In this document: piece by piece, positions 1 to 64,000 of the stretch
Layout of the letters: the number at the start of each line of letters is the position of its first letter
Position numbering within the stretch: the first letter of the stretch is position 1
Assembly: GCA_016887485.1 (NCBI GenBank)
Contig: CP069394.1
Coordinates: forward strand, 496,001-560,000
Reading direction: 5' to 3'
Source: Chloroflexota bacterium
Lineage (GTDB): Bacteria; Chloroflexota; Anaerolineae; Anaerolineales; Anaerolineaceae
Length of the DNA stretch: 64,000 nucleotides
Made by a program: the position numbers and the translations under genes
Notes under the pieces: generated by a model
Told to the model about the DNA's origin: nothing
The model's input: only the letters and a program-made list of their open reading frames with translations
Database searches by the model: none

Positions 1-588
1 GCCATTCTGAAAGCCGCGTTTGCCCATCAAGCGGGTGGGGTCTTCATAAACCGGGTTTTCATTACGGATCGTGCCAAAGGGGGAGCGGGAAGGCAGCCCA
101 AGAGCGGCCAGGTCAACGATTCGGGGGTAAATGGTCAGGTTTGATGCGGGAATACTGATCTGCGAGGGTTTGGTCAGGCCCAGGGGATCGCCGGATTCAA
201 TGATTGACGGGCCAATTGGGTAATAGCCGCGCTTGAAAGCGTTGATCTCATAATGGACGGTCTTTTTGCTTCGCAGACCAAGGCTGAACACCTCTTTGAT
301 GTCCCTGCCTGCCCGCAGGTTGACCGGCAGGCTCTCGTGAACTTCCAGCCAGAGGATTGGCAGCAGGCTGGTGTTTTCAATGGTGAGTTCAATCCGGACC
401 GTCTCGCCGAGGTAGGCATGGTCAATGAAATGCCGGGTGACTTTGAGGTGTTTCAGGGCGCGTTTCTGCCACCATAATCCTAATAGGAAGCTGCCAATGA
501 TCAAGTAAAAGACCGTGAGTGCAGGGCCCGCCTGCAGGAACACAGCCAGGATCATCAGGAAGATTAGGAAGGGCAGAAAATCCGCCAT
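1..588 (-). CDS. DUF58 domain protein, N-terminal part (cut by window edge)
   Basis: The 196 codons visible begin MADFLPFLIF and run off the window edge without a stop. Residues about 3-40 form one or two hydrophobic segments ending in LLGLWWQKR. A beta-rich stretch follows, and the visible part ends with the approach to the DUF58 core (NPVYEDPTRLMGKRGFQNG). DUF58 proteins carry a von Willebrand A-like domain and nearly always follow a MoxR ATPase, as here, with only 3 bases between the genes. The pair probably acts as a chaperone module for assembling or activating an envelope or metal-dependent complex; the client cannot be told from this fragment. The start is the ATG directly after the MoxR stop. 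Confidence 0.85.
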   Translation of the reverse strand, partial: MADFLPFLIFLMILAVFLQAGPALTVFYLIIGSFLLGLWWQKRALKHLKVTRHFIDHAYLGETVRIELTIENTSLLPILWLEVHESLPVNLRAGRDIKEVFSLGLRSKKTVHYEINAFKRGYYPIGPSIIESGDPLGLTKPSQISIPASNLTIYPRIVDLAALGLPSRSPFGTIRNENPVYEDPTRLMGKRGFQNG

Positions 589-591
589 GAA

Positions 592-1542
592 CTATTCTTC
601 CTGGTCTTTGAGCTTCAAGGGGGTCTCTTCGAGGATGCGCTCAACCAGATCAGCGCTGGTGATGCCACGCAGGGCAGCTTGAGGTTTAAGCATGATTCGG
701 TGGGCCAACACAGGACGTGCCAGGGCTTTGATGTCGTCCGGCAGGACATGGTCCCTGCCATTCAGAGCGGCCAATGCCTGGCCGGCTTTGTAGAGCGCCA
801 GGGAGGCACGTGGGCTGCCGCCCAGCAGCAAGTCAGGGTGATTGCGAGTGGCTTCTACCAAACGGATCAGGTAGTCCACAATGGTCTGATCTACATGGAC
901 GTCCCAAACCAGGGGCTTGATCTGATCTACTTCTTCAGGCGTCGCAACGGACTTAAGGGAGTCGATGGGATGTTGGCGGGATAGGCGTTCGAGGATGGTG
1001 GCTTCTTCATCCGAACTGGGATAGCCCATGTAAATCTTTAACATGAACCTATCCAACTGGGCCTCGGGCAAGGGGAAGGTGCCTTCATATTCAACCGGGT
1101 TCTGCGTGGCCAGCACCATGAATGGGCTGGGCAGGGGATAGGTGACGCCATCCATGGTCACCTGGCGTTCCTGCATGGCTTCCAGCAGGGCGGCCTGGGT
1201 GCGGGGGGTGGCGCGGTTGATTTCATCCACCAACAGGACGTTGACAAATAAGGGACCGGGCCGGAATTCAAAGTCCTGTTCAGCCTGGTTGAAGATCGAC
1301 ACACCGGTGATGTCATTGGGGAGCAGGTCCGGCGTGCATTGCAGGCGCTTAAACTGCCCGCCCAGGCTGATGGCCAGGGAGCGCGCCAGCATCGTCTTGC
1401 CGACGCCGGGGACATCTTCGATCAAGACATGCCCGTCACACAGCAAAGCGACCAGCAGCAACTCAGTAGTTTTCTGTTTGCCAACGATCACTTTGGAAAT
1501 GTTCTTTTCGATCTTTTCCCGCAGTTGTGTAGTTACAGTCAT
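592..1542 (-). CDS. MoxR family AAA+ ATPase
   Basis: This is a 316-residue AAA+ ATPase of the MoxR family. Walker A is GVPGVGKTMLARSLA near residue 45 and Walker B is LLVDEINRATP near residue 105. Sensor 1 (ATQNPVE) and the arginine-rich GSPRASLAL segment near the C-terminal lid are also present. Length and architecture match stand-alone MoxR proteins. It is the first gene of an operon with the DUF58 protein (3-base gap). MoxR/DUF58 pairs act as chaperone-like modules on partner proteins encoded nearby, here outside the window. It is divergent from zwf. Confidence 0.93.
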   Translation of the reverse strand: MTVTTQLREKIEKNISKVIVGKQKTTELLLVALLCDGHVLIEDVPGVGKTMLARSLAISLGGQFKRLQCTPDLLPNDITGVSIFNQAEQDFEFRPGPLFVNVLLVDEINRATPRTQAALLEAMQERQVTMDGVTYPLPSPFMVLATQNPVEYEGTFPLPEAQLDRFMLKIYMGYPSSDEEATILERLSRQHPIDSLKSVATPEEVDQIKPLVWDVHVDQTIVDYLIRLVEATRNHPDLLLGGSPRASLALYKAGQALAALNGRDHVLPDDIKALARPVLAHRIMLKPQAALRGITSADLVERILEETPLKLKDQEE

Positions 1543-1642
1543 ATATTATCCTCTTTTCAACGAGACCCTACGATTATTATAATGATAAAACATCAGGTAG
1601 AATTGAAATGCAATTCATTATAAGTACATAAATGGAGAATCT

Positions 1643-3142
1643 ATGCCTGAAATAGATATCATCAATGAACCCTGTTCGGATGGTGTTGCAATCGTTATCT
1701 TTGGAGTCACGGGGGACCTGACGCGCCGCAAACTGATGCCGGCGCTTTATGAGAATGCGAAGAATGGCCGCCTGCCCTATCCTTTTTACGTCCTCGGCTT
1801 TGCCCGTCGCCCCTGGGATCACGATAAAATGCGTGAAGTCCTACGGGAAGGCGTTATGGAATATTCGGGTGACAAGGAAGTGGATGTTGAGATCCTGAAT
1901 TTACTGCTGGAAAATGCCTATTATGTCGAATCGACTTTTCAGGATGAGGACGGCTATCATCGTTTAGATCAGGCGCTGCACCAATTGGGCGTGCAGAACA
2001 CCCTCTTTTATCTTTCAACACCCCCGAGATGGTATTCCACCATCGTGGAGAATTTAGGAAAATCTCAGCTTGAATCCTGCCACGAAGGCTGGCGGCGGAT
2101 TGTGGTGGAGAAGCCCTTCGGTAGAGATTTAGAATCGGCTCGAGTACTGGATAAACAACTGCACTCTGTGTTCAAGGAAGACCAGATTTACCGGATGGAT
2201 CATTACCTTGGGAAAGAGACGGTTCAGAATATTCTGGCATTCCGGTTCGGGAACGGTATATTTGAGCCGCTGTGGAATCGGAAATACATCGATCACATTC
2301 AGATTACTATGGCTGAGAATCATGGCGTTGGCACCCGGGCCGGGTACTATGACCAGGCAGGGGTAATCCGAGACGTCTTCCAAAATCACCTGCTGCAGTT
2401 GATGGCGCTCACAGCGATGGAAGCGCCGGCGGTGTTCAATGCCAAGGCTGTTCGGGATGAAAAGGTAAAGGTCCTCAAGTCCATCGCGGAGATCAAAGGC
2501 GAGGCAGCGCTCGAGAATACCATCCGGGCGCAGTATGTTTCGGGCACGATTGACGGGAAACGGGTCCCGAGTTATCGGGATGAGCCCAATGTAGCCCCGG
2601 ATTCCACCACCGAAACCTATTTGGCTGCAAGGCTATTTATCAATAACTGGCGCTGGGCTGGGGTGCCATTCTATCTGCGCTCGGGGAAACGGCTGCCGCA
2701 CCGGGTGACGGAAATCGCGATCCAATTTACCCAGGTGCCCCTGGCCTTATTTGGTCAGCGTAACCTGGCCGGGGATGCGCCGAATGTCCTTGTTCTCCGG
2801 ATTCAACCGGATGAGGGCATCACTTTGTTCCTGGGTGCGAAATCTCCTGGTAGTGTGATGCAGATCGAGCCGGTACAGATGCGGTTCTCCTATGCAGAGG
2901 CTTTTCCGGGTGACCCGCCGGAAGCCTATGAGCGTTTGTTATTGGATAGCTTGTTGGGGGATGCGACCCTGTTCACCCGCAGTGATGAGGTGGAAGAGGC
3001 CTGGTGGCTGACCGATGGGATCATTGATGCCTGGGCTATGCAAGGGTTGACGAATTTGCCGGTCTATGAGGCCGGCACACAGGGCCCACAATCCGCCGAG
3101 GAGTTCATCCGCAGGGATGGCCGCCAGTGGCGGAAGATCTAG
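1643..3142 (+). CDS. zwf: Glucose-6-phosphate 1-dehydrogenase
   Basis: This enzyme oxidises glucose 6-phosphate to 6-phosphogluconolactone with NAD(P)+, the first step of the oxidative pentose phosphate pathway in the cytosol. The 499 residues match the family length. The N-terminal Rossmann fingerprint is GVTGDLTRRKLMPALYE (about residues 22-38). The substrate-binding/active-site signature is RMDHYLGKETVQN, with the conserved catalytic-region His and Lys. The conserved lysine of the VVEKPFGRDL segment is also seen. The gene stands alone: it is divergent from moxR and ends at a bidirectional terminator. An inverted repeat GAATTG-N5-CAATTC at 1600-1616 lies in the leader and could be an operator. 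Confidence 0.96.
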   Translation: MPEIDIINEPCSDGVAIVIFGVTGDLTRRKLMPALYENAKNGRLPYPFYVLGFARRPWDHDKMREVLREGVMEYSGDKEVDVEILNLLLENAYYVESTFQDEDGYHRLDQALHQLGVQNTLFYLSTPPRWYSTIVENLGKSQLESCHEGWRRIVVEKPFGRDLESARVLDKQLHSVFKEDQIYRMDHYLGKETVQNILAFRFGNGIFEPLWNRKYIDHIQITMAENHGVGTRAGYYDQAGVIRDVFQNHLLQLMALTAMEAPAVFNAKAVRDEKVKVLKSIAEIKGEAALENTIRAQYVSGTIDGKRVPSYRDEPNVAPDSTTETYLAARLFINNWRWAGVPFYLRSGKRLPHRVTEIAIQFTQVPLALFGQRNLAGDAPNVLVLRIQPDEGITLFLGAKSPGSVMQIEPVQMRFSYAEAFPGDPPEAYERLLLDSLLGDATLFTRSDEVEEAWWLTDGIIDAWAMQGLTNLPVYEAGTQGPQSAEEFIRRDGRQWRKI

Positions 3143-3164
3143 GCAGAAATAATTTACGAATCAA

Positions 3165-3192
3165 AAAACCGGTTGGGTACCCAACCGGTTTT
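3165..3192. terminator. Bidirectional intrinsic terminator between zwf and the zinc-ribbon gene
   Basis: A perfect 28-base palindrome (arms AAAACCGGTTGGGT and its complement) sits between two convergent genes, with A runs on one side and T runs on the other. It can stop transcription from both directions. Confidence 0.8.
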
Positions 3193-3197
3193 ACTTT

Positions 3198-3794
3198 TTA
3201 TCGAGAGGGGAGAATTGCCCCACAGTTCGGGCATTCACGTTCGATGTTGCGGACCACGAAACCGCATTTCAGGCAGGTTTGGGGTTGAATGTCACCTAAA
3301 GGTGCGCCGCAGGCAACGCAGCGACCGGCACCTTGTTCATTGGCCGTGTTGCAATAAGGGCAAATATAGTGCTTCAACCGCTCAGACAGGACTTTACCGA
3401 CACCGTGTTGACGGGCGGAACCTTCAATCAACTGCCAGACGTCCTCTTCCAGTTGAAGGGATTCAATGTCCTGAGCGAGGTCATCTAAACGACCCAGAAG
3501 GGTCATTGGGTTCCGCAAAGCGCTCAGGGCGGTGATGCCAAGGCTGGCCGCCACGCCCATCCAGGCCTGGTTGCCCACCTGCACGGAAACGCCATCTTCC
3601 ACCTTGTGCAGTGTGATGGTCAGCGCAGTTTGCCCGCCGGATTGCGCGAATTGCCGGGTGGCGATTTGGACAGCGATTTTAGGGTCGCGGCCGATTTGCT
3701 GCACCTGGTAATTCCCGCGGTTGAATTGCGAGATGATGTCCCGGGCGATGTCGCTGGGATTGAAGTCACCGTGATAGATGCGTGTTTCTGGCAT
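3198..3794 (-). CDS. Zinc-ribbon protein of unknown function
   Basis: This 198-residue protein has an N-terminal alpha/beta region (about 1-75), a short hydrophobic patch (VAASLGITALSAL, about 80-92), a helical middle and two C-terminal zinc ribbons. The first ribbon is CPYCNTANEQGAGRCVACG (about 144-162); the second is CLKCGFVVRN...CPNCGA (about 173-193). Eight cysteines in four CxxC knuckles would bind two zinc ions. There is no signal peptide. I do not recognise a characterised family. The ribbons suggest a cytoplasmic scaffold or nucleic-acid or protein contact role, but nothing nearby points to a substrate. It is transcribed alone. Confidence 0.75.
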   Translation of the reverse strand: MPETRIYHGDFNPSDIARDIISQFNRGNYQVQQIGRDPKIAVQIATRQFAQSGGQTALTITLHKVEDGVSVQVGNQAWMGVAASLGITALSALRNPMTLLGRLDDLAQDIESLQLEEDVWQLIEGSARQHGVGKVLSERLKHYICPYCNTANEQGAGRCVACGAPLGDIQPQTCLKCGFVVRNIERECPNCGAILPSR

Positions 3795-4002
3795 GATTTA
3801 ACCTTTAACAAAAATCTCGTGGCAATTACAGATTTTATTATAGCGGAAATGAGGGCCTAGAACCTAATAAAATCTGATGCTTTTGGGTCTAAACAGAAAA
3901 AGAAGAGAGGTTTATTCAAGAATAGGCTCATTAGTAAATGACGGTATAATGTGGTGACTTGAAAAAACTGGCTAATGGGGAGGCCTATAACTGGAGTACC
4001 TG

Positions 4003-4632
4003 ATGAAATCTCGTAAAACCAGAATAATCGCAATGTCTTCAATTGCCCTGATTCTTTTGTTGGTGATGTTGATCCGCCCAAGCGTTGCTGAAGCCGGTCC
4101 GCTGGCTCAACAACCCACGGGTAGTATCCCTACGGTCACAAGCACGCCGCGCGGTCCTTATGTCGTCGTCAATTCCTTGACAGCCAATGACACACAGATC
4201 AACGTGCGCGCTGGCCCCAGCCGGCTTAGTGAGCTGGTGGGTGTTCTCCTGGTTGGGCAGGAAGTAAATGCCCTTGGTGTGTATGGGGAATGGGTGTTGA
4301 TCGAATATCCGGTTGGCCCGGATGGGACAGCCTGGGTGTATGGGAACCTGGTGACTCTTTATGGCGGTGATTTACCGCAGGTGTCGCCACCCGCCACTGC
4401 CACCCCGGATGTCACCCGGACGGTAGACCCGACTTTGGCGGCTCAGTTCCTGACCACGCCAAATGCTACCCAATTACCCACCTTCACCGAACCTGCGCCT
4501 TTGGAAATCCCGACCTACACGATGGATTTGGGAAACACTGCAGCAGGCGGTGTACCGATGGGTTTGATTATTGTCGGCTTGGGTGCTTTAGGCCTCTTCC
4601 TGGTTGTGATTGCTCTCATCAGTGGGCGGTAA
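4003..4632 (+). CDS. Membrane-anchored bacterial SH3-domain protein
   Basis: The protein has 209 residues. An N-terminal signal or anchor helix spans about 6-30 (IIAMSSIALILLLVMLI). A bacterial SH3 (SH3b) domain lies at about 52-120 and shows the NVRAGPS core and GTAWVYGNLVTL end. A Thr/Pro-rich linker follows, then a C-terminal transmembrane helix (about 188-207). SH3b domains commonly bind peptidoglycan or other wall polymers, so this is probably an extracytoplasmic surface protein held by the membrane. A TATAAT hexamer lies at 3945-3950, upstream of the gene. Its last 45 bases overlap the convergent esterase gene. Confidence 0.8.
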   Translation: MKSRKTRIIAMSSIALILLLVMLIRPSVAEAGPLAQQPTGSIPTVTSTPRGPYVVVNSLTANDTQINVRAGPSRLSELVGVLLVGQEVNALGVYGEWVLIEYPVGPDGTAWVYGNLVTLYGGDLPQVSPPATATPDVTRTVDPTLAAQFLTTPNATQLPTFTEPAPLEIPTYTMDLGNTAAGGVPMGLIIVGLGALGLFLVVIALISGR

Positions 4633-5289
4633 ACGGAAGTAATCCCCCAAACCTTTGAAACAACCGGCGCTGAGTTTGTGACCTGTATGCCCTTCGCAAT
4701 AGGTCACCTGAGCGCCTTTTTCTTTTAACCACTCGATGGACTGATGCGCTTTATGGATCGGGACGATCTCATCTTCAGTGCCATTTGAAATGAAGTAGGA
4801 TCGGCCTGCCAGAGTTTGATCTTTCAGCTTTGATTGCCAGACATAGGGGACGAAGCCGGCCAACGCAGCCACTTTATTTACCCTTTCGGGGAACAGGAAG
4901 CTGAGCGCATAGGCCATCACTGCACCCTGGCTAAATCCCATCACGTCAAATTTTGTTATCTTCAATTTATTATGGTCGATCCACTGATCGACCCGTGAAA
5001 GCAATTGCGACCCGAGGGCCCGATAGGTGTTTTCCAGGTCGGGCCACTGTGACCCAATGGCGTGCCAACTGTATTGATTCGGCCCCAATTGAACCGGCGC
5101 TCTGGGGGCTAACATGATGAATGCCTTTGGGATTGGTTTGGTCAGGATCCACATTACGTTTTCATTCCCAAGGTGCCCATGCAGCAGGAGCAATAATCGT
5201 GTTTCGGATGTAGGGACTTGTTGGGGGACCGAGACTTTAAAAGGCCAATTACCAATAAGAATTTCTTTAGGTTCTGTCTGTTCAGCCAT
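4588..5289 (-). CDS. Alpha/beta hydrolase of the phospholipase/carboxylesterase family
   Basis: This 233-residue serine hydrolase resembles the family of small cytosolic carboxylesterases (Pfam Abhydrolase_2 type). The oxyanion-hole region is LLLLLHGHLGNE. The nucleophile elbow is GFSQG with Ser120, the acid is Asp173 in GTEDEIVP, and the histidine is in EGHTGHKLS (His201 or His204). No signal peptide is present. It is the last gene of a three-gene operon with a small membrane protein and a patatin-like phospholipase, which suggests a role in lipid or ester turnover. The natural substrate is unknown. The 3' end overlaps the convergent SH3b gene. Confidence 0.87.
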   Translation of the reverse strand: MAEQTEPKEILIGNWPFKVSVPQQVPTSETRLLLLLHGHLGNENVMWILTKPIPKAFIMLAPRAPVQLGPNQYSWHAIGSQWPDLENTYRALGSQLLSRVDQWIDHNKLKITKFDVMGFSQGAVMAYALSFLFPERVNKVAALAGFVPYVWQSKLKDQTLAGRSYFISNGTEDEIVPIHKAHQSIEWLKEKGAQVTYCEGHTGHKLSAGCFKGLGDYFRLPPTDESNHNQEEA

Positions 5290-5497
5290 GTTTTGCTATT
5301 TTTTCCAATAAATATAAGAAACCGATAATCAAGAAAATGATCAGGACCAAGCCGACAAGGCAAAGCAGCCCAAAAAGGGCTGCGCCTTGTCCATAGAAGA
5401 TGTAGATTAGGAAAATACCCACCGTCGCGACCAGAAAAACAAGTCCAATGACTATGCGGTTCTGGGTCTGGCGGGCGAACTTACGCAGGTCTCTCAA
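5282..5497 (-). CDS. Small two-helix membrane protein
   Basis: The protein has 71 residues with a basic N terminus (MRDLRKFARQTQNR). Two hydrophobic helices lie at about 15-35 and 39-63, followed by a short cytoplasmic-like tail. Its start overlaps the patatin gene stop (ATGA type) and its end overlaps the esterase start, so translation of the three genes is probably coupled. I do not recognise a family. It may anchor or regulate one of its two lipolytic neighbours, which is inference from position only. Confidence 0.7.
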   Translation of the reverse strand: MRDLRKFARQTQNRIVIGLVFLVATVGIFLIYIFYGQGAALFGLLCLVGLVLIIFLIIGFLYLLEKIAKHG

Positions 5498-6423
5498 GCG
5501 GTTTTGTTCTCGTTCTCCCAGATATCCGGCAGGGGTTCAGGGTTCAGCCGCTGTTTGACGGCCCGTTCGATTTGCTTCACCCATGTCGTCTCGGATTGAA
5601 GCTTGTTCAAAACCTCTTCCGTGGCTTCCATGCCAGCCTGGATAAGCTCTTTGGTATCCACGTTTTGGAGCGTGCCAATATGTCCAACCCTGGGTTCAAT
5701 GAGAACTTCCGGCTTATAGAGTTTTACGGCCATGTCTGTCAGCCGGGTACCAGTCACTTCCATGGATTGGGCGAAGATTTGTAGGGCCTGAACCATCCGC
5801 AATTTCGCGATCCGTTCAGTAATGGTCGTTGGTACTGGGATTGAAATGGGGAAGGCGGTATCATCCACGCCAAAGCCCTCAGGGCGTTTATGAAGGACAA
5901 CGGCCACAACCGGCAGGTCGGGTTCCATCCAGCGCGCCAACCGGATCGGCACTGGGTCAAGAACGCCCCCATCAACGAGGACGCTCCCACCGATTTCCTG
6001 GCTGGGGAAGACGCCTGGAATGGCCATCGTCGCCAGAGCAGCATCCAGTACTTTCCCTTTACGCAGGATGAACTCTTTACCGGTTCGCAGGCTGACGGCT
6101 GTGGCGGCATAGGGGATCTTTAATTCCTCAAAGGTCTTTTCACCCAGCACTCCGGATAATTTCTTTGCAATTGCGCCAATCCCGAGGATGGCAGGCTGAT
6201 CTGAATTGTTCCGACTGAAGACCCAGTTGGTTCCCAGGTCGTTGACAATGCTTTCGATCTCTTCTGTGGAATAACCGGCGGAATATACTGCCCCGATCAA
6301 GCCTCCGGCACTGGTGCCGGCGATGGCTTTTACGTTGAAGCCGTGTTTCTCAAGTGACCGCAGGACGCCAATGTGCGCGACTCCCCGAATGCCACCTCCA
6401 CCAAGAGCTAAACTGATATCCAT
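5494..6423 (-). CDS. Patatin-like phospholipase family protein
   Basis: This 309-residue serine acyl hydrolase has a patatin catalytic domain. The glycine-rich oxyanion loop GGGGIRG is at residues 8-14. The nucleophile motif GTSAG contains Ser38. The catalytic dyad aspartate lies in the LVDGGVLDPVP segment near residue 150. The family uses a Ser-Asp dyad to release fatty acids from phospholipids or lipid esters. No secretion signal is visible, so it probably acts on the inner face of the membrane. It opens the operon with the small membrane protein and the esterase, and is divergent from smpB. Confidence 0.92.
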   Translation of the reverse strand: MDISLALGGGGIRGVAHIGVLRSLEKHGFNVKAIAGTSAGGLIGAVYSAGYSTEEIESIVNDLGTNWVFSRNNSDQPAILGIGAIAKKLSGVLGEKTFEELKIPYAATAVSLRTGKEFILRKGKVLDAALATMAIPGVFPSQEIGGSVLVDGGVLDPVPIRLARWMEPDLPVVAVVLHKRPEGFGVDDTAFPISIPVPTTITERIAKLRMVQALQIFAQSMEVTGTRLTDMAVKLYKPEVLIEPRVGHIGTLQNVDTKELIQAGMEATEEVLNKLQSETTWVKQIERAVKQRLNPEPLPDIWENENKTA

Positions 6424-6580
6424 AATAAATACTCCCTTTTTATATTGTCTTTCAATTAGCTCTGATTATACCCATTGACAGCGTATATTACTTTGAAAAG
6501 GGCATGATACTTGACCTGTTTTGAGAATGTTGTCCTTCAGTTCTTAGCAGTGCGAATAGTCTGTGTTAAAATTAGGCATT

Positions 6581-7036
6581 ATGGAAGGTATAAAAATAGT
6601 TGCAAAAAATCGAAAAGCTAAATTTGAATATGAACTCGGCGACACATTTGAAGCCGGGTTGGAATTGCGTGGCACGGAGATCAAGTCGATCCGAGCCGGT
6701 CAGGTTTCTCTTTCTGAGGCTTATATCCGCACCAATGGCAAGCAAGCGTGGTTGGTTGGATCGCATATCGCTCCCTATGATCAGGCCAGTGTGTTCAACC
6801 ATGACCCAGAGCGTGAACGCCGGTTGCTGCTCCATAAACGCGAGATCAAGACCCTTTGGGATGGCATCCGGATTAAGGGGATGACAATCGTTCCGACGAT
6901 CATGTATCTGAAGAATGGCAAAGCAAAGGTCGAGATCGCCCTGGCTAAGGGGAAGCGGCAATATGATAAGCGCCAGGATATCAAAAAGCGGGATATGGAC
7001 CGGGATATTCATCGTGCTATGGATGACCGCAGATAA
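6581..7036 (+). CDS. smpB: SsrA-binding protein SmpB
   Basis: SmpB binds tmRNA and delivers it to stalled ribosomes for trans-translation. The 151-residue product begins MEGIKIVAKNRKA and shows the family motifs YELGDTFEAGLELRGTEIKS near the N terminus, then GKAKVEIALAKGKRQYDKR. The basic C-terminal tail (KKRDMDRDIHRAMDDR) acts as a codon-anticodon mimic in known SmpB. A GTG lies six codons upstream in frame, but the ATG matches the usual start and a -10-like TAAAAT at 6566-6571 overlaps the upstream region. The message may therefore have almost no leader. No ssrA gene is seen in the window. Confidence 0.96.
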   Translation: MEGIKIVAKNRKAKFEYELGDTFEAGLELRGTEIKSIRAGQVSLSEAYIRTNGKQAWLVGSHIAPYDQASVFNHDPERERRLLLHKREIKTLWDGIRIKGMTIVPTIMYLKNGKAKVEIALAKGKRQYDKRQDIKKRDMDRDIHRAMDDRR

Positions 7037-7075
7037 GTGCGGTTAAAGTGAACCCCATCAAAGGAAAGTTATCAC

Positions 7076-7783
7076 ATGCTCAAAAATAATCTGCTTGCTC
7101 TGGGGATCACATTGGTTATCGCATTGTTTTGGTTGCGGATCAATGACTTTTTCGCCCACAGGGGCTGGATTTCCAGCTCGATCAGCCGCAAGATTATTCA
7201 TATCGGTACAGGACCGATCTTTGTTCTTTGCTGGCTCCTCTTTAATGATGCGCCCATCGCTCGTTATCTAGCCGCAATTGTTCCCCTGGGAATCACCCTG
7301 CAGTTTGCAATGATAGGTACGGGGATCATCAAGGATCAATCTTCCGTGGATGCCATGTCACGAACTGGCGATCGGCGTGAGATCCTGCGGGGGCCGTTGT
7401 TCTATGGGATTGCGTTCGTGGTGCTGACGATTCTATTCTGGCGAAACTCCCCTATTGGGATTGTCGCTTTGATGGTACTCTGCGGTGGGGATGGGCTGGC
7501 GGATATCATTGGTCAGAGAATTATCAGTGCACCCATTCCCTGGTCACCGAAGAAATCCCTGGCTGGCTCATTGACGATGCTGGTGGGTGGTTTCTTCCTG
7601 GCAATATTAATCTTAGGTGTTTTTGTCTGGCAGGGGTACTTCCCCGGGCCGTTGTCTTCTTATCTGCTGCCCGTGGGGATCATCGCGGTGGTCACAACCC
7701 TGATCGAGTCCCTGCCTTTTGCGGACATTGATAACCTCACCGTTCCGCTGGTTTCTGTTTTGTTGGGGTTCCTATTGTTCTAA
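7076..7783 (+). CDS. Phytol/dolichol-kinase-like membrane protein
   Basis: This 235-residue polytopic protein has about seven hydrophobic helices. It carries the conserved SRKIIHIGTGPIF near residue 37 and the CGGDGLADIIGQR plus SPKKSLAGSLTML segments that mark the phytol kinase / VTE5-VTE6 / SEC59-like family (CTP-dependent polyprenol kinases). Bacterial members are thought to phosphorylate isoprenoid alcohols, possibly salvaging phytol or making lipid carriers; the substrate here is not known. It sits in line after smpB and 15 bases before hutH. Neither neighbour explains the function. Confidence 0.82.
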   Translation: MLKNNLLALGITLVIALFWLRINDFFAHRGWISSSISRKIIHIGTGPIFVLCWLLFNDAPIARYLAAIVPLGITLQFAMIGTGIIKDQSSVDAMSRTGDRREILRGPLFYGIAFVVLTILFWRNSPIGIVALMVLCGGDGLADIIGQRIISAPIPWSPKKSLAGSLTMLVGGFFLAILILGVFVWQGYFPGPLSSYLLPVGIIAVVTTLIESLPFADIDNLTVPLVSVLLGFLLF

Positions 7784-7798
7784 CCAAGGAGATTTAAG

Positions 7799-9346
7799 TT
7801 GGAAAAAATCACGATTGACGGCAGTCATCTCACCATTGAAGACATTGTTGCCGTTGCCAGGCGAGGTGTAAAAGTGGAAATTGCACCTTCCGCCAGGGAT
7901 GCAATCAATCAGGCCCGAAGTTGGGTGGAAGAGATCGTTGCCAAGGGTGATCCGGTCTATGGAATCAACACTGGATTTGGCATCTTTGCGGAATATCGCA
8001 TTCCCTCCAAAGATTCAGCCAAGCTGAGCCGTAATCTGATCCTTAGTCACGCAGTCGGCACAGGGCAGCCACTTTCGGAAGAAGTGGTCCGGGCGGCAAT
8101 TCTAGTTCGCGCGAACACCCTGGCGAAGGGTTTTTCCGGCGTGCGGCTAGAAGTTGTGGAGACGCTGCTGGCTCTCCTCAACCGCCATGTTACCCCCGTG
8201 ATCCCTTCTCAAGGATCTTTGGGTTCTTCCGGTGACCTGGGTCCGCTTTCTCATTTGGCTCTGGTCTTCACGACTGATGCAGCGGATAAAGACGAAGAAT
8301 CTGGCTATGCCCTATATAAATGTGAGATGCTCTCCGGTAAGGAAGCCATGCGACGGGCCGGAATTGAGCGTTTGATCCTGGGCGCAAAGGAAGGGTTGGC
8401 GGTTAATAACGGCGCGACTTTCTCAGCCGCGATCAGCGCTTTGGCGATTTATGATGCGGAAATTTTGCTGAAGGGTGCGGAAGTCTCCCTGGCGATGTCT
8501 CTGGAAGCTGTGATGGGCTGTATGGCGGCTTTTGATGCCCGTCTGCACGCTGCCCGTGGGCATGCCGGCCAGATGCGGGTGGCAGAAGATATTCGCAAAC
8601 TCACGCAAGGCAGCAGTTTGGTAGATGCCACAGGCAGGATCCAGGACGCCTATTCGCTGCGCTGTGCACCGCAGGTGCAGGGTATTGGCTGGGACACACT
8701 GACTTTTGTACGCAACACGATTGAAACTGAGGTCAATGCCGCGACTGATAACCCCTTGCTCTTTGATCCTGGCGTAGCCGTCTCTGGTGGTAATTTCCAC
8801 GGTGAGCCGGTTGGTGTGGTGATGGATATGCTGGGGATTGTGATCGCTGAGATTGCCTCCATTTCAGAGCGGCGGACTTTCCGGCTGACCGATGGGCATT
8901 TGAATGCTGATCTGCCGCCGATGCTGGTGGACCGGCTTTCGGCCGCGGGATTGAATTCCGGGTTAATGATGCCGCAATATACAGCGGCTTCGCTGGTGCT
9001 GGAAAACCAGACCCTGGCGACGCCCGATTCGGTCCATTCTCTGCCGACCTCGGCTGAGCAGGAGGATCATAACGCCAATGCGATGACCGCTGCGCGGCAT
9101 ACCCGAGAAATTGTGGCGAATACGGCGCATGTGCTCGCGATTGAAATCTACACGGCGTCCCGTGCGCTGCATTTACGCAAGCGACAGAACCCCCATGTGA
9201 CTTTTGGTAAGGGGACAAATCAAGCCTATCAGATCATTCGCAATGAGGTGAAATATCAAGCCGGCGATGCCTGGTGGGCGCCTGAAATTGATAAAGTCAA
9301 GGCACTTTTGATGGAAAAAGCCTTCGATAATTTGGTAAGTGATTGA
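7799..9346 (+). CDS. hutH: Histidine ammonia-lyase (MIO-type aromatic amino acid lyase)
   Basis: The protein has 515 residues. It starts at TTG, eight bases after a clear AAGGAG at 7786-7791. Family members eliminate ammonia from L-histidine to give urocanate, using a methylidene-imidazolone (MIO) prosthetic group made from an internal Ala-Ser-Gly. Here the triad is Ser143-Ser144-Gly145 in the context LGSSGDLGPLSH. The catalytic Tyr loop (YGINTGFGIF), the Ser-His selectivity pair (LSHAVGTGQ), QDAYSLRCAPQ, NFHGEP and the PTSAEQEDHNANA segment are present. The Ser-His pair favours histidine over tyrosine or phenylalanine. No other hut gene lies nearby, so it may be a stand-alone lyase; specificity is inferred. 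Confidence 0.87.
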   Translation: MEKITIDGSHLTIEDIVAVARRGVKVEIAPSARDAINQARSWVEEIVAKGDPVYGINTGFGIFAEYRIPSKDSAKLSRNLILSHAVGTGQPLSEEVVRAAILVRANTLAKGFSGVRLEVVETLLALLNRHVTPVIPSQGSLGSSGDLGPLSHLALVFTTDAADKDEESGYALYKCEMLSGKEAMRRAGIERLILGAKEGLAVNNGATFSAAISALAIYDAEILLKGAEVSLAMSLEAVMGCMAAFDARLHAARGHAGQMRVAEDIRKLTQGSSLVDATGRIQDAYSLRCAPQVQGIGWDTLTFVRNTIETEVNAATDNPLLFDPGVAVSGGNFHGEPVGVVMDMLGIVIAEIASISERRTFRLTDGHLNADLPPMLVDRLSAAGLNSGLMMPQYTAASLVLENQTLATPDSVHSLPTSAEQEDHNANAMTAARHTREIVANTAHVLAIEIYTASRALHLRKRQNPHVTFGKGTNQAYQIIRNEVKYQAGDAWWAPEIDKVKALLMEKAFDNLVSD

Positions 9347-9380
9347 CTTTGTTGACATTTTGGATTATTTTAATCTGGAT

Positions 9381-10523
9381 ATGAGCCATAAAAAGCAACT
9401 TTCGCGACGTGAATTTTTGAAATTATCAGCTCTGGCCCTGGGCGGCGCTGCCCTGACAGGGCGGCAGTCTGCCGGATCACTTCTGAAGGGGCTCAATTTG
9501 TTTCAGGAGGATACAACCACCTTCCCGGAGAACCAATGGCTGGGACGGATGTGTGTGGGAGAGCCGGGGGCAAATGTCCCCATGATGTCCGAACCAAGCG
9601 CGTTTGCCAATGAAGTTCGCAAGGTTTACTTCGATGAAGTGCTGAATTGGAACCGAGAGGTCATCGCTGACCCGGTGGATGCCAATAAGATCAATCAGCG
9701 CTGGGTGGAGACGCCTGAGGGGTATATCTATGCGGACTACGTTCAGAAGGTCCGCTTTGACCGTCAAACCCCTTTGGAGGAGCTGCCTCTAAATGAGTCT
9801 GGTGAACGCGGGATTTGGGTTGAGATCACAACGCCCTATTCCGGTTTGGATCTGACTAAACCTCAATCGTCTTATCAATTCTGGATCAGGGCGACAATTC
9901 GACCTAGGATCTACTATTCCCAGGTTTTCTGGGCTTTTGATGTTCGTCGCCATCCGGATACAGGCGTAGTCCAATATTGTCTGACCCAGAAATACGGCGC
10001 TCTGCCGGATGTCTATTGGGTCAATGCCGATGTCTGCCGGCCGATCACAACTGAAGAGGTCGGGCCCATCCATCCAGACGCTGAAAATAAGAAGGTCGTG
10101 GTCAATATTAATTATCAGACCATGTCCTGCTATGAAGGGCATGAAGAAGTATTCTTTGCCAAAGTGACCACGGGCGGCTGGAACCCTGAAGACGAGAAAT
10201 GGTCCACACCAGTGGGCACGCACACTATCTGGCGTAAATCCCTTTCCATTCATATGAGTGCCGGGGCGGCCGTTGGCAATTATGATATACCAGGTATTCC
10301 CTGGTCCACCTTCTTTGATATTAATGGCGCCGCGATCCACTCCACGTTTTGGCATAACTACTTTGGCTCAGGCCCGCGATCGCATGGTTGCGTGAACTGC
10401 CGACCGGAAGACGCCAAATGGGTCTATCGCTGGACGCAACCGGCAGTACCCTATGAAGCGGGTGACATTTTTATTAATGGACTAAACCAATCCACCCAAG
10501 TGCAAGTAATTGCAGCAGAGTAG
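9381..10523 (+). CDS. L,D-transpeptidase (YkuD domain) with Tat signal
   Basis: The protein starts MSHKKQLSRREFLKLSALA, a twin-arginine signal (SRREFLK followed by a hydrophobic stretch), so it should be exported folded. The C-terminal YkuD domain (about residues 240-375) carries the catalytic signature: a His in AAIHSTFWHNYF, then SHGCVNC with the nucleophile cysteine. YkuD enzymes form 3-3 cross-links in peptidoglycan or attach proteins to it. The chosen ATG keeps the signal at the extreme N terminus; an in-frame GTG 14 codons upstream overlaps hutH and would bury it. It leads the run to ccdA and the TlpA-like protein. Confidence 0.9.
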   Translation: MSHKKQLSRREFLKLSALALGGAALTGRQSAGSLLKGLNLFQEDTTTFPENQWLGRMCVGEPGANVPMMSEPSAFANEVRKVYFDEVLNWNREVIADPVDANKINQRWVETPEGYIYADYVQKVRFDRQTPLEELPLNESGERGIWVEITTPYSGLDLTKPQSSYQFWIRATIRPRIYYSQVFWAFDVRRHPDTGVVQYCLTQKYGALPDVYWVNADVCRPITTEEVGPIHPDAENKKVVVNINYQTMSCYEGHEEVFFAKVTTGGWNPEDEKWSTPVGTHTIWRKSLSIHMSAGAAVGNYDIPGIPWSTFFDINGAAIHSTFWHNYFGSGPRSHGCVNCRPEDAKWVYRWTQPAVPYEAGDIFINGLNQSTQVQVIAAE

Positions 10524-10529
10524 GATCTT

Positions 10530-11255
10530 ATGGATTTCTTAAACGTATCTATTGGACTGGCTTTCGTGGCTGGTCTGGTTTCCTTTTTTTCTCCCTGTGT
10601 CTTCTCGCTCGTACCGGCTTATATTGGTTACCTCTCCGGACGTTCAATGGTGCAGGCTGAAGACGACTCCCGTAAGGTCAAATGGAACACCTTCTTTCAT
10701 GGGGTAGCCTTTGTCCTCGGGTTCAGTTTTGTGTTCATCACCCTCGGCCTGGCTTTTTCAGCGCTGAGCCAGTTCTTTTATGACACACGTGATATCCTCG
10801 CCAAGATTGGTGGGGCGGTGATCATCCTTTTTGGTCTGCATATGACCGGCCTGATCAAAATTCCATTCCTGGATTATGACCTGCGTCCGCAATCCAAGGC
10901 GGGCCAGAACCGAAGCCTGATCTCTTCATTTCTGATGGGGATCTTTTTCTCAGCCGGTTGGTCACCTTGTGTTGGACCCACGCTGGGTCTGATTCTGACC
11001 CTGGCGATTGAACGAGCGAATATCGGTCAGGGCGTGGTGCTACTGACATTTTATTCCCTCGGTATGGCCATTCCATTCCTCGCCGCGGCTTTTGGCGTGG
11101 GCTGGGTGACGCAGATCCTGCGGAAATACAGCAAGGCGATGAAGATTGCCCAGGTTGTGATGGGTGTCATTTTAATCGCGGTTGGTGTTCTGTTGTTCCT
11201 CGGAATCTATCAGCGCTTGATTACTGTTGAATCGCTAATTGATTTTGGAATATAG
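10530..11255 (+). CDS. ccdA: CcdA-type thiol-disulfide transmembrane protein
   Basis: This is a 241-residue protein with six predicted transmembrane helices. Two conserved cysteines are in the expected helices: FFSPCVFSLVPAY (about residue 23) and GWSPCVGPTLG (about residue 149). CcdA/DsbD-beta proteins carry electrons from cytoplasmic thioredoxin across the membrane to extracytoplasmic thioredoxin-like proteins. The next gene, 5 bases downstream, encodes such a partner. The pair may serve cytochrome c maturation or reduction of exported cysteine enzymes. The L,D-transpeptidase just upstream has a catalytic cysteine that would need to be kept reduced. Confidence 0.93.
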   Translation: MDFLNVSIGLAFVAGLVSFFSPCVFSLVPAYIGYLSGRSMVQAEDDSRKVKWNTFFHGVAFVLGFSFVFITLGLAFSALSQFFYDTRDILAKIGGAVIILFGLHMTGLIKIPFLDYDLRPQSKAGQNRSLISSFLMGIFFSAGWSPCVGPTLGLILTLAIERANIGQGVVLLTFYSLGMAIPFLAAAFGVGWVTQILRKYSKAMKIAQVVMGVILIAVGVLLFLGIYQRLITVESLIDFGI

Positions 11256-11260
11256 GTATA

Positions 11261-11914
11261 GTGAAACTGGAGAGCGATGTGAAAAACAAGCGATGGTATC
11301 TTGATGCGGCATTAATCCTGATTGTTCTGATTTTAGGAGCGCTGTTGGTCCTGAAACTGACAAATTATGCCCAGCCAGAGGCTGAAGCGCAATCCAGCGA
11401 AGAAACTTCCACCCCAGAAGCGGTGGCCAACGTTGAGATTATGGTCGATCCCACTTCAACACCCATTGTGCTGACGGCTGATGAGGAAGAGCCGGAAGAT
11501 GCCGATTATGCCATTGATTTCACATTGAGCGACCTTGAGGGTAACTCGGTGTCACTCTCTGATTATGCAGGAACACCAATCCTGGTTAATTTCTGGGCCA
11601 CCTGGTGCCCGCCTTGCCGGTCGGAATTACCGCTCATTCAGGCTTATCAGGATAAATATGCCGACAGTTTTGTTGTTCTGGCTCTTTCTGGCGGCGAGAC
11701 CGCTCAGGATGTCCAGGCTTTTATTTCTGCAAACGGCTATAGCTTTATGGTGCTGCTGGATTCGGATTATGCCATTTCCGAACTGTATGGGGTTAGGGGT
11801 TATCCGACTTCCATCTTCATTGACGCTGACGGTGTGATCCAAAAAGTCCATATCGGTGAACTGACAGAGCCGATGATAGTGGCCTATCTGGATCAGATTG
11901 GGATATCCGAATGA
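11261..11914 (+). CDS. TlpA/ResA-like membrane-anchored thioredoxin
   Basis: The protein has 217 residues with a GTG start. An N-terminal anchor helix spans about 13-33, followed by an acidic Ser/Thr/Glu-rich linker and a TlpA-like thioredoxin domain from about residue 85. The active site is WCPPC with Cys116 and Cys119, and the cis-Pro loop is GVRGYPTSIFID. Such proteins reduce disulfides outside the membrane with electrons from CcdA, encoded directly upstream. Its stop overlaps the start of the DUF2085 gene by four bases (ATGA), implying coupled translation. Confidence 0.92.
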   Translation: MKLESDVKNKRWYLDAALILIVLILGALLVLKLTNYAQPEAEAQSSEETSTPEAVANVEIMVDPTSTPIVLTADEEEPEDADYAIDFTLSDLEGNSVSLSDYAGTPILVNFWATWCPPCRSELPLIQAYQDKYADSFVVLALSGGETAQDVQAFISANGYSFMVLLDSDYAISELYGVRGYPTSIFIDADGVIQKVHIGELTEPMIVAYLDQIGISE

Positions 11915-12915
11915 TTCAATTAACGCTGTATATTTCCGGAGAAGATCAAAACCAAACAAAGATCCTCGGTTGGCTGGCACAGGTTCAAAAAGAGCATCCT
12001 TGTGACCTGCATGTGGTGGATATTGACAAAGCCCAAGTCTTGAAAGACGAATTTTCCGAGAAAGCACCCGTTCTTGATATTGGCGTATTCCGCCTGGTTT
12101 ATCCCTTTGATCAGGCTGAGATCATGTATGGATTCCAGAAAGCCGAAGAACGACTGCAGGAAGCCATCACCAAGAATAACAACACCATGGTCAAGCGAAT
12201 CACGGAACCGGTGAACTTTACCAAATCCGATCGCTTCTCGCGTTGGTTCTCAAGTCACTACATGGTTTTTTTGAATTTCTTCACTGGGCTCTATGTCCTC
12301 TTGGCCTTCATGGCGCCCACGCTGATGAAGGTTGGGTTGGATGGTTCTGCAAATGTGTTATACAAAATGTATCGTCCTTTTTGCCATCAATTGGCATTCA
12401 GGTCGTTCTTCCTCTTTGGTGAGCAGCCCTATTACCCGCGTGCCTTAGCAGGCATGGATGGGGTGATCACCTATGGGCAGGCGACCGGCTTTGATGAAGA
12501 GGACCTTCAAACAGCTCGTGAGTTCTTGGGAAATGACGCCATGGGATATAAAGTGGCACTTTGCGAACGCGATATTGCCATCTACTCTGCGTTGTTCCTT
12601 TTTGGGCTTGTTTTCTCACTGACTGGCCATAAGATCAAACCGCTGCCGTGGTTCCTTTGGATCCTGATCGGTTTGGGACCAATAGGGCTGGATGGTTTTT
12701 CGCAGTTATTAAGTCAGACTGGTTTGGGGATCTTCAGCTGGCTGCCACTGCGGGAAAGCACACCCTTACTGCGCACGCTGACAGGGGCTTGTTTTGGCCT
12801 GGCAACGGCCTGGTTTGGCTATCCTTATATCGAGGAATCGGTCGTGGAGAGCCGCCGGGACATGGAACTCAAATACGCTGTTTACGAACAGACCTCCAAA
12901 GATAAAATCAGTTAG
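11911..12915 (+). CDS. DUF2085 membrane protein with cysteine-free glutaredoxin-like N domain
   Basis: The 334 residues form two parts. The first 85 resemble a DUF836/glutaredoxin-like fold (IQLTLYISGEDQNQTKILGWL ... APVLDIGVFRLVYPF) in which the usual CxxC is absent. From about residue 115 several hydrophobic helices form a DUF2085 domain with the typical YKMYRPFCHQLAFRSFFL and YPRALAG segments. DUF2085 function is unknown. The coupling to a TlpA-like thioredoxin gene suggests a redox or membrane-quality role, with the N domain serving as a binding module. This is inference from context. Confidence 0.78.
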   Translation: MIQLTLYISGEDQNQTKILGWLAQVQKEHPCDLHVVDIDKAQVLKDEFSEKAPVLDIGVFRLVYPFDQAEIMYGFQKAEERLQEAITKNNNTMVKRITEPVNFTKSDRFSRWFSSHYMVFLNFFTGLYVLLAFMAPTLMKVGLDGSANVLYKMYRPFCHQLAFRSFFLFGEQPYYPRALAGMDGVITYGQATGFDEEDLQTAREFLGNDAMGYKVALCERDIAIYSALFLFGLVFSLTGHKIKPLPWFLWILIGLGPIGLDGFSQLLSQTGLGIFSWLPLRESTPLLRTLTGACFGLATAWFGYPYIEESVVESRRDMELKYAVYEQTSKDKIS

Positions 12916-12923
12916 GTTGGCTC

Positions 12924-13715
12924 ATGGGATTTCACGAAAGCAACGGCCTTCGCTATTTTCAATTTGATATTTTCAAGGGACATCCCTTATTCCATGCAGT
13001 TATCACCCGCCAGGGCGGATTTAGTAAGGGGCCTTTTGCCAGCCTGAATACCGGCGGCACGGTCGGTGATGACCCTGAGGACGTGTTAGCGAACCATCAC
13101 AAGATTTTTGAGACCTTTGGCTATCCCTTTGATTCCCGGTTCGATGTCTGGCAGGTGCATGGGAATGAGGTGCTTTGTACGGATGTGCCGCGGGAAGCCA
13201 GCACACCGCATGCCAAGGCGGATGGCATCCTCACTGCTAATCCGGCGGTGACACTCTTCATGCGGTTTGCGGATTGCGTTCCGATCCTGCTTTATGACCC
13301 GGTCAAGCAGGTGATTGGCATTGCACATGCTGGTTGGCAGGGGACCCATAAAAAGGTCGCAAAGGCCGCAGTGGAAAAGATGACGGCCTGTTATGGCTCC
13401 CAACCCAGAGACATTTTGGCAGGAATCGGTCCTTCAATTTGTCAGCAATGTTATGAGGTAGGGGAGGAACCCTGGAAGACGTTTAAAGAGGCGTTTGGCG
13501 AGACACAGGCCAGGCGCTACTTCCAGGAACAGGATGGCAGGTTATATCTCGACCTATGGACGCCCAATCAGGATGTTTTGCTCTCAGCAGGTGTGGAAAA
13601 TATCGAAACTTCTGGGATTTGCACCGCGCAAAACCTGGATGATTGGTTTTCCCACCGGGTGGAGCATGGCAAAACAGGTCGATTTGCGGTTTTAATGGCA
13701 TTGGATGATAATTGA
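12924..13715 (+). CDS. pgeF: Peptidoglycan editing factor PgeF (laccase-domain protein)
   Basis: The protein has 263 residues of the YfiH/PgeF family, which hydrolyses wrongly incorporated L-Ser from peptidoglycan precursors and was once called a polyphenol oxidase. Diagnostic segments are VITRQGGFSKGPFASLN, the metal-ligand histidine in WQVHGNEV, ADCVPILLYDPVKQVIGIAHAGW with Cys and His ligands, and GPSICQQCYEVG. It lies between the envelope redox genes and yggS/yggT, a common arrangement in bacteria where pgeF adjoins yggS. Confidence 0.93.
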   Translation: MGFHESNGLRYFQFDIFKGHPLFHAVITRQGGFSKGPFASLNTGGTVGDDPEDVLANHHKIFETFGYPFDSRFDVWQVHGNEVLCTDVPREASTPHAKADGILTANPAVTLFMRFADCVPILLYDPVKQVIGIAHAGWQGTHKKVAKAAVEKMTACYGSQPRDILAGIGPSICQQCYEVGEEPWKTFKEAFGETQARRYFQEQDGRLYLDLWTPNQDVLLSAGVENIETSGICTAQNLDDWFSHRVEHGKTGRFAVLMALDDN

Positions 13716-13733
13716 TCCCGGAGGAACACATTT

Positions 13734-14474
13734 ATGAACCGGGGAGACATTTCAGAGTGCATTGAAACGATAAAATCTAACCTTGAGACCATTCAACCTA
13801 AGATCAGGGATGCTGCCGAGAAATCCGGAAGGGATCCATCAGCTATTCAACTGGTTGGCGTCACAAAGCTGCTGCCACTGGGAGTTGTGCAGGCTGGTGT
13901 GGAAGCTGGCCTGACTTGTTTTGGCGAGAATTACCCGGAACAGGCCATTGAGAAAATCGAAACTTTAAAGGACACACCGGGTATCCAGTGGCATATGATT
14001 GGGCATATCCAGAGTCGCAAGACGGAACTTGTCTGTCGGTATTTCGATCTGGTCCATTCTCTTGACCGCTTGAAGATTGCCCGTTTGATGGATCGCACTT
14101 GCGGTGAGCTCAATCGGCAAATGCCTGTCCTGCTGGAGGTAAACCTCAGTGGGGAGCAAAGTAAGAGCGGCTGGGATGCCTGGGATGAGGCACGGTGGGA
14201 ACTGTTGCTTGAGCCATTCGCAGAGATTGTGGCAATGGATAACCTGAAGGTGATGGGTTTGATGAGCATGCCGCCCTTATCAACAGACCCTGAAACCACC
14301 CGTCCGCTTTATCGCCGGTTGCGGCAATTACAATCCTTCCTCCAGGTTGAATTGCCAGCTGTAGCATGGGACGAATTATCCATTGGAACAAGTTTTGATT
14401 ATCCGGTTGCGATCGAAGAAGGCGCGACCATGGTCCGGATCGGCACGGAACTATTTGGCCCGAGGCCAAAGTAA
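13734..14474 (+). CDS. YggS/PROSC-type pyridoxal 5'-phosphate homeostasis protein
   Basis: The protein has 246 residues and belongs to the YggS/PLPBP family of small TIM-barrel PLP-binding proteins, which buffer vitamin B6 and affect amino-acid metabolism. The PLP lysine is in LVGVTKLLP (about residue 45). GENYPEQAIEKIE, WHMIGHIQSRK, LLEVNLSGEQSKSG, GLMSMPP and the C-terminal IGTELFGPR match the family. Start ATG follows GGAGGAAC. It lies between pgeF and yggT in an apparent operon. Confidence 0.94.
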   Translation: MNRGDISECIETIKSNLETIQPKIRDAAEKSGRDPSAIQLVGVTKLLPLGVVQAGVEAGLTCFGENYPEQAIEKIETLKDTPGIQWHMIGHIQSRKTELVCRYFDLVHSLDRLKIARLMDRTCGELNRQMPVLLEVNLSGEQSKSGWDAWDEARWELLLEPFAEIVAMDNLKVMGLMSMPPLSTDPETTRPLYRRLRQLQSFLQVELPAVAWDELSIGTSFDYPVAIEEGATMVRIGTELFGPRPK

Positions 14475-14498
14475 ATATTAATTTGGAGAGCAAGGATT

Positions 14499-14759
14499 AT
14501 GACTATTCTTATCACGATCATCAACGCAGCGGTCAATGTGTTTTCGATATTTATCCTGATTTATTCGTTGTTGAGTTTTATTCTTGGCCCTTTTCATCCC
14601 ATCCGGCAGACGATGGCACAGGTTGTCGAGCCGATGCTTGCACCTATTCGTAAGGTTATCCCCGGGATTGGCGGCCTGGATTTTAGCCCATTGATCCTGA
14701 TGATCCTGGTGCAGATTGTGGGTTCGATTTTGGTTGGGATTATTCGAGGCTTTAGTTAG
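14499..14759 (+). CDS. YggT family membrane protein
   Basis: The 86 residues include two hydrophobic helices flanking the family signature PFHPIRQTMAQVVEPMLAPIRKVIPGIGGLDFSPLI. YggT proteins are widespread, often co-transcribed with yggS and near cell-division genes; some are implicated in osmotic protection or division, but the mechanism is not established. It ends only six bases from the convergent coiled-coil zinc-ribbon gene, and I see no hairpin in between. Confidence 0.88.
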   Translation: MTILITIINAAVNVFSIFILIYSLLSFILGPFHPIRQTMAQVVEPMLAPIRKVIPGIGGLDFSPLILMILVQIVGSILVGIIRGFS

Positions 14760-14765
14760 TCTGAA

Positions 14766-15467
14766 TTAATGGCTGAAGAGGATCCTGCCGCAGGAGGGGC
14801 AGAATACCAGGTTGGAACCTGATCGCACAGTTTGCATTTCAGCGGGTGTGAGCGACTGGCCGCAGATACTACATCCACCATCAGTGATCGCTGCTACGGC
14901 GGTTCCCCGTTTGGATTTCCGTAATTTTTGATACAACGCTAAATTGGCTTCACTTACGCCTTGCAGCACGGCCTCTTTTTCACGCAGGGCTTTATCCAGT
15001 TCTTCATCCAGAGCGGTCTTTTCGCCCAACAGGGATGCATTTTCTTCAGCAGCGGTCCCTTTGGCTTGAAGAAGGGCTTTTTCAGCTTTTACATGCGCTT
15101 CATCGGCTGACTCGTTGGCGATCATCGCTTCCAATTGCTGATCTTCGAGTTTGACGATATACCGGGCAAGCGCTTCGGATTCCATTTGCAGGTCCTGCAG
15201 GTCTTTGGGGTTTTTGATTTTTCCACTGAACAGGGAGGCTTGGGATATCTTGCGCTTCAGGCGGGTATCTCCCACCTGATCCTCGATTTGTTTGAGGGCT
15301 GCCTTGGCTTTATTGGCGGCCTCTTCGGCTTTTTTCAGGGTGGATTGGGCTTTCCTGACCCGACGATCATCGCTAAGCGCCTGATCGATTTCTTTTAGAC
15401 GGCTTTCAATACGGTCAATTTGGGTGTCGAGTTTCTGCAAACGATAAAGGTTCAGGGATTCGCTCAT
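14766..15467 (-). CDS. Coiled-coil protein with C4-type zinc ribbon
   Basis: The protein has 233 residues. Residues about 1-180 form long charged helices with heptad character (coiled coil). The C terminus has a zf-RING_7-type ribbon: CSICGQSLTPAEMQ, then CPSCGRILF. This matches the family of bacterial coiled-coil zinc-ribbon proteins related to Helicobacter HP0958/FlgZ and chlamydial CT398, proposed to act as adaptors binding RNA, sigma-54 or secretion proteins. The client in this organism is unknown. It is divergent from the mreB operon. Confidence 0.83.
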   Translation of the reverse strand: MSESLNLYRLQKLDTQIDRIESRLKEIDQALSDDRRVRKAQSTLKKAEEAANKAKAALKQIEDQVGDTRLKRKISQASLFSGKIKNPKDLQDLQMESEALARYIVKLEDQQLEAMIANESADEAHVKAEKALLQAKGTAAEENASLLGEKTALDEELDKALREKEAVLQGVSEANLALYQKLRKSKRGTAVAAITDGGCSICGQSLTPAEMQTVRSGSNLVFCPSCGRILFSH

Positions 15468-15585
15468 TTTCCGAGCCTTTCTTTGCTGTGGGAGCCGATA
15501 GTGCCTGACGTTGTCCTATTTTATCATCTAATTTTCACAGTTGAGGGGCAGCTAACCGCATTAAATGGAAGTGTTCAAGACTTGA

Positions 15586-15614
15586 TTGACACTTTTTTGC
15601 TTCAAAGGTAAGAT
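15586..15614 (+). promoter_or_regulatory. Sigma-70-type promoter upstream of the mre operon
   Basis: TTGACA at 15586-15591, a 17-base spacer and TAAGAT at 15609-15614 form a near-consensus promoter reading toward mreB, about 100 bases from its start. Confidence 0.65.
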
Positions 15615-15654
15615 TTACCTTGGTTGTTAGGAGAAGATGACAGTACGCCGTGTA

Positions 15655-15663
15655 TGGTATAAT
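15655..15663 (+). promoter_or_regulatory. Extended -10 promoter close to mreB
   Basis: TGGTATAAT is a perfect extended -10 element without a recognisable -35 box. It would start transcripts just before the leader hairpin and so place that hairpin near the 5' end of the message. Confidence 0.5.
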
Positions 15664-15674
15664 TGCGGCGATTA

Positions 15675-15698
15675 ATTGGTAATGCCCTCATTACCAAT
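15675..15698 (+). promoter_or_regulatory. Perfect inverted repeat in the mreB leader
   Basis: ATTGGTAATG and its exact complement are separated by CCCT. The element lies 10 bases before the mreB ribosome binding site (AAGGAG at 15709-15714). It could be an operator for a dimeric regulator or a 10-bp RNA hairpin. It is not a terminator, since no T run follows. Confidence 0.6.
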
Positions 15699-15721
15699 CT
15701 TGTTTAATAAGGAGCACCGGT

Positions 15722-16792
15722 TTGGCTTTCAATCCCCTCAACTGGCTCTGGGGTCTTTTTTCCCTTGATATCGGCATAGATTTAGGTACTGCCAACACCC
15801 TGGTTAATGTGCGCGGCAAAGGGATCATGATTAATGAACCTTCCTGGGTTGCCATTGATAAACGCACCGGAAAAATGACGTTTGGTTCCAAAGCTAAAGC
15901 TATGGTTGGTCGTGCGCCTGCAAATATAGCTGTTCTGCGCCCTCTGCGGGATGGGGTGATTTCGGATTACGAAGTTACCAAAGCTATGTTGGAATGGTAT
16001 CTTGCCGCGGTTGACGATATGACGATCTCTCCTATTCGTTATCCACGGGTCGTGATTGGGATTCCTTCTGGTGCCACAGAAGTTGAGAAACGGGCGGTTT
16101 ATGATGCCGCCAAAGCCGCTTATGCTCGCGAAGTCTTTTTAGTTCATGAACCCTCAGCCGCTGCCATTGGCGCGGGGCTGCCTGTTAAGGAAGTTCAGGG
16201 CATCATGATCGTTGATATCGGCGGTGGCACAACAGAAGTCGCCATTATCTCAATGGGCGGGATCGTTGTCTCTCGCTCTTTGCGAGTGGCAGGCGATGAA
16301 CTGGATCAGGACATTATTACCTATGTCCGCAATAAATATAATTTATTTATCGGTGAACGGATGGCCGAACGGGTCAAAATTGCGATCGGTTCAGCTTATC
16401 CATTGAAGGAAGAAAAAACCATCGATATCCGCGGCCGGAACCTGGTTACTGGGCTGCCTGAGGCGATTGAAGTCTCTTCTGTGGAGATCCGAGAAGCTCT
16501 TTCCAGTTCGATCAACGTTATCGTCCGGACCATACGAGATGCTTTGGATGAAGCGCCCCCAGAGATCTTGGCAGACTTGTTGGACAGCGGTATTTGTCTG
16601 GCAGGCGGCACGTCAAATTTAACCAATCTGGCCGAAAGACTTTCCAACGATTTGCGCGTGCGCGTGTGGGTTGCTGAAGATCCGATGACCTGTGTGGCAC
16701 GGGGGTGCGGTATTATTCTGGAAGATATTAAAGAATATTCCAGCTTTTTGGTTGGCGTTGAACGAGAACCGACTAAACGGACTTTATCCTAA
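15722..16792 (+). CDS. mreB: Rod shape-determining protein MreB
   Basis: MreB is the bacterial actin that organises lateral wall synthesis under the membrane. The 356 residues start at TTG, eight bases after AAGGAG. Phosphate-1 is DIGIDLGTANTLV, phosphate-2 is MIVDIGGGTTEVAIIS and the adenosine motif is GICLAGGTSNL. The hinge segments of the actin fold are intact. The segment preceding DIGIDLGT (FNPLNWLWGLFSL) is hydrophobic and could serve as the membrane-binding element seen in other MreB proteins. It heads the mreBCD-mrdA-min-rodA block. Confidence 0.97.
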   Translation: MAFNPLNWLWGLFSLDIGIDLGTANTLVNVRGKGIMINEPSWVAIDKRTGKMTFGSKAKAMVGRAPANIAVLRPLRDGVISDYEVTKAMLEWYLAAVDDMTISPIRYPRVVIGIPSGATEVEKRAVYDAAKAAYAREVFLVHEPSAAAIGAGLPVKEVQGIMIVDIGGGTTEVAIISMGGIVVSRSLRVAGDELDQDIITYVRNKYNLFIGERMAERVKIAIGSAYPLKEEKTIDIRGRNLVTGLPEAIEVSSVEIREALSSSINVIVRTIRDALDEAPPEILADLLDSGICLAGGTSNLTNLAERLSNDLRVRVWVAEDPMTCVARGCGIILEDIKEYSSFLVGVEREPTKRTLS

Positions 16793-16858
16793 AATTTATC
16801 CACAGACTATATCTATTTGATTGAACTTTGATCCAGTCGTTCGAAGGATCTGTTTGAT

Positions 16859-17695
16859 ATGAAATTTCTTAATAATAAGAGTGTTCAGACAATTGTCATT
16901 ATCATGGCCGTCGCCGGGATCTTGTTCCTGGCCCTCAGCGGATATCTGACACCTGTCTTTAACCTCACCCTAAATCCACTAGTTTCATTTGAGTCCTGGC
17001 TCTCAGTCCGGTACCTTTCTGCATCCGACTTTCTGACAGCCCCTCGGGATGTAACCCAGTTGCGGGAACAGAATGCGATCCTGGAATCGCAGGTCACGCA
17101 ATTACAAACCCAGTTGATCCAAATGGAAGAGCAGCTAAGTGAAGCGGATATTTGCTTCGCTTTGTTAGATTTCGGACGTACTAATCCCCAATATGAATAT
17201 GTGACGGCTACGGTTATCGGCCGTGAGATTAGCCCATTTCTCCAATACATCATTATTGATAAGGGCTCTGATGACGGTGTTCAGTATGGCATGCCCGTTG
17301 TGACCCAGCAAGGTCTGGTGGGAAGGGTTGATGCTGTCATCGCAACTGCTTCGCGGATCAAGCTGATCACGGATTCAACGTCGGTAGTCAATGTTTTCTT
17401 GCAGACGGCTGATGTGGAAGCCCAATCGAATGGATCCTTGACTGGTGATCTCTCATTGGATATGATCCCTTTGGATTCGTACGTTGAAGCTGGTGATGTT
17501 GTGTTGACCTCGGGTCTGGGCGGCAACTTTCCCCCGAATATTTTTGTGGGGCAGGTCTTGTCCGTGCAAAAACGGGATAACGCCCTATTCCAGACCGCTT
17601 CCGTCCAGCCTATTGTCAATTTTGAGAGCATCAACGCTGTGCTGGTCATCACCAATTTTGAAGCGGTTGATATCACGCCCCTAATTCCGGAGTAA
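16859..17695 (+). CDS. mreC: Rod shape-determining protein MreC
   Basis: MreC is a periplasm-facing scaffold that links MreB to PBP2 and RodA. The 278-residue protein has one N-terminal membrane helix (about 10-28), a coiled coil at about 63-95 (LREQNAILESQVTQLQTQL) and a beta-rich C domain with DKGSDDGVQYGMPVVTQQGLVGRV and the DVVLTSGLGGNFPPNI segment typical of MreC. It lies between mreB and mreD as usual. Confidence 0.95.
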   Translation: MKFLNNKSVQTIVIIMAVAGILFLALSGYLTPVFNLTLNPLVSFESWLSVRYLSASDFLTAPRDVTQLREQNAILESQVTQLQTQLIQMEEQLSEADICFALLDFGRTNPQYEYVTATVIGREISPFLQYIIIDKGSDDGVQYGMPVVTQQGLVGRVDAVIATASRIKLITDSTSVVNVFLQTADVEAQSNGSLTGDLSLDMIPLDSYVEAGDVVLTSGLGGNFPPNIFVGQVLSVQKRDNALFQTASVQPIVNFESINAVLVITNFEAVDITPLIPE

Positions 17696-17700
17696 TAAAA

Positions 17701-18204
17701 GTGATTGCCCACCTTGCGTGTGCCTTATCTATCCTGGTTGCATACCTTTTGCAAACTGCGATCGTTTCCCAAACCCCGCTTGTGAACGGGACAGCGGATT
17801 TGATCCTGTTGTTCTTTGCCGCCTGGACACTGAATGAGCGAGTTGAAAACAGCTGGCTTTGGGCGTTCATCGGTGGCGTGATCATCAGTATGCTTTCTGC
17901 CATGCCTTTTTATGTACCGCTGATTGGGTATCTAGGTGTGGTCGGGATTGCGAAGCTTTTACAGCGCCGGGTTTGGCAGGCGCCGATCCTGGCGATGTTC
18001 ATTGTGACGTTATTATCCACATTATTTCAACAATTTATTTATGTCGTTGCACTGCAGGTTAGTGGTGCACCGATTGCCTGGGGCCAGGCTTTGGATGCTG
18101 TCATTTTTCCAAGCGTATTATTAAACTTAATTTTCGCCCTGCCGATGTTTGCATTGGTCAATGACCTGGTTGGGCGGATATACCCTCTGGAGGTTGAAGC
18201 ATGA
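17701..18204 (+). CDS. mreD: Rod shape-determining protein MreD
   Basis: This 167-residue integral membrane protein starts at GTG, five bases after mreC. It has about five hydrophobic helices and an N-terminal half (AYLLQTAIVSQTPLVNGTADLILLF) typical of MreD. It completes the MreBCD elongation complex. Its stop overlaps the mrdA start by four bases (ATGA). Identification rests mostly on position and topology, since MreD sequences diverge quickly. Confidence 0.9.
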   Translation: MIAHLACALSILVAYLLQTAIVSQTPLVNGTADLILLFFAAWTLNERVENSWLWAFIGGVIISMLSAMPFYVPLIGYLGVVGIAKLLQRRVWQAPILAMFIVTLLSTLFQQFIYVVALQVSGAPIAWGQALDAVIFPSVLLNLIFALPMFALVNDLVGRIYPLEVEA

Positions 18205-20264
18205 ATTCGGCTCCCCAAGGAAAGAAAACATTTGATGGATGGCGTTTCCTGGTCCTTTACATTTTGATCGGGATGGTTTTTGGTTATTACTTGCTTAGGC
18301 TTTTTGATATTCAAATCCTGCAAGGCGTGGATTTCATTGCCCAGGCAGACGAGAATCGGACGCAGGTGATCAGTGATCCGGCGGTGCGCGGAACGATTTA
18401 TGATCGCAATGGTTTTGTATTGGCCAAAAATGTACCTTCTTACAATGTTGTTGTGATTCCCGGTTACTTGCCTGAGGATGATGGTGATACACAACAGATT
18501 TACAGGGAGCTGTCTGAGTTGGTGGGTATTCCTGTGACCAGCGGCGAGACTGATGAGGAAGCCTTCCGGAATTTCACCCCTTGTTATACGGACCTAGGTA
18601 TTTCGGAGATCATTTATATCGCTGCGACCAACTGGCCCTACCAAGAGACCGCCGTTGCCTGTAACGTATCTGAGAAAGTGGCGATGATTGTGATGGAGAA
18701 TCGCGATAAATGGCCGGGCATTGATGTCGCAATCACCCCTGTTCGGCAATATCCGACAGGGGATTTGACAGCTGAGATCATCGGCTTCCTGGGGCCTGTG
18801 CCCGCCGCTTTGGAAGAATATTACACGGAGCTTGGCTTGGTGGCCAACCGAGATAAGGTTGGCTATGCTGGTGTGGAACAGTCATTGAACGCAATCCTCT
18901 CCGGTACTAATGGCACCCGAACGGTAGAAGTTGATGTGGCTGGTGAAATCGTCCGCAATCTGGAAGAGCCTATTGACCCCATTCCGGGTAATGATGTCAC
19001 ACTAACCATTGACGCCCGACTGCAAGCCGTGGCGCGGGAGGCTTTGATTAGCGAGATTGAATTCTGGAACTATTATGCGGGTCGGACCCTGGCAAACAGT
19101 GGTGTTGTCATGGCAATGATTCCTTCGACTGGAGAAATTCTGGCACTGGTGAGTTATCCGAATTATGAGAACAACCGGCTGGAACAGTCCATTCCGAGTT
19201 ATTACTATCAACAGCTCAGTGAAGATCCTCAACGGCCTTTATTCAATACAGCGATCTCTGCAGAATTGCCCCCCGGTTCCGTTTTTAAGTTAGCACCGGC
19301 TTTAGGCATCCTGAATGAGGGAGTTGTCACACCAGAACAAACCGTCAATTGCCCCGGCACCATCACCATCACTGAAAAATATTATGAAAATGATCCAGGC
19401 TCACCAAGAGAATATGTGTGTTGGGACCGAGCCGGGCACGACGATGTGAACTATTTATGGGGGATTGCCTATTCCTGTGATGTCTATTGGTATAAGGTTG
19501 GCGGTGGGTATGACGGTGAAGTGGAAGATGGCGGCTTGGGGCCCTGGCGGATTGGCGAATATGCCCGTGCCCTCGGTTATGGAACTCTTTCAGGGATTGA
19601 ATTACCTGGTGAAGCGGAGGGATTAATCCCGGACCCGACCTGGAAACGGATCACCGTTGGTGAAAACTGGTCCATTGGTGATACCTATATTGCGACTATG
19701 GGTCAGGGGTATGTGCTGTCCACACCGCTGCAGGTGATGAATTCGATCGCGACGATTGCCAACGGTGGCCATCTGATGGAAGTGACCATTGTGGACAAGA
19801 TCACGGAGCCTGATGGGACGCTTGTTGAAGATAACCAGCCAACAGAGCGCTGGAATATCACGACGGATCCTGTGATCAATACTTATGATGGTAATACCGT
19901 CACTGGCGAGAACAAGACAGTGCAGCCCTGGGTCATTCAATTGGCGAATGAAGGGATGCGGTTGGTGGTCACGGATGGTACAGCTGAGATCCAGTTCGAT
20001 GGCGATCCTTATAATTCCGCTGGCAAGACCGGTACCGCAGAATATTGTGATGATGTTGCCCAGGCTCAAGACCTCTGTAAATCGGGCGCCTGGCCGGCCC
20101 ATGCCTGGTATGTCGGCTATGCCCCCTGGGATAACCCGGAAATTATCGTTGTCGCTTTTGTGTACAGCGGTGAAGAGGGCTCCACTTTTTCGGCGCCTAT
20201 CGTGCGTCAGGTCATTGATGCTTACTTTGAAATGAAAGCGACCGATACCTATGAAGGTGACTAG
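18201..20264 (+). CDS. mrdA: Penicillin-binding protein 2 (class B transpeptidase)
   Basis: PBP2 cross-links peptidoglycan during rod elongation. The 687-residue protein has a cytoplasmic start, one membrane helix (about 15-37), a dimerisation domain (DPAVRGTIYDRNG) and a transpeptidase domain. Catalytic motifs are SVFK (in PPGSVFKLAPALG), SCD (in YSCDVYWYK; class B PBP2 often has SxD here) and KTGTAEYC. It overlaps mreD and is followed, after a 94-base gap, by minC. Together with RodA, encoded downstream, it forms the elongasome synthase. Confidence 0.96.
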   Translation: MNSAPQGKKTFDGWRFLVLYILIGMVFGYYLLRLFDIQILQGVDFIAQADENRTQVISDPAVRGTIYDRNGFVLAKNVPSYNVVVIPGYLPEDDGDTQQIYRELSELVGIPVTSGETDEEAFRNFTPCYTDLGISEIIYIAATNWPYQETAVACNVSEKVAMIVMENRDKWPGIDVAITPVRQYPTGDLTAEIIGFLGPVPAALEEYYTELGLVANRDKVGYAGVEQSLNAILSGTNGTRTVEVDVAGEIVRNLEEPIDPIPGNDVTLTIDARLQAVAREALISEIEFWNYYAGRTLANSGVVMAMIPSTGEILALVSYPNYENNRLEQSIPSYYYQQLSEDPQRPLFNTAISAELPPGSVFKLAPALGILNEGVVTPEQTVNCPGTITITEKYYENDPGSPREYVCWDRAGHDDVNYLWGIAYSCDVYWYKVGGGYDGEVEDGGLGPWRIGEYARALGYGTLSGIELPGEAEGLIPDPTWKRITVGENWSIGDTYIATMGQGYVLSTPLQVMNSIATIANGGHLMEVTIVDKITEPDGTLVEDNQPTERWNITTDPVINTYDGNTVTGENKTVQPWVIQLANEGMRLVVTDGTAEIQFDGDPYNSAGKTGTAEYCDDVAQAQDLCKSGAWPAHAWYVGYAPWDNPEIIVVAFVYSGEEGSTFSAPIVRQVIDAYFEMKATDTYEGD

Positions 20265-20358
20265 AGTTTGGCGGGCTTTACGCTGGGTGTTGTATAATTC
20301 AAACCATGCGAATTTTGACAGGTTTGGGTTTCGTTAGGTTAACGGTGGCGAATTAACC

Positions 20359-21021
20359 ATGGAAATTAAAGGTACAAAAGATGGTATTCTGGTCAGTCTT
20401 GAGGATCAGGATTGGTTGGAAGCCAAAGGTGAATTAATTGACCAGATTGCCAGCCGGCATGATTTCTTTCAGGGCGCTCAACTGATTTTGGACGTTGGAA
20501 ACAACGTCTTGCGGGCGAAGGACCTGGGAGAATTGCGAGATATGCTATCAGCGCAGGATGTGACCCTTTCCGGCATTTTCAGTCACTCAATTGTGACCCT
20601 GGAGACGGCGCAATTATTGGGACTGAAATCTTTGGCTGATTCACCGCAGGAAAAACCTTCCCGCAAGCTCAAACCGCTGGATACAGTGCTTCCTGGCGAG
20701 GCAGCTGTGATGATCCATCGGACGATGCGCTCCGGGTTCAAGGTAGCCTATCAGGGCCATGTGGTCGTGATTGGTGATGTGAACCCCGGGGCAGAGATAG
20801 TTGCTTCAGGATCGGTTGTTGTCTGGGGGCGACTTCTGGGCACGGTCCATGCCGGCGCGGAAGGTGATGAAACAGCCGTTATTTGTGCATTGGATCTTTC
20901 TCCTTTGCAATTAAGGATTGCAAGTAAGGTTGCAATCGCTCCGAAAGGGGATAAGGACCCCCAAGCGGAGATTGCCAGCATCAATGGAGACCAAATCATA
21001 GCCGAAACTTGGCAAATATAA
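20359..21021 (+). CDS. minC: Septum site-determining protein MinC
   Basis: MinC inhibits FtsZ ring assembly away from mid-cell. The 220 residues comprise an N-terminal FtsZ-inhibiting domain (about 1-100) and a C-terminal beta-helix that dimerises and binds MinD. The C-terminal fingerprint is MRSGFKVAYQGHVVVIGDV followed by NPGAEIVASGSVVVWGRL, with HAGAEGDETAVICAL and PLQLRIA. A TATAAT at 20293-20298 with a weak TTGGCG at 20268 may give the min genes their own promoter. It is followed by minD and minE. Confidence 0.95.
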   Translation: MEIKGTKDGILVSLEDQDWLEAKGELIDQIASRHDFFQGAQLILDVGNNVLRAKDLGELRDMLSAQDVTLSGIFSHSIVTLETAQLLGLKSLADSPQEKPSRKLKPLDTVLPGEAAVMIHRTMRSGFKVAYQGHVVVIGDVNPGAEIVASGSVVVWGRLLGTVHAGAEGDETAVICALDLSPLQLRIASKVAIAPKGDKDPQAEIASINGDQIIAETWQI

Positions 21022-21034
21022 TACAAGGAGAATT

Positions 21035-21835
21035 ATGAGTGGAAAAGTAATCACCATCACGTCCGGAAAGGGCGGCGTTGGCAAGACAACAACAGCAGCA
21101 AACCTCGGAGTCGCCCTGGCCTCTATGGGTGACAAAGTGGTATGTATCGACTCAGATATTGGCTTGCGGAATTTGGACGTGGTGCTTGGCCTGGAAAACC
21201 GGATCGTTTATGATCTGGTGGATGCTGTGGAAGGACGCTGTAGAATTTCTCAGGCGATGATCAAAGATAAAAGAATTGAAACCTTGTTTTTGATTCCTGC
21301 AGCGCAAACCCGTGATAAGAGCGCGATTTCGCCCAGCGATATGATGAAACTGTGCAACACCTTGCGGGAAGATATGGATTGGATCGTTATCGATTCACCG
21401 GCCGGGATTGAACGCGGCTTCCGGAATGCGATTGCTCCGGCTGATGAGGTGTTGGTCGTCACCAATCCGGAAGTTTCCGCTGTTCGGGATGCCGACCGAA
21501 TCATTGGGCTGGTGGAAGCTGAAGAACGCGGCCCCGCTAAATTGGTTATCAACCGCTTGAAATCAGCGATGGTCAAGCGCGGTGATATGCTTTCCGCCGA
21601 TGATGTGGTTGAATTACTGGCTATTCCCCTGGTGGGCATTGTTCCTGAAGATGAGAATGTTATCATCAGTACTAACCAGGGCCAGCCGATTGCCTTGAAC
21701 CAGAAAAGCCTGGCAGGACGCTCCTTTACCAATATTGCCCGGCGTTTGAAGGGCGATGATGTCGCTTGGCTGGATTTGGATGAAAAGGAAGGCATCTTCA
21801 ATAGATTAGGGAAGATCATCTCTGGAGGAGGATAA
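21035..21835 (+). CDS. minD: Septum site-determining ATPase MinD
   Basis: MinD is a membrane-cycling deviant Walker A ATPase that recruits MinC and responds to MinE. The 266 residues begin with SGKGGVGKTTTAANLG (signature lysine and P loop). DSDIGLRNLDVVLGLENR and DWIVIDSPAGIERG follow as switch regions. The C-terminal segment GIFNRLGKIISGG fits the amphipathic membrane-targeting helix. A clear AAGGAG precedes the ATG. minE begins one base after the stop. Confidence 0.97.
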   Translation: MSGKVITITSGKGGVGKTTTAANLGVALASMGDKVVCIDSDIGLRNLDVVLGLENRIVYDLVDAVEGRCRISQAMIKDKRIETLFLIPAAQTRDKSAISPSDMMKLCNTLREDMDWIVIDSPAGIERGFRNAIAPADEVLVVTNPEVSAVRDADRIIGLVEAEERGPAKLVINRLKSAMVKRGDMLSADDVVELLAIPLVGIVPEDENVIISTNQGQPIALNQKSLAGRSFTNIARRLKGDDVAWLDLDEKEGIFNRLGKIISGGG

Positions 21836-21836
21836 T

Positions 21837-22100
21837 ATGGCGTCATTCCTTGATCGGCTATCCCGGAAACAGAATGCCAGCGCTAATCAGGCGAAGGAAC
21901 GCCTGAGCCTGGTTCTGATTCATGACCGGACAGATCTCAGTCCAGAGGACCTTCGGTCGCTGAAGGACCGTCTGATTGAGGTGATTTCTGATTATGTCAA
22001 GATTGATGCGAGACATACAGAAATCGAGATTCAAAATGATGGCCGCGAGCAAACTTTGATCGCGAATATCCCACTGATGAAACCCCGGTCACGCGGCTGA
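21837..22100 (+). CDS. minE: Cell division topological specificity factor MinE
   Basis: MinE stimulates MinD ATPase and confines Min inhibition to the cell poles. The 87 residues follow the family plan: an N-terminal membrane/MinD-contact helix (SFLDRLSRKQN), the switch helix ANQAKERLSLVLIHDRTDL with its conserved Arg-Leu and HDR, and a C-terminal dimerisation region ending in KIDARHTEIEIQNDGREQTL. The presence of MinE indicates an oscillating or travelling Min system rather than a DivIVA-anchored one. Confidence 0.95.
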   Translation: MASFLDRLSRKQNASANQAKERLSLVLIHDRTDLSPEDLRSLKDRLIEVISDYVKIDARHTEIEIQNDGREQTLIANIPLMKPRSRG

Positions 22101-22124
22101 ACCAATATAATCGATTGATTCTTT

Positions 22125-23243
22125 ATGAATAACCGTCAGAACGTTTGGCAGAATTTTGATTTCGTCCTCTTTGGCGTTGTCTTAGTGCTCTCGATTTTTG
22201 GGATTGCTATGATCAACAGTGCCGTCGCGGGTGATGCTGAACTATTGGGACATTCAAGACGTCAGACGATCTTTCTTTTGATTAGTTTAGTAGTTTTGTT
22301 TACTGTGGCAGCCCTGGATTATAAGTATTGGATCTCGCTGATTCCAGTAATGTATATTGTCACGATTGTTTTCCTGTTGCTAGTACGAACCGCTGAGGCA
22401 CGATTTGGATCAGCCCGTTGGCTGACGTTGGGAACGATTTTGATCCAACCGGCTGAACTTGCGAAAATTGTTGTGATTCTGGGGTTAGCAAATTTCTTTT
22501 CCAGCCATTTTGAAAATGCCCAAAAAACAATAGTCATCCTCCGCAGCGGGCTTTTGGTTGGCCTGATTGCGATCTGGATTTTCCTCCAGCCCAACCTCAG
22601 TACGACAATCGTGCTGCTGGTGATCTGGGCAGCATTTTTATGGATTACCGGCATCCGGATAAAATTAATTTTCATCGTGATAGGGGTTGTGATTGTCGTG
22701 CTATTAATTGGCCTGGGAACCGGCTTCTCTTTCCTCGAAGAATATCAGAGGAACCGGATCACCAATTTCCTGTTCCCTGATCCTGAGGCCAGTTATGGTG
22801 AGACCTATAACGTGGACCAGGCGCTGATCACAATTGGAACCGGCAGTTGGTTTGGTGAGGGTTATCTGCAATCCACCCAATCGCAACTCCATTTTCTGAT
22901 GGTCAGACATACGGACTTCATCTTTTCCGTCATGGCCGCGGAGTTTGGCTTTGTCGGAACCAGTTTGGTGATTCTGTTACTGCTGGTGGTTGTCTATCGC
23001 TGTTTTAGAATTGCCCAAAACGCCGAAGACATGTTTGGCGCATTAATTGCATATGGCTTTGGCATTTTGATCTTCTTTCAGACCATGGTCAATATTGGCG
23101 TCAATTTGAATGTGCTCCCGGTGACCGGGTTGACCTTGCCGTTTATTAGCTACGGCGGTAGCTCGCTCCTTTCTTTGATGCTGGGTATTGGCATGGTGGA
23201 AAGTGTGGCCATGAGGTCTCCTAAGAAGCTCAAAGGGGCATGA
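22125..23243 (+). CDS. rodA: Rod shape-determining glycosyltransferase RodA (SEDS family)
   Basis: RodA polymerises peptidoglycan glycan strands together with PBP2. The 372 residues form about ten transmembrane helices. SEDS landmarks are visible: LGTILIQPAELAKI, WIFLQPNLSTTIV, the QSQLHFLMVRHTDFIFSVMAAEFGF stretch (22878-22952), and the C-terminal PVTGLTLPFISYGGSSLLS. Location at the end of the mre-mrdA-min block supports RodA rather than FtsW. The next feature is a tRNA with its own promoter. Confidence 0.95.
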   Translation: MNNRQNVWQNFDFVLFGVVLVLSIFGIAMINSAVAGDAELLGHSRRQTIFLLISLVVLFTVAALDYKYWISLIPVMYIVTIVFLLLVRTAEARFGSARWLTLGTILIQPAELAKIVVILGLANFFSSHFENAQKTIVILRSGLLVGLIAIWIFLQPNLSTTIVLLVIWAAFLWITGIRIKLIFIVIGVVIVVLLIGLGTGFSFLEEYQRNRITNFLFPDPEASYGETYNVDQALITIGTGSWFGEGYLQSTQSQLHFLMVRHTDFIFSVMAAEFGFVGTSLVILLLLVVVYRCFRIAQNAEDMFGALIAYGFGILIFFQTMVNIGVNLNVLPVTGLTLPFISYGGSSLLSLMLGIGMVESVAMRSPKKLKGA

Positions 23244-23280
23244 CAAAAATCACGTTTAGTGCAATAATTAGATAAAGCCC

Positions 23281-23309
23281 TTGATAGTTTTAGGTCTATT
23301 TGGTAAAAT
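23281..23309 (+). promoter_or_regulatory. Promoter of tRNA-Gln
   Basis: TTGATA at 23281-23286, a 17-base spacer and TAAAAT at 23304-23309 with an upstream TG (TGGTAAAAT) form a strong promoter 21 bases before the tRNA. Confidence 0.8.
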
Positions 23310-23330
23310 ATAGCCCACGTTAATTTTTGG

Positions 23331-23401
23331 TGGGGGTTCGTCTAATGGCAGGACAGCAGACTCTGAATTTGTATATGGAGGTTCGACTCCTTCACCCCCA
23401 G
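23331..23401 (+). tRNA. tRNA-Gln(CTG)
   Basis: The 71-base cloverleaf folds fully: acceptor TGGGGGT/ACCCCCA with discriminator G, D stem GTCT/GGAC, anticodon stem GCAGA/TTTGT with two G-U pairs, loop CTCTGAA (anticodon CTG, reading CAG), variable loop ATAT, T stem GGAGG/CCTTC with loop TTCGACT. The U1-A72 pair and G73 are identity elements of glutamine tRNA. The 3' CCA is not encoded. Confidence 0.95.
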
Positions 23402-23405
23402 CTCT

Positions 23406-23432
23406 AAAAAAACCCGGTCAAACCGGGTTTTT
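23406..23432 (+). terminator. Intrinsic terminator after tRNA-Gln
   Basis: AAACCCGG, a five-base loop and CCGGGTTT, followed by further Ts, begin five bases after the tRNA end. Confidence 0.85.
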
Positions 23433-23548
23433 GCTTTAACCGGTTGAAAAGGTTGTAATAGAGTGGAAATCACGGAAATATCTGCCGTGATCGGCCTCAT
23501 CCGTTATAATGGGGCCTACTGAACTATCCGAGATCATCGGAGGATCTA

Positions 23549-25108
23549 TTGAAGAAGAAATATCTTTACATAACAGTCTTCTTTACGGGTATGACCTCAC
23601 TGGCTGTCGAGCTGTCGGCTTCCCGCTTGCTGGGGAACGTGTATGGCAGCAGCAATTTGGTCTGGGCCTGTATTATTGGATTGATTTTGATCTATCTTAC
23701 CCTGGGCTATTGGCTGGGCGGTAAACTCGCTGACAAGCGCCCTGAGCCTAAGGTATTTTACCGATTGCTGATATGGGCCAGCCTGACGGTGGGGCTGGTG
23801 CCAATGATCGCCAGACCGATTCTGAGGGCCGCTGCCAACGCATTTGACCAATTACAGGTTCCAATGCTGATTGGAGCATTTATCACCGTCCTGGTGCTTT
23901 TTGTGGTGCCTGTGACCCTGATTGGCATGGCTTCTCCATTTGCACTGAAATTAGCGCTGCATGACACGGAAAATGCCGGTAAGGAATCGGGGCGGATCTC
24001 CGCAATCTCTACCCTGGGCTCTTTTATTGGGACGTTCCTGCCAGTTCTGATCCTGGTGCCATTGATTGGTACATTTCGGACTTTCCTCTTTTTTAGCTCA
24101 CTTCTGATGCTGATTGCCACCATCGGGTATTTTGTGTATATCGACTTTAAATCATGGCTTAGGCAGGCCTGGATGCCGATTGTGCTGATCCTTCTATGGG
24201 TTTTTGGCACACGCGGGGTGGATAAGTCCTCTGAGAGCATGATCTACGAAACTGAATCGGCCTATAACTACATTCAGGTGTTGGAAATTGGAGACTATCG
24301 CTACTTGCGCTTGAATGAGGGGCAGGGCTTTCACTCCGTTTACAGTGAGAATGAATTATTCTATGGCGGCCCCTGGTCACAAGTCCTGGTAGCACCTTTT
24401 TTTAACGCAGCCCCACACAGCTTAGATTCTGTCCAGAATATAGCGATTGTCGGTCTGGCAGCCGGTACAACTGCCCGGCAGGCGACGGCTGTTTTCGGGG
24501 ATGATATTCAGATAGATGGATTTGAAATTGATCCCAAGATCGTTGAGGTGGGGCAGGATTATTTTGGGATGACGGAACCGAACCTGAACGTCATTGTTGA
24601 GGACGGGCGCTGGGGCCTGGAATATTCCGAGAATGTGTACGATGTGATTAGCGTGGATGCTTACCGGCCGCCATATATTCCCTGGCATATGACCACAGTT
24701 GAATTCTTTGAGATCGTGTACAATCATTTGTCGGATCAGGGTGTGATGGTGATCAATATTGGCCGCAGCCCATTGGATCGGACCCTGGTGAATGACCTGG
24801 CGACGACCATCCGGCAGAACTTTCCGACGGTTTTCATTATGGATGTGCCGAATTCCTTCAACACCATCCTTTTTGCAACTCGCCAACCCGGCAGCTGGGA
24901 TAATTTGTGGGAAAATTATGCTCAGCTTTCCAGTTCGGATAACACTGATCCGCTTCTGCTGGAGGCGATGGCGACCGCACTAATGAGTATGCAACCGGAG
25001 CCTGAAATGACCCGGGTTTATACTGACGATAAAACACCGATTGAATGGGTGACCAATAAGATAGTATTGGATTACATCCTTGGCGGTGATATAGGAGATT
25101 TGCAATGA
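23549..25108 (+). CDS. Membrane protein with fused spermidine-synthase-like domain
   Basis: The protein has 519 residues with a TTG start preceded by CGGAGGA. About seven transmembrane helices in residues 1-215 (start MKKKYLYITVFFTGMTS, then AVELSASRLLGNVYGSSN) form the half-MFS module. A soluble Rossmann domain (about 225-480) follows with NIAIVGLAAGTTARQATAVF, DGFEIDPKIVEVG and VIVEDGRWGLE, as in polyamine aminopropyltransferases. Fused MFS/spermidine synthases are common in Chloroflexota; true polyamine synthesis is unproven for many. It overlaps the next gene by four bases. Confidence 0.85.
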   Translation: MKKKYLYITVFFTGMTSLAVELSASRLLGNVYGSSNLVWACIIGLILIYLTLGYWLGGKLADKRPEPKVFYRLLIWASLTVGLVPMIARPILRAAANAFDQLQVPMLIGAFITVLVLFVVPVTLIGMASPFALKLALHDTENAGKESGRISAISTLGSFIGTFLPVLILVPLIGTFRTFLFFSSLLMLIATIGYFVYIDFKSWLRQAWMPIVLILLWVFGTRGVDKSSESMIYETESAYNYIQVLEIGDYRYLRLNEGQGFHSVYSENELFYGGPWSQVLVAPFFNAAPHSLDSVQNIAIVGLAAGTTARQATAVFGDDIQIDGFEIDPKIVEVGQDYFGMTEPNLNVIVEDGRWGLEYSENVYDVISVDAYRPPYIPWHMTTVEFFEIVYNHLSDQGVMVINIGRSPLDRTLVNDLATTIRQNFPTVFIMDVPNSFNTILFATRQPGSWDNLWENYAQLSSSDNTDPLLLEAMATALMSMQPEPEMTRVYTDDKTPIEWVTNKIVLDYILGGDIGDLQ

Positions 25109-25833
25109 AAAATGAACTGAAGACTAAAAAGAAGATTGAGAAGAAGTCCACTAACGTACTGGGTTGGATAGCCACTGTCCTGACCCCTTTAGCGATCTTA
25201 ATGATTGTTATCAGGGTATTGATTACTCCGGCATTTGCCAAGATTGAATATAAGATGCCTGGTTTCCCGGAAGATCCTTATGGTTTCACATTGGAAGATC
25301 GTTTAACCTGGTCGGAGCCCTCCATTACCTATTTGGTAAATTCAAAAGGTATCGAATACCTTCAGGATCTATCTTTTGATGATGGGACGCCGATTTACAA
25401 TGCTGATGAACTGAGTCACATGGAAGATGTAAAGCATGTGATCACCTGGATGCGAACCGTGATCTCGGTTTTGATGTTGGCTTTGGTGTGGATCACGTAT
25501 GTTGTTGTGAAAAATGGAAAGCGGCTCGAGATGTTGGTGGCATTTAAGCGGGGAGCCTGGGCCACGATTGGTTTAATCGCTCTCATCTTGGTCTTTGTGA
25601 CCTTGGCATTTAATCAACTCTTCACCTGGTTCCATATGATCTTTTTTGATAGCGGAACCTGGATGTTCTACACCTCAGACACGCTTATTCGGCTCTTCCC
25701 TATGCGTTTCTGGCAGGATGCGTTCATTGCGGTGGGCGTGCTCAGTGTGATTATCAGTATCCTGATCCTGCTGCTGACCCGTCAAAAACCTGAAGTGTCG
25801 GTGAAGAAGAAATCGAAGCCCAAAAAGAGATAA
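25105..25833 (+). CDS. TIGR01906/DUF1461-like integral membrane protein
   Basis: The protein has 242 residues with a very basic start (MKNELKTKKKIEKK) and end (KKKSKPKKR). Four hydrophobic helices lie at about 18-38, 110-133, 148-170 and 212-232. A long extracytoplasmic loop after the first helix carries PSITYLVNSKGIEYL and ADELSHMEDVKHVITW. These segments match the TIGR01906/DUF1461 family of unknown function. It is translationally coupled to the fused synthase upstream. Confidence 0.75.
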   Translation: MKNELKTKKKIEKKSTNVLGWIATVLTPLAILMIVIRVLITPAFAKIEYKMPGFPEDPYGFTLEDRLTWSEPSITYLVNSKGIEYLQDLSFDDGTPIYNADELSHMEDVKHVITWMRTVISVLMLALVWITYVVVKNGKRLEMLVAFKRGAWATIGLIALILVFVTLAFNQLFTWFHMIFFDSGTWMFYTSDTLIRLFPMRFWQDAFIAVGVLSVIISILILLLTRQKPEVSVKKKSKPKKR

Positions 25834-25841
25834 AGGCTAAC

Positions 25842-25876
25842 AAAAAAGCGGCCTCATTTCTGAGGCCGCTTTTTTG
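25842..25876. terminator. Bidirectional intrinsic terminator
   Basis: A perfect stem of AAAAAAGCGGCCTCA with its complement and a TTTC loop separates the convergent DUF1461 and ABC-ATPase genes. Confidence 0.9.
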
Positions 25877-25890
25877 TTTCCTAATTGTGT

Positions 25891-27003
25891 TTAGCGGACA
25901 GCGATCGGATTATCCGGGTTGGCTTTCGGGTCAAAAATATGCATGTTGGCCATATTGAAGACCACTTTGATATCCTCACCCATGCTCACTCTTGTGCGGG
26001 GGTCCACACGGGCAACAAAATTGTGCTTGCCGTGCATCAGATAGAGGAAGATTTCATTACCCATCAACTCGGTCACATCGACCTTGCAATCCACCGGTTC
26101 TGCGATGATGGATGGCGGGGCATATTCAGGATTGTGGATATCTTCTGGGCGAATGCCGAAGATAACTTCCTGATCCACCATACCTTCATAGACAGCCTGG
26201 CGTTCCTTCGGAACTTTCACTTTGAAGCTATCGAGGTCAACAAACAAATCGTTGCCTTCTTTGACCAGCTTGCCATCGAAGAAGTTCATGGAAGGTGAGC
26301 CAATGAAGCCCGCAACAAACAAATTGGCGGGGAAGTCATATAGCTGTTGGGGGGTGTCTAATTGCTGTAAAACACCTTTATTGAGAACCGCGATCCGGGT
26401 TGCCATGGTCATAGCTTCCGTTTGGTCGTGGGTCACATAAATGAAGGTGGTTTCCAGACGTTTGTGCAGCTTGCTGATCTGGGCACGTGTCTGAACACGC
26501 AGCTTGGCATCCAGGTTAGAGAGCGGTTCGTCGAAGAGGAACACTTTTGGTTCGCGAACGATGGCACGGCCGACAGCTACACGCTGGCGCTGACCACCGG
26601 AGAGTTCACGGGGTTTCCTGTTCAAAAGCTGCTCAATACCGAGGATCTTGGCGGCCTCTTCCACTTTGGTCTTGATCTCGTCTTTGGGGGTTTTGCGGAG
26701 TTTCAAGCCAAATGCCATGTTGTCAAAGACAGACATGTGCGGGTAGAGGGCGTAGGACTGGAAGACCATAGCGATGTCGCGGTCTTTGGGGGCCACGTCA
26801 TTGACGACCTGGTCGCCAATGCGCACATCACCTTCGGTCACTTCTTCGAGCCCTGCGAGGCATCGCAATGCTGTCGTTTTGCCGCAGCCAGAAGGCCCGA
26901 CCAGGACAAGGAATTCCTTGTCTTCGACTTGGATGCACAGGTCGTTCAGCGCTATGACATCGCCGAACTTTTTCCATACATGATCGTACGTTACACTTGC
27001 CAT
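25891..27003 (-). CDS. Sugar ABC transporter ATPase (MalK/UgpC/MsmK type)
   Basis: The 370-residue protein has an ABC domain with Walker A GPSGCGKTTALR, Q loop, signature LSGGQRQRVAVGRA, Walker B VFLFDEPLSNLDAKLR and the switch His in YVTHDQTEA. A C-terminal regulatory/OB (TOBE) region from about 240 includes FGIRPEDIHNPEY. This is the CUT1 carbohydrate-importer class. No permease or binding protein is nearby, so it is probably a shared ATPase like MsmK serving several importers. The start is the ATG after GGAGGAAC; an ATG 13 codons upstream lies inside the -10 promoter element. Confidence 0.9.
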   Translation of the reverse strand: MASVTYDHVWKKFGDVIALNDLCIQVEDKEFLVLVGPSGCGKTTALRCLAGLEEVTEGDVRIGDQVVNDVAPKDRDIAMVFQSYALYPHMSVFDNMAFGLKLRKTPKDEIKTKVEEAAKILGIEQLLNRKPRELSGGQRQRVAVGRAIVREPKVFLFDEPLSNLDAKLRVQTRAQISKLHKRLETTFIYVTHDQTEAMTMATRIAVLNKGVLQQLDTPQQLYDFPANLFVAGFIGSPSMNFFDGKLVKEGNDLFVDLDSFKVKVPKERQAVYEGMVDQEVIFGIRPEDIHNPEYAPPSIIAEPVDCKVDVTELMGNEIFLYLMHGKHNFVARVDPRTRVSMGEDIKVVFNMANMHIFDPKANPDNPIAVR

Positions 27004-27040
27004 AAAAATGTTCCTCCAATCTGAAAAGTTTAGTGGCTCC

Positions 27041-27049
27041 ATTATACCA
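27041..27049 (-). promoter_or_regulatory. Extended -10 promoter of the ABC ATPase gene
   Basis: On the minus strand TGGTATAAT lies about 40 bases before the chosen start. An inverted repeat GTTAGA-N3-TCTAAC at 27078-27092 lies just upstream and may be a sugar-responsive operator. Confidence 0.55.
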
Positions 27050-27110
27050 CTATTGTTTCTTTAGCCATAAAAGCTTGGTTAGATACTCTAACAGTTGCTT
27101 AAAATAAGAA

Positions 27111-27137
27111 CCACCGGCTCTTGTTACAGGCCGGTGG
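27111..27137 (-). terminator. Probable terminator after the FGGY kinase
   Basis: CCACCGGC and GCCGGTGG pair across an 11-base loop, followed on the minus strand by TTCTTATTTT. It would end the long atp-kinase transcript. Confidence 0.6.
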
Positions 27138-27157
27138 CTAAGTCGTTCGTATAATTT

Positions 27158-28849
27158 TTAGCGTTGCTTTTTCTCGAGAATGGCTGAACGCAGGTTATTA
27201 AGTCGCTTCATAGCGTCATTATGCCCATAGCCAAAGTAGTCATGCAGCAAGGTATATTCAGAGTAAAGACGGTTATAGGTTTTCTTGTCGTTATTGTTGG
27301 GCAGGAACGTCTTGATCATCAAGTGAGCCATTTTCTGGCTTGCATCCTGAATGGTGGCGTAACCACCATTTTCTACCCCTGCCGCCACAGCAGCATACAT
27401 CGCGGCGCCCATTGCTGAAGAGTGGGGGCAGTCCGCCACTTTGATCTCCATCCGGGTAACATCTGCCAGGATTTTCAACAGGAGTTGATTCTGCATGGGG
27501 GCACCGCCGGAGACAATGATCTCATTGATCGGGATGCCGCTGGCGATGAAAGTTTCAATGATCTTGCGAGTGCCATAGGCTGAGGCTTCAAGGAGTGCCC
27601 TGTAGATTTCTTCCGGTTTGGTTTTAAGGTTATAGCCTAGGATCAGGCCCGACAGGTCATCATCGACCAGGATGCTGCGGTTGCCGTTCCACCAATCCAG
27701 CGCAATTAGGCCGGATTCTGCGGGTTCAAGGGCTGAGGCCTTTTCTTCCAGGTATTCAAAAATGCTGATCTTGCGTCTGCGGGCTTCTTTCGCATATTCT
27801 TCGGGAACAGCGTTTTCCATGAACCACGCAAATTGATCACCGCCGCTGGCCTGTCCGGCTTCATAGCCGATGTAGTCGGGGATGATCCCATCCCGAACCA
27901 TGCCAACCATCCCCGGTACACGATATTCTTTTTTGGAAAGTACCATATGGACGAAACGAGTGCCGAGGAGGATGGCCATATTGCCGGGCTCGACGACACC
28001 AGCCGCTGGAACAGCAGCCTGGTTGTTCATCATGCCGGTGGCAACGGGGATTCCCGGATTGAGTTTGAGCCAATGGGCGGCTTCTTCGTTGAGCTCACCC
28101 ACTTTTTGACCAAGAGGGGAGATCTCACGAGACATTTTTTCATCTACGACATTGGCCAAGGCGGGATCGAGTGAGGAGAAGAAAGTCTCCAGGGGGAAAC
28201 CTTCCACCGTGGACCAAAGCGCTTTATAACCGGCTGCGGTGATGCTGCGGGATTCAACTCCGGTGAGCTGCCATGTGATCCAATCACAGCCTTCAATTAA
28301 CCGATCGGCGGCATTGTAAATGGATGAAGACTCGTCGTAGGTTTCCCACACCTTCGGGAAAAACCATTCTGCATTGATCCGTCCACCGTAACGATCCAGG
28401 AAAGTCTCGAAGCGATCTGCAGCTAGTTCCGTGATCCTGTCAGCTTTATCTTTAGCGGCTGTATGCCGTCCGATTTTCGGCCAGGCATTGGGATCATCTT
28501 TATAATCATCCAGTAGGGCCAGGGGCGTGCCGTCTTCGGTGGTTGGGATCAGGGTTGAATCCGCAAAGCTGACGCCAATGCCGATCACCTGAGAGGCGTC
28601 AATATTGTTTCCTTTGAGAAGCTTGGGAACGATCCGCTTGAGGGCGGTGATGTAATCCCGAGGGTGATGCAGAGCCCATCCGGGAGCGAGTTCGATATTA
28701 GAATCGGGAAGCTTATCAGTAATGATGCCGTGGGTATATTGATATTCTTCTACATTGGCACATTTTCCATTACTGACATTCACCAGAAGCGCTGTCACAA
28801 TTTCGTTGCCAAATTCAATGCCTATGGTGAATTTACTCTTTCCGCTCAA
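27158..28849 (-). CDS. FGGY family carbohydrate kinase, ribulokinase-like
   Basis: The protein has 563 residues. It is best started at TTG, six bases after AAGGAG, giving MSGKSKFTIGIEFGNE. The N domain has the ATP/phosphate loop GIEFGNEIVTALL. The ribulokinase-like GVSFADSTLIPT and HTAAKDKADRITE segments and the C-domain signature IIVSGGAPMQNQLLLKILADV are present. Length and these blocks fit AraB more than glycerol or xylulose kinase, so it probably phosphorylates L-ribulose or a related ketose. No other arabinose genes are visible. It begins only 38 bases after atpG on the same strand, so it is likely read from the ATPase operon. Confidence 0.82.
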   Translation of the reverse strand: MSGKSKFTIGIEFGNEIVTALLVNVSNGKCANVEEYQYTHGIITDKLPDSNIELAPGWALHHPRDYITALKRIVPKLLKGNNIDASQVIGIGVSFADSTLIPTTEDGTPLALLDDYKDDPNAWPKIGRHTAAKDKADRITELAADRFETFLDRYGGRINAEWFFPKVWETYDESSSIYNAADRLIEGCDWITWQLTGVESRSITAAGYKALWSTVEGFPLETFFSSLDPALANVVDEKMSREISPLGQKVGELNEEAAHWLKLNPGIPVATGMMNNQAAVPAAGVVEPGNMAILLGTRFVHMVLSKKEYRVPGMVGMVRDGIIPDYIGYEAGQASGGDQFAWFMENAVPEEYAKEARRRKISIFEYLEEKASALEPAESGLIALDWWNGNRSILVDDDLSGLILGYNLKTKPEEIYRALLEASAYGTRKIIETFIASGIPINEIIVSGGAPMQNQLLLKILADVTRMEIKVADCPHSSAMGAAMYAAVAAGVENGGYATIQDASQKMAHLMIKTFLPNNNDKKTYNRLYSEYTLLHDYFGYGHNDAMKRLNNLRSAILEKKQR

Positions 28850-28887
28850 GGTGTTCTCCTTACGTAAACCTGTCAAAAAAATTAATA

Positions 28888-29781
28888 CTACTTATTATCT
28901 ATTAAACCGGCCCCAATCGCAAGTTCTTGCATTTCGCGAGTAATTTTTCGCTTTCGTTCAATATTTAGTTCCCGGTTGAGGTTGGTGATAATGTCATCTG
29001 AATTCTTCTTGGCCTCCTCCATCAGGAGGAAACGAGAGGAATGTTCGGCAATAGCTGATTCTAATAATGCCCGATAGAAGGTGGATGCGATGAAATGGGC
29101 CTTGATCTGGTCATAAATGCCCTGTGGATCGGTTTCTATGATGGGTGGCGGCCAGGGCAGGTCAGCAGTAATTTCTGATGTACCCTGGTCGGTCAGGTCG
29201 AATGGCAATAAAGTGGTTTTGGCAAATTGGATTTGTCCATCGCCATTTTTCTGCTGGTACAAGACGGTTAATTGATCGAATTTGCCTTCCTCAAATTTAA
29301 CAATCCATTGCTGCGTGGTCAAATAAGCCCGTCGGTAAGAATTCAGGAAGTCTGAATCCAGCATAACTGACCAATCCGGTGTCAAACCACTTGCTTTTAG
29401 CGCGTGGTTCATCCGTGAGCCAATGGCCCAGATTTGAGCAGGTGGGGTGGGCTGCTCCTCCATCCATTCTTTGGCGTCCGCAACCAGGTTTTCATTAAAT
29501 TTACCGCACAGTCCCCGCTCAGTGCCAATCAGCAAGGCGATGTTTCTGCCTGCCGCATCCACCTGTTGATGTATACTTTTTGGCTTACCGTATTTTGCGG
29601 TTAGTGGGGAGACCTGTCTGAGGATTTGGCGGTAATTTTCCTGAAAATCCGCCAGCCGGTTGAGTTTATTTTGGGCCATTTGCCAGGTGCCCATTGATAT
29701 AGTCCGCAACGCGCCTAAGAGAGGCTCAATAGCCTGCAGATTACTCAACCTGGCAACGATCCTCTCGTACGACTGGCTCAT
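28888..29781 (-). CDS. atpG: N-type F-ATPase subunit gamma
   Basis: This is the central rotor shaft of F1. The 297 residues have the N-terminal helix of gamma (MSQSYERIVARLSNLQAIEP), the middle IGTERGLCGKFNENL segment and the C-terminal coiled-coil helix (ALLESAIAEHSSRFLLMEEAKKN ... NIERKRKITREMQEL, each part within known gamma patterns). It is the last ATPase gene of the operon and is separated from atpA by the PII-like gene. The sequence is rather divergent, as N-type gamma subunits are. Confidence 0.92.
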   Translation of the reverse strand: MSQSYERIVARLSNLQAIEPLLGALRTISMGTWQMAQNKLNRLADFQENYRQILRQVSPLTAKYGKPKSIHQQVDAAGRNIALLIGTERGLCGKFNENLVADAKEWMEEQPTPPAQIWAIGSRMNHALKASGLTPDWSVMLDSDFLNSYRRAYLTTQQWIVKFEEGKFDQLTVLYQQKNGDGQIQFAKTTLLPFDLTDQGTSEITADLPWPPPIIETDPQGIYDQIKAHFIASTFYRALLESAIAEHSSRFLLMEEAKKNSDDIITNLNRELNIERKRKITREMQELAIGAGLIDNK

Positions 29782-29787
29782 AATGAT

Positions 29788-30108
29788 TTAGAAAGTCTCA
29801 ATCCTGTCCACATCCCAAATGAAAGCCACCGCACCGCCAAGATCAGCGGTCACCGGCTTGCTGCCCATTGAGAGGGGGTCTTCGGTCGTTTGAGGATTCA
29901 TTTCCACTTTGGTCCGGCAATGCGTTTTGATGATGCTCAGGACCTCATCCAATTCGATCTCCTTCACTGCAATGAAAAGCGATTTCTGACTTTGCCGCAG
30001 CATACCGCCGCGAGTTTCAGCATATGTGGCGGTATGGCCTGCATTGATCAGGGCATCCAGGACAGGCTCAGCATTATTGGATGGCACAACTACCATCACC
30101 ATCTTCAT
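29788..30108 (-). CDS. Divergent DarA/PstA-like (PII-fold, cyclic-di-AMP receptor family) protein in the ATPase operon
   Basis: The protein has 106 residues. It aligns along its whole length with the DUF970 / DarA-PstA family: MKMVMVVVP start, LDALINAGHTAT, ETRGGMLRQSQKSLFIAV, VDEVL-type helix (LDEVLSIIKTHC) and C-terminal GGAVAFIWDVDRIETF. Family proteins are PII-like trimers that bind c-di-AMP. Recalled ligand contacts of DarA are only partly kept: the Arg near residue 26 is Thr and the Asn near 41 is Gln, while Thr28 and the GG turn remain. The start overlaps the atpA stop by four bases (ATGA) and atpG follows after 6 bases, so the gene is embedded and translationally coupled. A role in sensing a nucleotide for the ATPase is inference. 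Confidence 0.85.
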   Translation of the reverse strand: MKMVMVVVPSNNAEPVLDALINAGHTATYAETRGGMLRQSQKSLFIAVKEIELDEVLSIIKTHCRTKVEMNPQTTEDPLSMGSKPVTADLGGAVAFIWDVDRIETF

Positions 30109-31784
30109 TGGCTCGCACCTTTCTCTTGCAACCAGGCCTGGCTGAATTCATCCAGTGCCCGGGTCAACTGTTCTTCAATCGTGTCAGTCAACTCACCTTC
30201 ATTTTCAATCTCGTCCATCAGCTTGGTTTCATGTTCAATGAAATGATAGGCGAGTTTATTTTTGAATTTCGCCATCTGCCGCAGGGGCATCCTGTCCAGA
30301 TAGCCATGATTGAGCGCATAGAGGATCACCACTGTACCCGCAAAGGTGATCGGTTCATGCGGTTTCTGTTTCAGGACGGCCAAAATCTTTTGGCCTTTTT
30401 GAATTTGTTTGCGAGTGGCTTCGTCAACCTCTGTGCCAAAACGGGTGAAATGCTCCACTTCCTGATATTGGGAAAGTTCAAGTTTCAGGTCGCCTACCAG
30501 ATTTCGGATGGCGGGTCTTTGAGCCGCTCCGCCCACTCGAGAGACAGACCGGCCGATATCAATGGCGGGTTTCCGTCCCTGGTTGAACAGGTTGGTATCC
30601 AGCACGATTTGACCATCAGTGATGGAGATCAGGTTGGTGGGGATGTAGCCGGAGATGTTGCCGTTTTGTGTTGTAGCAATTGGCAGCGCTGTGATCGAGC
30701 CGCCACCCTCACTTTGATCCAACTTGCAGGCCCTTTCCAGTAGGCGGGAATGCAGGTAGAAGATGTCGCCCGGGTAGGCTTCACGGCCAGGTGGGCGGCG
30801 AAGAAGCAGGCTGAGTTCTCGATAGGCATCGGCATGTTTGGTTAGGTCATCAAAGACCACCAGGACATCCATGCCCAGATCGAGGAAATATTCCGCCAGG
30901 GTCATGCCGGCATAGGGTGCAAGATAACGCAGGGCGGGCTGGTCATCGGGACTGCTGAGGAGGACAGCTGTGCGTTCCAGCATCTCGTGCTTTCGCAGGG
31001 TTTGGATAACTGATAGGGTAGATGATTTCTTTTGACCGATGGCAACATAAATGCATCGGACATCGCTCTGTTTTTGGCTGAGGATGGCATCAATTGCCAG
31101 GGTGGTTTTCCCGGTCTGCCGGTCACCGAGGATCAGTTCCCGCTGACCGCGGCCAATGGGGAACAGAGTATCAATCAACTTCGTGCCGGTGAAAAGGGAT
31201 TCATTTACTGGAGAGCGTTCAATCACCCCATGGGCCACCCGAGAAAGGAAACGATATTCACTGACTTCAATCGGAGCGTCTTTTACTAAGGGATTACCCA
31301 AAGGATCGATAACTCTTCCCAAAAAAGCGCTTCCAACCGGGATTCTCAGGCGGTCGCCGGTAGCTTGGACGAGGTCTCCACCTCGGATGCCTTTCTCAGA
31401 ACCCAACATGATCAGATCAACACTTTTTTGTTCCAGGTTGAGCGCCATGCCTTCAACCCCGGTGGGGAAGGTGACGATCTCGTCAATGCTGACATTGGGC
31501 AAGCCGGAAACTGTAGCAACGCCGTTGCCGATGTGCTGCACGGTGCCAACATCACGAAAACGCACCCGGCTGGGAAGGTCGGATGACTTTTCTTCAAGGG
31601 TAGAGATCAGGCTCTTGATCTTCTTCTTGGTCAGGTTCGCGCCGTTCTTGGAGATTTTGTTCCGAACGGATTTTATGAATCCTTCCGTGGAAGGGGTCAG
31701 CCTTGAGCGGTTTTCTAATTCCTCGGAAAAGCCCTCAAGGTGTTTTCCTAAATCCCGCGGTACCTGGGGATCACTGCTTTCCAT
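30105..31784 (-). CDS. atpA: N-type F-ATPase subunit alpha
   Basis: This is the non-catalytic nucleotide-binding subunit of F1. The chosen ATG (MESSDPQVPR) follows GGAGG by nine bases and gives 559 residues; an ATG ten codons further up lacks a ribosome site. Walker A is GDRQTGKTTLAIDAIL, the Walker B region is VLVVFDDLTKHADAYREL, and the alpha signature PAIDIGRSVSRVGGAAQ is complete. About 70 residues precede the RDVGTVQHIGNGVATVSG barrel, more than in standard alpha. That helical extension is typical of the divergent N-ATPase group. It overlaps atpF by 14 bases. Confidence 0.95.
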   Translation of the reverse strand: MESSDPQVPRDLGKHLEGFSEELENRSRLTPSTEGFIKSVRNKISKNGANLTKKKIKSLISTLEEKSSDLPSRVRFRDVGTVQHIGNGVATVSGLPNVSIDEIVTFPTGVEGMALNLEQKSVDLIMLGSEKGIRGGDLVQATGDRLRIPVGSAFLGRVIDPLGNPLVKDAPIEVSEYRFLSRVAHGVIERSPVNESLFTGTKLIDTLFPIGRGQRELILGDRQTGKTTLAIDAILSQKQSDVRCIYVAIGQKKSSTLSVIQTLRKHEMLERTAVLLSSPDDQPALRYLAPYAGMTLAEYFLDLGMDVLVVFDDLTKHADAYRELSLLLRRPPGREAYPGDIFYLHSRLLERACKLDQSEGGGSITALPIATTQNGNISGYIPTNLISITDGQIVLDTNLFNQGRKPAIDIGRSVSRVGGAAQRPAIRNLVGDLKLELSQYQEVEHFTRFGTEVDEATRKQIQKGQKILAVLKQKPHEPITFAGTVVILYALNHGYLDRMPLRQMAKFKNKLAYHFIEHETKLMDEIENEGELTDTIEEQLTRALDEFSQAWLQEKGASQ

Positions 31785-32556
31785 CAAGGTTTTCCTCCAG
31801 GGCAGCAGCGACATCTGATTTCAATTCAGACAATTCCATCGCAAGCGTATTTTCAACCACAAGATCACCCATCCGGACTCGGATGCCGGTGATCAATTTG
31901 GGATCAATATTGATCTCCATATTGACATTGCTATCCGCCAGCGCACTGAAAGTACGGATGAGGTTGCGCTGCTGGTCAGGGGTCAATTCCTTGGCAGAGG
32001 TCACGAACACGGTGGGTGTACGGCCTGCCAGGGATTCGCGGATGGCGTGCACCTGCCGCATATCGGTCTTGCCCAGTTCCCAAATTTCATGAGTCAACTC
32101 ATCAATGAAGTTGTCGTGAATGACATCGGGCGCAGCTTTGGCAAGCACCTGACCGGAGATGTCGAGGATTGAATTGACCAATTCGTCCTGCAGTTGCGCG
32201 ACCTCCTGCTGCTGGCGTTTTTGCGCCTCACGCTCCGCTTCTCCGAGGATATGTTCTGCCTCAAGATGCGTGGCTTCCAAGAGTGTTTTACTTTGTTCCT
32301 GAGCCTTTTGGTAGGCTTCCTGAAGCCGGTCATCAATTTCGGAATCAATAGCTGCCAGCCGCTGGTTGATCTCTTCAAGTTTCAGGGCGGCTTCTGCTTC
32401 TTCCAATCTGGCTTCCTCCAACAGAGCTTCTCTTTCAGCGGCGCGTTCATTCATCCTCTTGACCGTTGGCTTGAAGAGCAAGAAATACAGGACGACCGCA
32501 AGGACAAGGAAGTTTATTACCTGAGCGACGATTGTTACAACATCAAATTCAAGCAT
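31771..32556 (-). CDS. atpF: N-type F-ATPase subunit b with delta-like C domain
   Basis: The protein has 261 residues. One membrane helix (about 8-28, VAQVINFLVLAVVLYFLLF) is followed by a long charged coiled coil (about 35-150) as in b subunits. From about residue 185 the sequence VFVTSAKELTPDQQRNLI ... IDPKLITGIRVRMGDLVVE matches the C domain of the delta/OSCP subunit. The operon has no separate delta gene, so this b-delta fusion should serve as the whole peripheral stalk link to F1. This layout is known for N-ATPases. Confidence 0.9.
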   Translation of the reverse strand: MLEFDVVTIVAQVINFLVLAVVLYFLLFKPTVKRMNERAAEREALLEEARLEEAEAALKLEEINQRLAAIDSEIDDRLQEAYQKAQEQSKTLLEATHLEAEHILGEAEREAQKRQQQEVAQLQDELVNSILDISGQVLAKAAPDVIHDNFIDELTHEIWELGKTDMRQVHAIRESLAGRTPTVFVTSAKELTPDQQRNLIRTFSALADSNVNMEINIDPKLITGIRVRMGDLVVENTLAMELSELKSDVAAALEENLDGKQ

Positions 32557-32588
32557 GGATTATCTCCTTAGAGATCCACAAGAGATAC

Positions 32589-32864
32589 TTATCCAAAGAA
32601 GCGGTCCAACAACGGGTTTCCGAAGATCAGAATCAGCACAACGAGCAATGAATAGATCGCGGTTGATTCCAACAATGCCATCGAGATCAACAGGGTGGTT
32701 CGTAGGTCATTGGCAGAGTCTGGTTGGCGGGTCATGCCTTCCAACGCTTTTTGGACGGCCTTGCCCTCCATCAGCGCCGGGACGACTGAGCCCAGTACGA
32801 TGCCGCCGACGGCAAACATGATGGTGATAAGGGTAATAATGGTTCCAGGGTCTAATTGCCACAT
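32589..32864 (-). CDS. atpE: N-type F-ATPase subunit c (Na+-type rotor)
   Basis: The 91-residue two-helix proteolipid forms the rotor ring. The polar loop is TRQPDSANDL. The outer helix carries Glu66-Ser67-Thr68 and Tyr71 in ALLESTAIYSLL, the Na+-coordinating signature known from Ilyobacter-type c rings. Aligned through the RQP loop, Glu33 takes the place of the helix-1 Gln32 of that site, giving a second carboxylate. Two-carboxylate Na+ sites have been described in Fusobacterium c rings. Na+ coupling is therefore strongly suggested from residues, but not measured. Confidence 0.94.
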   Translation of the reverse strand: MWQLDPGTIITLITIMFAVGGIVLGSVVPALMEGKAVQKALEGMTRQPDSANDLRTTLLISMALLESTAIYSLLVVLILIFGNPLLDRFFG

Positions 32865-32890
32865 AGGATTTAATCCTTTCTAAATGCGTA

Positions 32891-33577
32891 CTATGATTCC
32901 TTCAATTCTTGTTTCATTTGACGACGCTCTTCTTCAACATCAGCAATTTCAATGGCTGATGCGATATACAGAGACGCTAAAACCGTAAAAATATAAGCCT
33001 GGAGGACACCTGTGAGCATGCCCAGTGCAGCCAGGGGCAGCGGGACGATGAAGGGGATCAGTGAGAAGATGATTGCTACTACCAGGTCCGTGCTGAGAAC
33101 ATTGCCAAACAGACGGATGGTCAGCGAGAGCGTGCGGGAGAGCTGGCTGACAACCTCCAGGGGGAAGACGAAGATTGGAGAGGCTGTATCCTTGATGTAA
33201 TCCCAGAGCCCTTTTTCCCGAACGCCGTAATAATGGACGGCGAAAAAGACTAATACTGACAAGGCAAGGGTTGTGTTGATGTTGGCAGTGGGGGACACCA
33301 TGAATGGGAAGATGCTGAAAATATTTCCTAGAACGAGGAACAAGGCCAAGGTCCCCAGGAAGGGCAAGAACTGGATGACGCGGACATCTTCGGGCATCAC
33401 GGAAGACACGATGCTATTGATCATTTCAATGATGAACTCACCGATATGGGGCGCGAATTTTCTGATGATGATCGCAATGATTATCAGCATCCCCATCATG
33501 ACCCAGGTTGAAACCACCGTGTCAGTGATGGGTAATCCAAAGAGATAGAATACGACCTGGGGGGCTATCGCCTCCAT
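32891..33577 (-). CDS. atpB: N-type F-ATPase subunit a
   Basis: This 228-residue stator membrane subunit has five to six helices and forms the ion half-channels. The essential arginine lies in SLTIRLFGNVLS (about residue 150). FLPFLGTLALFLVLGNIFSI precedes it as in other a subunits. The C-terminal helix pair is VLQAYIFTVLASLYIASAIE. It is shorter than E. coli subunit a, as in N-ATPases. The gene sits between atpR and atpE. Confidence 0.93.
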   Translation of the reverse strand: MEAIAPQVVFYLFGLPITDTVVSTWVMMGMLIIIAIIIRKFAPHIGEFIIEMINSIVSSVMPEDVRVIQFLPFLGTLALFLVLGNIFSIFPFMVSPTANINTTLALSVLVFFAVHYYGVREKGLWDYIKDTASPIFVFPLEVVSQLSRTLSLTIRLFGNVLSTDLVVAIIFSLIPFIVPLPLAALGMLTGVLQAYIFTVLASLYIASAIEIADVEEERRQMKQELKES

Positions 33578-33583
33578 ATAAAA

Positions 33584-33895
33584 TCAGTCCTTTTTACTAT
33601 TGTTTTGACTTGCAGTTAGCCGCCAACGTTTTTCCCATGTTGCCAGGATGACCAAGCGGGTGATCATGAATGCTGCAAAGACGACCAGGCCTGCAGCAGG
33701 TGAACGCCTGAGCGCTATGATGAGAACGAGAGCGATGAGTACCCAACGAACCACCATGCCGCCAAGGATCAGAATTTGACTGGCGACGGGTTTGTCCGGT
33801 GAAATCTGCTGAACCGACCATCTCTGCATCCAGAGGAAGGCCAGGGCTGTTCCAATCCCCAGAAGAATCCACAAGGGCCATTCAAACCAGTTCAT
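33584..33895 (-). CDS. atpR: N-ATPase accessory membrane subunit AtpR
   Basis: This 103-residue protein has three hydrophobic helices (about 8-25, 40-62, 67-87). Arginines lie within or at the edge of helices (VVRWVLIALVLIIALRR and ITRLVI). AtpR is a hallmark of N-type ATPases; its membrane arginines were proposed to interact with the c-ring carboxylates during assembly. Assignment is by size, topology, arginines and position between atpQ and atpB. The start overlaps atpQ by four bases. Confidence 0.85.
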   Translation of the reverse strand: MNWFEWPLWILLGIGTALAFLWMQRWSVQQISPDKPVASQILILGGMVVRWVLIALVLIIALRRSPAAGLVVFAAFMITRLVILATWEKRWRLTASQNNSKKD

Positions 33896-34170
33896 TGGTT
33901 GGAACTCTCCTTTTGGTGTTTCTTCTGGACTCTGAGCAGTAGCATCTCGAACTCAATGTGCCGTACTAAATTGTAATATCCCACACCAATGCCGATAAAA
34001 GTCAGGATCAGCATGAATGTAATGGATGAATTTGTTGCTTTATCGATGAGGTGCCCCAGATAAGCGCCGGCGAAAATCGGAATCGCCAATTCCCATCCCA
34101 GAGAGGTCTTTGCGAAGTCTCTGATCAGAGCGCTCTTTTTTGTTCCTGGCTCGTCATCTTTATGGTTCAT
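33892..34170 (-). CDS. atpQ: AtpQ / AtpI-AtpZ-like membrane protein
   Basis: The 92 residues include a charged N-terminal segment and two transmembrane helices (about 28-45 and 50-70). The motif GWELAIPIFAGAYLGHLID resembles AtpI/AtpZ proteins, which assist c-ring assembly or Mg2+ handling. Position directly after the epsilon gene matches AtpQ of the atpDCQRBEFAG order. It overlaps both neighbours by four bases, so the set is translationally coupled. Confidence 0.85.
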   Translation of the reverse strand: MNHKDDEPGTKKSALIRDFAKTSLGWELAIPIFAGAYLGHLIDKATNSSITFMLILTFIGIGVGYYNLVRHIEFEMLLLRVQKKHQKESSNQ

Positions 34171-34525
34171 TTGATTTTCTCAACTACGCCATTTTCTTCC
34201 TGAAACGCTTCTGTCAACTGGTCAAATGGATCGGCTGAGGGCCCCATTGTGATCTCGACACCCTCAGTTTCGCCAGCGGATAGAATGGTTACGATATTGT
34301 CCCGGATGGAGAGGATTCCTGCTAATAATTCCACCTCAAAGGGTTTCTCTTCAGTTTGATATTGGATTGTGCCCCTGATTGTTTCCGCAATCAGGGGGGC
34401 GTGCTTGGGACGGATGCCGATTGGGCCGCCATCCGCAAGAGGAACAACCACTTCCAAAAGGTGCTCCACCTCCAGCGAAGGGCCATCGGGTGAAAGGACC
34501 CTGAGTGTGAGTTCGTCCTCCGTCA

Positions 34526-34526
<1 letters not shown>
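34167..34526 (-). CDS. atpC: N-type F-ATPase subunit epsilon
   Basis: The 119-residue subunit is mainly the N-terminal beta-sandwich: LTLRVLSPDGPSLEVEHL, GIRPKHAPLIAETIRGTIQ and ILSIRDNIVTILS. The inhibitory C-terminal helical hairpin is short or partial (DPFDQLTEAFQEEN). Its ATG overlaps the atpD stop (TGATG). Epsilon couples F1 to the c ring and may inhibit ATP hydrolysis. Confidence 0.9.
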
Positions 34527-36007
<1,481 letters not shown>

Positions 36008-36034
36008 TCATTAATGTTAAAAAACACAACCCTA

Positions 36035-36063
36035 ATTATCCATGTATCAATTCTCTTTGTCAA
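36035..36063 (-). promoter_or_regulatory. Promoter of the N-ATPase operon
   Basis: Reading on the minus strand, TTGACA (36058-36063), 17 bases and GATAAT (36035-36040) form a near-consensus sigma-70 promoter about 70 bases before atpD. Confidence 0.75.
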
Positions 36064-36120
36064 ATCTCTACCGATGACAAATGTACCGAATGTGCTCATC
36101 ATTCAACCTGATTAAATAAT

Positions 36121-36151
36121 AACAGGCGCGTTTGTTGTTTAAGCGCCTGTT
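36121..36151 (-). terminator. Terminator after the superoxide reductase gene
   Basis: AACAGGCGC and its complement close a 13-base loop, followed on the minus strand by ATTATTTAAT. It separates the sor operon from the ATPase promoter. Confidence 0.7.
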
Positions 36152-36179
36152 CATTTTATTATGAAAGAAAGAGAGCCGT

Positions 36180-36572
36180 TTAGGCGACTTTGATGTCCTT
36201 GTTGGATTCCCAGAGGCCGTGGATGTTGCAGAAGGAAACAGCCATCAATGTGCCGGCTTCCTTAACCTTAAGAGCTACCTTAACTTTTGGTTCGGTGTAG
36301 AGTGGGCCTTCATTGGCGCCTTTAATGGATTCGCCATGACCGGTGAAATCGAATTTCCCAACCATGTGCGGGAATTTGCCGGATTCTGGTTTGAAATAAA
36401 CTTCGATCCAATCGATATGGTGTTCAGTAGTGTTGGGATGGGGAATCTCTTTCCCGATTTCAAGAGAAACAACAAATTCTTCTCCAGCCATGACGACATC
36501 GGGACATTCGATGACCGGAGCATGTTTTTCAGCTTTCCAATCTGCGGTTTGAATATAGGTGCCAATAGACAT
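36180..36572 (-). CDS. Superoxide reductase (class II, neelaredoxin type)
   Basis: This enzyme reduces superoxide to peroxide without making oxygen, a typical defence of anaerobes. The 130-residue product from the ATG after AAAGGA begins MSIGTYIQTADWKAEKHAP. Iron ligands of the single Fe(His)4Cys centre are all seen: His17 (in EKHAP), His45, His51 (EHHIDW), Cys115 and His118 (FCNIHGLWE). The rubredoxin-like centre I of desulfoferrodoxins is absent. The rubredoxin gene directly upstream probably supplies electrons. Confidence 0.95.
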   Translation of the reverse strand: MSIGTYIQTADWKAEKHAPVIECPDVVMAGEEFVVSLEIGKEIPHPNTTEHHIDWIEVYFKPESGKFPHMVGKFDFTGHGESIKGANEGPLYTEPKVKVALKVKEAGTLMAVSFCNIHGLWESNKDIKVA

Positions 36573-36653
36573 TTGACTCAATCCTTTCAAAATTGGGTTT
36601 TCAAGGTTGATTATACTTTGCAAGGGTTGCGGATTTAAGGGGCTTGGTTGGGT

Positions 36654-36815
36654 TTAATCGATTTTGATGAATTCTTCTTTTCCCAATCCACAATCGGGGC
36701 AGACCCAATCATCCGGGATATCCTCAAAGGCGGTACCGGGAGCGATGCCTCCGAGTGGGTCGCCTTCTTCTGGATTGTAAATATAGCCGCATGAAACACA
36801 TTCATAAGATGACAT
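36654..36815 (-). CDS. Rubredoxin
   Basis: This is a 53-residue protein. Two CxxC knuckles bind one iron: [16 protein letters not shown] and [13 protein letters not shown], with the conserved [11 protein letters not shown] between. A GGAGG lies six bases before the ATG. Rubredoxins carry single electrons in the cytosol; 81 bases downstream lies superoxide reductase, its usual partner. The gene starts 27 bases after the DUF389 stop and may be co-transcribed with it. Confidence 0.97.
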
Positions 36816-36842
36816 ACTTAACCTCCTGTTGTGAATTGTATT

Positions 36843-38267
36843 TTATGGCGCAACTGTTGGGGTAACCGTTGCTGTGGCTGTTTCAGTTGGATAGGAAAGG
36901 TAAATCTCCGGAAACCATCCGATATTACCTTTCTCATCGCGCACATTAACCCAGACCATGCCATCGTAAACCATGATCTGATAGAGATCGAATAATTGCT
37001 CATGGGCAGATAAGTACGCCACCACACTGCCGCCTGGTTCGTCATAAAGAGTGTTGTAGGCGGGAATGGATGACCAGACGACATAGACCGCCAGGGGGGT
37101 GGGCGTGGCTGAGGCGGTGGGCGTGGCCGTGGACTCCGCGGAGGTGGATGTTGGCGTGACGGTCATAGTATGGGTGATCGTTGGCGTCAAGCTGGGTCCT
37201 GGCGTGAGCGTGGGAGTCTCAGTTGGTGGAATGAGCGGATCTAATCGTTCAGATTTTAGATAATTCATAATCAATGAAACTGGCTGATCCAAGCGCGCAA
37301 CCAGCGCCTCCTGCAAGGCGATCACCTCTGAGTAGCTGGGTGGGGTGTTCGAACTGATTGTCAGATCCAAATTGATGCCATTATCAATCCGGGTGATCTG
37401 CAGCTCAACAATCTCTGCATCATTAAGGTCAGCCAGCTCGGTTTGGACGATATTGTTGATCAACCTGTTCTCCTGGGCCTGGGCAACGAAACGAGCGCCA
37501 AGAATGGTCAGGGGGATCAACAGGATGAGCGTGAGCAAAGCTGCCACCCAGAGCGTACGCGGTAAATGGCCTTCATCCTGGACTTTCCGGGGCGAGAAAC
37601 CTTCAATGAAAAATACCAGAATGGCCGCAAAGGCGATCGTGACAGCGTTGGTCAGGAAGAGTAATGTCGCACCACCGGCAATGTCCCAGCGGCCGAGAGC
37701 AATCCCGATCCCGATGACGGAGAGCGGGGGCATCAAGGCTGTTGCGATGGCAACACCAGGCAGTGCCGCAGAAAGGTGGGGCTGCGAGAGGGCATAGGCC
37801 GCCGCCAACCCGCCGGCCAGGGCGATAATCAGATCGTTAGGGGTCGGCTGGGTCCGGCTGAGGATCTCGTTGGGGATCTCTGTCAGCGAGGGAACGAAGG
37901 GTAGATAGATATTGGATAAAGTCAACAAGGCCGCCAGGATGACGGAAATCAATGCGCCCCGGATCAGAGCTGAGGCGGAATCGCGGGCCAGCCGTGCATC
38001 CGCTGTGATGGAACCGAGGCCGACGCCCAGGATGGGGGACATCAATGGGGCTACGACCATGGCGCCGATAATGACAGCTGGGGAATCGTTGATCAGGCCC
38101 AGGGTGGCGATTGCACCGGAAAGGACGACAAAGAAGAAATAGTCAAAGCCGGGAGAAGCCGCCATGCGGATGTTTTCGATGATCTCTTTACGATGCTTGC
38201 GGTCCAGAGGCTTAATATATTGGGATAGCCAAGTATGAAAGCTATTTTGTGGTTCCATTGAATTCAT
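36843..38267 (-). CDS. DUF389 membrane protein with Thr/Pro linker and SH3-like tail
   Basis: The 474 residues have three parts. Residues about 40-270 hold the DUF389/TIGR00341 membrane domain with six or more helices (LSGAIATLGLINDSPAVIIG; MVVAPLMSPILGVGLG; GVAIATALMPPLSVIGIG). Residues about 270-345 form a soluble alpha/beta region. A Thr/Pro-rich linker (about 350-395) leads to an SH3b-like domain (YNTLYDEPGG ... MVWVNVRDEKGNIGWFPE) and a second Thr-rich tail. DUF389 function is unknown. The added SH3-like module suggests wall attachment outside the cell. Confidence 0.85.
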   Translation of the reverse strand: MNSMEPQNSFHTWLSQYIKPLDRKHRKEIIENIRMAASPGFDYFFFVVLSGAIATLGLINDSPAVIIGAMVVAPLMSPILGVGLGSITADARLARDSASALIRGALISVILAALLTLSNIYLPFVPSLTEIPNEILSRTQPTPNDLIIALAGGLAAAYALSQPHLSAALPGVAIATALMPPLSVIGIGIALGRWDIAGGATLLFLTNAVTIAFAAILVFFIEGFSPRKVQDEGHLPRTLWVAALLTLILLIPLTILGARFVAQAQENRLINNIVQTELADLNDAEIVELQITRIDNGINLDLTISSNTPPSYSEVIALQEALVARLDQPVSLIMNYLKSERLDPLIPPTETPTLTPGPSLTPTITHTMTVTPTSTSAESTATPTASATPTPLAVYVVWSSIPAYNTLYDEPGGSVVAYLSAHEQLFDLYQIMVYDGMVWVNVRDEKGNIGWFPEIYLSYPTETATATVTPTVAP

Positions 38268-38314
38268 TTTACTTTAATTAATGCTCTTTCTGAAGAAGAA
38301 ACTGACTTGAGTTG

Positions 38315-39952
38315 TTACTCGGAAACGACCTTTAGCCAATGATAGGCAAGCGGCTCAAGAGTGATTGGGTAGGGCGCTGCGGAAATGGCTGGGAAGGCCG
38401 CATCACTGAGAATATCTACAGGTTGGCATCCCTGCCAGGAGGCTAAATCCAGTTTGATCTCCTGCTGCTGGTCAGATAGGTTCAGGATGCAGATCATATC
38501 TTCATCATCCAGGCTGCGGTGAATGGTCAGGACCTGTTCAATATCCGATGCCAGGAATTCATAGCTACCCATGGCAAGGATCGGGTTATCTTTTCTGGTG
38601 TGAACCAGATGCTTCATTTTGGAAAGCAATGAGTCAGGGTCTTTTTCTTCGGCGGCCACATTGACGATTCTATAGGAATACTTTTTATCCGTGATAACAG
38701 GCACGTAAAGCATCTCCGTGGGGGTTTCGGAAAAACCTGCATTCAAACCGGCATTCCATTGCATCGGTGTTCGCACCCCATTTCGGTCCGGCAGCCAGAT
38801 ATTATCGCCCATGCCAATTTCGTCCCCATAATAGATGATCGGTGCGCCGGGCAGAGAATAGAGCAGGGCGTTGGCCAGCATGATCTTGCGGTGGTCGTTA
38901 TCCATCAAGGGTGCTAACCGGCGGCGAATCCCCAGGTTCAAACGCATCCGGGGTTGCGGTGCATATTCCTCCCACATCCACTGGCGTTCATCTTCAGTAA
39001 CCATTTCAAGGGTCAGCTCATCATGGTTGCGGAGGAAAGTGCACCACTGGGTGCCTTCCGGGATATCCGGTGTTTGGGACATGATCCAGCGGATAGGGGT
39101 GGTATCGCCTTTCTTGATCGCCATATAGATCCGGGGCATGACCGGGAAGTGAAAGCCCATATTAAACTCGTCACCGTTACCAAAATAGGTGCGGACGTCC
39201 TTGGGCCATTGGTTTGCTTCGGCTAGGAGAACTTTATCTTGAAAGTTTGCATCGATATAGGTCCGAATTGATTTTAGAATCTGGTGGGTTTCGGGTAAGT
39301 TTTCACAGTTGGTGCCTTCCCGCTCAATCAGATAAGGGACGGCATCCGCCCGGAAACCATCAATGCCCATATCCAGCCAGAATTTCATCACATTGAGCAT
39401 TTCTTCCCGGACGTCCGGATTATCATAATTCAGGTCGGGTTGAGAGGCATAAAATCGGTGCCAATAGTATTGGCCGGCTTCTTCATCGTAGGTCCAGTTA
39501 GATTCCTCGGTGTCGAGGAAGATGATCCGCGCGTCACTGTATTTATCTTTGTTATCTGACCAGACGTAATAATCGTGATATTTTGAGCTGGGGTCCGAAC
39601 GCGCCGCCTGAAACCAGGGGTGTTGGTCGGAGGTGTGGTTCAGTACGAGATCGGCGATGACTTTGAGGCCGCGTTGGTGGGCTTTCTGGACCAGCTTCTT
39701 AAAATCCTCAATCGTGCCGTAATCTGAGTGGATGTTGTAATAATTCGCGATGTCATAGCCATCATCCTTCAAAGGAGATGGATAAATTGGCAGCACCCAG
39801 ACGCAATCAACGCCCAGTTCCTTTATGTAATCCAGTTTGGAAATCAAACCTGGTAAATCCCCGTTGCCATCCGCGTTTGAATCGCGATAAGCCCTGACAT
39901 GGACTTCATAAAATGTGGCATTCATATACCAGGGATGCTTCTTCGCCGTCAT
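38315..39952 (-). CDS. treS: Trehalose synthase / maltose alpha-D-glucosyltransferase
   Basis: The 545-residue GH13 enzyme interconverts maltose and trehalose. The start YMNATFYEVHVRAYRDSN with DGNGDLPGL and the DDGYDIANYY segment are typical of TreS. Catalytic residues are the Asp in GFRADAVPYL, the Glu in LLAEANQWP and the Asp in FLRNHDELT. A GH13 C-terminal beta domain follows. No maltokinase domain is fused. The ATG follows AGGAGGG. It lies alone between the DUF389 and polymerase genes; trehalose may serve as an osmolyte or glycogen-pathway intermediate. Confidence 0.92.
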   Translation of the reverse strand: MTAKKHPWYMNATFYEVHVRAYRDSNADGNGDLPGLISKLDYIKELGVDCVWVLPIYPSPLKDDGYDIANYYNIHSDYGTIEDFKKLVQKAHQRGLKVIADLVLNHTSDQHPWFQAARSDPSSKYHDYYVWSDNKDKYSDARIIFLDTEESNWTYDEEAGQYYWHRFYASQPDLNYDNPDVREEMLNVMKFWLDMGIDGFRADAVPYLIEREGTNCENLPETHQILKSIRTYIDANFQDKVLLAEANQWPKDVRTYFGNGDEFNMGFHFPVMPRIYMAIKKGDTTPIRWIMSQTPDIPEGTQWCTFLRNHDELTLEMVTEDERQWMWEEYAPQPRMRLNLGIRRRLAPLMDNDHRKIMLANALLYSLPGAPIIYYGDEIGMGDNIWLPDRNGVRTPMQWNAGLNAGFSETPTEMLYVPVITDKKYSYRIVNVAAEEKDPDSLLSKMKHLVHTRKDNPILAMGSYEFLASDIEQVLTIHRSLDDEDMICILNLSDQQQEIKLDLASWQGCQPVDILSDAAFPAISAAPYPITLEPLAYHWLKVVSE

Positions 39953-40032
39953 CAGCCCTCCTGAATAACAATCATTGAATTAACTAAGTATAGCGGTAGC
40001 GGGGATAAGCAGCAAGGCTCGCAGCGTTTTTT

Positions 40033-43000
40033 CTAAATCCTCACCAATTGGATCTTTTCAGCCACCAGGTGGGTTTGGTGGCGATCAGGGTTGTGTTTGA
40101 CCACTCCTTCAACCAGGAAAGGCCCAATTTCTCTAAGCTCATTATATGCCCTGGCGTATAGTGCGGGTGGGACAAGAACCTGGATGGAGCCTTCCAAGTC
40201 TTCAAGGTTCAGGAAGCACATCATTTGGCCGGAGTTTTGGGTGCGCAGCCGCCGCCAGGTCTGGCGCATGCCGGCCAGGGTCACACTTTCATCTAACCGA
40301 TCCTGGGCTTCAAGCGTGGTGATTGCCCCACTGGCCTGAATTTCATCGGCGATTTGTTCCAGAGGGCTGATCCCCAAACTCACACCCAGCAAATCTTGTT
40401 GTGCTTGCTGGCGTTCCTTTTCATCCCAATCCTCAGCGACTTCAGAGGTGCCAAAGAGCTGCATCTGTCCCGGTGGGCGTTTATGTTCAATCCGGCGTAA
40501 GCCTTCGGGGATCGTGACAATCTCATCCAACGCGCCAACCATGATGAGGTTTTGGGCTTCTTTGCGTTGGGGATCCACGCGCAACAGGAAATCTTCCAGC
40601 GATTGGAAAGGTCTGGTTTGTAAAATCGCTTGGATGGTCCGTTGGGTGAGGTCTCTGATTTGACCCAATCCCATGTAGAGGTGCGGATCACCTTTGGGAT
40701 AAACCACCTTAAAATGAGCGTCGGAGTGGTTGACGTGTGGAGGGTGCAGGGGGAGTTTTAACCGGCGCGCTTCCATCAGGTAGACTCGCTGGGAATAGTA
40801 ACCGCCGCCATAACCCAGAACAGCCGCCATAAACTCTGCCGGGTAATGGGTTTTGCACCAGGCAGAGTTCCAGGCCAGTAGGGCATATGAGGCGGCATGA
40901 GCTTTGGGGAAGCCGTAGCCAGCAAAGGCCGCCATCATCTCCCAAATGCGTTCCGCTGTCTCTTCCGGAACGTTATGCCGCTCTTGTGCCCCGTGGATGA
41001 AGTTTTTCTTGAGGGTGACCATTACCCCGCCGGGATCAAAATGGCTCATTGCCCTGCGGAGGATGTCTGCCTGGGCGATGGTGAGGCCGCCAAGCTCATG
41101 GGCGATCCGCAGCACCTGTTCCTGATAGAGGATGACCCCATAAGTGCTTTTCAGGAGCTCGTTCAGTGAACTGTGGATGGGGGTGACCTCTTCTTCACCA
41201 CGGAAACGCCTTACAAAGGCATCCCGCAGGCCACCGCGCAAGGGCCCCGGCCTGTATAGCGCCAGGGCAGCCATGATATCTTCCATTGTGCGAGCCTGGA
41301 TTTCACGCAGGGTGCCGCGCATGCCAGGGCTCTCGATTTGGAAGCAGCCAATGGTCCGGGCTTGTTCTACGGTCTGGGAAGTGGCGGGATCTTCCAGTGG
41401 AATACTGGACAGAACCTCCAGGCCATTTTGGAATTCGCTTAGTCGCCAGGACCGAATTCTGTTTGCCACTTCGCCCAGAACGGTCAAGCCGCGTATCCCG
41501 AGCATATCGATTTTCACCAAGCCCAACTTTTCGATGCCTTCCAGGTCATATTGGGCGTGGTTAATCCCGAGCGTGTTTGAGTGTTCCAGCGGCACCAGGT
41601 CGGTTATGGGGAAGGGAGCGATAATGACGCCGCCTGGGTGGACGGAGAGATGCCGGGGAAGGTCCAACAAGGCGCGGGCATCCGAGATCACATCCTGAAT
41701 CAGGGGGTTGATCCCCTCTCTCAGGAGCGGGGCAAAGGGATCGCCATCCTCTTTTGATTGTCTGATTCGGAAGGAGTGGGGCAGTTTGCGCGAAAGCTGC
41801 CGGATCGTGTCCGGTGAGAGCCCATAAGCCTTGGCGACATCACCAAGGGCGGATTTGGGCCGGTAACGGTTGATGGTCCCAACCATTGCCACACGGTCAC
41901 GGCTATAGGTCTCAAAAATGTATTGGATCAACTCATCACGACGGTGAGAGGCAATGTCTGTATCAATATCTGGTGGTTTCTTTCTGGCCGGGTTGAGGAA
42001 ACGCTCGAAATACAGGTTGAGGGCCAGCGGGTCCGGCGAGGTGATGTTGAGGCAGTGGGCAACCAATGAAGAGGCTGCCGACCCACGGGAGGAGGTGGGT
42101 ATGCCGACCTGACGGGCATGGTTGAGGACGTCCTGTACGATCAAGAAGATTGGTTCGTAGCCCATCTTGATGATGATCTCAAGTTCATAATCTAAACGAT
42201 CTGCGATCTCGGGTGTGAGTTTACCATACAGCCCTTTGGCACCCACCATGGCTTTTTCACGGAGGTAATCCGCCTGGCTTTGGCCTTGCGGCGTGGGGAA
42301 GGTTGGAAAGAGTGTGCCGCCAATCGGGAGTTCCAGGTCGCAGCGATCGGCAACGATGGATAAATTGCTGATGGCTTCAGGACAATCACGATACCGATAT
42401 TGAAAGTCGCCGGGCTCCGGAAAAGCCGCGGGGCCAGGCGGCAGCAAACGATCGGAGAGACCTTGCAGTGGCGTGATGTGGCGGATGGCGGTTAGGGTGC
42501 GGTAGAGTTTTTCTTCTTCCGGTGTTTGATAGTAGATGTCTTGGGTAGCCAAAAGGGGGATTTGGAATTTCTCAGACAGGTCACGGACAAGGGTTTCACC
42601 TTGCAGGGGACCATTGGCATAGCGCTGAATTTCGATGAAGAGATCAACTTTGAATGTGGTTTGAAGTAAGGTGAGGAAACGCTGGGGTAAATTCTCTGTG
42701 GGTGGGGAAGATAGCACCAGGTCACGTAGGATGCCGCGGGGGCTGCCGGCGATCCCGATCAGCCCCTCAGCGTGATCATTAAGGGTTAGAAGTGTGAGAG
42801 GGTGTTGACCCACTAATAGGGCGCTGCTCAGGCGGCAGAGGTTAGACCACCCTGAGCGGTCCTTTGCCAGCAGCACGAACCGACCGGAATAACCTTCATA
42901 AACCAGATCAACTTCCAGCCCCAGGATGGGCTTAATTCCAAGGGAGGTGCAAGCTTCATAGAACTCGATTGAACCCGTCAGGAATCGGTGATCGGTCAAC

Positions 43001-43110
43001 CCGAGGCAGGTGATACCCCGCTCTTGGGCAGCCGTGACAAGCGCCTGGGGTGAGAGCAGCGACTCCAGGAAGCCAAAATAGGAATGGGTTCGTAAATACG
43101 GTAAGGTCAT
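40033..43110 (-). CDS. dnaE2: DNA polymerase III alpha subunit, DnaE2-like
   Basis: The 1025-residue C-family polymerase is about the length of DnaE2/ImuC and shorter than replicative DnaE1. It has an N-terminal PHP domain (LRTHSYFGFLE; LTDHRFLTGS), palm aspartates in PPDIDTDIASHRRDELIQ and KIDMLGIRGLTVL, the SSRGSAASSLVAH fingers segment, a helix-hairpin-helix region and a C-terminal OB fold (TLAGMRQTWRRLRT). The PHP start has RTHS instead of the canonical HxHS, so its metal site is incomplete and proofreading is unlikely. No imuA or imuB is nearby, so an error-prone role is inferred from length and motifs only. Confidence 0.8.
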   Translation of the reverse strand: MTLPYLRTHSYFGFLESLLSPQALVTAAQERGITCLGLTDHRFLTGSIEFYEACTSLGIKPILGLEVDLVYEGYSGRFVLLAKDRSGWSNLCRLSSALLVGQHPLTLLTLNDHAEGLIGIAGSPRGILRDLVLSSPPTENLPQRFLTLLQTTFKVDLFIEIQRYANGPLQGETLVRDLSEKFQIPLLATQDIYYQTPEEEKLYRTLTAIRHITPLQGLSDRLLPPGPAAFPEPGDFQYRYRDCPEAISNLSIVADRCDLELPIGGTLFPTFPTPQGQSQADYLREKAMVGAKGLYGKLTPEIADRLDYELEIIIKMGYEPIFLIVQDVLNHARQVGIPTSSRGSAASSLVAHCLNITSPDPLALNLYFERFLNPARKKPPDIDTDIASHRRDELIQYIFETYSRDRVAMVGTINRYRPKSALGDVAKAYGLSPDTIRQLSRKLPHSFRIRQSKEDGDPFAPLLREGINPLIQDVISDARALLDLPRHLSVHPGGVIIAPFPITDLVPLEHSNTLGINHAQYDLEGIEKLGLVKIDMLGIRGLTVLGEVANRIRSWRLSEFQNGLEVLSSIPLEDPATSQTVEQARTIGCFQIESPGMRGTLREIQARTMEDIMAALALYRPGPLRGGLRDAFVRRFRGEEEVTPIHSSLNELLKSTYGVILYQEQVLRIAHELGGLTIAQADILRRAMSHFDPGGVMVTLKKNFIHGAQERHNVPEETAERIWEMMAAFAGYGFPKAHAASYALLAWNSAWCKTHYPAEFMAAVLGYGGGYYSQRVYLMEARRLKLPLHPPHVNHSDAHFKVVYPKGDPHLYMGLGQIRDLTQRTIQAILQTRPFQSLEDFLLRVDPQRKEAQNLIMVGALDEIVTIPEGLRRIEHKRPPGQMQLFGTSEVAEDWDEKERQQAQQDLLGVSLGISPLEQIADEIQASGAITTLEAQDRLDESVTLAGMRQTWRRLRTQNSGQMMCFLNLEDLEGSIQVLVPPALYARAYNELREIGPFLVEGVVKHNPDRHQTHLVAEKIQLVRI

Positions 43111-43185
43111 AGGATATAACAGAATGAAAAACCGAACAAATATTCTAATCTCATTATAAAAGGATTGAGGGTGAGAGGCAAGTCA

Positions 43186-43218
43186 AAAGGCGATGAATAT
43201 TGGATATCCATCGCCTTT
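43186..43218 (-). terminator. Terminator after the DUF89 gene
   Basis: AAAGGCGATG and its exact complement close a 13-base loop and are followed by TTTTGACTT on the minus strand. Confidence 0.75.
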
Positions 43219-43258
43219 AGTAATTTCGTATAGTGATTATTGAGTTGTCGTTGGAAAT

Positions 43259-44437
43259 TTAGTGGTGTTTTTCCATGAAAGAGATCATCCCACGATCGCC
43301 ATTGAACATCCAATCGGATTCGGCGTTCTGCTCCAGATCGTCCAGCAGCTCCTGGGAGAGCCCAACGACCAATTCGGATTTTGTGGTTCGCAGACTGACC
43401 ACTGAGGTGGGGAAGTAGGATGCAGCGTTCTCAAATGGCGTGGTTGGCTCCCAGTGACAGTCGCCGATAAGACGGCGGTAGTTGGCATCACCCTTTAGGA
43501 TTGCAAGGTCGAAGGACTCAAGCTGTATTTTGAGGCTTTCGGGGAGGCGGTGAAATATCCGGCTGGTCGCCAGGATGGGCGGAGCTTCCACGGTGACGAC
43601 ACCGGATTGGATCCAGGTCTTCAGGTCGGTTGCGAGGTTGCGCGTGGCTACTGAACTGGAACTTTCCAGCACGCCAAGGACGAATTCGAGGTCCTCTGGC
43701 ATGGCATCCGAGACGAAATAGGGTTGATTCTTCAGGTAGAAAGTGATTGACTTCGCCAGACCGCTTTCGAGCAGATAATGAATGAATGCCAGATCGAAAT
43801 ACAACTCGCGCCCGATATTATCAAAGAAATAGGCGATATTGGCTGGCTTTTCGGCGAGTAGATCAAACACCGCCTGGCTGTTATCGCGAAGGACGGTGTG
43901 CATATGAGTGTCTGTGTTATTTTCGAAATGTTTCAAATTGCTCAAGTCAGCCCGGTTCCCCCAGAGCGCATTGGTCATCGAGGTTGAGAAATTCTTAAAA
44001 GTGGGCTTGAATTCGCTTTTTTCATATTCTTTGGCAAATACCGGAAGGGCCTGCAGGATTTCCGTGGTCTTCATCCTGCGATAGGGATCCTTTTCCCGCC
44101 AGGGGCCGGGTTGGAAATACTGAACCGCTTCCAGCAGCCGACGGTAAAAATAGGTCTCTGCCAGCAGCCAGGGGATGGCCAACCAGGATTGACCCAGCCA
44201 GGGCTGGATATCTTCATCCCAAAGGGGCTTGTCGCTGGTGTTTTCCTGCAGGGGCTGAATAGTGCCCTGGGTCAGGGAGGCGCGTAGTTCCAATAAGGCT
44301 TCCCGGATTTGGGGGGTGTAGTCAAAATCCGCCAGCACCCGGTCCACGATTTTGGCTTTGAGCTCTTCAATGGTTTGGCGGGCAAAGGTGCCTTTTTCGG
44401 AGGTCATAATGACAGGGGGAAGGGAGAATGATGGCAT
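43259..44437 (-). CDS. DUF89 / ARMT1-like metal-dependent damage-control phosphatase
   Basis: The 392-residue protein resembles subfamily III DUF89 phosphatases (ARMT1 type), which clear harmful phosphometabolites such as sugar phosphates. Metal and active-site motifs are ALWGNRADLSNL, FFDNIGRELYFDLAFI, LAILKGDANYRRLIGD and SLRTTKSELVVGL. The ATG (MPSFSLPPVIM) is preferred; an in-frame TTG 12 codons upstream starts within a leader hairpin. It is transcribed alone with its own terminator. Older databases call such proteins protein-glutamate methyltransferases. Confidence 0.88.
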   Translation of the reverse strand: MPSFSLPPVIMTSEKGTFARQTIEELKAKIVDRVLADFDYTPQIREALLELRASLTQGTIQPLQENTSDKPLWDEDIQPWLGQSWLAIPWLLAETYFYRRLLEAVQYFQPGPWREKDPYRRMKTTEILQALPVFAKEYEKSEFKPTFKNFSTSMTNALWGNRADLSNLKHFENNTDTHMHTVLRDNSQAVFDLLAEKPANIAYFFDNIGRELYFDLAFIHYLLESGLAKSITFYLKNQPYFVSDAMPEDLEFVLGVLESSSSVATRNLATDLKTWIQSGVVTVEAPPILATSRIFHRLPESLKIQLESFDLAILKGDANYRRLIGDCHWEPTTPFENAASYFPTSVVSLRTTKSELVVGLSQELLDDLEQNAESDWMFNGDRGMISFMEKHH

Positions 44438-44466
44438 TGTAATTTTCTTTCTTGAAAGTTTCTGAT

Positions 44467-44488
44467 GGACCAACTGATGAGTTGGTCC
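44467..44488 (-). promoter_or_regulatory. Leader inverted repeat upstream of the DUF89 gene
   Basis: GGACCAAC, six bases and GTTGGTCC form a perfect 8-bp dyad 30-50 bases before the ATG. It has no T run on the minus strand, so it is either an operator or a leader hairpin. Confidence 0.45.
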
Positions 44489-44553
44489 TATTTCTCATTA
44501 GCATCTTTGGCGAAAAACATATTTAGATTGATTTATGACGCCTTGATTATATT

Positions 44554-44573
44554 GCATAATGATAATGAAATTA
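44554..44573 (+). promoter_or_regulatory. Fur-box-like element upstream of feoAB
   Basis: GCATAATGATAATGAAATTA matches the repeated NATAAT hexamers of Fur sites. It lies 26 bases before the -35 of the feoA promoter, so repression by occlusion would need extension of binding or another start. Iron regulation is inferred. Confidence 0.45.
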
Positions 44574-44599
44574 ATAATACTGTCAGGTGACATCCTTCC

Positions 44600-44628
44600 T
44601 TGACTGGAAGTTGCGCAAAAGATAGAAT
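44600..44628 (+). promoter_or_regulatory. Promoter of feoAB
   Basis: TTGACT (44600-44605), a 17-base spacer and TAGAAT (44623-44628) lie about 25 bases before the feoA start, with ACGAGG as ribosome site. Confidence 0.65.
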
Positions 44629-44654
44629 AGGTAAACTAAGTTATACGAGGCTAA

Positions 44655-44882
44655 ATGAATTTATTAGACTTACCTAAAGGCAAACCGGCCAAGATCATCG
44701 ATTATCGCGGGGGTAAGAACATTGATTTTAAACTCCGGCAGCTGGGTCTGAGCCCAGGCCGGATTGTGAAAGTCCTGCGATACGCCCCTATGGGCGGCCC
44801 TTTGATGCTGGATATTGAGGGGCGTTCCATTGCTCTCGGGCGTGGGATTGCCGCGCGGGTTGAAGTTGAGGTAAAAAATTAA
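44655..44882 (+). CDS. feoA: Ferrous iron transport protein FeoA
   Basis: The 75-residue SH3-like cytoplasmic protein helps FeoB. It has the family pattern LPKGKPAKIIDYRGGKN, LRQLGLSPGRIVKVLRYAPMGG (about 24-45) and a C-terminal RSIALGRGIAARVEV. Its stop overlaps the feoB ATG by one base, so synthesis of the two is coupled. Confidence 0.95.
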   Translation: MNLLDLPKGKPAKIIDYRGGKNIDFKLRQLGLSPGRIVKVLRYAPMGGPLMLDIEGRSIALGRGIAARVEVEVKN

Positions 44883-46795
44883 TGCGAATTGCACTCATCG
44901 GTCAGCCAAATTGTGGCAAAAGCACTTTATTTAACCAGGTCGCTGGATATAAAGCGGAAACCGGTAATTTCTCCGGCACAACAGTCACCTTTACAGAGAG
45001 TAAAGTCCGGGTATTGGGGGATGTGGTTGATGTCGTTGATTTGCCCGGCACGTACAGCCTGGCCGGGACCAATCCGGCTGAAAGAGAAGTGATTAAATAT
45101 CTGACATCCAACGCGGTTGATATGGTGATCAATGTGTTGGATGCTTCGCATCTCTCCTATGGCCTTGCGATGACAGTAGAAGTACTCGAATTGGGCGTGC
45201 CAATGGTGGTGGCCCTTAATATGATGGACGAAGCCGACCGCATGGGCATCCGAGTGGATGTTGAGAAATTGAAAGAGTTCATTGGTGCTCCAGTGATCCC
45301 GATGATTGCCTCCAAGGGACGCGGGATTCAGCCCCTTTTCGTGACCGCTTATCATGTCGGTCAGGAAAAGAAACTGCCAATCCAGCCAACTTACAGCACA
45401 GATATCGAACGTTATCTTGGTTCGCTGGTCCATGACTTGGATGGGGTTGAGAGCTACCTCAACCAGCGGGAGGTGGCGATCAAACTGTTGGAAGGGGACC
45501 AGGAAATCCTCGCAGATATCTTTCAACAGAAACCCGACATTGAAGAGAAGCTTGAAACTTATCGTAAGTCATTAAAAATGGACCGGGGACAATCCCCGGA
45601 ATGGGTGATCAACAGTGAAAGGATCGGCCTGGCGGATAAACTCGCTAAACAGGTCGTCCTGCAGGGTAAGCGCAAAATTACCTTCCGGGATAAGCTGGAT
45701 GATGTCCTCCTGCACCCGGTGTTTGGCTATTTTTTCCTTATTATGATCCTCTTCGGCTTCTTCCAGGTGGTTTATGCGATAGGCGGGGTGTTGGAAGCTC
45801 CGCTGATGAATCTGTTTACCCAGCTGGAAGTGTGGATTCTATCCCTGTTCACTAATGACAGCGGATTTGTCCCGCAGATCACGGTAGCGCTGGTCCAGGG
45901 TGTGTCAGGTGGTGTAGCGATCGTGCTGCCTTATCTGGTGCCTTTCCTGTTCGGACTGGGTTTGCTGGAGGATATTGGCTATCTGCCGCGGGTGGCTTTC
46001 CTGATGGATGCCCTGATGCACAAATTGGGATTGCACGGTAAATCCATTGTGCCGTTCATCCTCGGTTTCGGCTGCAATGTCCCGGCGATTATGTCCACTC
46101 GCATCCTTGAAGATAAACGTGAGCGGTTCATCTCCGCTGCGCTATCCACCCTGGTGCCTTGTGCCGCCCGGTTGGCGGTGGTTTTTGGTTTGGTGGCTTA
46201 TTATCTGGGGCCGATCCTTGCTCTCGGTATCTATCTTTTTGACCTGTTTGTAATCGCCGTGACAGCGAAGGTGTTGTCAAAATTGGTGCCGGATGAATCA
46301 CCGGGTTTGATCCTGGAGATGCCGGTCTATCGTATCCCGACTTTACGATCAGTCGCCAGCAAGGCCTGGTGGCGGATTCGGGAGTTCATCGTGGAAGCCT
46401 GGCCGCTGCTGATAGTGGGCAGTGTGGTGCTTTCGGTTCTCAATTATCTCAACGTCTCAATCTATCTGAACACTTTGGTCAGACCGTTGTCCTGGGCGCT
46501 AGGGCTGCCCAGCCAGGTTGGTGTACCGCTGATCTTTGGTGTGCTGCGGAAAGAACTATCACTTGTTATGCTTGGGCAAGCACTGGGCTCAATGGACTTC
46601 AATATGGTCCTGACACCGGCCCAGATGATTACCTACGCTGTTTTTGTTGTGTTCTATGTCCCCTGTCTGGCGACCATGTTAGTTATTAAAAAGGAGCTGG
46701 GAACAAAGATGATGTGGCAGATTGCAGGATTGACCATTCTGATTGCGACTCTGGCCGGTCTGGTTGCCCGTGGCTTTGCCCTGATCATTTTCTAA
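44882..46795 (+). CDS. feoB: Ferrous iron transporter FeoB
   Basis: The 637-residue Fe2+ importer has an N-terminal G domain: P loop GQPNCGKSTLFN, switch I TGNFSGTTVT, DLPGTYSL and ALNMMDEAD. A guanine-dissociation-inhibitor-like helical spacer comes next, then a membrane domain from about residue 280 with the two Gate motifs (GFGCNVPAIMSTR and VPCAARLAVVFGLVAYYLG). It is slightly shorter than E. coli FeoB and lacks a FeoC gene, as in many anaerobes. Iron from this system would feed the Fe-S and hydrogenase proteins encoded downstream. Confidence 0.97.
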   Translation: MRIALIGQPNCGKSTLFNQVAGYKAETGNFSGTTVTFTESKVRVLGDVVDVVDLPGTYSLAGTNPAEREVIKYLTSNAVDMVINVLDASHLSYGLAMTVEVLELGVPMVVALNMMDEADRMGIRVDVEKLKEFIGAPVIPMIASKGRGIQPLFVTAYHVGQEKKLPIQPTYSTDIERYLGSLVHDLDGVESYLNQREVAIKLLEGDQEILADIFQQKPDIEEKLETYRKSLKMDRGQSPEWVINSERIGLADKLAKQVVLQGKRKITFRDKLDDVLLHPVFGYFFLIMILFGFFQVVYAIGGVLEAPLMNLFTQLEVWILSLFTNDSGFVPQITVALVQGVSGGVAIVLPYLVPFLFGLGLLEDIGYLPRVAFLMDALMHKLGLHGKSIVPFILGFGCNVPAIMSTRILEDKRERFISAALSTLVPCAARLAVVFGLVAYYLGPILALGIYLFDLFVIAVTAKVLSKLVPDESPGLILEMPVYRIPTLRSVASKAWWRIREFIVEAWPLLIVGSVVLSVLNYLNVSIYLNTLVRPLSWALGLPSQVGVPLIFGVLRKELSLVMLGQALGSMDFNMVLTPAQMITYAVFVVFYVPCLATMLVIKKELGTKMMWQIAGLTILIATLAGLVARGFALIIF

Positions 46796-46800
46796 ATTCC

Positions 46801-47388
46801 ATGGCAAAATTTGACCATTTCAGTTTTATTGGCCCAATCTATGACCATATCTTTGGCCGCCATGAAGATCTGGAACTGTTGGCCATTGCCAAGCCTGCCC
46901 CGGAGGATCGTGTTTTGGATGTGGGCGGGGGAACGGGAAGAGTTTCGATTTTATTCCAACCCAAAGTGCAATCGGTGGTGGTTTCAGATTCGGCGATTGG
47001 CATGGTGCGGATGGCGCAGGAACGCGGTCTTTGTACGGTTGTTTCTCATGCCGAAAAGCTGCCCTACGCCGCCGGTCAATTTGACAGAGTGATTATGGTG
47101 GATGCCTTTCATCATGTGGCGGATCAGCTTACTACGCTGGATGAGATGTGGCGGATGACCGCACCTGGGGGTCAGATCATCATCGAAGAACCGGATATCC
47201 AAAATTTCTTTGTGAAATTGATTGCTCTTGTTGAAAAGCTGCTCCTGATGCGCAGCCATTTTGTCCGCCCTGAAGTAATTGCTGAGCTGGGCACCCGGCA
47301 CCGCGCTGCCGAGGTGGTAATTGAGCGAAGGAATGGTAACGCCTGGATTATAATAACCAAAAGTGTTGATCCAGAAGAGAGGAGCTAA
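46801..47388 (+). CDS. Class I SAM-dependent methyltransferase (UbiE-like)
   Basis: The protein has 195 residues. It starts MAKFDHFSFIGPIYDHIFG, five bases after feoB. SAM-binding motif I is VLDVGGGTGRVSILF. The acidic end of beta 2 is VVSDSAIGMV, and the post-motifs are RVIMVDAFHHVADQ and APGGQIIIEEPD. The overall type matches UbiE/menG-like small-molecule methyltransferases, but the substrate is unknown. It is probably co-transcribed with feoAB and the SCP2 protein. Confidence 0.85.
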   Translation: MAKFDHFSFIGPIYDHIFGRHEDLELLAIAKPAPEDRVLDVGGGTGRVSILFQPKVQSVVVSDSAIGMVRMAQERGLCTVVSHAEKLPYAAGQFDRVIMVDAFHHVADQLTTLDEMWRMTAPGGQIIIEEPDIQNFFVKLIALVEKLLLMRSHFVRPEVIAELGTRHRAAEVVIERRNGNAWIIITKSVDPEERS

Positions 47389-47390
47389 TT

Positions 47391-47717
47391 TTGGCTGAGA
47401 TGGACGTTTCAAAGATAATGATGGATATCCCGAAGCATTTCAACCCCGAACTGGCCAAAGGCGTGTCCGGAACTATTCAATGCATATTCTCAGGAGACCA
47501 GGCATCCAAATGGGTGATTGATATTGACGATCAGACCTGTACCGTGGAAGAGGGGCTGGCGGATGACCCGGATATGACGATTAAGGCCAAGGGTGAGGAT
47601 GGCGTGAAAATCCTGATGGGAGAAATGGACCCGATGCGGGCGTATATGTTAGGGAAGGTCAAGGTTTTGGGTGACCTCTCTCTGGGGATGAAACTGGCGA
47701 AACTTTTTACAGCCTAG
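47391..47717 (+). CDS. SCP2 sterol-carrier-domain protein
   Basis: This 108-residue protein starts at TTG (MAEMDVSKIMMD) behind GAGAGGAGC. The SCP2-like lipid-binding fold shows in GTIQCIFSGDQASKWVIDI, DPDMTIKAKGEDGVKILMGE and MRAYMLGKVKVLGD. Such stand-alone SCP2 domains bind hydrophobic ligands in a cavity. Pairing with a methyltransferase suggests a lipid or quinone-like substrate, which is inference. A bidirectional terminator follows. Confidence 0.85.
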   Translation: MAEMDVSKIMMDIPKHFNPELAKGVSGTIQCIFSGDQASKWVIDIDDQTCTVEEGLADDPDMTIKAKGEDGVKILMGEMDPMRAYMLGKVKVLGDLSLGMKLAKLFTA

Positions 47718-47737
47718 TGGATTCAATTAAAAAAAGA

Positions 47738-47763
47738 ACGGCATTGGATCAGCCAATGCCGTT
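47738..47763. terminator. Bidirectional intrinsic terminator
   Basis: AACGGCATTGG, a four-base loop (ATCAG counted with its edge) and CCAATGCCGTT, flanked by an A run and TTTATTTATTT, separate the convergent SCP2 and SufT-like genes. Confidence 0.88.
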
Positions 47764-47783
47764 TATTTATTTAATGATTTCTA

Positions 47784-48131
47784 TTAGAAAAGGCCCCAGT
47801 CATCAGCCAGGCCCTCTTCCATCATGGTTGGGTCCCAGGTTTCACGACCATAATTGATCTTGGTGGTCATCTTGAGGATTTTCTCGACCCGTTTGCGGGT
47901 TGATTCCATCATGGACGGGCCATAGGGGCAGAAGGGGGTGGTCAGGATCATGGTGATGACGGCATGATCTTCTTTGATCTCAATATCCCGGACCAAACCC
48001 AGCTGAATGATGTTCAATCCCAATTCCGGATCGACAATCTCGCTCAGGCCTTCTTCAAGCGCATCGATCAGTTCGGGATGGGTGTTTTCAACTTGCCAAA
48101 CGGGGATATTTAAGGGGGCTTCTTCACTCAT
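47784..48131 (-). CDS. SufT-like metal-sulfur cluster assembly factor (DUF59)
   Basis: The 115-residue MIP18/PaaD family protein has ELIDALEEGLSEIVDPELGL and NIIQLGLVRDIEI, with TTPFCPYGPSMMEST holding the conserved cysteine. SufT and related DUF59 proteins help mature Fe-S enzymes. It is encoded two bases downstream of the SufR-like regulator. This operon lies near sufCBD on the opposite strand, which supports an Fe-S role. Confidence 0.88.
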   Translation of the reverse strand: MSEEAPLNIPVWQVENTHPELIDALEEGLSEIVDPELGLNIIQLGLVRDIEIKEDHAVITMILTTPFCPYGPSMMESTRKRVEKILKMTTKINYGRETWDPTMMEEGLADDWGLF

Positions 48132-48133
48132 GA

Positions 48134-48757
48134 TTATTTCTCCTGGGCTTTCAGAGGAATACGGTAAGTGCAGCGGTCGTCATCGTTTAGTAGGCAGGTT
48201 GTGGCTTCAATAGGTTCCGCCACAAATGCAGAGATCAGGGCGTTGTCCAGAGCGCAAATTTCAGGATGCTCCAGTCCAATCCGGAAATAGGGGCAGGAAA
48301 GTGAAACGAGCGTAATGGCATCCGCTTCTTTTTCCAATTCAACGATAAAACCTTCTTTGGAGAGTACTGATTCCAAAAGCTGAATGCGTTCTTCGGTGGT
48401 TTTATTCTCAAGCTCAGGGCCATATTTGGCAGCGATATCAATGCCGATTTGTTCAAAGACTTTCTCGATTTCAGCCTTGCTAAGTTTGTCCTTGAGCGTT
48501 TTGAGGATCCGCTGGGCCAGGCGTAGATAGCCGGAGGGGAATTGTTCAATCCCTTTATCGGTGAGAGAGTAAACCAAATGAGGGCGGCCTACGCCATGCC
48601 GTTCTTCTGAGGAGGTCACCAGGTCATCTGCTTCCAATGAGATCAGATGATGGCGGATGGAAATACCATTGATCCCAACTGCCTCAGCCAGGTCATTGAT
48701 CGTTGACCGGGGGTAGGCGAGAAGGGTCCTCATAATTTTCTCACGGGTGCTTTTCAT
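48134..48757 (-). CDS. SufR-like Fe-S-sensing transcriptional repressor
   Basis: The protein has 207 residues from the ATG after AAGGGA. A winged-helix N domain (about 1-75: STINDLAEAVGINGISIRHH and VGRPHLVYSLTDKG) is followed by a helical linker and a C domain. The C domain has the SufR cysteine pattern: SLSCPYFRIG, HPEICALD and NDDDRCTYRI, with an additional Cys in ATTCLLN. Known SufR proteins hold a [4Fe-4S] cluster and repress suf genes. The upstream ATG at 48814 is not used: it lies between the -35 and -10 of the promoter. Likely targets are its own operon and sufCBD. Confidence 0.87.
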   Translation of the reverse strand: MKSTREKIMRTLLAYPRSTINDLAEAVGINGISIRHHLISLEADDLVTSSEERHGVGRPHLVYSLTDKGIEQFPSGYLRLAQRILKTLKDKLSKAEIEKVFEQIGIDIAAKYGPELENKTTEERIQLLESVLSKEGFIVELEKEADAITLVSLSCPYFRIGLEHPEICALDNALISAFVAEPIEATTCLLNDDDRCTYRIPLKAQEK

Positions 48758-48804
48758 ATTGTCCCTTACCTTTGCTTCATCAAGCTTGCTAAGATGGCTG
48801 GCTG

Positions 48805-48834
48805 ATTTTAGCATGTCGGAAATGATTTTGTCAA
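48805..48834 (-). promoter_or_regulatory. Promoter of the sufR-sufT operon
   Basis: On the minus strand TTGACA (48829-48834), 18 bases and TGC-TAAAAT (48805-48810) form a strong promoter. A palindrome CAAGCTTG at 48781-48788 lies in the leader and resembles TAAGCTTA after the sufC promoter. Confidence 0.7.
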
Positions 48835-48893
48835 TATATAAGATTATTATCCAAAAAATTGTATGGTCAAGCTGCCTGGTGGGATAATGAAAA

Positions 48894-48913
48894 AGGCGCC
48901 TAAGAAGGCGCCT
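48894..48913 (-). terminator. Hairpin after the DAK2-like gene
   Basis: Two copies of the self-complementary AGGCGCCT, separated by four bases, can pair as one stem and are followed by TTTTTCATT on the minus strand. Confidence 0.75.
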
Positions 48914-48936
48914 AATTGTTTACTGGTTGCTTCAGA

Positions 48937-49569
48937 TTACTTCCCGAGGAAGTTTTGGGCAAAACTCATGATGGTTGAACCGACGATTGAACCGGACTGT
49001 GAACGATGGGAGGACTGTCCCATGGGGCTGGCAGCCAGAAGGGCATCCATAGCTGCTTCCATATTGGTGTCGCCATCCTGCTTGGATTGCATGAAGGTGA
49101 GCCCTGCCCGCAGGAGGTCATCCATGCCAAGGCCGTCGTCCTCAACGCTGGAATCCTGGCCGCCCATCAAACTGGACAGCAGGGAGCCAATGGCGTTCCC
49201 ACCGGTCGATTGGGCAGGCGCCTGGTTCGTTTCAACACTCATCAGACTCTTGACAAGCATCGAAAGGTTATCGGCGTTCAGGTCTGTGCCGGTGAAGGAT
49301 TTTGCCGCATTAGCTAACCCTTCGGCATAAAGCTTTGCGGAACCGCTGTCGCTCTCTTTTGTGAGCATCTTACCGGCGTAGGCCAGTTGATCGGCAACAG
49401 GGGAATCTGATTTTTTGCTGACGGCTTGTTGGACCAGATCGAAGATTTGGACCATATGGTCGCCATGGTCGTGGTTATAGGTATCGGCTTCGTTGAGATC
49501 ATTCTGTTGCGAAGCGAGAGCATTGGTAACCGTTTGGAAGATCTGACTTAAGTCTACGTTATTTGCCAT
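48937..49569 (-). CDS. DAK2/DhaL-like helical protein
   Basis: The protein has 210 residues, mostly helical and without signal peptide. The first 100 resemble the DhaL/DAK2 fold: LNEADTYNHDHGDHMVQIF stands where DhaL has its Mg-ADP-binding DGDHG, and SGSAKLYAEGLANAAKSF matches the following Gly-Ser loop and helix. The aspartate pattern is altered, so nucleotide binding is uncertain. A Gly/Ser-rich middle leads to another helical part. It starts 2 bases after the LysM gene stop and forms an operon with it. Function is unknown. Confidence 0.65.
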   Translation of the reverse strand: MANNVDLSQIFQTVTNALASQQNDLNEADTYNHDHGDHMVQIFDLVQQAVSKKSDSPVADQLAYAGKMLTKESDSGSAKLYAEGLANAAKSFTGTDLNADNLSMLVKSLMSVETNQAPAQSTGGNAIGSLLSSLMGGQDSSVEDDGLGMDDLLRAGLTFMQSKQDGDTNMEAAMDALLAASPMGQSSHRSQSGSIVGSTIMSFAQNFLGK

Positions 49570-49571
49570 TA

Positions 49572-50093
49572 TTAATCTTTTAGCTCCTCAGGTAACTCGT
49601 AAATATCGAGTTTCATGCCCATTCGGACGTTCTTTTCGCTGCCCTTGAGGACTTCCATGTTGTTTTCCAGCAGGTACTTCCAGTAGGGAGGGGTTGCGTG
49701 CTTGTAATACTTTAGCGCAATGTGGCTGAGGGTCTGGTTGTTGGATTCAACGGTGTGGACGGTGATGAGTTTTGGCTTACCAAATTTCTTGTCCATTGCG
49801 CCAATTTTGGATGGGCCAACTTTGTCTCGCATCGTCATGCTTTTGATTTTAGCTTCGAGAGCAGCAATCTTGGCTTCGGCTTCTTTAACTTTGTCGTCGG
49901 CATCGGAGCTCCCCTTTTTGGCCTCAACATTTTGAGCTAGGAGGTCTTTGATGGCGGTTTTAGCTGCTTCAGCGTCTTTCTTTGCCTTGGCCAGTTCTGC
50001 CTCTAGTTCGGCAATGGTTTCTTTTTCATCTTTGGATGAAAAAGCATCAACTGCTTTTTTAAAAATACCATCCTTCTTTTCTTCGTCTGCCAT
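49572..50093 (-). CDS. Cytoplasmic coiled-coil LysM protein
   Basis: The protein has 173 residues. A highly charged coiled coil (about 20-85, with TIAELEAELAKAKKDAEAAK) is followed by a C-terminal LysM-like domain (about 112-168: HTVESNNQTLSHIALKYY, YWKYLLENN, GMKLDIYELP). There is no signal peptide or membrane helix, so it likely stays in the cytoplasm, where LysM domains are thought to bind proteins or nucleotides rather than wall. Start ATG follows AAAGGAGAAA. Co-transcribed with the DAK2-like gene. Confidence 0.78.
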   Translation of the reverse strand: MADEEKKDGIFKKAVDAFSSKDEKETIAELEAELAKAKKDAEAAKTAIKDLLAQNVEAKKGSSDADDKVKEAEAKIAALEAKIKSMTMRDKVGPSKIGAMDKKFGKPKLITVHTVESNNQTLSHIALKYYKHATPPYWKYLLENNMEVLKGSEKNVRMGMKLDIYELPEELKD

Positions 50094-50193
50094 TATTTTC
50101 TCCTTTTATGGATTAATTGGGTCTAAATTCACGTTAATTCTAACATAAATTAATTATTTTTTCACATATCAATATGGAGGCCATATTAAGAGA

Positions 50194-50221
50194 TTGATTT
50201 GAGAGTAGGAATCAGTATAAT
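50194..50221 (+). promoter_or_regulatory. Promoter of the small membrane protein
   Basis: TTGATT (50194-50199), a 16-base spacer and TATAAT (50216-50221) are followed about 80 bases later by the gene. An exact dyad AATATGG-N3-CCATATT at 50171-50187 sits just upstream and may be an operator. Confidence 0.6.
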
Positions 50222-50304
50222 GAAATTGTAATGTGGGAAGTTTGTTTGACCTATTCAATCACTATTATCACTCAATTTATTCAATTAGGAAAAGGAGAAA
50301 ACAC

Positions 50305-50475
50305 ATGAAGTTGACACCACCCAAGAAATGGATATGGTACGTATCGTTATTTATCGGTTTGGTTTCAATCTTATTCCGATTCACGAATTTTGTCGGACTT
50401 CAGGGCCAGGCTATGTGGATCATGGCTATTGCCTGGTTGCTATTGCTCTTCGCAACCCTTCTTAAAGGGCTGTAA
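50305..50475 (+). CDS. Small membrane protein (56 residues)
   Basis: It starts at ATG after AAAAGGAGAAAACAC and has its own promoter and terminator. The sequence begins MKLTPPKKWIWYVS and contains two hydrophobic helices (about 10-25 and 34-54) joined by the loop RFTNFVGLQGQ. I do not recognise a characterised family. It is a monocistronic gene between the minus-strand LysM operon and the suf operon. The clear expression signals make it likely real. Confidence 0.75.
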   Translation: MKLTPPKKWIWYVSLFIGLVSILFRFTNFVGLQGQAMWIMAIAWLLLLFATLLKGL

Positions 50476-50495
50476 AGTCCATTTCACTGAAAACT

Positions 50496-50529
50496 TTCCC
50501 CTTGTGCAAAACTGTGCAAGGGGAATTTT
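50496..50529 (+). terminator. Intrinsic terminator after the small membrane protein
   Basis: TTCCCCTTG and its complement CAAGGGGAA enclose a 12-base loop and are followed by TTTT. Confidence 0.8.
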
Positions 50530-50643
50530 GGTTTAAATGAGACTTAATGTCGTATTATGAAGGTAGATGTGATGTTGTGGAACGCTAACAGTAATTATGA
50601 CAATCGTCACAGTAAATAATTTATTAGATATTTATGCTAAATA

Positions 50644-50672
50644 TTGACACTTAATTACCGGCATGCTATAAT
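50644..50672 (+). promoter_or_regulatory. Consensus promoter of the suf operon
   Basis: TTGACA (50644-50649), exactly 17 bases and TGC-TATAAT (50667-50672) match the sigma-70 consensus at every position. A direct repeat ACAGTAA at 50588-50594 and 50609-50615, 21 bases apart, lies upstream. TAAGCTTA at 50676-50683 lies just after the -10. Confidence 0.88.
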
Positions 50673-50745
50673 TCGTAAGCTTAAAGGAATTGAGATAATT
50701 AGGATAAAATTGGACGAATTAGTCTAAACAGTTTTAGGAGTTTGG

Positions 50746-51525
50746 ATGTCAGAACTGACCATTAAAGATTTGCACGTTTCCATCGAAGGGAAACCGATCA
50801 TTAAGGGCTTGAACCTGATCATTCGGCAGGGTGAAGTCCATGCGATTATGGGACCAAATGGAACAGGGAAATCTACGCTTGCATACACGATCATGGGCCA
50901 CCCGAGTTATGAAGTCACTGGTGGCGATATTTTATTAGATGGGCAAAGTATTCTTGAAATGGCGCCGGATGAACGCTCTAGGGCCGGGGTTTTCCTGGCT
51001 TTTCAATATCCGGTATCCATTCCCGGTGTGACAGTGGCAAACTTCCTGCGGACGGCTATCAATGGCCGTCGGCGGCACAATAATCCACCTCAAGAGGATA
51101 TTTCCGTCCTAGATTTTCGCAAATTGCTCAAGAGTAAGATGGACCTGCTGGAAATGGATTATTCTTTTGGCGGTCGTTACTTGAATGAGGGTTTCTCCGG
51201 AGGTGAAAAGAAGCGCACCGAAGTGTTGCAAATGGCGGTTTTGGAGCCTGCTTTTTCCATCATGGATGAAACCGATTCCGGCCTGGATATTGATGCGATC
51301 CGGATTGTCTCCGAGGGTGTCAATGCTATCAAAGGGCCTGGAATGGGGGTTGTGGTTATCACACACTATCAGCGGATTTTGAACTACATCAAGCCTGATT
51401 TTGTACATATTATGTATAACGGCAAGATTGTTGAATCCGGCGGGCGGGAACTGTCATTGCAGCTTGAAGAAAGCGGCTATGATTGGGTTCGTGAAAAGTA
51501 TGGTGAGCCAGAGCTGGTAAATTAA
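50746..51525 (+). CDS. sufC: Fe-S assembly ATPase SufC
   Basis: The 259-residue ABC-type ATPase powers the SufBCD scaffold. Walker A is [16 protein letters not shown], the signature is [15 protein letters not shown] and Walker B is [17 protein letters not shown], followed by the His of [10 protein letters not shown]. These are diagnostic SufC variants of the ABC motifs. The gene opens the operon behind a consensus promoter, with TTAGGAG before the ATG. Confidence 0.97.
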
Positions 51526-51547
51526 TTAGTTATTATGGAGGTCTTCC

Positions 51548-52960
51548 ATGGGTGACCATCAGGAGACTGAATTTCTTAATGAATTAAGTGAATATCAATA
51601 TGGTTTCAGCGATCCAGAGACCTATGTCTTCAAGAGCCGCAAGGGGCTGGATGAGGAGGTTGTTCGGCAGATCTCGGAAATGAAGGGGGAGCCGGAGTGG
51701 ATGCTGAAATTCAGGCTGAAGGCTTTGAAGCATTTTCAGTCCCGACCGACCCCGACCTGGGGCGCTGATCTGAGCGATCTGGATTTGGATGATATTTACT
51801 TTTACGTGAAACCAACCGATGTAGAAGGTCAATCGTGGGATGATGTCCCCGAGACGATCAAGAACACCTTTGATAAGTTGGGCATCCCTGAGGCAGAACA
51901 AAAGTATCTGGCCGGGGTTGGTGCGCAATATGACTCGGAGATGATTTACCATAACGTTCAGGAAGAGCTGGAAAAGCAGGGTGTGATCTTTATGTCCATT
52001 GAAGATGGCCTGAGGAAACATCCCGATCTTTTCCGGGAATACTTCTCAACCGTCATTCCGATTGAAGACAACAAATTTGCAGCCTTGAACAGCGCGGTCT
52101 GGTCGGGCGGCTCGTTTGTGTATGTTCCCAAGGGCGTCAAGGTCAAGTTGCCGCTGCAGGCTTATTTCCGGCTCAACGTAGCCAACATCGGACAGTTTGA
52201 GCGGTCCCTGATCATTGCGGATGAGGGCGCCCAGGTGCACTATGTGGAAGGCTGTACAGCGCCGCTTTATTCGACCAATTCCTTCCATTCAGGCGTCATT
52301 GAGATCATCGTTAAGAAAGATGCTCGGGTGCGCTATACGACCATTCAGAACTGGTCCAGCAACGTTTATAACCTGGTGACCCAGCGGGCGATGGTGTATG
52401 AAAATGGCACGATGGAGTGGGTGGATGCGAATCTCGGTTCCAAGACCACGATGAAATACCCGTCCTGTTATTTAATGGAACCAGGTGCCCATGGTGAGAT
52501 CCTTTCCGTGGCCTTTGCCGGGCCGAACCAGCATCAGGACGCTGGCGGGAAAGCGCTGCACTTTGCACCAAACACTTCCAGCAAGATCACATCTAAGTCG
52601 ATCAGCCGGGGCAATGGGCGCAGCTCCTATCGGGGGTTGTTAAAAGTCTTCCCCGAAGCTGAGGGCTCGAAATCCAATGTGGTTTGTGATGCGCTGTTGC
52701 TCAATCACGACTCACGTTCGGATACCTATCCCTATATCGAGGTGGATGCGGAAGATGTGACCCTTGGTCATGAGGCCACCGTCTCGAAGGTCGGCGAGGA
52801 ACAGCTCTTTTATTTGATGAGCCGCGGCATGACTGAAGAAGAAGCCACCACGATGGTGGTCTCAGGCTTCATTGAGCCCTTGGTCAAAGAACTGCCAATG
52901 GAATATGCCGTTGAAATGAACCGTCTGATCCAGCTTCAGATGATCGGTTCTGTTGGATAG
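51548..52960 (+). CDS. sufB: Fe-S assembly scaffold SufB
   Basis: The 470-residue SufB is the scaffold on which the cluster forms in the SufBC2D complex. The N-terminal half has [16 protein letters not shown] and [18 protein letters not shown]. The beta-helix core includes [30 protein letters not shown] with the conserved Cys, and C-terminal [20 protein letters not shown]. No SufS or SufU lies in the window, so the sulfur donor must be encoded elsewhere. Confidence 0.97.
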
Positions 52961-52986
52961 AAATTTTAAAGAAAGAAATAAAAGTA

Positions 52987-54339
52987 ATGGCGAAGACACC
53001 CAAGATTGTGACTCGTCGGAAGCGTCCTGTTGAACATGTCGCACTGGCGGATTTCACATTTTCAGATAGTGACATTCCCGAACTGACGGATGAACGGCTG
53101 CGAGGTTATCACCTGGCAGCCTGGGATAACTACACCAACTTGCCTTTCCCGACCTTGCGGGATGAGCCCTGGCGGCGGACGGATATCCGTGGGTTGAATA
53201 CAGACCAATTCCAACAGTCCACATTCAACCAGGACTTGCCCCAACCGCCAGCTAGCCTACTGAACCCCATTTCCACGAATGCTGAACGGGCTGGTCAGGT
53301 GATTACCGGGATGTCGGAATCCCAGTGCTGGCTGGATGAAGACGTCGCAGCTCAGGGTGTGGTTTTCATGAGTTTCCATGAGGCCGAAGAACAGCATCCT
53401 GACCTAATGGACAAGTTGCTGAGCCAGATTGTGTCGCCTGCGGAAGATAAGTTCACCGCACTGGCGGCTGCCCTGGCTAAAGATGGCGTGGTGTTGTATG
53501 TCCCCAAGAATGTCATTGTGGAAAAGCCCCTGCAAAGCCTCTATTGGGGTGCAGGAGAGCATCAGGCGTTCTTTAACCATCTGATCGTTTGGGCGGAAGA
53601 GGGCGCACAAGTAACGTTTGTGCACGAATCGGCCTCACCTGATGGCAAACCGGACACGCAGAATTTACATGATGGGATTGTTGAGATTTATGTCGGTCGC
53701 AATGCCCGTTTGAATTTCGTGGAGCTGCAATCCTGGGGTGATAATGTCTGGTCCTTCACCCGGGAACGGGCGCGGGTCATGGGTGATGGCAATTTGGAGT
53801 GGATCTTTGGCGCGATGGGCACCCATCTGACTAAAAACTTCTCCGATATTGACCTGGTGGAAGAAGGGGCAACCGGGCGGATGTCTGGTTTCTACTTCAC
53901 CAGCGATCACCAACACCTGGACCATGACACCCAGCAAAACCACATGGCACCGAATACGACCAGCGACCTGCTTTATAAAGGCGCACTGATGGATCACAGC
54001 CGCTCTGTCTGGCAGGGGATGATCTATGTCGCTCCGGGTGCATTGGGGGCAGATGGTTACCAGGCGAACCGCAATCTGATCCTTTCCAAGGATGCACGAG
54101 CAGACTCGATCCCCGGGCTTGAGATCCTGGCGGATGATGTCCGCTGTACGCATGGGGCAACGGTGGGGAAGATTGATGAGAGCCTGCTCTTTTACCTCCT
54201 CAGCAGAGGTATTCCGCAGAAAGAAGCGGAAAAATTGGTCGTGATGGGCTTCTTTGAGCCGATTATGGATCGGATACCCTTTGATGGCGTTAAGGATCGT
54301 TTCCATGATGCTATTCAGGATAAGATGAGCCTGGATTAA
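52987..54339 (+). CDS. sufD: Fe-S assembly protein SufD
   Basis: The 450-residue SufD is the paralogous partner of SufB in SufBC2D. It shares the beta-helix core (DGVVLYVPKNVIVEKPLQS; WAEEGAQVTFVHE) and the C-terminal DDVRCTHGATVGKIDESLLFY plus SRGIPQKEAEKLVVMGFFEP. The conserved His in CTHGATVG belongs to the cluster-forming interface in known SufD. The ribosome site is weak (AAAGAAAG), but the gap to sufB is only 26 bases. Confidence 0.96.
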   Translation: MAKTPKIVTRRKRPVEHVALADFTFSDSDIPELTDERLRGYHLAAWDNYTNLPFPTLRDEPWRRTDIRGLNTDQFQQSTFNQDLPQPPASLLNPISTNAERAGQVITGMSESQCWLDEDVAAQGVVFMSFHEAEEQHPDLMDKLLSQIVSPAEDKFTALAAALAKDGVVLYVPKNVIVEKPLQSLYWGAGEHQAFFNHLIVWAEEGAQVTFVHESASPDGKPDTQNLHDGIVEIYVGRNARLNFVELQSWGDNVWSFTRERARVMGDGNLEWIFGAMGTHLTKNFSDIDLVEEGATGRMSGFYFTSDHQHLDHDTQQNHMAPNTTSDLLYKGALMDHSRSVWQGMIYVAPGALGADGYQANRNLILSKDARADSIPGLEILADDVRCTHGATVGKIDESLLFYLLSRGIPQKEAEKLVVMGFFEPIMDRIPFDGVKDRFHDAIQDKMSLD

Positions 54340-54369
54340 CCTAAACGTTTATGCATAATTAATAGTAAA

Positions 54370-54398
54370 TTGATATCATTTCTGCTAGAATAGATAAG
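54370..54398 (+). promoter_or_regulatory. Possible promoter downstream of sufD
   Basis: TTGATA, 17 bases and GATAAG could start transcription of the next gene. A direct repeat AATTGATATC occurs at 54368-54377 and 54402-54411. Confidence 0.35.
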
Positions 54399-54439
54399 TT
54401 GAATTGATATCGAGTAATAAAAATCTTTCAGGAGGATGA

Positions 54440-54733
54440 ATGGCAAAATCTCCTTTTATGAGACCGCCAGATGAAGACAGCAATTACCAGGTCGGGGACC
54501 CAGTGGAAGTCTTTTGCGATCACGAGAAGAATGGTGAACGCATTAGAGATTGGGTAAAAGGGATTGTTGTCCAGGTGGATGAAAAAATGGTTGCTGTGCA
54601 GTTTCGCACCAATGTCTATCTGACCGATGGTTGGATGGTTCCGGATCACATTTTGTGGTTTCCCTTTGATTCTCACATGATCCGACATGCGAAGAAGGAT
54701 ACGACCCGGCCTACCGGTTATCAGACCACTTAG
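54440..54733 (+). CDS. Conserved-looking small protein of unknown function
   Basis: This 97-residue soluble protein starts at ATG after AGGAGGATGA. The middle (YQVGDPVEVFCDHEKNGER and GIVVQVDEKMVAVQFRTNVYL) has the alternating pattern of a small beta-barrel (SH3/Tudor-like). It ends with a basic, flexible tail (RHAKKDTTRPTGYQTT). I do not recognise the family. It lies between sufD and the Rieske gene and is closed by a terminator; a nucleic-acid or ribosome contact would fit the fold but is a guess. Confidence 0.7.
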   Translation: MAKSPFMRPPDEDSNYQVGDPVEVFCDHEKNGERIRDWVKGIVVQVDEKMVAVQFRTNVYLTDGWMVPDHILWFPFDSHMIRHAKKDTTRPTGYQTT

Positions 54734-54758
54734 GCATCATTATCAGAAGAATAATAAT

Positions 54759-54790
54759 AAGGCGGTCAATGATTATCAACTGACCGCCTT
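54759..54790 (+). terminator. Intrinsic terminator
   Basis: AAGGCGGTCA and its complement enclose a 12-base loop, followed by TATTTTTAT. It ends the suf-side transcript; the next gene begins 17 bases later. Confidence 0.85.
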
Positions 54791-54807
54791 TATTTTTATC
54801 GGAGGGA

Positions 54808-55131
54808 ATGTTGACTGAACTGACATATTATCCAATTTGTTCCACAGAGGAGCTGCCCGCAGGGGAGAGGCTGTTCATTGAATTGGACGATGAACCTGTT
54901 GTGATTTTTAATCTTGCCGGAGATTACTATGCCATCGCTGATGTTTGCACCCATGATATGGGCTCCCTCGGTGAAGGTGAGGTAGAAGGCCACCAGATCA
55001 TCTGCCCCCGCCATGGGGCGCGGTTTGATATCCGTACCGGAGAGGTGCTGACGCTGCCGGCGGTCAAAGGTGTGCCCTCCTACCATGTGCGGGTAAATGA
55101 CGGCATGGTTGAGATTGGGGTGGAAGAGTAG
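54808..55131 (+). CDS. Rieske [2Fe-2S] ferredoxin-like protein
   Basis: The 107-residue soluble protein has the Rieske ligands in DVCTHDMGSLGEG (CxH) and IICPRHGARFDIRTG (CxxH), as in the NirD / dioxygenase-ferredoxin class. The last strand SYHVRVNDGMVEIGV is typical. GGAGG lies just before the ATG; a TTG one codon later is spaced slightly better and cannot be excluded. It has its own terminator and probably carries electrons; linkage to suf suggests Fe-S-related service. In other genomes it often follows sufD. Confidence 0.92.
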   Translation: MLTELTYYPICSTEELPAGERLFIELDDEPVVIFNLAGDYYAIADVCTHDMGSLGEGEVEGHQIICPRHGARFDIRTGEVLTLPAVKGVPSYHVRVNDGMVEIGVEE

Positions 55132-55153
55132 GATTGGATTATTGGTTAAATCG

Positions 55154-55185
55154 AAAACGGGTGATTGCATAATCACCCGTTTTTT
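55154..55185. terminator. Bidirectional intrinsic terminator
   Basis: AAAACGGGTGATT and its complement with a GCAT loop, followed by TTTTTT, separate the convergent Rieske and PIG-L genes. Confidence 0.9.
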
Positions 55186-55213
55186 GATTCATAGAATTAA
55201 TTAAGGTGATACC

Positions 55214-55858
55214 TTATTTCCTAAATTCACCAACGATCCTCAGGATGTCGAAGCCTTCGGCATAAGGCCTCTCAGCGAGAGCACCGTGGCGGATAGCCGT
55301 GGCATGGAGGATATTTTCATCGAAGTAATAGCGGTCCTGATAGGTCTCATAGGCTTTAAGGGCCTTGATCTTGTTCTGGACGCTTTGTTCGGAGACATCC
55401 ACCAGGAAGTTGGGGAAGAAACCATAACTGGAGCGCAGGACATCGAATCCCAGGACGGTGGTGCCGCGGAAGGCACGCAGTGCTTCTTCGGTCACGGTTT
55501 TGTGGTCCTGGTGAATATCCTGAGATGTGTGCACGAAAACGACCTCCGGATGGTAGGTCTTTTTCAGAGCGAGCATCTCTTCCAGAATTTCCTGCCGGGC
55601 GGCCTGGAAACGGCGGGTGGTGAATTGGCGCAGGATGTCATTTTCGGGTTTGACGCCCAGAATGGACATGCTATTTTGGTGTTCACCAACCAAATAGGCC
55701 AGATCAGGATTCTCCTGATTATCCGATAGGGTCACACAGACCACATTTGCCCGGTCGGCGACTTCTGCGATCAGTGCACCGCAACCCAGCTCGATATCGT
55801 CCGGATGGGCGCCGATGAACAACAGTGTTTCGCCGAAAAAGGTCATGTTATGGTTCAT
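55214..55858 (-). CDS. PIG-L family deacetylase (LmbE-like)
   Basis: The 214-residue zinc-dependent N-deacetylase has the signature FIGAHPDDIELGCGA (His-Pro-Asp-Asp) near residue 15 and the second metal-ligand motif HTSQDIHQDHKTV near residue 110. Family members deacetylate N-acetylglucosaminyl compounds in thiol, lipid or antibiotic pathways. It follows the methyltransferase gene by 6 bases, so the two may act on one metabolite; its identity is not evident. Confidence 0.9.
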   Translation of the reverse strand: MNHNMTFFGETLLFIGAHPDDIELGCGALIAEVADRANVVCVTLSDNQENPDLAYLVGEHQNSMSILGVKPENDILRQFTTRRFQAARQEILEEMLALKKTYHPEVVFVHTSQDIHQDHKTVTEEALRAFRGTTVLGFDVLRSSYGFFPNFLVDVSEQSVQNKIKALKAYETYQDRYYFDENILHATAIRHGALAERPYAEGFDILRIVGEFRK

Positions 55859-55864
55859 AGCTGC

Positions 55865-56671
55865 CTACTTTGTGGCCAGGATCCCACCGACGACCTTGGT
55901 CATCACGAGTTTACCGTCGCGATCAAACCATTTTTGGGAGACCTGAGTGATTTTTTCCATGATGGCTTCGAAATCTTCCTTTGTCTGGAAGAAGGTGTTC
56001 CAGAGCAGGCGGTCTTCGGAAAGGCTGGCCCGGGTGTATGCGATGAAGGGTTCAACGGAGGGGAAGGTCAGCGGGTTTTCAAAGACGACAACCTCTGTTT
56101 TGGAGAAGGTCTCTTTGACAGAACCCAGGATCTGGGAAGCATAGCGAGAGCTGCCGGGCATGGGGGGGATTTCCTTGCCGGTGGCCTCTTTAATGATGTC
56201 ATAGAACATCTGCTTGTTCTCCGGCATGGGACCGGTTGTGAAAAGAGTGCCGCCTGGCTTGAGAACCCGGTGCATTTCCTTGATGGTGAAGGGGATATCC
56301 TCGGCGTAATAGATCGCGAAGGAGCAGGAGACGAGGTCGAAGGTGTTATCCGGGAAGGGGAAGGGTTCGTTGAAGTTCAAGGGTTGGAAAGTAACCCGGT
56401 TGCCCAGCTTCTTGTTTTCCTCTTCGGCTTTGGCGAGCAGGTCTTTGGAGACATCACCGCCGGTGATCTCAGCTTTACCGCTGAGGTGGGCGAGATAGGA
56501 GAAGCACTGCTTCCCTGCGCCGCAGCCGACATCCAGAATGGCCATGCCCTGTTTGAGCGGCAGGACTTCCAGCATCCACTTGTCAATATCACGGGCGCCA
56601 TAGGCATCGTGGATATTGATGCGGGTAATCAAATCGTTTGTCGTCTCAACGTAATCAATTTTCATGTTCAT
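55865..56671 (-). CDS. Class I SAM-dependent methyltransferase
   Basis: The 268-residue protein has motif I ILDVGCGAGKQCFSYLAHL near residue 45, GGDVSKDLLAKAEEE as motif II, then FDLVSCSFAIYYAED and RVLKPGGTLFTTGPMP. The N-terminal NIHDAYGARDIDKWMLEVLP and the C-terminal domain are longer than in minimal methyltransferases, which may cover a specific small substrate. It forms an operon with the PIG-L deacetylase and begins 66 bases after hypE on the same strand. Confidence 0.87.
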   Translation of the reverse strand: MNMKIDYVETTNDLITRINIHDAYGARDIDKWMLEVLPLKQGMAILDVGCGAGKQCFSYLAHLSGKAEITGGDVSKDLLAKAEEENKKLGNRVTFQPLNFNEPFPFPDNTFDLVSCSFAIYYAEDIPFTIKEMHRVLKPGGTLFTTGPMPENKQMFYDIIKEATGKEIPPMPGSSRYASQILGSVKETFSKTEVVVFENPLTFPSVEPFIAYTRASLSEDRLLWNTFFQTKEDFEAIMEKITQVSQKWFDRDGKLVMTKVVGGILATK

Positions 56672-56737
56672 TCCTTCATCGTCAGATATTAATGGATCGC
56701 CCCTAAGTATAGTTGGTTAGAGGTGGAAGGGCAAGTT

Positions 56738-57814
56738 TTAGCAAATCCTGGGGAGGATCTCTCCGGAGAGCATATCAAGGATTCGGGTTGTGCCATAGGG
56801 CGTTTTCAGCAGGACCTGTTCAGGATCGTTTTCAGAAACGGAACCAATCCGGGCTGCCATCACGCCGTAAGGATTATTGTGGAGCACTTTAAGGGCAATC
56901 TCCACTTTATCTTCCGGCAGCACCACGATCAGTTTGCCTTCATTGGCCAGGTAAAGCGGGTCAAAACCCAGCATGTCGCAGGCTGTGCGGACGGCGGGCT
57001 TGACCGGAATAGAGTCCTCATCCAGATGGATGCTGACCTGGCTTTGGCAGGCGATCTCCTTAAGAGTGGTCGCCAGGCCGCCACGAGTGGGATCGCGCAG
57101 GACATGAACATCCGACACGGCTTCCAGCAGTGCAGCGATCATTTTGTTTAGCGGAGCGACATCGGATTGGATGCCGGACTCGAAGCCCAGATCTCCCCGG
57201 GCCTGCAGTACTGCAATGCCGTGATCACCGAGAGTGCCCGAGATCAGGACGGCATCACCGGGCCGTGCCAACTGACCGCCCAGGTCCCGTCCGGGCGGGA
57301 TCAGACCAAAGCCCGCGGTATTGATGAAGATACCGTCGGCTTTTCCTTTTTCCACGACCTTGGTATCCCCAGCCACGATCTGAACTCTAGCTTCTTCACA
57401 AGCAGAAGCCATTGATTCGATCACTCGGGTCAGAGTTTCCATGGGGAGACCTTCTTCGAGGATGAACCCGGCTGTGAGGAAGGCGGGTTCTGCACCCAAC
57501 ATGGCGACATCATTGACCGTGCCGCAGATTGCGAGCCGGCCGATATCCCCACCGGGATAGAAGATTGGGAAAACGACATGCGAGTCGGTGGAGATAGCCA
57601 TCTCACCTTCGGCGTTTTGCAGCCCAATACGGGCAGCGTCATTCCCCTGGTCGAGATAGGCATTTCCCAGGTGCGACTGGAAGATGTTGCGGATCAGGTC
57701 TCGGGTCATTGATCCGCCGCTGCCATGACCGATCACGACCGTATCGGTATGATGGTGGGGGACAGGGCAGACGGGCCCCTGCATGTTAACGGGTTCGAAA
57801 GGTTTTTCGCTCAT
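56738..57814 (-). CDS. hypE: Hydrogenase maturation protein HypE
   Basis: HypE dehydrates the thiocarbamoyl group on its own C-terminal cysteine to make the cyanide ligands of the [NiFe] centre. The 358-residue PurM-like protein has the [13 protein letters not shown] start, [25 protein letters not shown] and the essential terminus LPRIC. Its start overlaps hypD by four bases. It is the last hyp gene of the operon. Confidence 0.97.
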
Positions 57815-58917
57815 GATTTCTTCCTGCCATAGCGGTAATAGGCGGCACAGGCTCCTTCAGAGGAGACCATCGGCGCACCTAAAGGTGTTTGTGGGGTACA
57901 AAGGGTGCCAAATGCCGGACATTCTGAGGGTTTCTTGATCCCCTGGAGAACCTGACCAGCGATGCAAATTTTGGATTCTTCGGTTTGGATGCTTCCCGTG
58001 TCAAAGCGTTGGGTAGCATCAAATTGCTGATAGGCCTCCTGCAGCCCGTAACCGCTGAGTGGGATGGTGCCGATGCCGCGCCAGTTGCGATCAACGGGTT
58101 TGAACACCTTTGCGAGCATGGCCTGGGCGATTTTGTTGCCTTCATAGGTGACAACCCGGGAATAGGCGTTTTCCACGGCGACTCGGCCTTCTTCCAGCAT
58201 CTTTACCGTTTGGAGGATACCTTCGACCAGATCAAGTGGTTCAAAACCGGTGACGGCCATCGGTGTTTGGTATTGTTCAGCGATGGGCGGGTATTCCCAA
58301 TAGCCCATTATGGCGCAGACATGTCCCGCGGCCAAAAAGCCTTGAATACGGTTGTTGGGGCTGGAGAGGATTGCGTGCATCGCCGGGGGGACTAAAACAT
58401 TAGCCGGCAGGATGGAGAAATTATCCAATCCCATTTTCTCAGCCTGGATGACGGCCATCGCGTTGGCGGGGGCTGTCGTTTCAAAGCCGATTGCAAAGAA
58501 AACGATCTGTTTATCCGGATTTTCAGCTGCAATTTTGACGGCATCCATCGGAGAATAGACCACCCGTACCTGACCCCCCGCTGCCCGGATCGAGAACAGG
58601 TCTTCTTTGGAGCCGGGCACACGCAGCATGTCGCCAAAGGAGGTGAAAATCACATCCGGTTGTTTGGCGATCATCAGGGCCTGGTCGATCAATTCTAGTG
58701 AGGTGACGCAAACCGGACAGCCGGGTCCGTGGACCAGTTCGATCTCTGGCGGCAGGAGTTGATCCAGGCCATATTGCATAATGGCGTGGGTCTGGCCGCC
58801 GCAGATTTCCATCAAGGTCCAGGGCTGCGTGACGGTTTGGTGGATTTCAGCCAGAACGGTTTTAACCAGTTTGGCGTTGCGATATCCTGCGAGGAAATCG
58901 GGGGTTTGTTCAGCCAC
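57811..58917 (-). CDS. hypD: Hydrogenase maturation protein HypD
   Basis: HypD is the [4Fe-4S] scaffold on which, with HypC, the Fe(CN)2CO unit is built. In the 368 residues the conserved cysteines are in [27 protein letters not shown] and C-terminal [18 protein letters not shown] and [31 protein letters not shown] is the other family block. It overlaps hypC by eight bases and hypE by four. Confidence 0.97.
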
Positions 58918-59167
58918 TGTGCTCCTGATCTTCTAATTCGGCCAGCTCAGACATCTGCTCGAGGATATCCAGTGTCTCTCTGGCCTCTTCCTCGCTGAGC
59001 AGGTTCAGGGCAAACCCAGCGTGAACGATTGTCCAGTCACCGGGTTTGGCCTCAGGGATAACCTCAATGCAGGCTTCCCGCAGAACGCCGCCGAAATCTA
59101 TTTTTGCCATCTTTGTGCCGTGGTCTTCATAGACCGATTCGATTTTTCCAGGGATTCCGAGGCACAT
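58910..59167 (-). CDS. hypC: Hydrogenase maturation chaperone HypC
   Basis: The 85-residue small chaperone has the obligatory N terminus MCLGIPGKI, whose Cys2 binds the Fe(CN)2CO unit and the hydrogenase precursor. [15 protein letters not shown] and [15 protein letters not shown] complete the OB-like fold. AAAAGGAG precedes the ATG. It sits between hypF and hypD. Confidence 0.97.
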
Positions 59168-59170
59168 GGT

Positions 59171-61465
59171 TTACTCCTTTTGTTGTGAATACCGATAAGC
59201 GGCGATCATCGCCTGCCCAAAGGCCACACAGCCATCATTTGGCGGTGTCTGGCGATGGATTAGGGGCTGAAAGCCGTGTTGTTCAAGTAAGATTTTGGTC
59301 GTTGCCAGCAGGCGCAGGTTTTGCCACACGCCGCCGGAAATGGCGACCTTGGTGATCCCGGTTTGCTGCTGGATCCGTTCTGCCAAATCCAGCCCCATCC
59401 GGGCGATTGTGTTATGGAATCGCGCTGAGATGACCGCCGGAGGTGCATTTTGTTTCAGGTCTTGCAGGATAGCGTTGACCATCGGGGCAATTAAAATCTC
59501 ATCATTTTCAACCTGCCAGGAATAGTACCCTAATTCCTCAGGTTGAGCCAGCGCTTCCAGTTCAATGGCGGCCTGGCCTTCATAGGACACTTCCTGGCGG
59601 ATGCCCAGCAGAGCGGAGACAGCATCAAACAGGCGGCCCATAGACGATGTCTGCGGCACGTTGACGTTATGTTCGAGTTGATGATGCAAGGCGTCCCTTT
59701 CCATCGGGCTGAGGGCCTGGACGGGCGTCAGGGCATCTTCCCAGGGCAAACCAAGCGCCCAGAGCAGGCTTAGTGCCATTCGGGCGGGCTTGAGGATGGT
59801 CACCTCACCCCCGGGCAGCGGGAGGTGCTGCAGGTGATAGGGACGGGTAAATGAGTCGCAATTGCCAACCAGTACCTCGCCGCCCCAGATAGTGCCATCG
59901 GTGCCGTAGCCGGTACCATCAAAGATCAAGCCGGTTACTTGTTCATCCGGTGGGATTTGGCTCTCAAGGGCAACGGCAGCCAGGTGGGCATGATGGTGCT
60001 GAACGCCAACCACCGGCAGGTTGTCCTTTTCAGCCCGTTCCAAGGCATATTGGGTAGAAAGGTAATCCGGATGCAGGTCATGTGCGATCACTTCCGTTGT
60101 GATTCGGAAGAGGGATTGGTAGTGCTCAATGGCGGATTTGAAATCCTGATAGGTTTCCCAGTTTTCCATCTCACCGATGTAATGGCTGAGGAAGGCATAT
60201 TTCTCACGGGTGAGGCAGATGGTGTTCTTCATCTGCGGACCGACGGCCAGAACCTGCGGGGCTGGATTTGCCAGTCGGATGGGGTTGGGGGCATAACCGC
60301 GTGCCCGGCGGACGGGATAGGGCTTTTCTTCAAAGATGGTGAAGACGGAATCATCAATCCGTTCTTCAATTGGCCGGTCATGCAGCAGGAAAGCGTCGGC
60401 GATCCCCGATAGTCTTTCCCGGGCTGTCTGGTTGTCGTGGATGATAGGTTCCTCGGAGAGGTTCCCGCTGGTCATGACCAGCGCCAGCGGATAGTTGGGC
60501 GCAGGCTCAAGCAGGAGCAGGTGCAGCGGTGTATAGGGCAGCATGAATCCCAGACGGCTTTGTGCAGGAGCGATGCCGGCTGCCAGGGCTGCTTCCTTTT
60601 TTGGGGGCAGCAGGACGATAGGTGCCTGTGGGCTGCTTAGCAGTGCTTCAGAGGTCCTATCCAATTCAACATAATTGTCAATGGCTACAAGGTCAAAGGC
60701 CATCAGAGCGAAGGGCTTGCTTGGGCGATGTTTGCGCTCTCGCAGTGCAGCGACAGCACCTTCGTTGGCGGCGTCACAAGCCAGATGGAAGCCACCCAGC
60801 CCTTTAATAGCCAGGACCTTTCCATCAGCCAGCATATCACGAGACGCCTGGATGGCCTCTTCTTTTTCAGCTATGCGTCTTCCCTTAGCGTCTTCCAGCC
60901 AAACCTGTGGTCCGCAGACCGGGCAGGCAACCGGTTGGGCATGGAACCGGCGGTCACGCGGGTTTTCATACTCCTCACGACAATCCGAACACATTTTAAA
61001 TCCAGCCATAGTGGTCTTGGGCCGGTCGTAAGGGATTTCTTTGATGATGGTGAAGCGGGGGCCGCAGTTGGTGCAGTTGTTGAATGGGTAGTGGTAGCGG
61101 CGGTCAGTGGGGTCAAAGAGCTCCTGCCGGCATTGATCGCAAATAGCGACATCGGGCGAAACGGGGATGAAATCCGTAGCCTGGTCCCGGCTGGGGATGA
61201 TCTTAAATCCCACTAACGATTGATTATCAATGGACCAATCGTCGATGGAATCAATTTGAGCCAGGGGTGGGGCCTGCAGGGCTATGGCAGTAATAAATTT
61301 GGTGACATCGTCAGCTTTTCCGGTCACTTCAATATCCACACCACTGGCGGAATTGCATACCCAACCAGCCAGGTTATTTTCAAGTGCCAGGTTAAAGATA
61401 AACGGGCGGAATCCTACCCCCTGGACAATCCCGTTGATGTGAATATGCCGACTGAGTGTACCCAT
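59171..61465 (-). CDS. hypF: Carbamoyltransferase HypF
   Basis: HypF converts carbamoyl phosphate to a carbamoyl-adenylate and passes it to HypE for cyanide synthesis. The 764 residues contain an acylphosphatase domain (GIVQGVGFRPFIFNLA), zinc fingers (CDQCRQELFDP, CTNCGPRFTI, CSDCREEY, CPVCGPQVWL), a YrdC-like domain (AIKGLGGFHLACDA; KPFALMAFD) and a Kae1-like domain (VGVQHHHAHLAAVALES; ISGGVWQN). All catalytic modules appear intact and the length is normal. Confidence 0.97.
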   Translation of the reverse strand: MGTLSRHIHINGIVQGVGFRPFIFNLALENNLAGWVCNSASGVDIEVTGKADDVTKFITAIALQAPPLAQIDSIDDWSIDNQSLVGFKIIPSRDQATDFIPVSPDVAICDQCRQELFDPTDRRYHYPFNNCTNCGPRFTIIKEIPYDRPKTTMAGFKMCSDCREEYENPRDRRFHAQPVACPVCGPQVWLEDAKGRRIAEKEEAIQASRDMLADGKVLAIKGLGGFHLACDAANEGAVAALRERKHRPSKPFALMAFDLVAIDNYVELDRTSEALLSSPQAPIVLLPPKKEAALAAGIAPAQSRLGFMLPYTPLHLLLLEPAPNYPLALVMTSGNLSEEPIIHDNQTARERLSGIADAFLLHDRPIEERIDDSVFTIFEEKPYPVRRARGYAPNPIRLANPAPQVLAVGPQMKNTICLTREKYAFLSHYIGEMENWETYQDFKSAIEHYQSLFRITTEVIAHDLHPDYLSTQYALERAEKDNLPVVGVQHHHAHLAAVALESQIPPDEQVTGLIFDGTGYGTDGTIWGGEVLVGNCDSFTRPYHLQHLPLPGGEVTILKPARMALSLLWALGLPWEDALTPVQALSPMERDALHHQLEHNVNVPQTSSMGRLFDAVSALLGIRQEVSYEGQAAIELEALAQPEELGYYSWQVENDEILIAPMVNAILQDLKQNAPPAVISARFHNTIARMGLDLAERIQQQTGITKVAISGGVWQNLRLLATTKILLEQHGFQPLIHRQTPPNDGCVAFGQAMIAAYRYSQQKE

Positions 61466-61476
61466 AGAGGTTGGTG

Positions 61477-62139
61477 TTATTTGGAAATCTTAGCCTTCAA
61501 CCAGCTCAACCATTCATCGAAGCCCTCACCGGTCTTGCAGGAGACGGCAAATGTGGTCAGGCCGGGATTGAGCATTTCAACGCCCTTGCGGAAATAATCC
61601 ATATCGAAGTCGATGTAGGGCAGGAGATCGGTCTTATTGATGATCAACACTTCCAAACCCCGGTAGATATTGGGATATTTATAGGGTTTATCGTCGCCCT
61701 CGGGAATGCTGGCGATCACAACCTTGCTGTGTGCGCCCAGTTCGAAAGCAGCGGGGCAGATCAGGTTGCCAACGTTTTCAATGATCACTAAATCCAGAGG
61801 TGTGAGGTTCATCTGGTCGATGGCGTTTTCCAGCATGACCGCGTCCAGGTGGCAGTCGCCGCCGGTGTTGATCTGGATGGCAGGCATCCCAGCAGCATTG
61901 ATCTTATCGGAATCTATGGTCACGGGAGCGGTGTCGCCTTCGATCACACCGATCTGAACACCATCAGCCATTAAGCCTTCAATGGTCTTGATGATGAAGC
62001 TGGTTTTGCCAGCGCCGGGGGAGGCCATCAGGTTGATGGCATAAACGCCAGCGTCATCAAACTTCTGGCGGTTTGCTTTGGCCAAACGATCATTGGCATT
62101 GAGTATCTTTTCTACGATTTTTATTCTGTTTTCGCTCAT
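61477..62139 (-). CDS. hypB: Hydrogenase nickel-insertion GTPase HypB
   Basis: The 220-residue GTPase delivers nickel with HypA. The P loop is MASPGAGKTSFI, the dimer metal site lies in NTGGDCHLDA, and ENVGNLICPAAFELG, IPEGDDKPYKYP and NKTDLLPY are the other family blocks. The His-rich nickel-storage N terminus and the CxxCGC motif of some HypB proteins are absent; the N terminus is short (MSENRIKIVEKIL). It is two bases from the hypA stop. Confidence 0.97.
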   Translation of the reverse strand: MSENRIKIVEKILNANDRLAKANRQKFDDAGVYAINLMASPGAGKTSFIIKTIEGLMADGVQIGVIEGDTAPVTIDSDKINAAGMPAIQINTGGDCHLDAVMLENAIDQMNLTPLDLVIIENVGNLICPAAFELGAHSKVVIASIPEGDDKPYKYPNIYRGLEVLIINKTDLLPYIDFDMDYFRKGVEMLNPGLTTFAVSCKTGEGFDEWLSWLKAKISK

Positions 62140-62141
62140 TT

Positions 62142-62486
62142 TTATCTCTGCACTTCTATGCTCTCTAAGTTAAATTCATCACCAGAGATCACACGGATTC
62201 TGGCGCTGCCACACCGGGGGCAAGGCGATAGCTCATCATCGAGCGTATATTTGTGATCACAATCCAAACAAATCAATTCTGCCGGGATCCTTTTGAAATG
62301 TAGGGTGGCTCCTTCGCATAGGGTACCCTTGCTGATGAAATCCCAATAGAACTGGACTGAATCGTCTACTATGCTGGATAGTTTACCAATCACCAGAAAA
62401 ATATCGGTGACTTTTTTGGCCCGTGCCTTTTCACCGTGCTTGCAGGCAATCTCCAGCACACTTTCGGTTACAGATAGTTCGTGCAT
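62142..62486 (-). CDS. hypA: Hydrogenase nickel-incorporation protein HypA
   Basis: The 114-residue nickel metallochaperone begins MHELSVTESV, whose His2 is the nickel ligand. A zinc site is formed by ICLDCDHKY and CPRCGSARI. The last part GDEFNLESIEV is conserved. A TATAAT on the minus strand lies only six bases before the ATG, so the gene may also be transcribed as a leaderless message, in addition to any read-through from the genes upstream. Confidence 0.96.
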   Translation of the reverse strand: MHELSVTESVLEIACKHGEKARAKKVTDIFLVIGKLSSIVDDSVQFYWDFISKGTLCEGATLHFKRIPAELICLDCDHKYTLDDELSPCPRCGSARIRVISGDEFNLESIEVQR

Positions 62487-62492
62487 TAGTCT

Positions 62493-62498
62493 ATTATA
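62493..62498 (-). promoter_or_regulatory. -10 hexamer immediately before hypA
   Basis: TATAAT on the minus strand with no clear -35. A transcript from it would begin at or next to the hypA ATG. Confidence 0.4.
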
Positions 62499-62551
62499 AT
62501 ACTTTTATGATAAAAATAGTGGTTTTAGGAATGTTGCCCAGGAGCAGGCGG

Positions 62552-63028
62552 TCATTTGCCCTGATCCGAGATTAGTTCCAGAAGATGCAGCTTATGATTC
62601 AGATAGCGTGATGCCACAATATTGGCTAACCGGCGCATGAAAATGAAGCCAAGCTCACAATCTGATTCGCAAAGTTCCATCAGAGATTCTGCGGTGAAAC
62701 TGAGGGCAGCTGTGTATTCCAAGACCCGGGCAGTGCTGGTTTTTTGGCGGACCATTGGAGTCAGGCTGGACCATCCAATGACATCCAGTGATTCAGCCAC
62801 AAAAATGGGTAGGATTCCATGCCCTGGCACGAAACTTTCGAGCAGGACTTTCCCTTCCAGCAAGATATAAAAGATTGGATGTTGTTCACCTTCGGAGAAG
62901 ATGATATCCCCAGCATTAAATGAGCATAAGTTAGCGATTCCCGAGAGCCTGGTTATGCTTTCAGGATCAAGCTCAAGAAACCAGGGGATTGATTTTATTG
63001 TTGATGTAATATCTGCCTGATTGAGCAT
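62552..63028 (-). CDS. Cyclic-nucleotide-binding-domain protein without DNA-binding domain
   Basis: The 158-residue protein is a single CRP/FNR-type effector domain: FNAGDIIFSEGEQHPIFYILLEGKV near residue 37-61, a beta-roll and the long C-terminal dimerisation helix (ELGFIFMRRLANIVASRYL). It stops where a CRP protein would begin its helix-turn-helix, so it cannot bind DNA by itself. It lies between the maturation protease and hypA, suggesting a hydrogenase-linked signalling or redox-sensing role. The ligand is unknown; the canonical cAMP-binding arginine block is not obvious. Confidence 0.82.
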   Translation of the reverse strand: MLNQADITSTIKSIPWFLELDPESITRLSGIANLCSFNAGDIIFSEGEQHPIFYILLEGKVLLESFVPGHGILPIFVAESLDVIGWSSLTPMVRQKTSTARVLEYTAALSFTAESLMELCESDCELGFIFMRRLANIVASRYLNHKLHLLELISDQGK

Positions 63029-63104
63029 TTGGACCTTTATTGATATATCATTGAGATTTCCAGCCGCTAGCTATCCATTAACAATACTTCTGACGGGCTA
63101 ATTT

Positions 63105-63122
63105 TGACATTGTATTATGTCA
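63105..63122. promoter_or_regulatory. Dyad TGACAT-N6-ATGTCA upstream of the CNBD gene
   Basis: A perfect 6-bp inverted repeat with six-base spacer, the geometry of a dimeric CRP/FNR-type operator, lies about 80 bases before the gene. Confidence 0.5.
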
Positions 63123-63132
63123 TTTTGCCCAA

Positions 63133-63146
63133 GTGACAACAGTCAC
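63133..63146. promoter_or_regulatory. CRP/FNR-type half-site dyad GTGA-N6-TCAC
   Basis: GTGAC-AACA-GTCAC contains the core GTGA-N6-TCAC of the CRP superfamily. It lies 28 bases centre-to-centre from the neighbouring TGACAT dyad, in the short gap between the protease and CNBD genes. Confidence 0.5.
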
Positions 63147-63152
63147 GCGCAT

Positions 63153-63641
63153 TTATTTATGATTTATCCAGTCCCAAAGGCGGTCAATTGCCTGAGAGGC
63201 CAGGGCTTCAGTCTGTGGACTGAGCGCTCGTTCGAACTGGAAGTGATAACCGCGCACGGAAACCAGGATGGTTTCCGGCATGTGATCATAGATGGACGCG
63301 CCGATGGAGAGCACCGTGCTGGGGGACATATGGTGGGTGAGTGGAGATTTCTCGAATTCAGGCTGCAGAACTGTCCATGAAATTTCGTCCGCAACATCAG
63401 CTGTGTGAGCATCCACAAAGCACAATCGTTTGTAATGAGATATCGTCTCTGCCAGTTCCGGGTAGATCTGCAGGATGAACATTAGATCAACCTGGTCGGT
63501 TTCGACTTCCACGATCTCGCCTGGGTCTTCAGGGACGGTCTTGCCCAGCTTTTCAGCGAGGTTCTTGAGGATATGCCAACCCACGCCGTCGTCCTGGCGG
63601 TCAGCATTTCCTATGCCTATGATGAGTGTATCTGCCTGCAT
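63153..63641 (-). CDS. [NiFe] hydrogenase maturation protease (HycI/HyaD family)
   Basis: The 162-residue endopeptidase cuts the C-terminal tail of the hydrogenase large subunit after nickel insertion. IIGIGNADRQDDGVGWHIL contains the first nickel-sensing acidic residue, FVDAHTADVADEI the second acidic site and LTHHMSPSTVL the His ligand. The ATG at 63639-63641 follows GCAGGA; a start further upstream would lie within the terminator hairpin. Its likely substrate is the large subunit whose end is encoded just upstream. Confidence 0.93.
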   Translation of the reverse strand: MQADTLIIGIGNADRQDDGVGWHILKNLAEKLGKTVPEDPGEIVEVETDQVDLMFILQIYPELAETISHYKRLCFVDAHTADVADEISWTVLQPEFEKSPLTHHMSPSTVLSIGASIYDHMPETILVSVRGYHFQFERALSPQTEALASQAIDRLWDWINHK

Positions 63642-63674
63642 AATGTTAATCCTGCTTTTTGCGTTAGAAAAAAC

Positions 63675-63712
63675 GATCCCCTTCTTCAATTCAATCCAAT
63701 AAGAAGGGGATC
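63675..63712 (-). terminator. Strong intrinsic terminator between hydrogenase and protease genes
   Basis: GATCCCCTTCTT and its exact complement close a 14-base loop; on the minus strand the stem is followed by GTTTTTTC. It probably limits read-through from the structural operon into the maturation genes. Confidence 0.88.
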
Positions 63713-63736
63713 AATGAATAGTCTTGCTCGTTCAGC

Positions 63737-64000
63737 CTAGTCGCGTTGCAATGTCTGTGTGACCTTGCCTTTGGCATCGAAAACGTCAACGGTGATCGGC
63801 ATCTGACCAATCGCATGGGTGGAGCAGGAGAGGCAGGGGTCATAGGCCCGAATAGCAGCCTCAACCCGGTTCAGCATGCCTTCCTGGACTTCAGGACCCT
63901 TGACATAGGTCTTTGCCACGGAATCAACGGCTTCGCTCATCGCCCAGTTGTTGTGCCCGGTGGAAACGATCAGGTTGACCTTTTCTAACTGGCCATTGGG
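63737..64000 (-). CDS. [NiFe] hydrogenase large subunit, C-terminal end (cut by window edge)
   Basis: The 87 residues visible contain the C-terminal nickel-ligand motif YDPCLSCSTHAIGQMP, with the two cysteines that bridge Ni and Fe. The preceding VSTGHNNWAMSEAVDSVA and LNRVEAAIRAYDPC resemble group 3 (soluble, MvhA/HoxH-like) large subunits. After the His of CSTH a tail of about 25 residues (starting AIGQMPITVDVFD) would be removed by the maturation protease. The start lies outside the window. Confidence 0.93.
   Translation of the reverse strand, partial: PNGQLEKVNLIVSTGHNNWAMSEAVDSVAKTYVKGPEVQEGMLNRVEAAIRAYDPCLSCSTHAIGQMPITVDVFDAKGKVTQTLQRD

Follow-up and report, generated by a model that had tools for sequence, protein, structure and literature searches.

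The subunit c gene at the positions shown above belongs to a ten-gene operon on the minus strand of the window (the whole 64,000-nucleotide stretch of Chloroflexota DNA analysed here). The gene order is beta-epsilon-Q-R-a-c-(b delta)-alpha-X-gamma (Table 1), and the additional gene between alpha and gamma, termed X, encodes a PII-like protein of the DarA/PstA receptor family. The enzyme is best read, from its sequence, as an N-ATPase-like and probably Na+-type rotary ATPase with an additional operon gene. Since the operon holds a conserved relative of second-messenger receptors, an ATP-driven pump with its own signal-sensing regulator was suggested. As the explanation of the whole, an N-like ATPase of the Na+ type that carries its own PII-like, nucleotide-sensing regulator was cautiously favoured.

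Table 1. Genes of the rotary ATPase operon and their positions in the window.
Gene	Product	Position	Strand	Evidence or feature
atpD	subunit beta	34526..36001	-	ORF and profile matches
atpC	short subunit epsilon, 119 aa	34167..34526	-	Pfam matches beta-sandwich domain only
atpQ-type gene		33892..34170	-	PF09527
gene at atpR position		33584..33895	-	PF03899 ATP-synt_I, only match at E <= 0.001
atpB	subunit a	32891..33577	-	ORF and profile match
atpE	subunit c, 91 aa	32589..32864	-	two-carboxylate Na+-type site E33 / E66-S67-T68 / Y71
atpF	fused b-delta	31771..32556	-	ATP-synt_B and OSCP C-terminal part in one ORF
atpA	subunit alpha, 569 aa	30105..31814	-	best model match begins at residue 64
gene X	PII-like protein, DarA/PstA (CdAMP_rec) family, 106 aa	29788..30108	-	PF06153, fold match
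atpG	subunit gamma	28888..29781	-	profile match

The N-ATPase is the alternate F1F0 ATPase of Dibrova et al. 2010, as cited in PMC5376962, PMC4154653, and PMC11738941. Its order was given by ProAD as beta-epsilon-X-X-a-c-(b delta)-alpha-gamma in the notation of that source (PMC11738941), and the window operon followed it apart from the one gene added between alpha and gamma. The operon also resembled N-ATPases in the fusion of delta to b, which left no separate delta gene, in a subunit c that shares the helix-1 Glu and EST...Y with that of Picosynechococcus, and in the coexistence with another rotary ATPase in the same genome. The AtpR domain is named as pfam12966 in PMC4154653; the match of the gene at the atpR position is given in Table 1. 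The differences from N-ATPases were the presence of X, the position of the alpha subunit, and the scores against the NCBI models. None of the six NCBI alternate F1F0 models passed its cut-off for the window operon in a scan run without a classical N enzyme as control (bits/cut-off: alpha 599.2/750.5, beta 581.8/752, gamma 85.2/282.35, b 108/224.7, c 77.5/130.85, a 151.1/302.1). The alpha tree was unrooted and contained 34 rows, including 19 rows from X operons, with the 180-aa row L195 (Acetoanaerobium) left out. Branch supports were 99/98 for the X rows, 97/92 for the classical N rows, and 100/99 for the F-type rows. The window alpha was placed outside the classical N group in this tree, in which a sister relation of the two is possible.

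The first-pass annotation had read Glu66-Ser67-Thr68...Tyr71 in helix 2 of subunit c and had set Glu33 of helix 1 at the Gln32 position (Gln32/Glu32 in known rings), and both readings were confirmed by the minus-strand translation and by alignment. The reading frame ran from 32864 to 32589, several stops were found in frame 1 of the plus strand, and the product matched PF00137 with 47.1 bits against a cut-off of 24. Residues E33, E66, S67, T68, and Y71 were read directly from the translation. The HMMER alignment with the two-carboxylate c ring of Fusobacterium nucleatum (3zk1; PMC3692424) ran without gaps from the first helix over the RQP loop into the second, which placed E33 on the helix-1 Glu and E66-S67-T68..Y71 on the ESTxxY of that ring. 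Since E33, E66, and Y71 were invariant in 17/17 aligned c sequences (the window and 16 relatives), the motif was not due to chance; a chance motif or a misread frame was rejected on the open reading frame, the PF00137 match, and the gap-free alignment together. The two rings differed in the glycine pattern of helix 1, which is GLGPGIGEG in Fusobacterium and is replaced by SVVPALMEG in the window; the ring size may therefore differ from 11. Viral copies of subunit c were also considered, and the 44 pattern matches contained no relatives.

In the Fusobacterium site, the side chains of Glu65, Glu32, and Ser66, the carbonyl of Val63, and a water that also meets Thr67 are described, with Tyr70 as a donor (PMC3692424). 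Every one of these side chains was present in the window subunit c, with Leu64 in place of Val63. By analogy, E66 would be the ion carboxylate, with the side chains of S67 and E33 and the carbonyl of L64 as ligands; T68 would hold the water, and Y71 would be the hydrogen-bond donor. Protonated E33 would behave like Gln: the extra Glu of the Fusobacterium ring has been argued to be constitutively protonated and energetically like, or largely equivalent to, Gln (PMC3692424, Schulz 2013), and the pH effect in E. coli mutants was interpreted differently by Schulz 2013, as described in PMC3692424. In addition, the N-type c17 ring of Burkholderia pseudomallei, with two carboxylates and with Thr62/Met63 at the hydroxyl positions, was measured to be H+-specific (PMC5376962). 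Because the second Glu is argued to resemble Gln and a two-carboxylate ring can be H+-specific, Na+ coupling in the window enzyme would rest on S67/T68 and not on E33. The earlier claim that two carboxylates alone alter ion affinity and pH response was not upheld by the argument in PMC3692424 and the ring described in PMC5376962.

The annotation's prediction of a Na+ enzyme was retained on other grounds, namely the complete set of Na+ side-chain ligands, the N-ATPase-like operon, and a gene of the decarboxylase beta family; its reliance on the second carboxylate, which does not discriminate, was given up. All eight genomes tested, the window's genome included, encoded a protein of the Na+-translocating decarboxylase beta family. 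A match to RnfD/NqrB was found in none of these eight genomes, and a membrane pyrophosphatase was found in 8/8, a match that is irrespective of ion type. Judged from its residues, the ring is most likely Na+-type under cell conditions. The alternative, rather unlikely in our estimate, is an H+-coupled enzyme like that of Burkholderia, in which the two carboxylates and the hydroxyls merely form a hydrogen-bond network. The H+-specific two-carboxylate ring is itself a precedent, and the 1807 N-ATPases in ProAD were divided almost evenly between 893 H+ and 914 Na+ predictions (PMC11738941). The same source reports a single H+-predicted N-type enzyme in 18/20 genomes of the Chloroflexota genus T78, so N-type enzymes of Chloroflexota are not all of the Na+ type. 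Against H+ coupling, the window has the full Ser/Thr set of Na+ rings, whereas Burkholderia has Thr62/Met63.

The variation of the site among relatives also bears on both readings. A wider set of 52 c sequences was compared (51 loci and the window), many of the loci sharing a genome with one of the 16 relatives. Position 33 was Glu in 46 and Gln in 6 sequences; the exact set E33/E66/S67/T68/Y71 was present in 26/52, and Glu33 with Ser/Thr67, Thr68, and Tyr71 in 31/52. The helix-1 Glu with ESTAIY was also found in the c subunit of the plasmid N-ATPase of the cyanobacterium Picosynechococcus, in two Chloroflexota operons grouped with classical N by the alpha tree, and in a relative without X (L199). 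The comparison with c subunits of other N-ATPases, named as a check in the first-pass annotation, thus recovered the same motif in the Picosynechococcus enzyme and showed that it is not special to the window's genome. The two-glutamate c motif is ordinary for N-type enzymes and is not new.

Position 68 was the variable one. Of the 50 relatives' genomes examined, 18 had Ala or Gly there, with a single c gene found in 17 of them; the other 32 had Thr or Ser, with two or three c genes in 26. The frequent loss of Thr68 where one c gene was found speaks for H+ coupling, and the company that Thr/Ser68 keeps with a second c gene speaks against it. With the window included, at least two c genes were found in 27/33 genomes with Thr/Ser68 versus 1/18 with Ala/Gly68 (Fisher p 1e-7 by raw count). 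On the tree, this became three independent pairs, of which on average 1.9 went in the same direction and 1.1 showed no difference (median p 0.5), so the association was not significant once relatedness was considered. A tie between the ion-site Thr and the number of c genes is suggestive. These counts come from draft genomes, which may miss genes: a single c gene was found in 23/50 relatives' genomes. Two single-c genomes have a listed completeness of 98% (G014) and 97% (G362), and the search found zero c genes in a genome of the same genus as the latter that is 99% complete (G404). The clade offers a natural series, with the ion-site Thr present in some members and absent in others, for studying shifts in ion specificity.

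The window's genome carried two c genes, atpE and one in the operon of a second rotary ATPase (L068:5014-12307). The order of the second operon was beta-epsilon-Q-a-c-(b delta)-alpha-gamma, without X and without R. In its subunit c, the helix-1 residue was Gln and the helix-2 motif ESLxxY, and its alpha joined the F-type rows with a support of 97/93 in the 34-row tree. The window enzyme may act alongside it as an ATP-driven Na+ pump or as a Na+-driven synthase. A small gene upstream of the second operon resembled an ACT-domain protein when inspected by eye.

The start of X, a gene on which the first-pass annotation is silent, overlapped the end of atpA by 4 bases in the window, and X would be synthesised together with alpha by virtue of this overlap. 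A total of 84,980 species genomes was scanned with the X alignment and two short peptide patterns of X, which yielded 63 named loci, every title being a Chloroflexota taxon; the nearest named records were from Anaerolineaceae (Chloroflexota) and included two with the title Brevefilum sp. The X of Pelolinea submarina (L155, record NZ_AP018437) was 48% identical to that of the window. More distant X arrangements elsewhere would be missed by such a scan because of the short patterns. X was located between atpA and atpG in 61/63 loci. The two exceptions (L187 and L188) were X-like copies that shared the invariant residues of X and had no ATPase gene within the available stretch. The 4-base overlap with atpA was present in 40/61 loci, and atpG started at most 35 bases behind X in 58/61; the ends behind the start distances of L183 (+321) and L189 (-98) seem to have been picked wrongly. 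In the remaining three loci (L141, L143, and L145), atpG started about 8.2 kb behind X. In the first of these (L141:10428-18483), the genes separating X from atpG appeared by eye to encode a LacI-type regulator, a sugar ABC transporter, one or more glycosidases, and an amylase-type enzyme, and the ATPase operons of L143 and L145 were split by a similar spacing.

The linkage also held in genomes that had been selected without regard to X. In a set of 61 (the window's own and 60 relatives), 17 genomes had a strong c match, and 16 of these 17, but no others, had a strong X match. Both were on the same contig in 15 of the 16 genomes and on two contigs in one (G001); in the genome with c and no X (G007), about 1.3 kb of contig remains behind c. 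In a draw of 400 genomes from the phylum, which shared six genomes with the set of 61, strong c and strong X were found in the identical eight genomes and on one contig in 8/8, with score limits that were set after the gap had been seen. Many of the named loci belong to the same genomes as the 61, and the two sets are therefore not independent. The linkage extends across much of Anaerolineae. Four plasmid N operons and the second operon of the window's genus had no X between alpha and gamma, and X was likewise missing from the classical N operon of G022, a genome of the same family, and from the nearest X-less relative, L199. The existence of this relative shows that X is dispensable for an enzyme of this type. 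The alpha tree, which is unrooted, is most simply read as a single gain of X.

X matched PF06153 (CdAMP_rec) with 61.5 bits against a cut-off of 27 and remained below the cut-off of the NCBI DarA equivalog NF058593 (61.7 of 140 bits). The model predicted from 38 aligned sequences had a mean pLDDT of 77.9, with values below 50 at residues 73-83 and of about 66 in the T-loop block 31-40. Its best matches among solved structures were PstA/DarA chains and the related Pediococcus protein PEPE_1480, followed by classical PII. X is a PII-like protein of the DarA/PstA family, with a PII-like fold in the predicted model. The contacts of PstA with c-di-AMP include Thr28, Asn41, Phe36, Leu37, the backbone of Gly47, Phe99, Gln108, and Arg26; substitution of Phe36 or Asn41 with alanine weakens binding, whereas Arg26 is dispensable in the Listeria protein, which has Gly at this position (PMC4316997, PMC4475381). 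In the alignment, X kept Thr28, GG-Leu37, and the Phe (Phe96 in X) of this pocket, together with the GGA...F shared by the family. Among 62 X sequences, T28, G35, and L37 were found in 62/62 and G34 in 61/62. The conservation of GG-L37, F96, and W98 is partly by construction, as these residues sit in the search patterns (GG and L37 in one of the two); T28 belongs to neither pattern. Residues T28, G34, Q39, Q41, F96, and W98 were invariant in all 16 relatives chosen by whole-length similarity. As the pocket residues rank among the most conserved of the protein, retention of the ligand site was suggested.

X differed from DarA/PstA in its place within an ATPase operon, in its conserved Trp98, and at several contact positions, with Gln for Asn41 in 58/62 sequences, Met for Phe36 in 53/62 (Val in 9/62), Thr for Arg26 in 45/62, and Ala for Gly47 in 54/62. 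Two of the PstA contacts with c-di-AMP, Asn41 and Phe36, are missing, and X may accordingly bind another nucleotide or none. Given the weaker binding of PstA after changes of Phe36 or Asn41, and given that the Listeria protein does without Arg26, c-di-AMP is a possible ligand but not an assured one. A diadenylate cyclase was present in 56/61 genomes, including the window's own and all 16 with X, and was common in genomes without X too.

In the proposed mechanism, X would assemble into a PII-like trimer whose subunit interfaces bind an adenine nucleotide (c-di-AMP or a close relative), and the trimer would dock on the ATPase and set its activity or assembly according to the nucleotide or second-messenger state. 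It is a tentative proposal that X serves as a dedicated regulatory subunit, with its PII-like trimer reading c-di-AMP or another adenine nucleotide and directly gating a Na+-type rotary ATPase. Instead, X could be an ordinary receptor of c-di-AMP or a nucleotide whose target lies elsewhere (K+ or osmolyte transport, for instance), its place in the operon serving co-expression alone. Many targets are known for PII-like proteins; four further PF06153 genes of the genome, at least three of them with a GGFL T-loop, are located far from both ATPase operons, and the copies in L187 and L188 keep the invariant residues away from any ATPase gene in the available stretch. We consider this unlikely, as the placement between alpha and gamma in 61/63 loci and the 4-base overlap in 40/61 suggest that the job of X is tied to the ATPase. 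Two tandem pairs of the other PF06153 proteins were seen in this genome (L069:1950-2563 and L070:3701-4323), and one member of each pair was shortened to 87-88 aa, with a TGGFLR motif. The tight linkage of X between two F1 genes would also fit an assembly or expression factor, a translational spacer or chaperone that senses nothing. Such a role is quite improbable, given that T28, G34, and F96 are kept in 16/16 relatives and are among the most conserved residues of the protein.

The possibility that regulation passed to X from a lost helical domain of epsilon was rejected, since the shortening of epsilon is not specific to X operons. The epsilon subunits of the X clade had 76-129 aa in the 25 cases recovered by a motif filter; 19 further ones were missed by the filter, of which 13 showed a short ORF of 87-129 aa and six remained without a call. 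Reference epsilons of classical N, second-operon, and F-type enzymes had 131-162 aa, and the epsilon of the nearest X-less relative had 122 aa. The PF00401 helix domain was found in one of the ten epsilons scanned, an ordinary F-type, and was missing from five X-clade, one X-less, one second-operon, and two classical N epsilons. Judged from these lengths and domains, handed-over regulation may be taken as a weak hint. In many relatives, the X-clade epsilon had 84-92 aa, and some stopped directly after the beta-sandwich domain.

To our knowledge, the targets of the DarA/PstA receptor family are largely unknown, and a search of the open-access literature found no PII-like second-messenger receptor fixed in a rotary ATPase operon. 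If the reading of X as a dedicated regulatory subunit is true, it would supply a target for this family, and the messenger by which many bacteria control their salt and osmotic balance would act directly on an ion-pumping ATPase. A direct link between c-di-AMP and such an ATPase becomes testable with two purified parts. Sugar-related genes were also noticed by eye near the window operon, an amylase/trehalose-synthase-like gene at 38315-39952 and a sugar-type ABC ATPase at 25891-27042, both of the same general kind as the genes found between X and atpG in L141.
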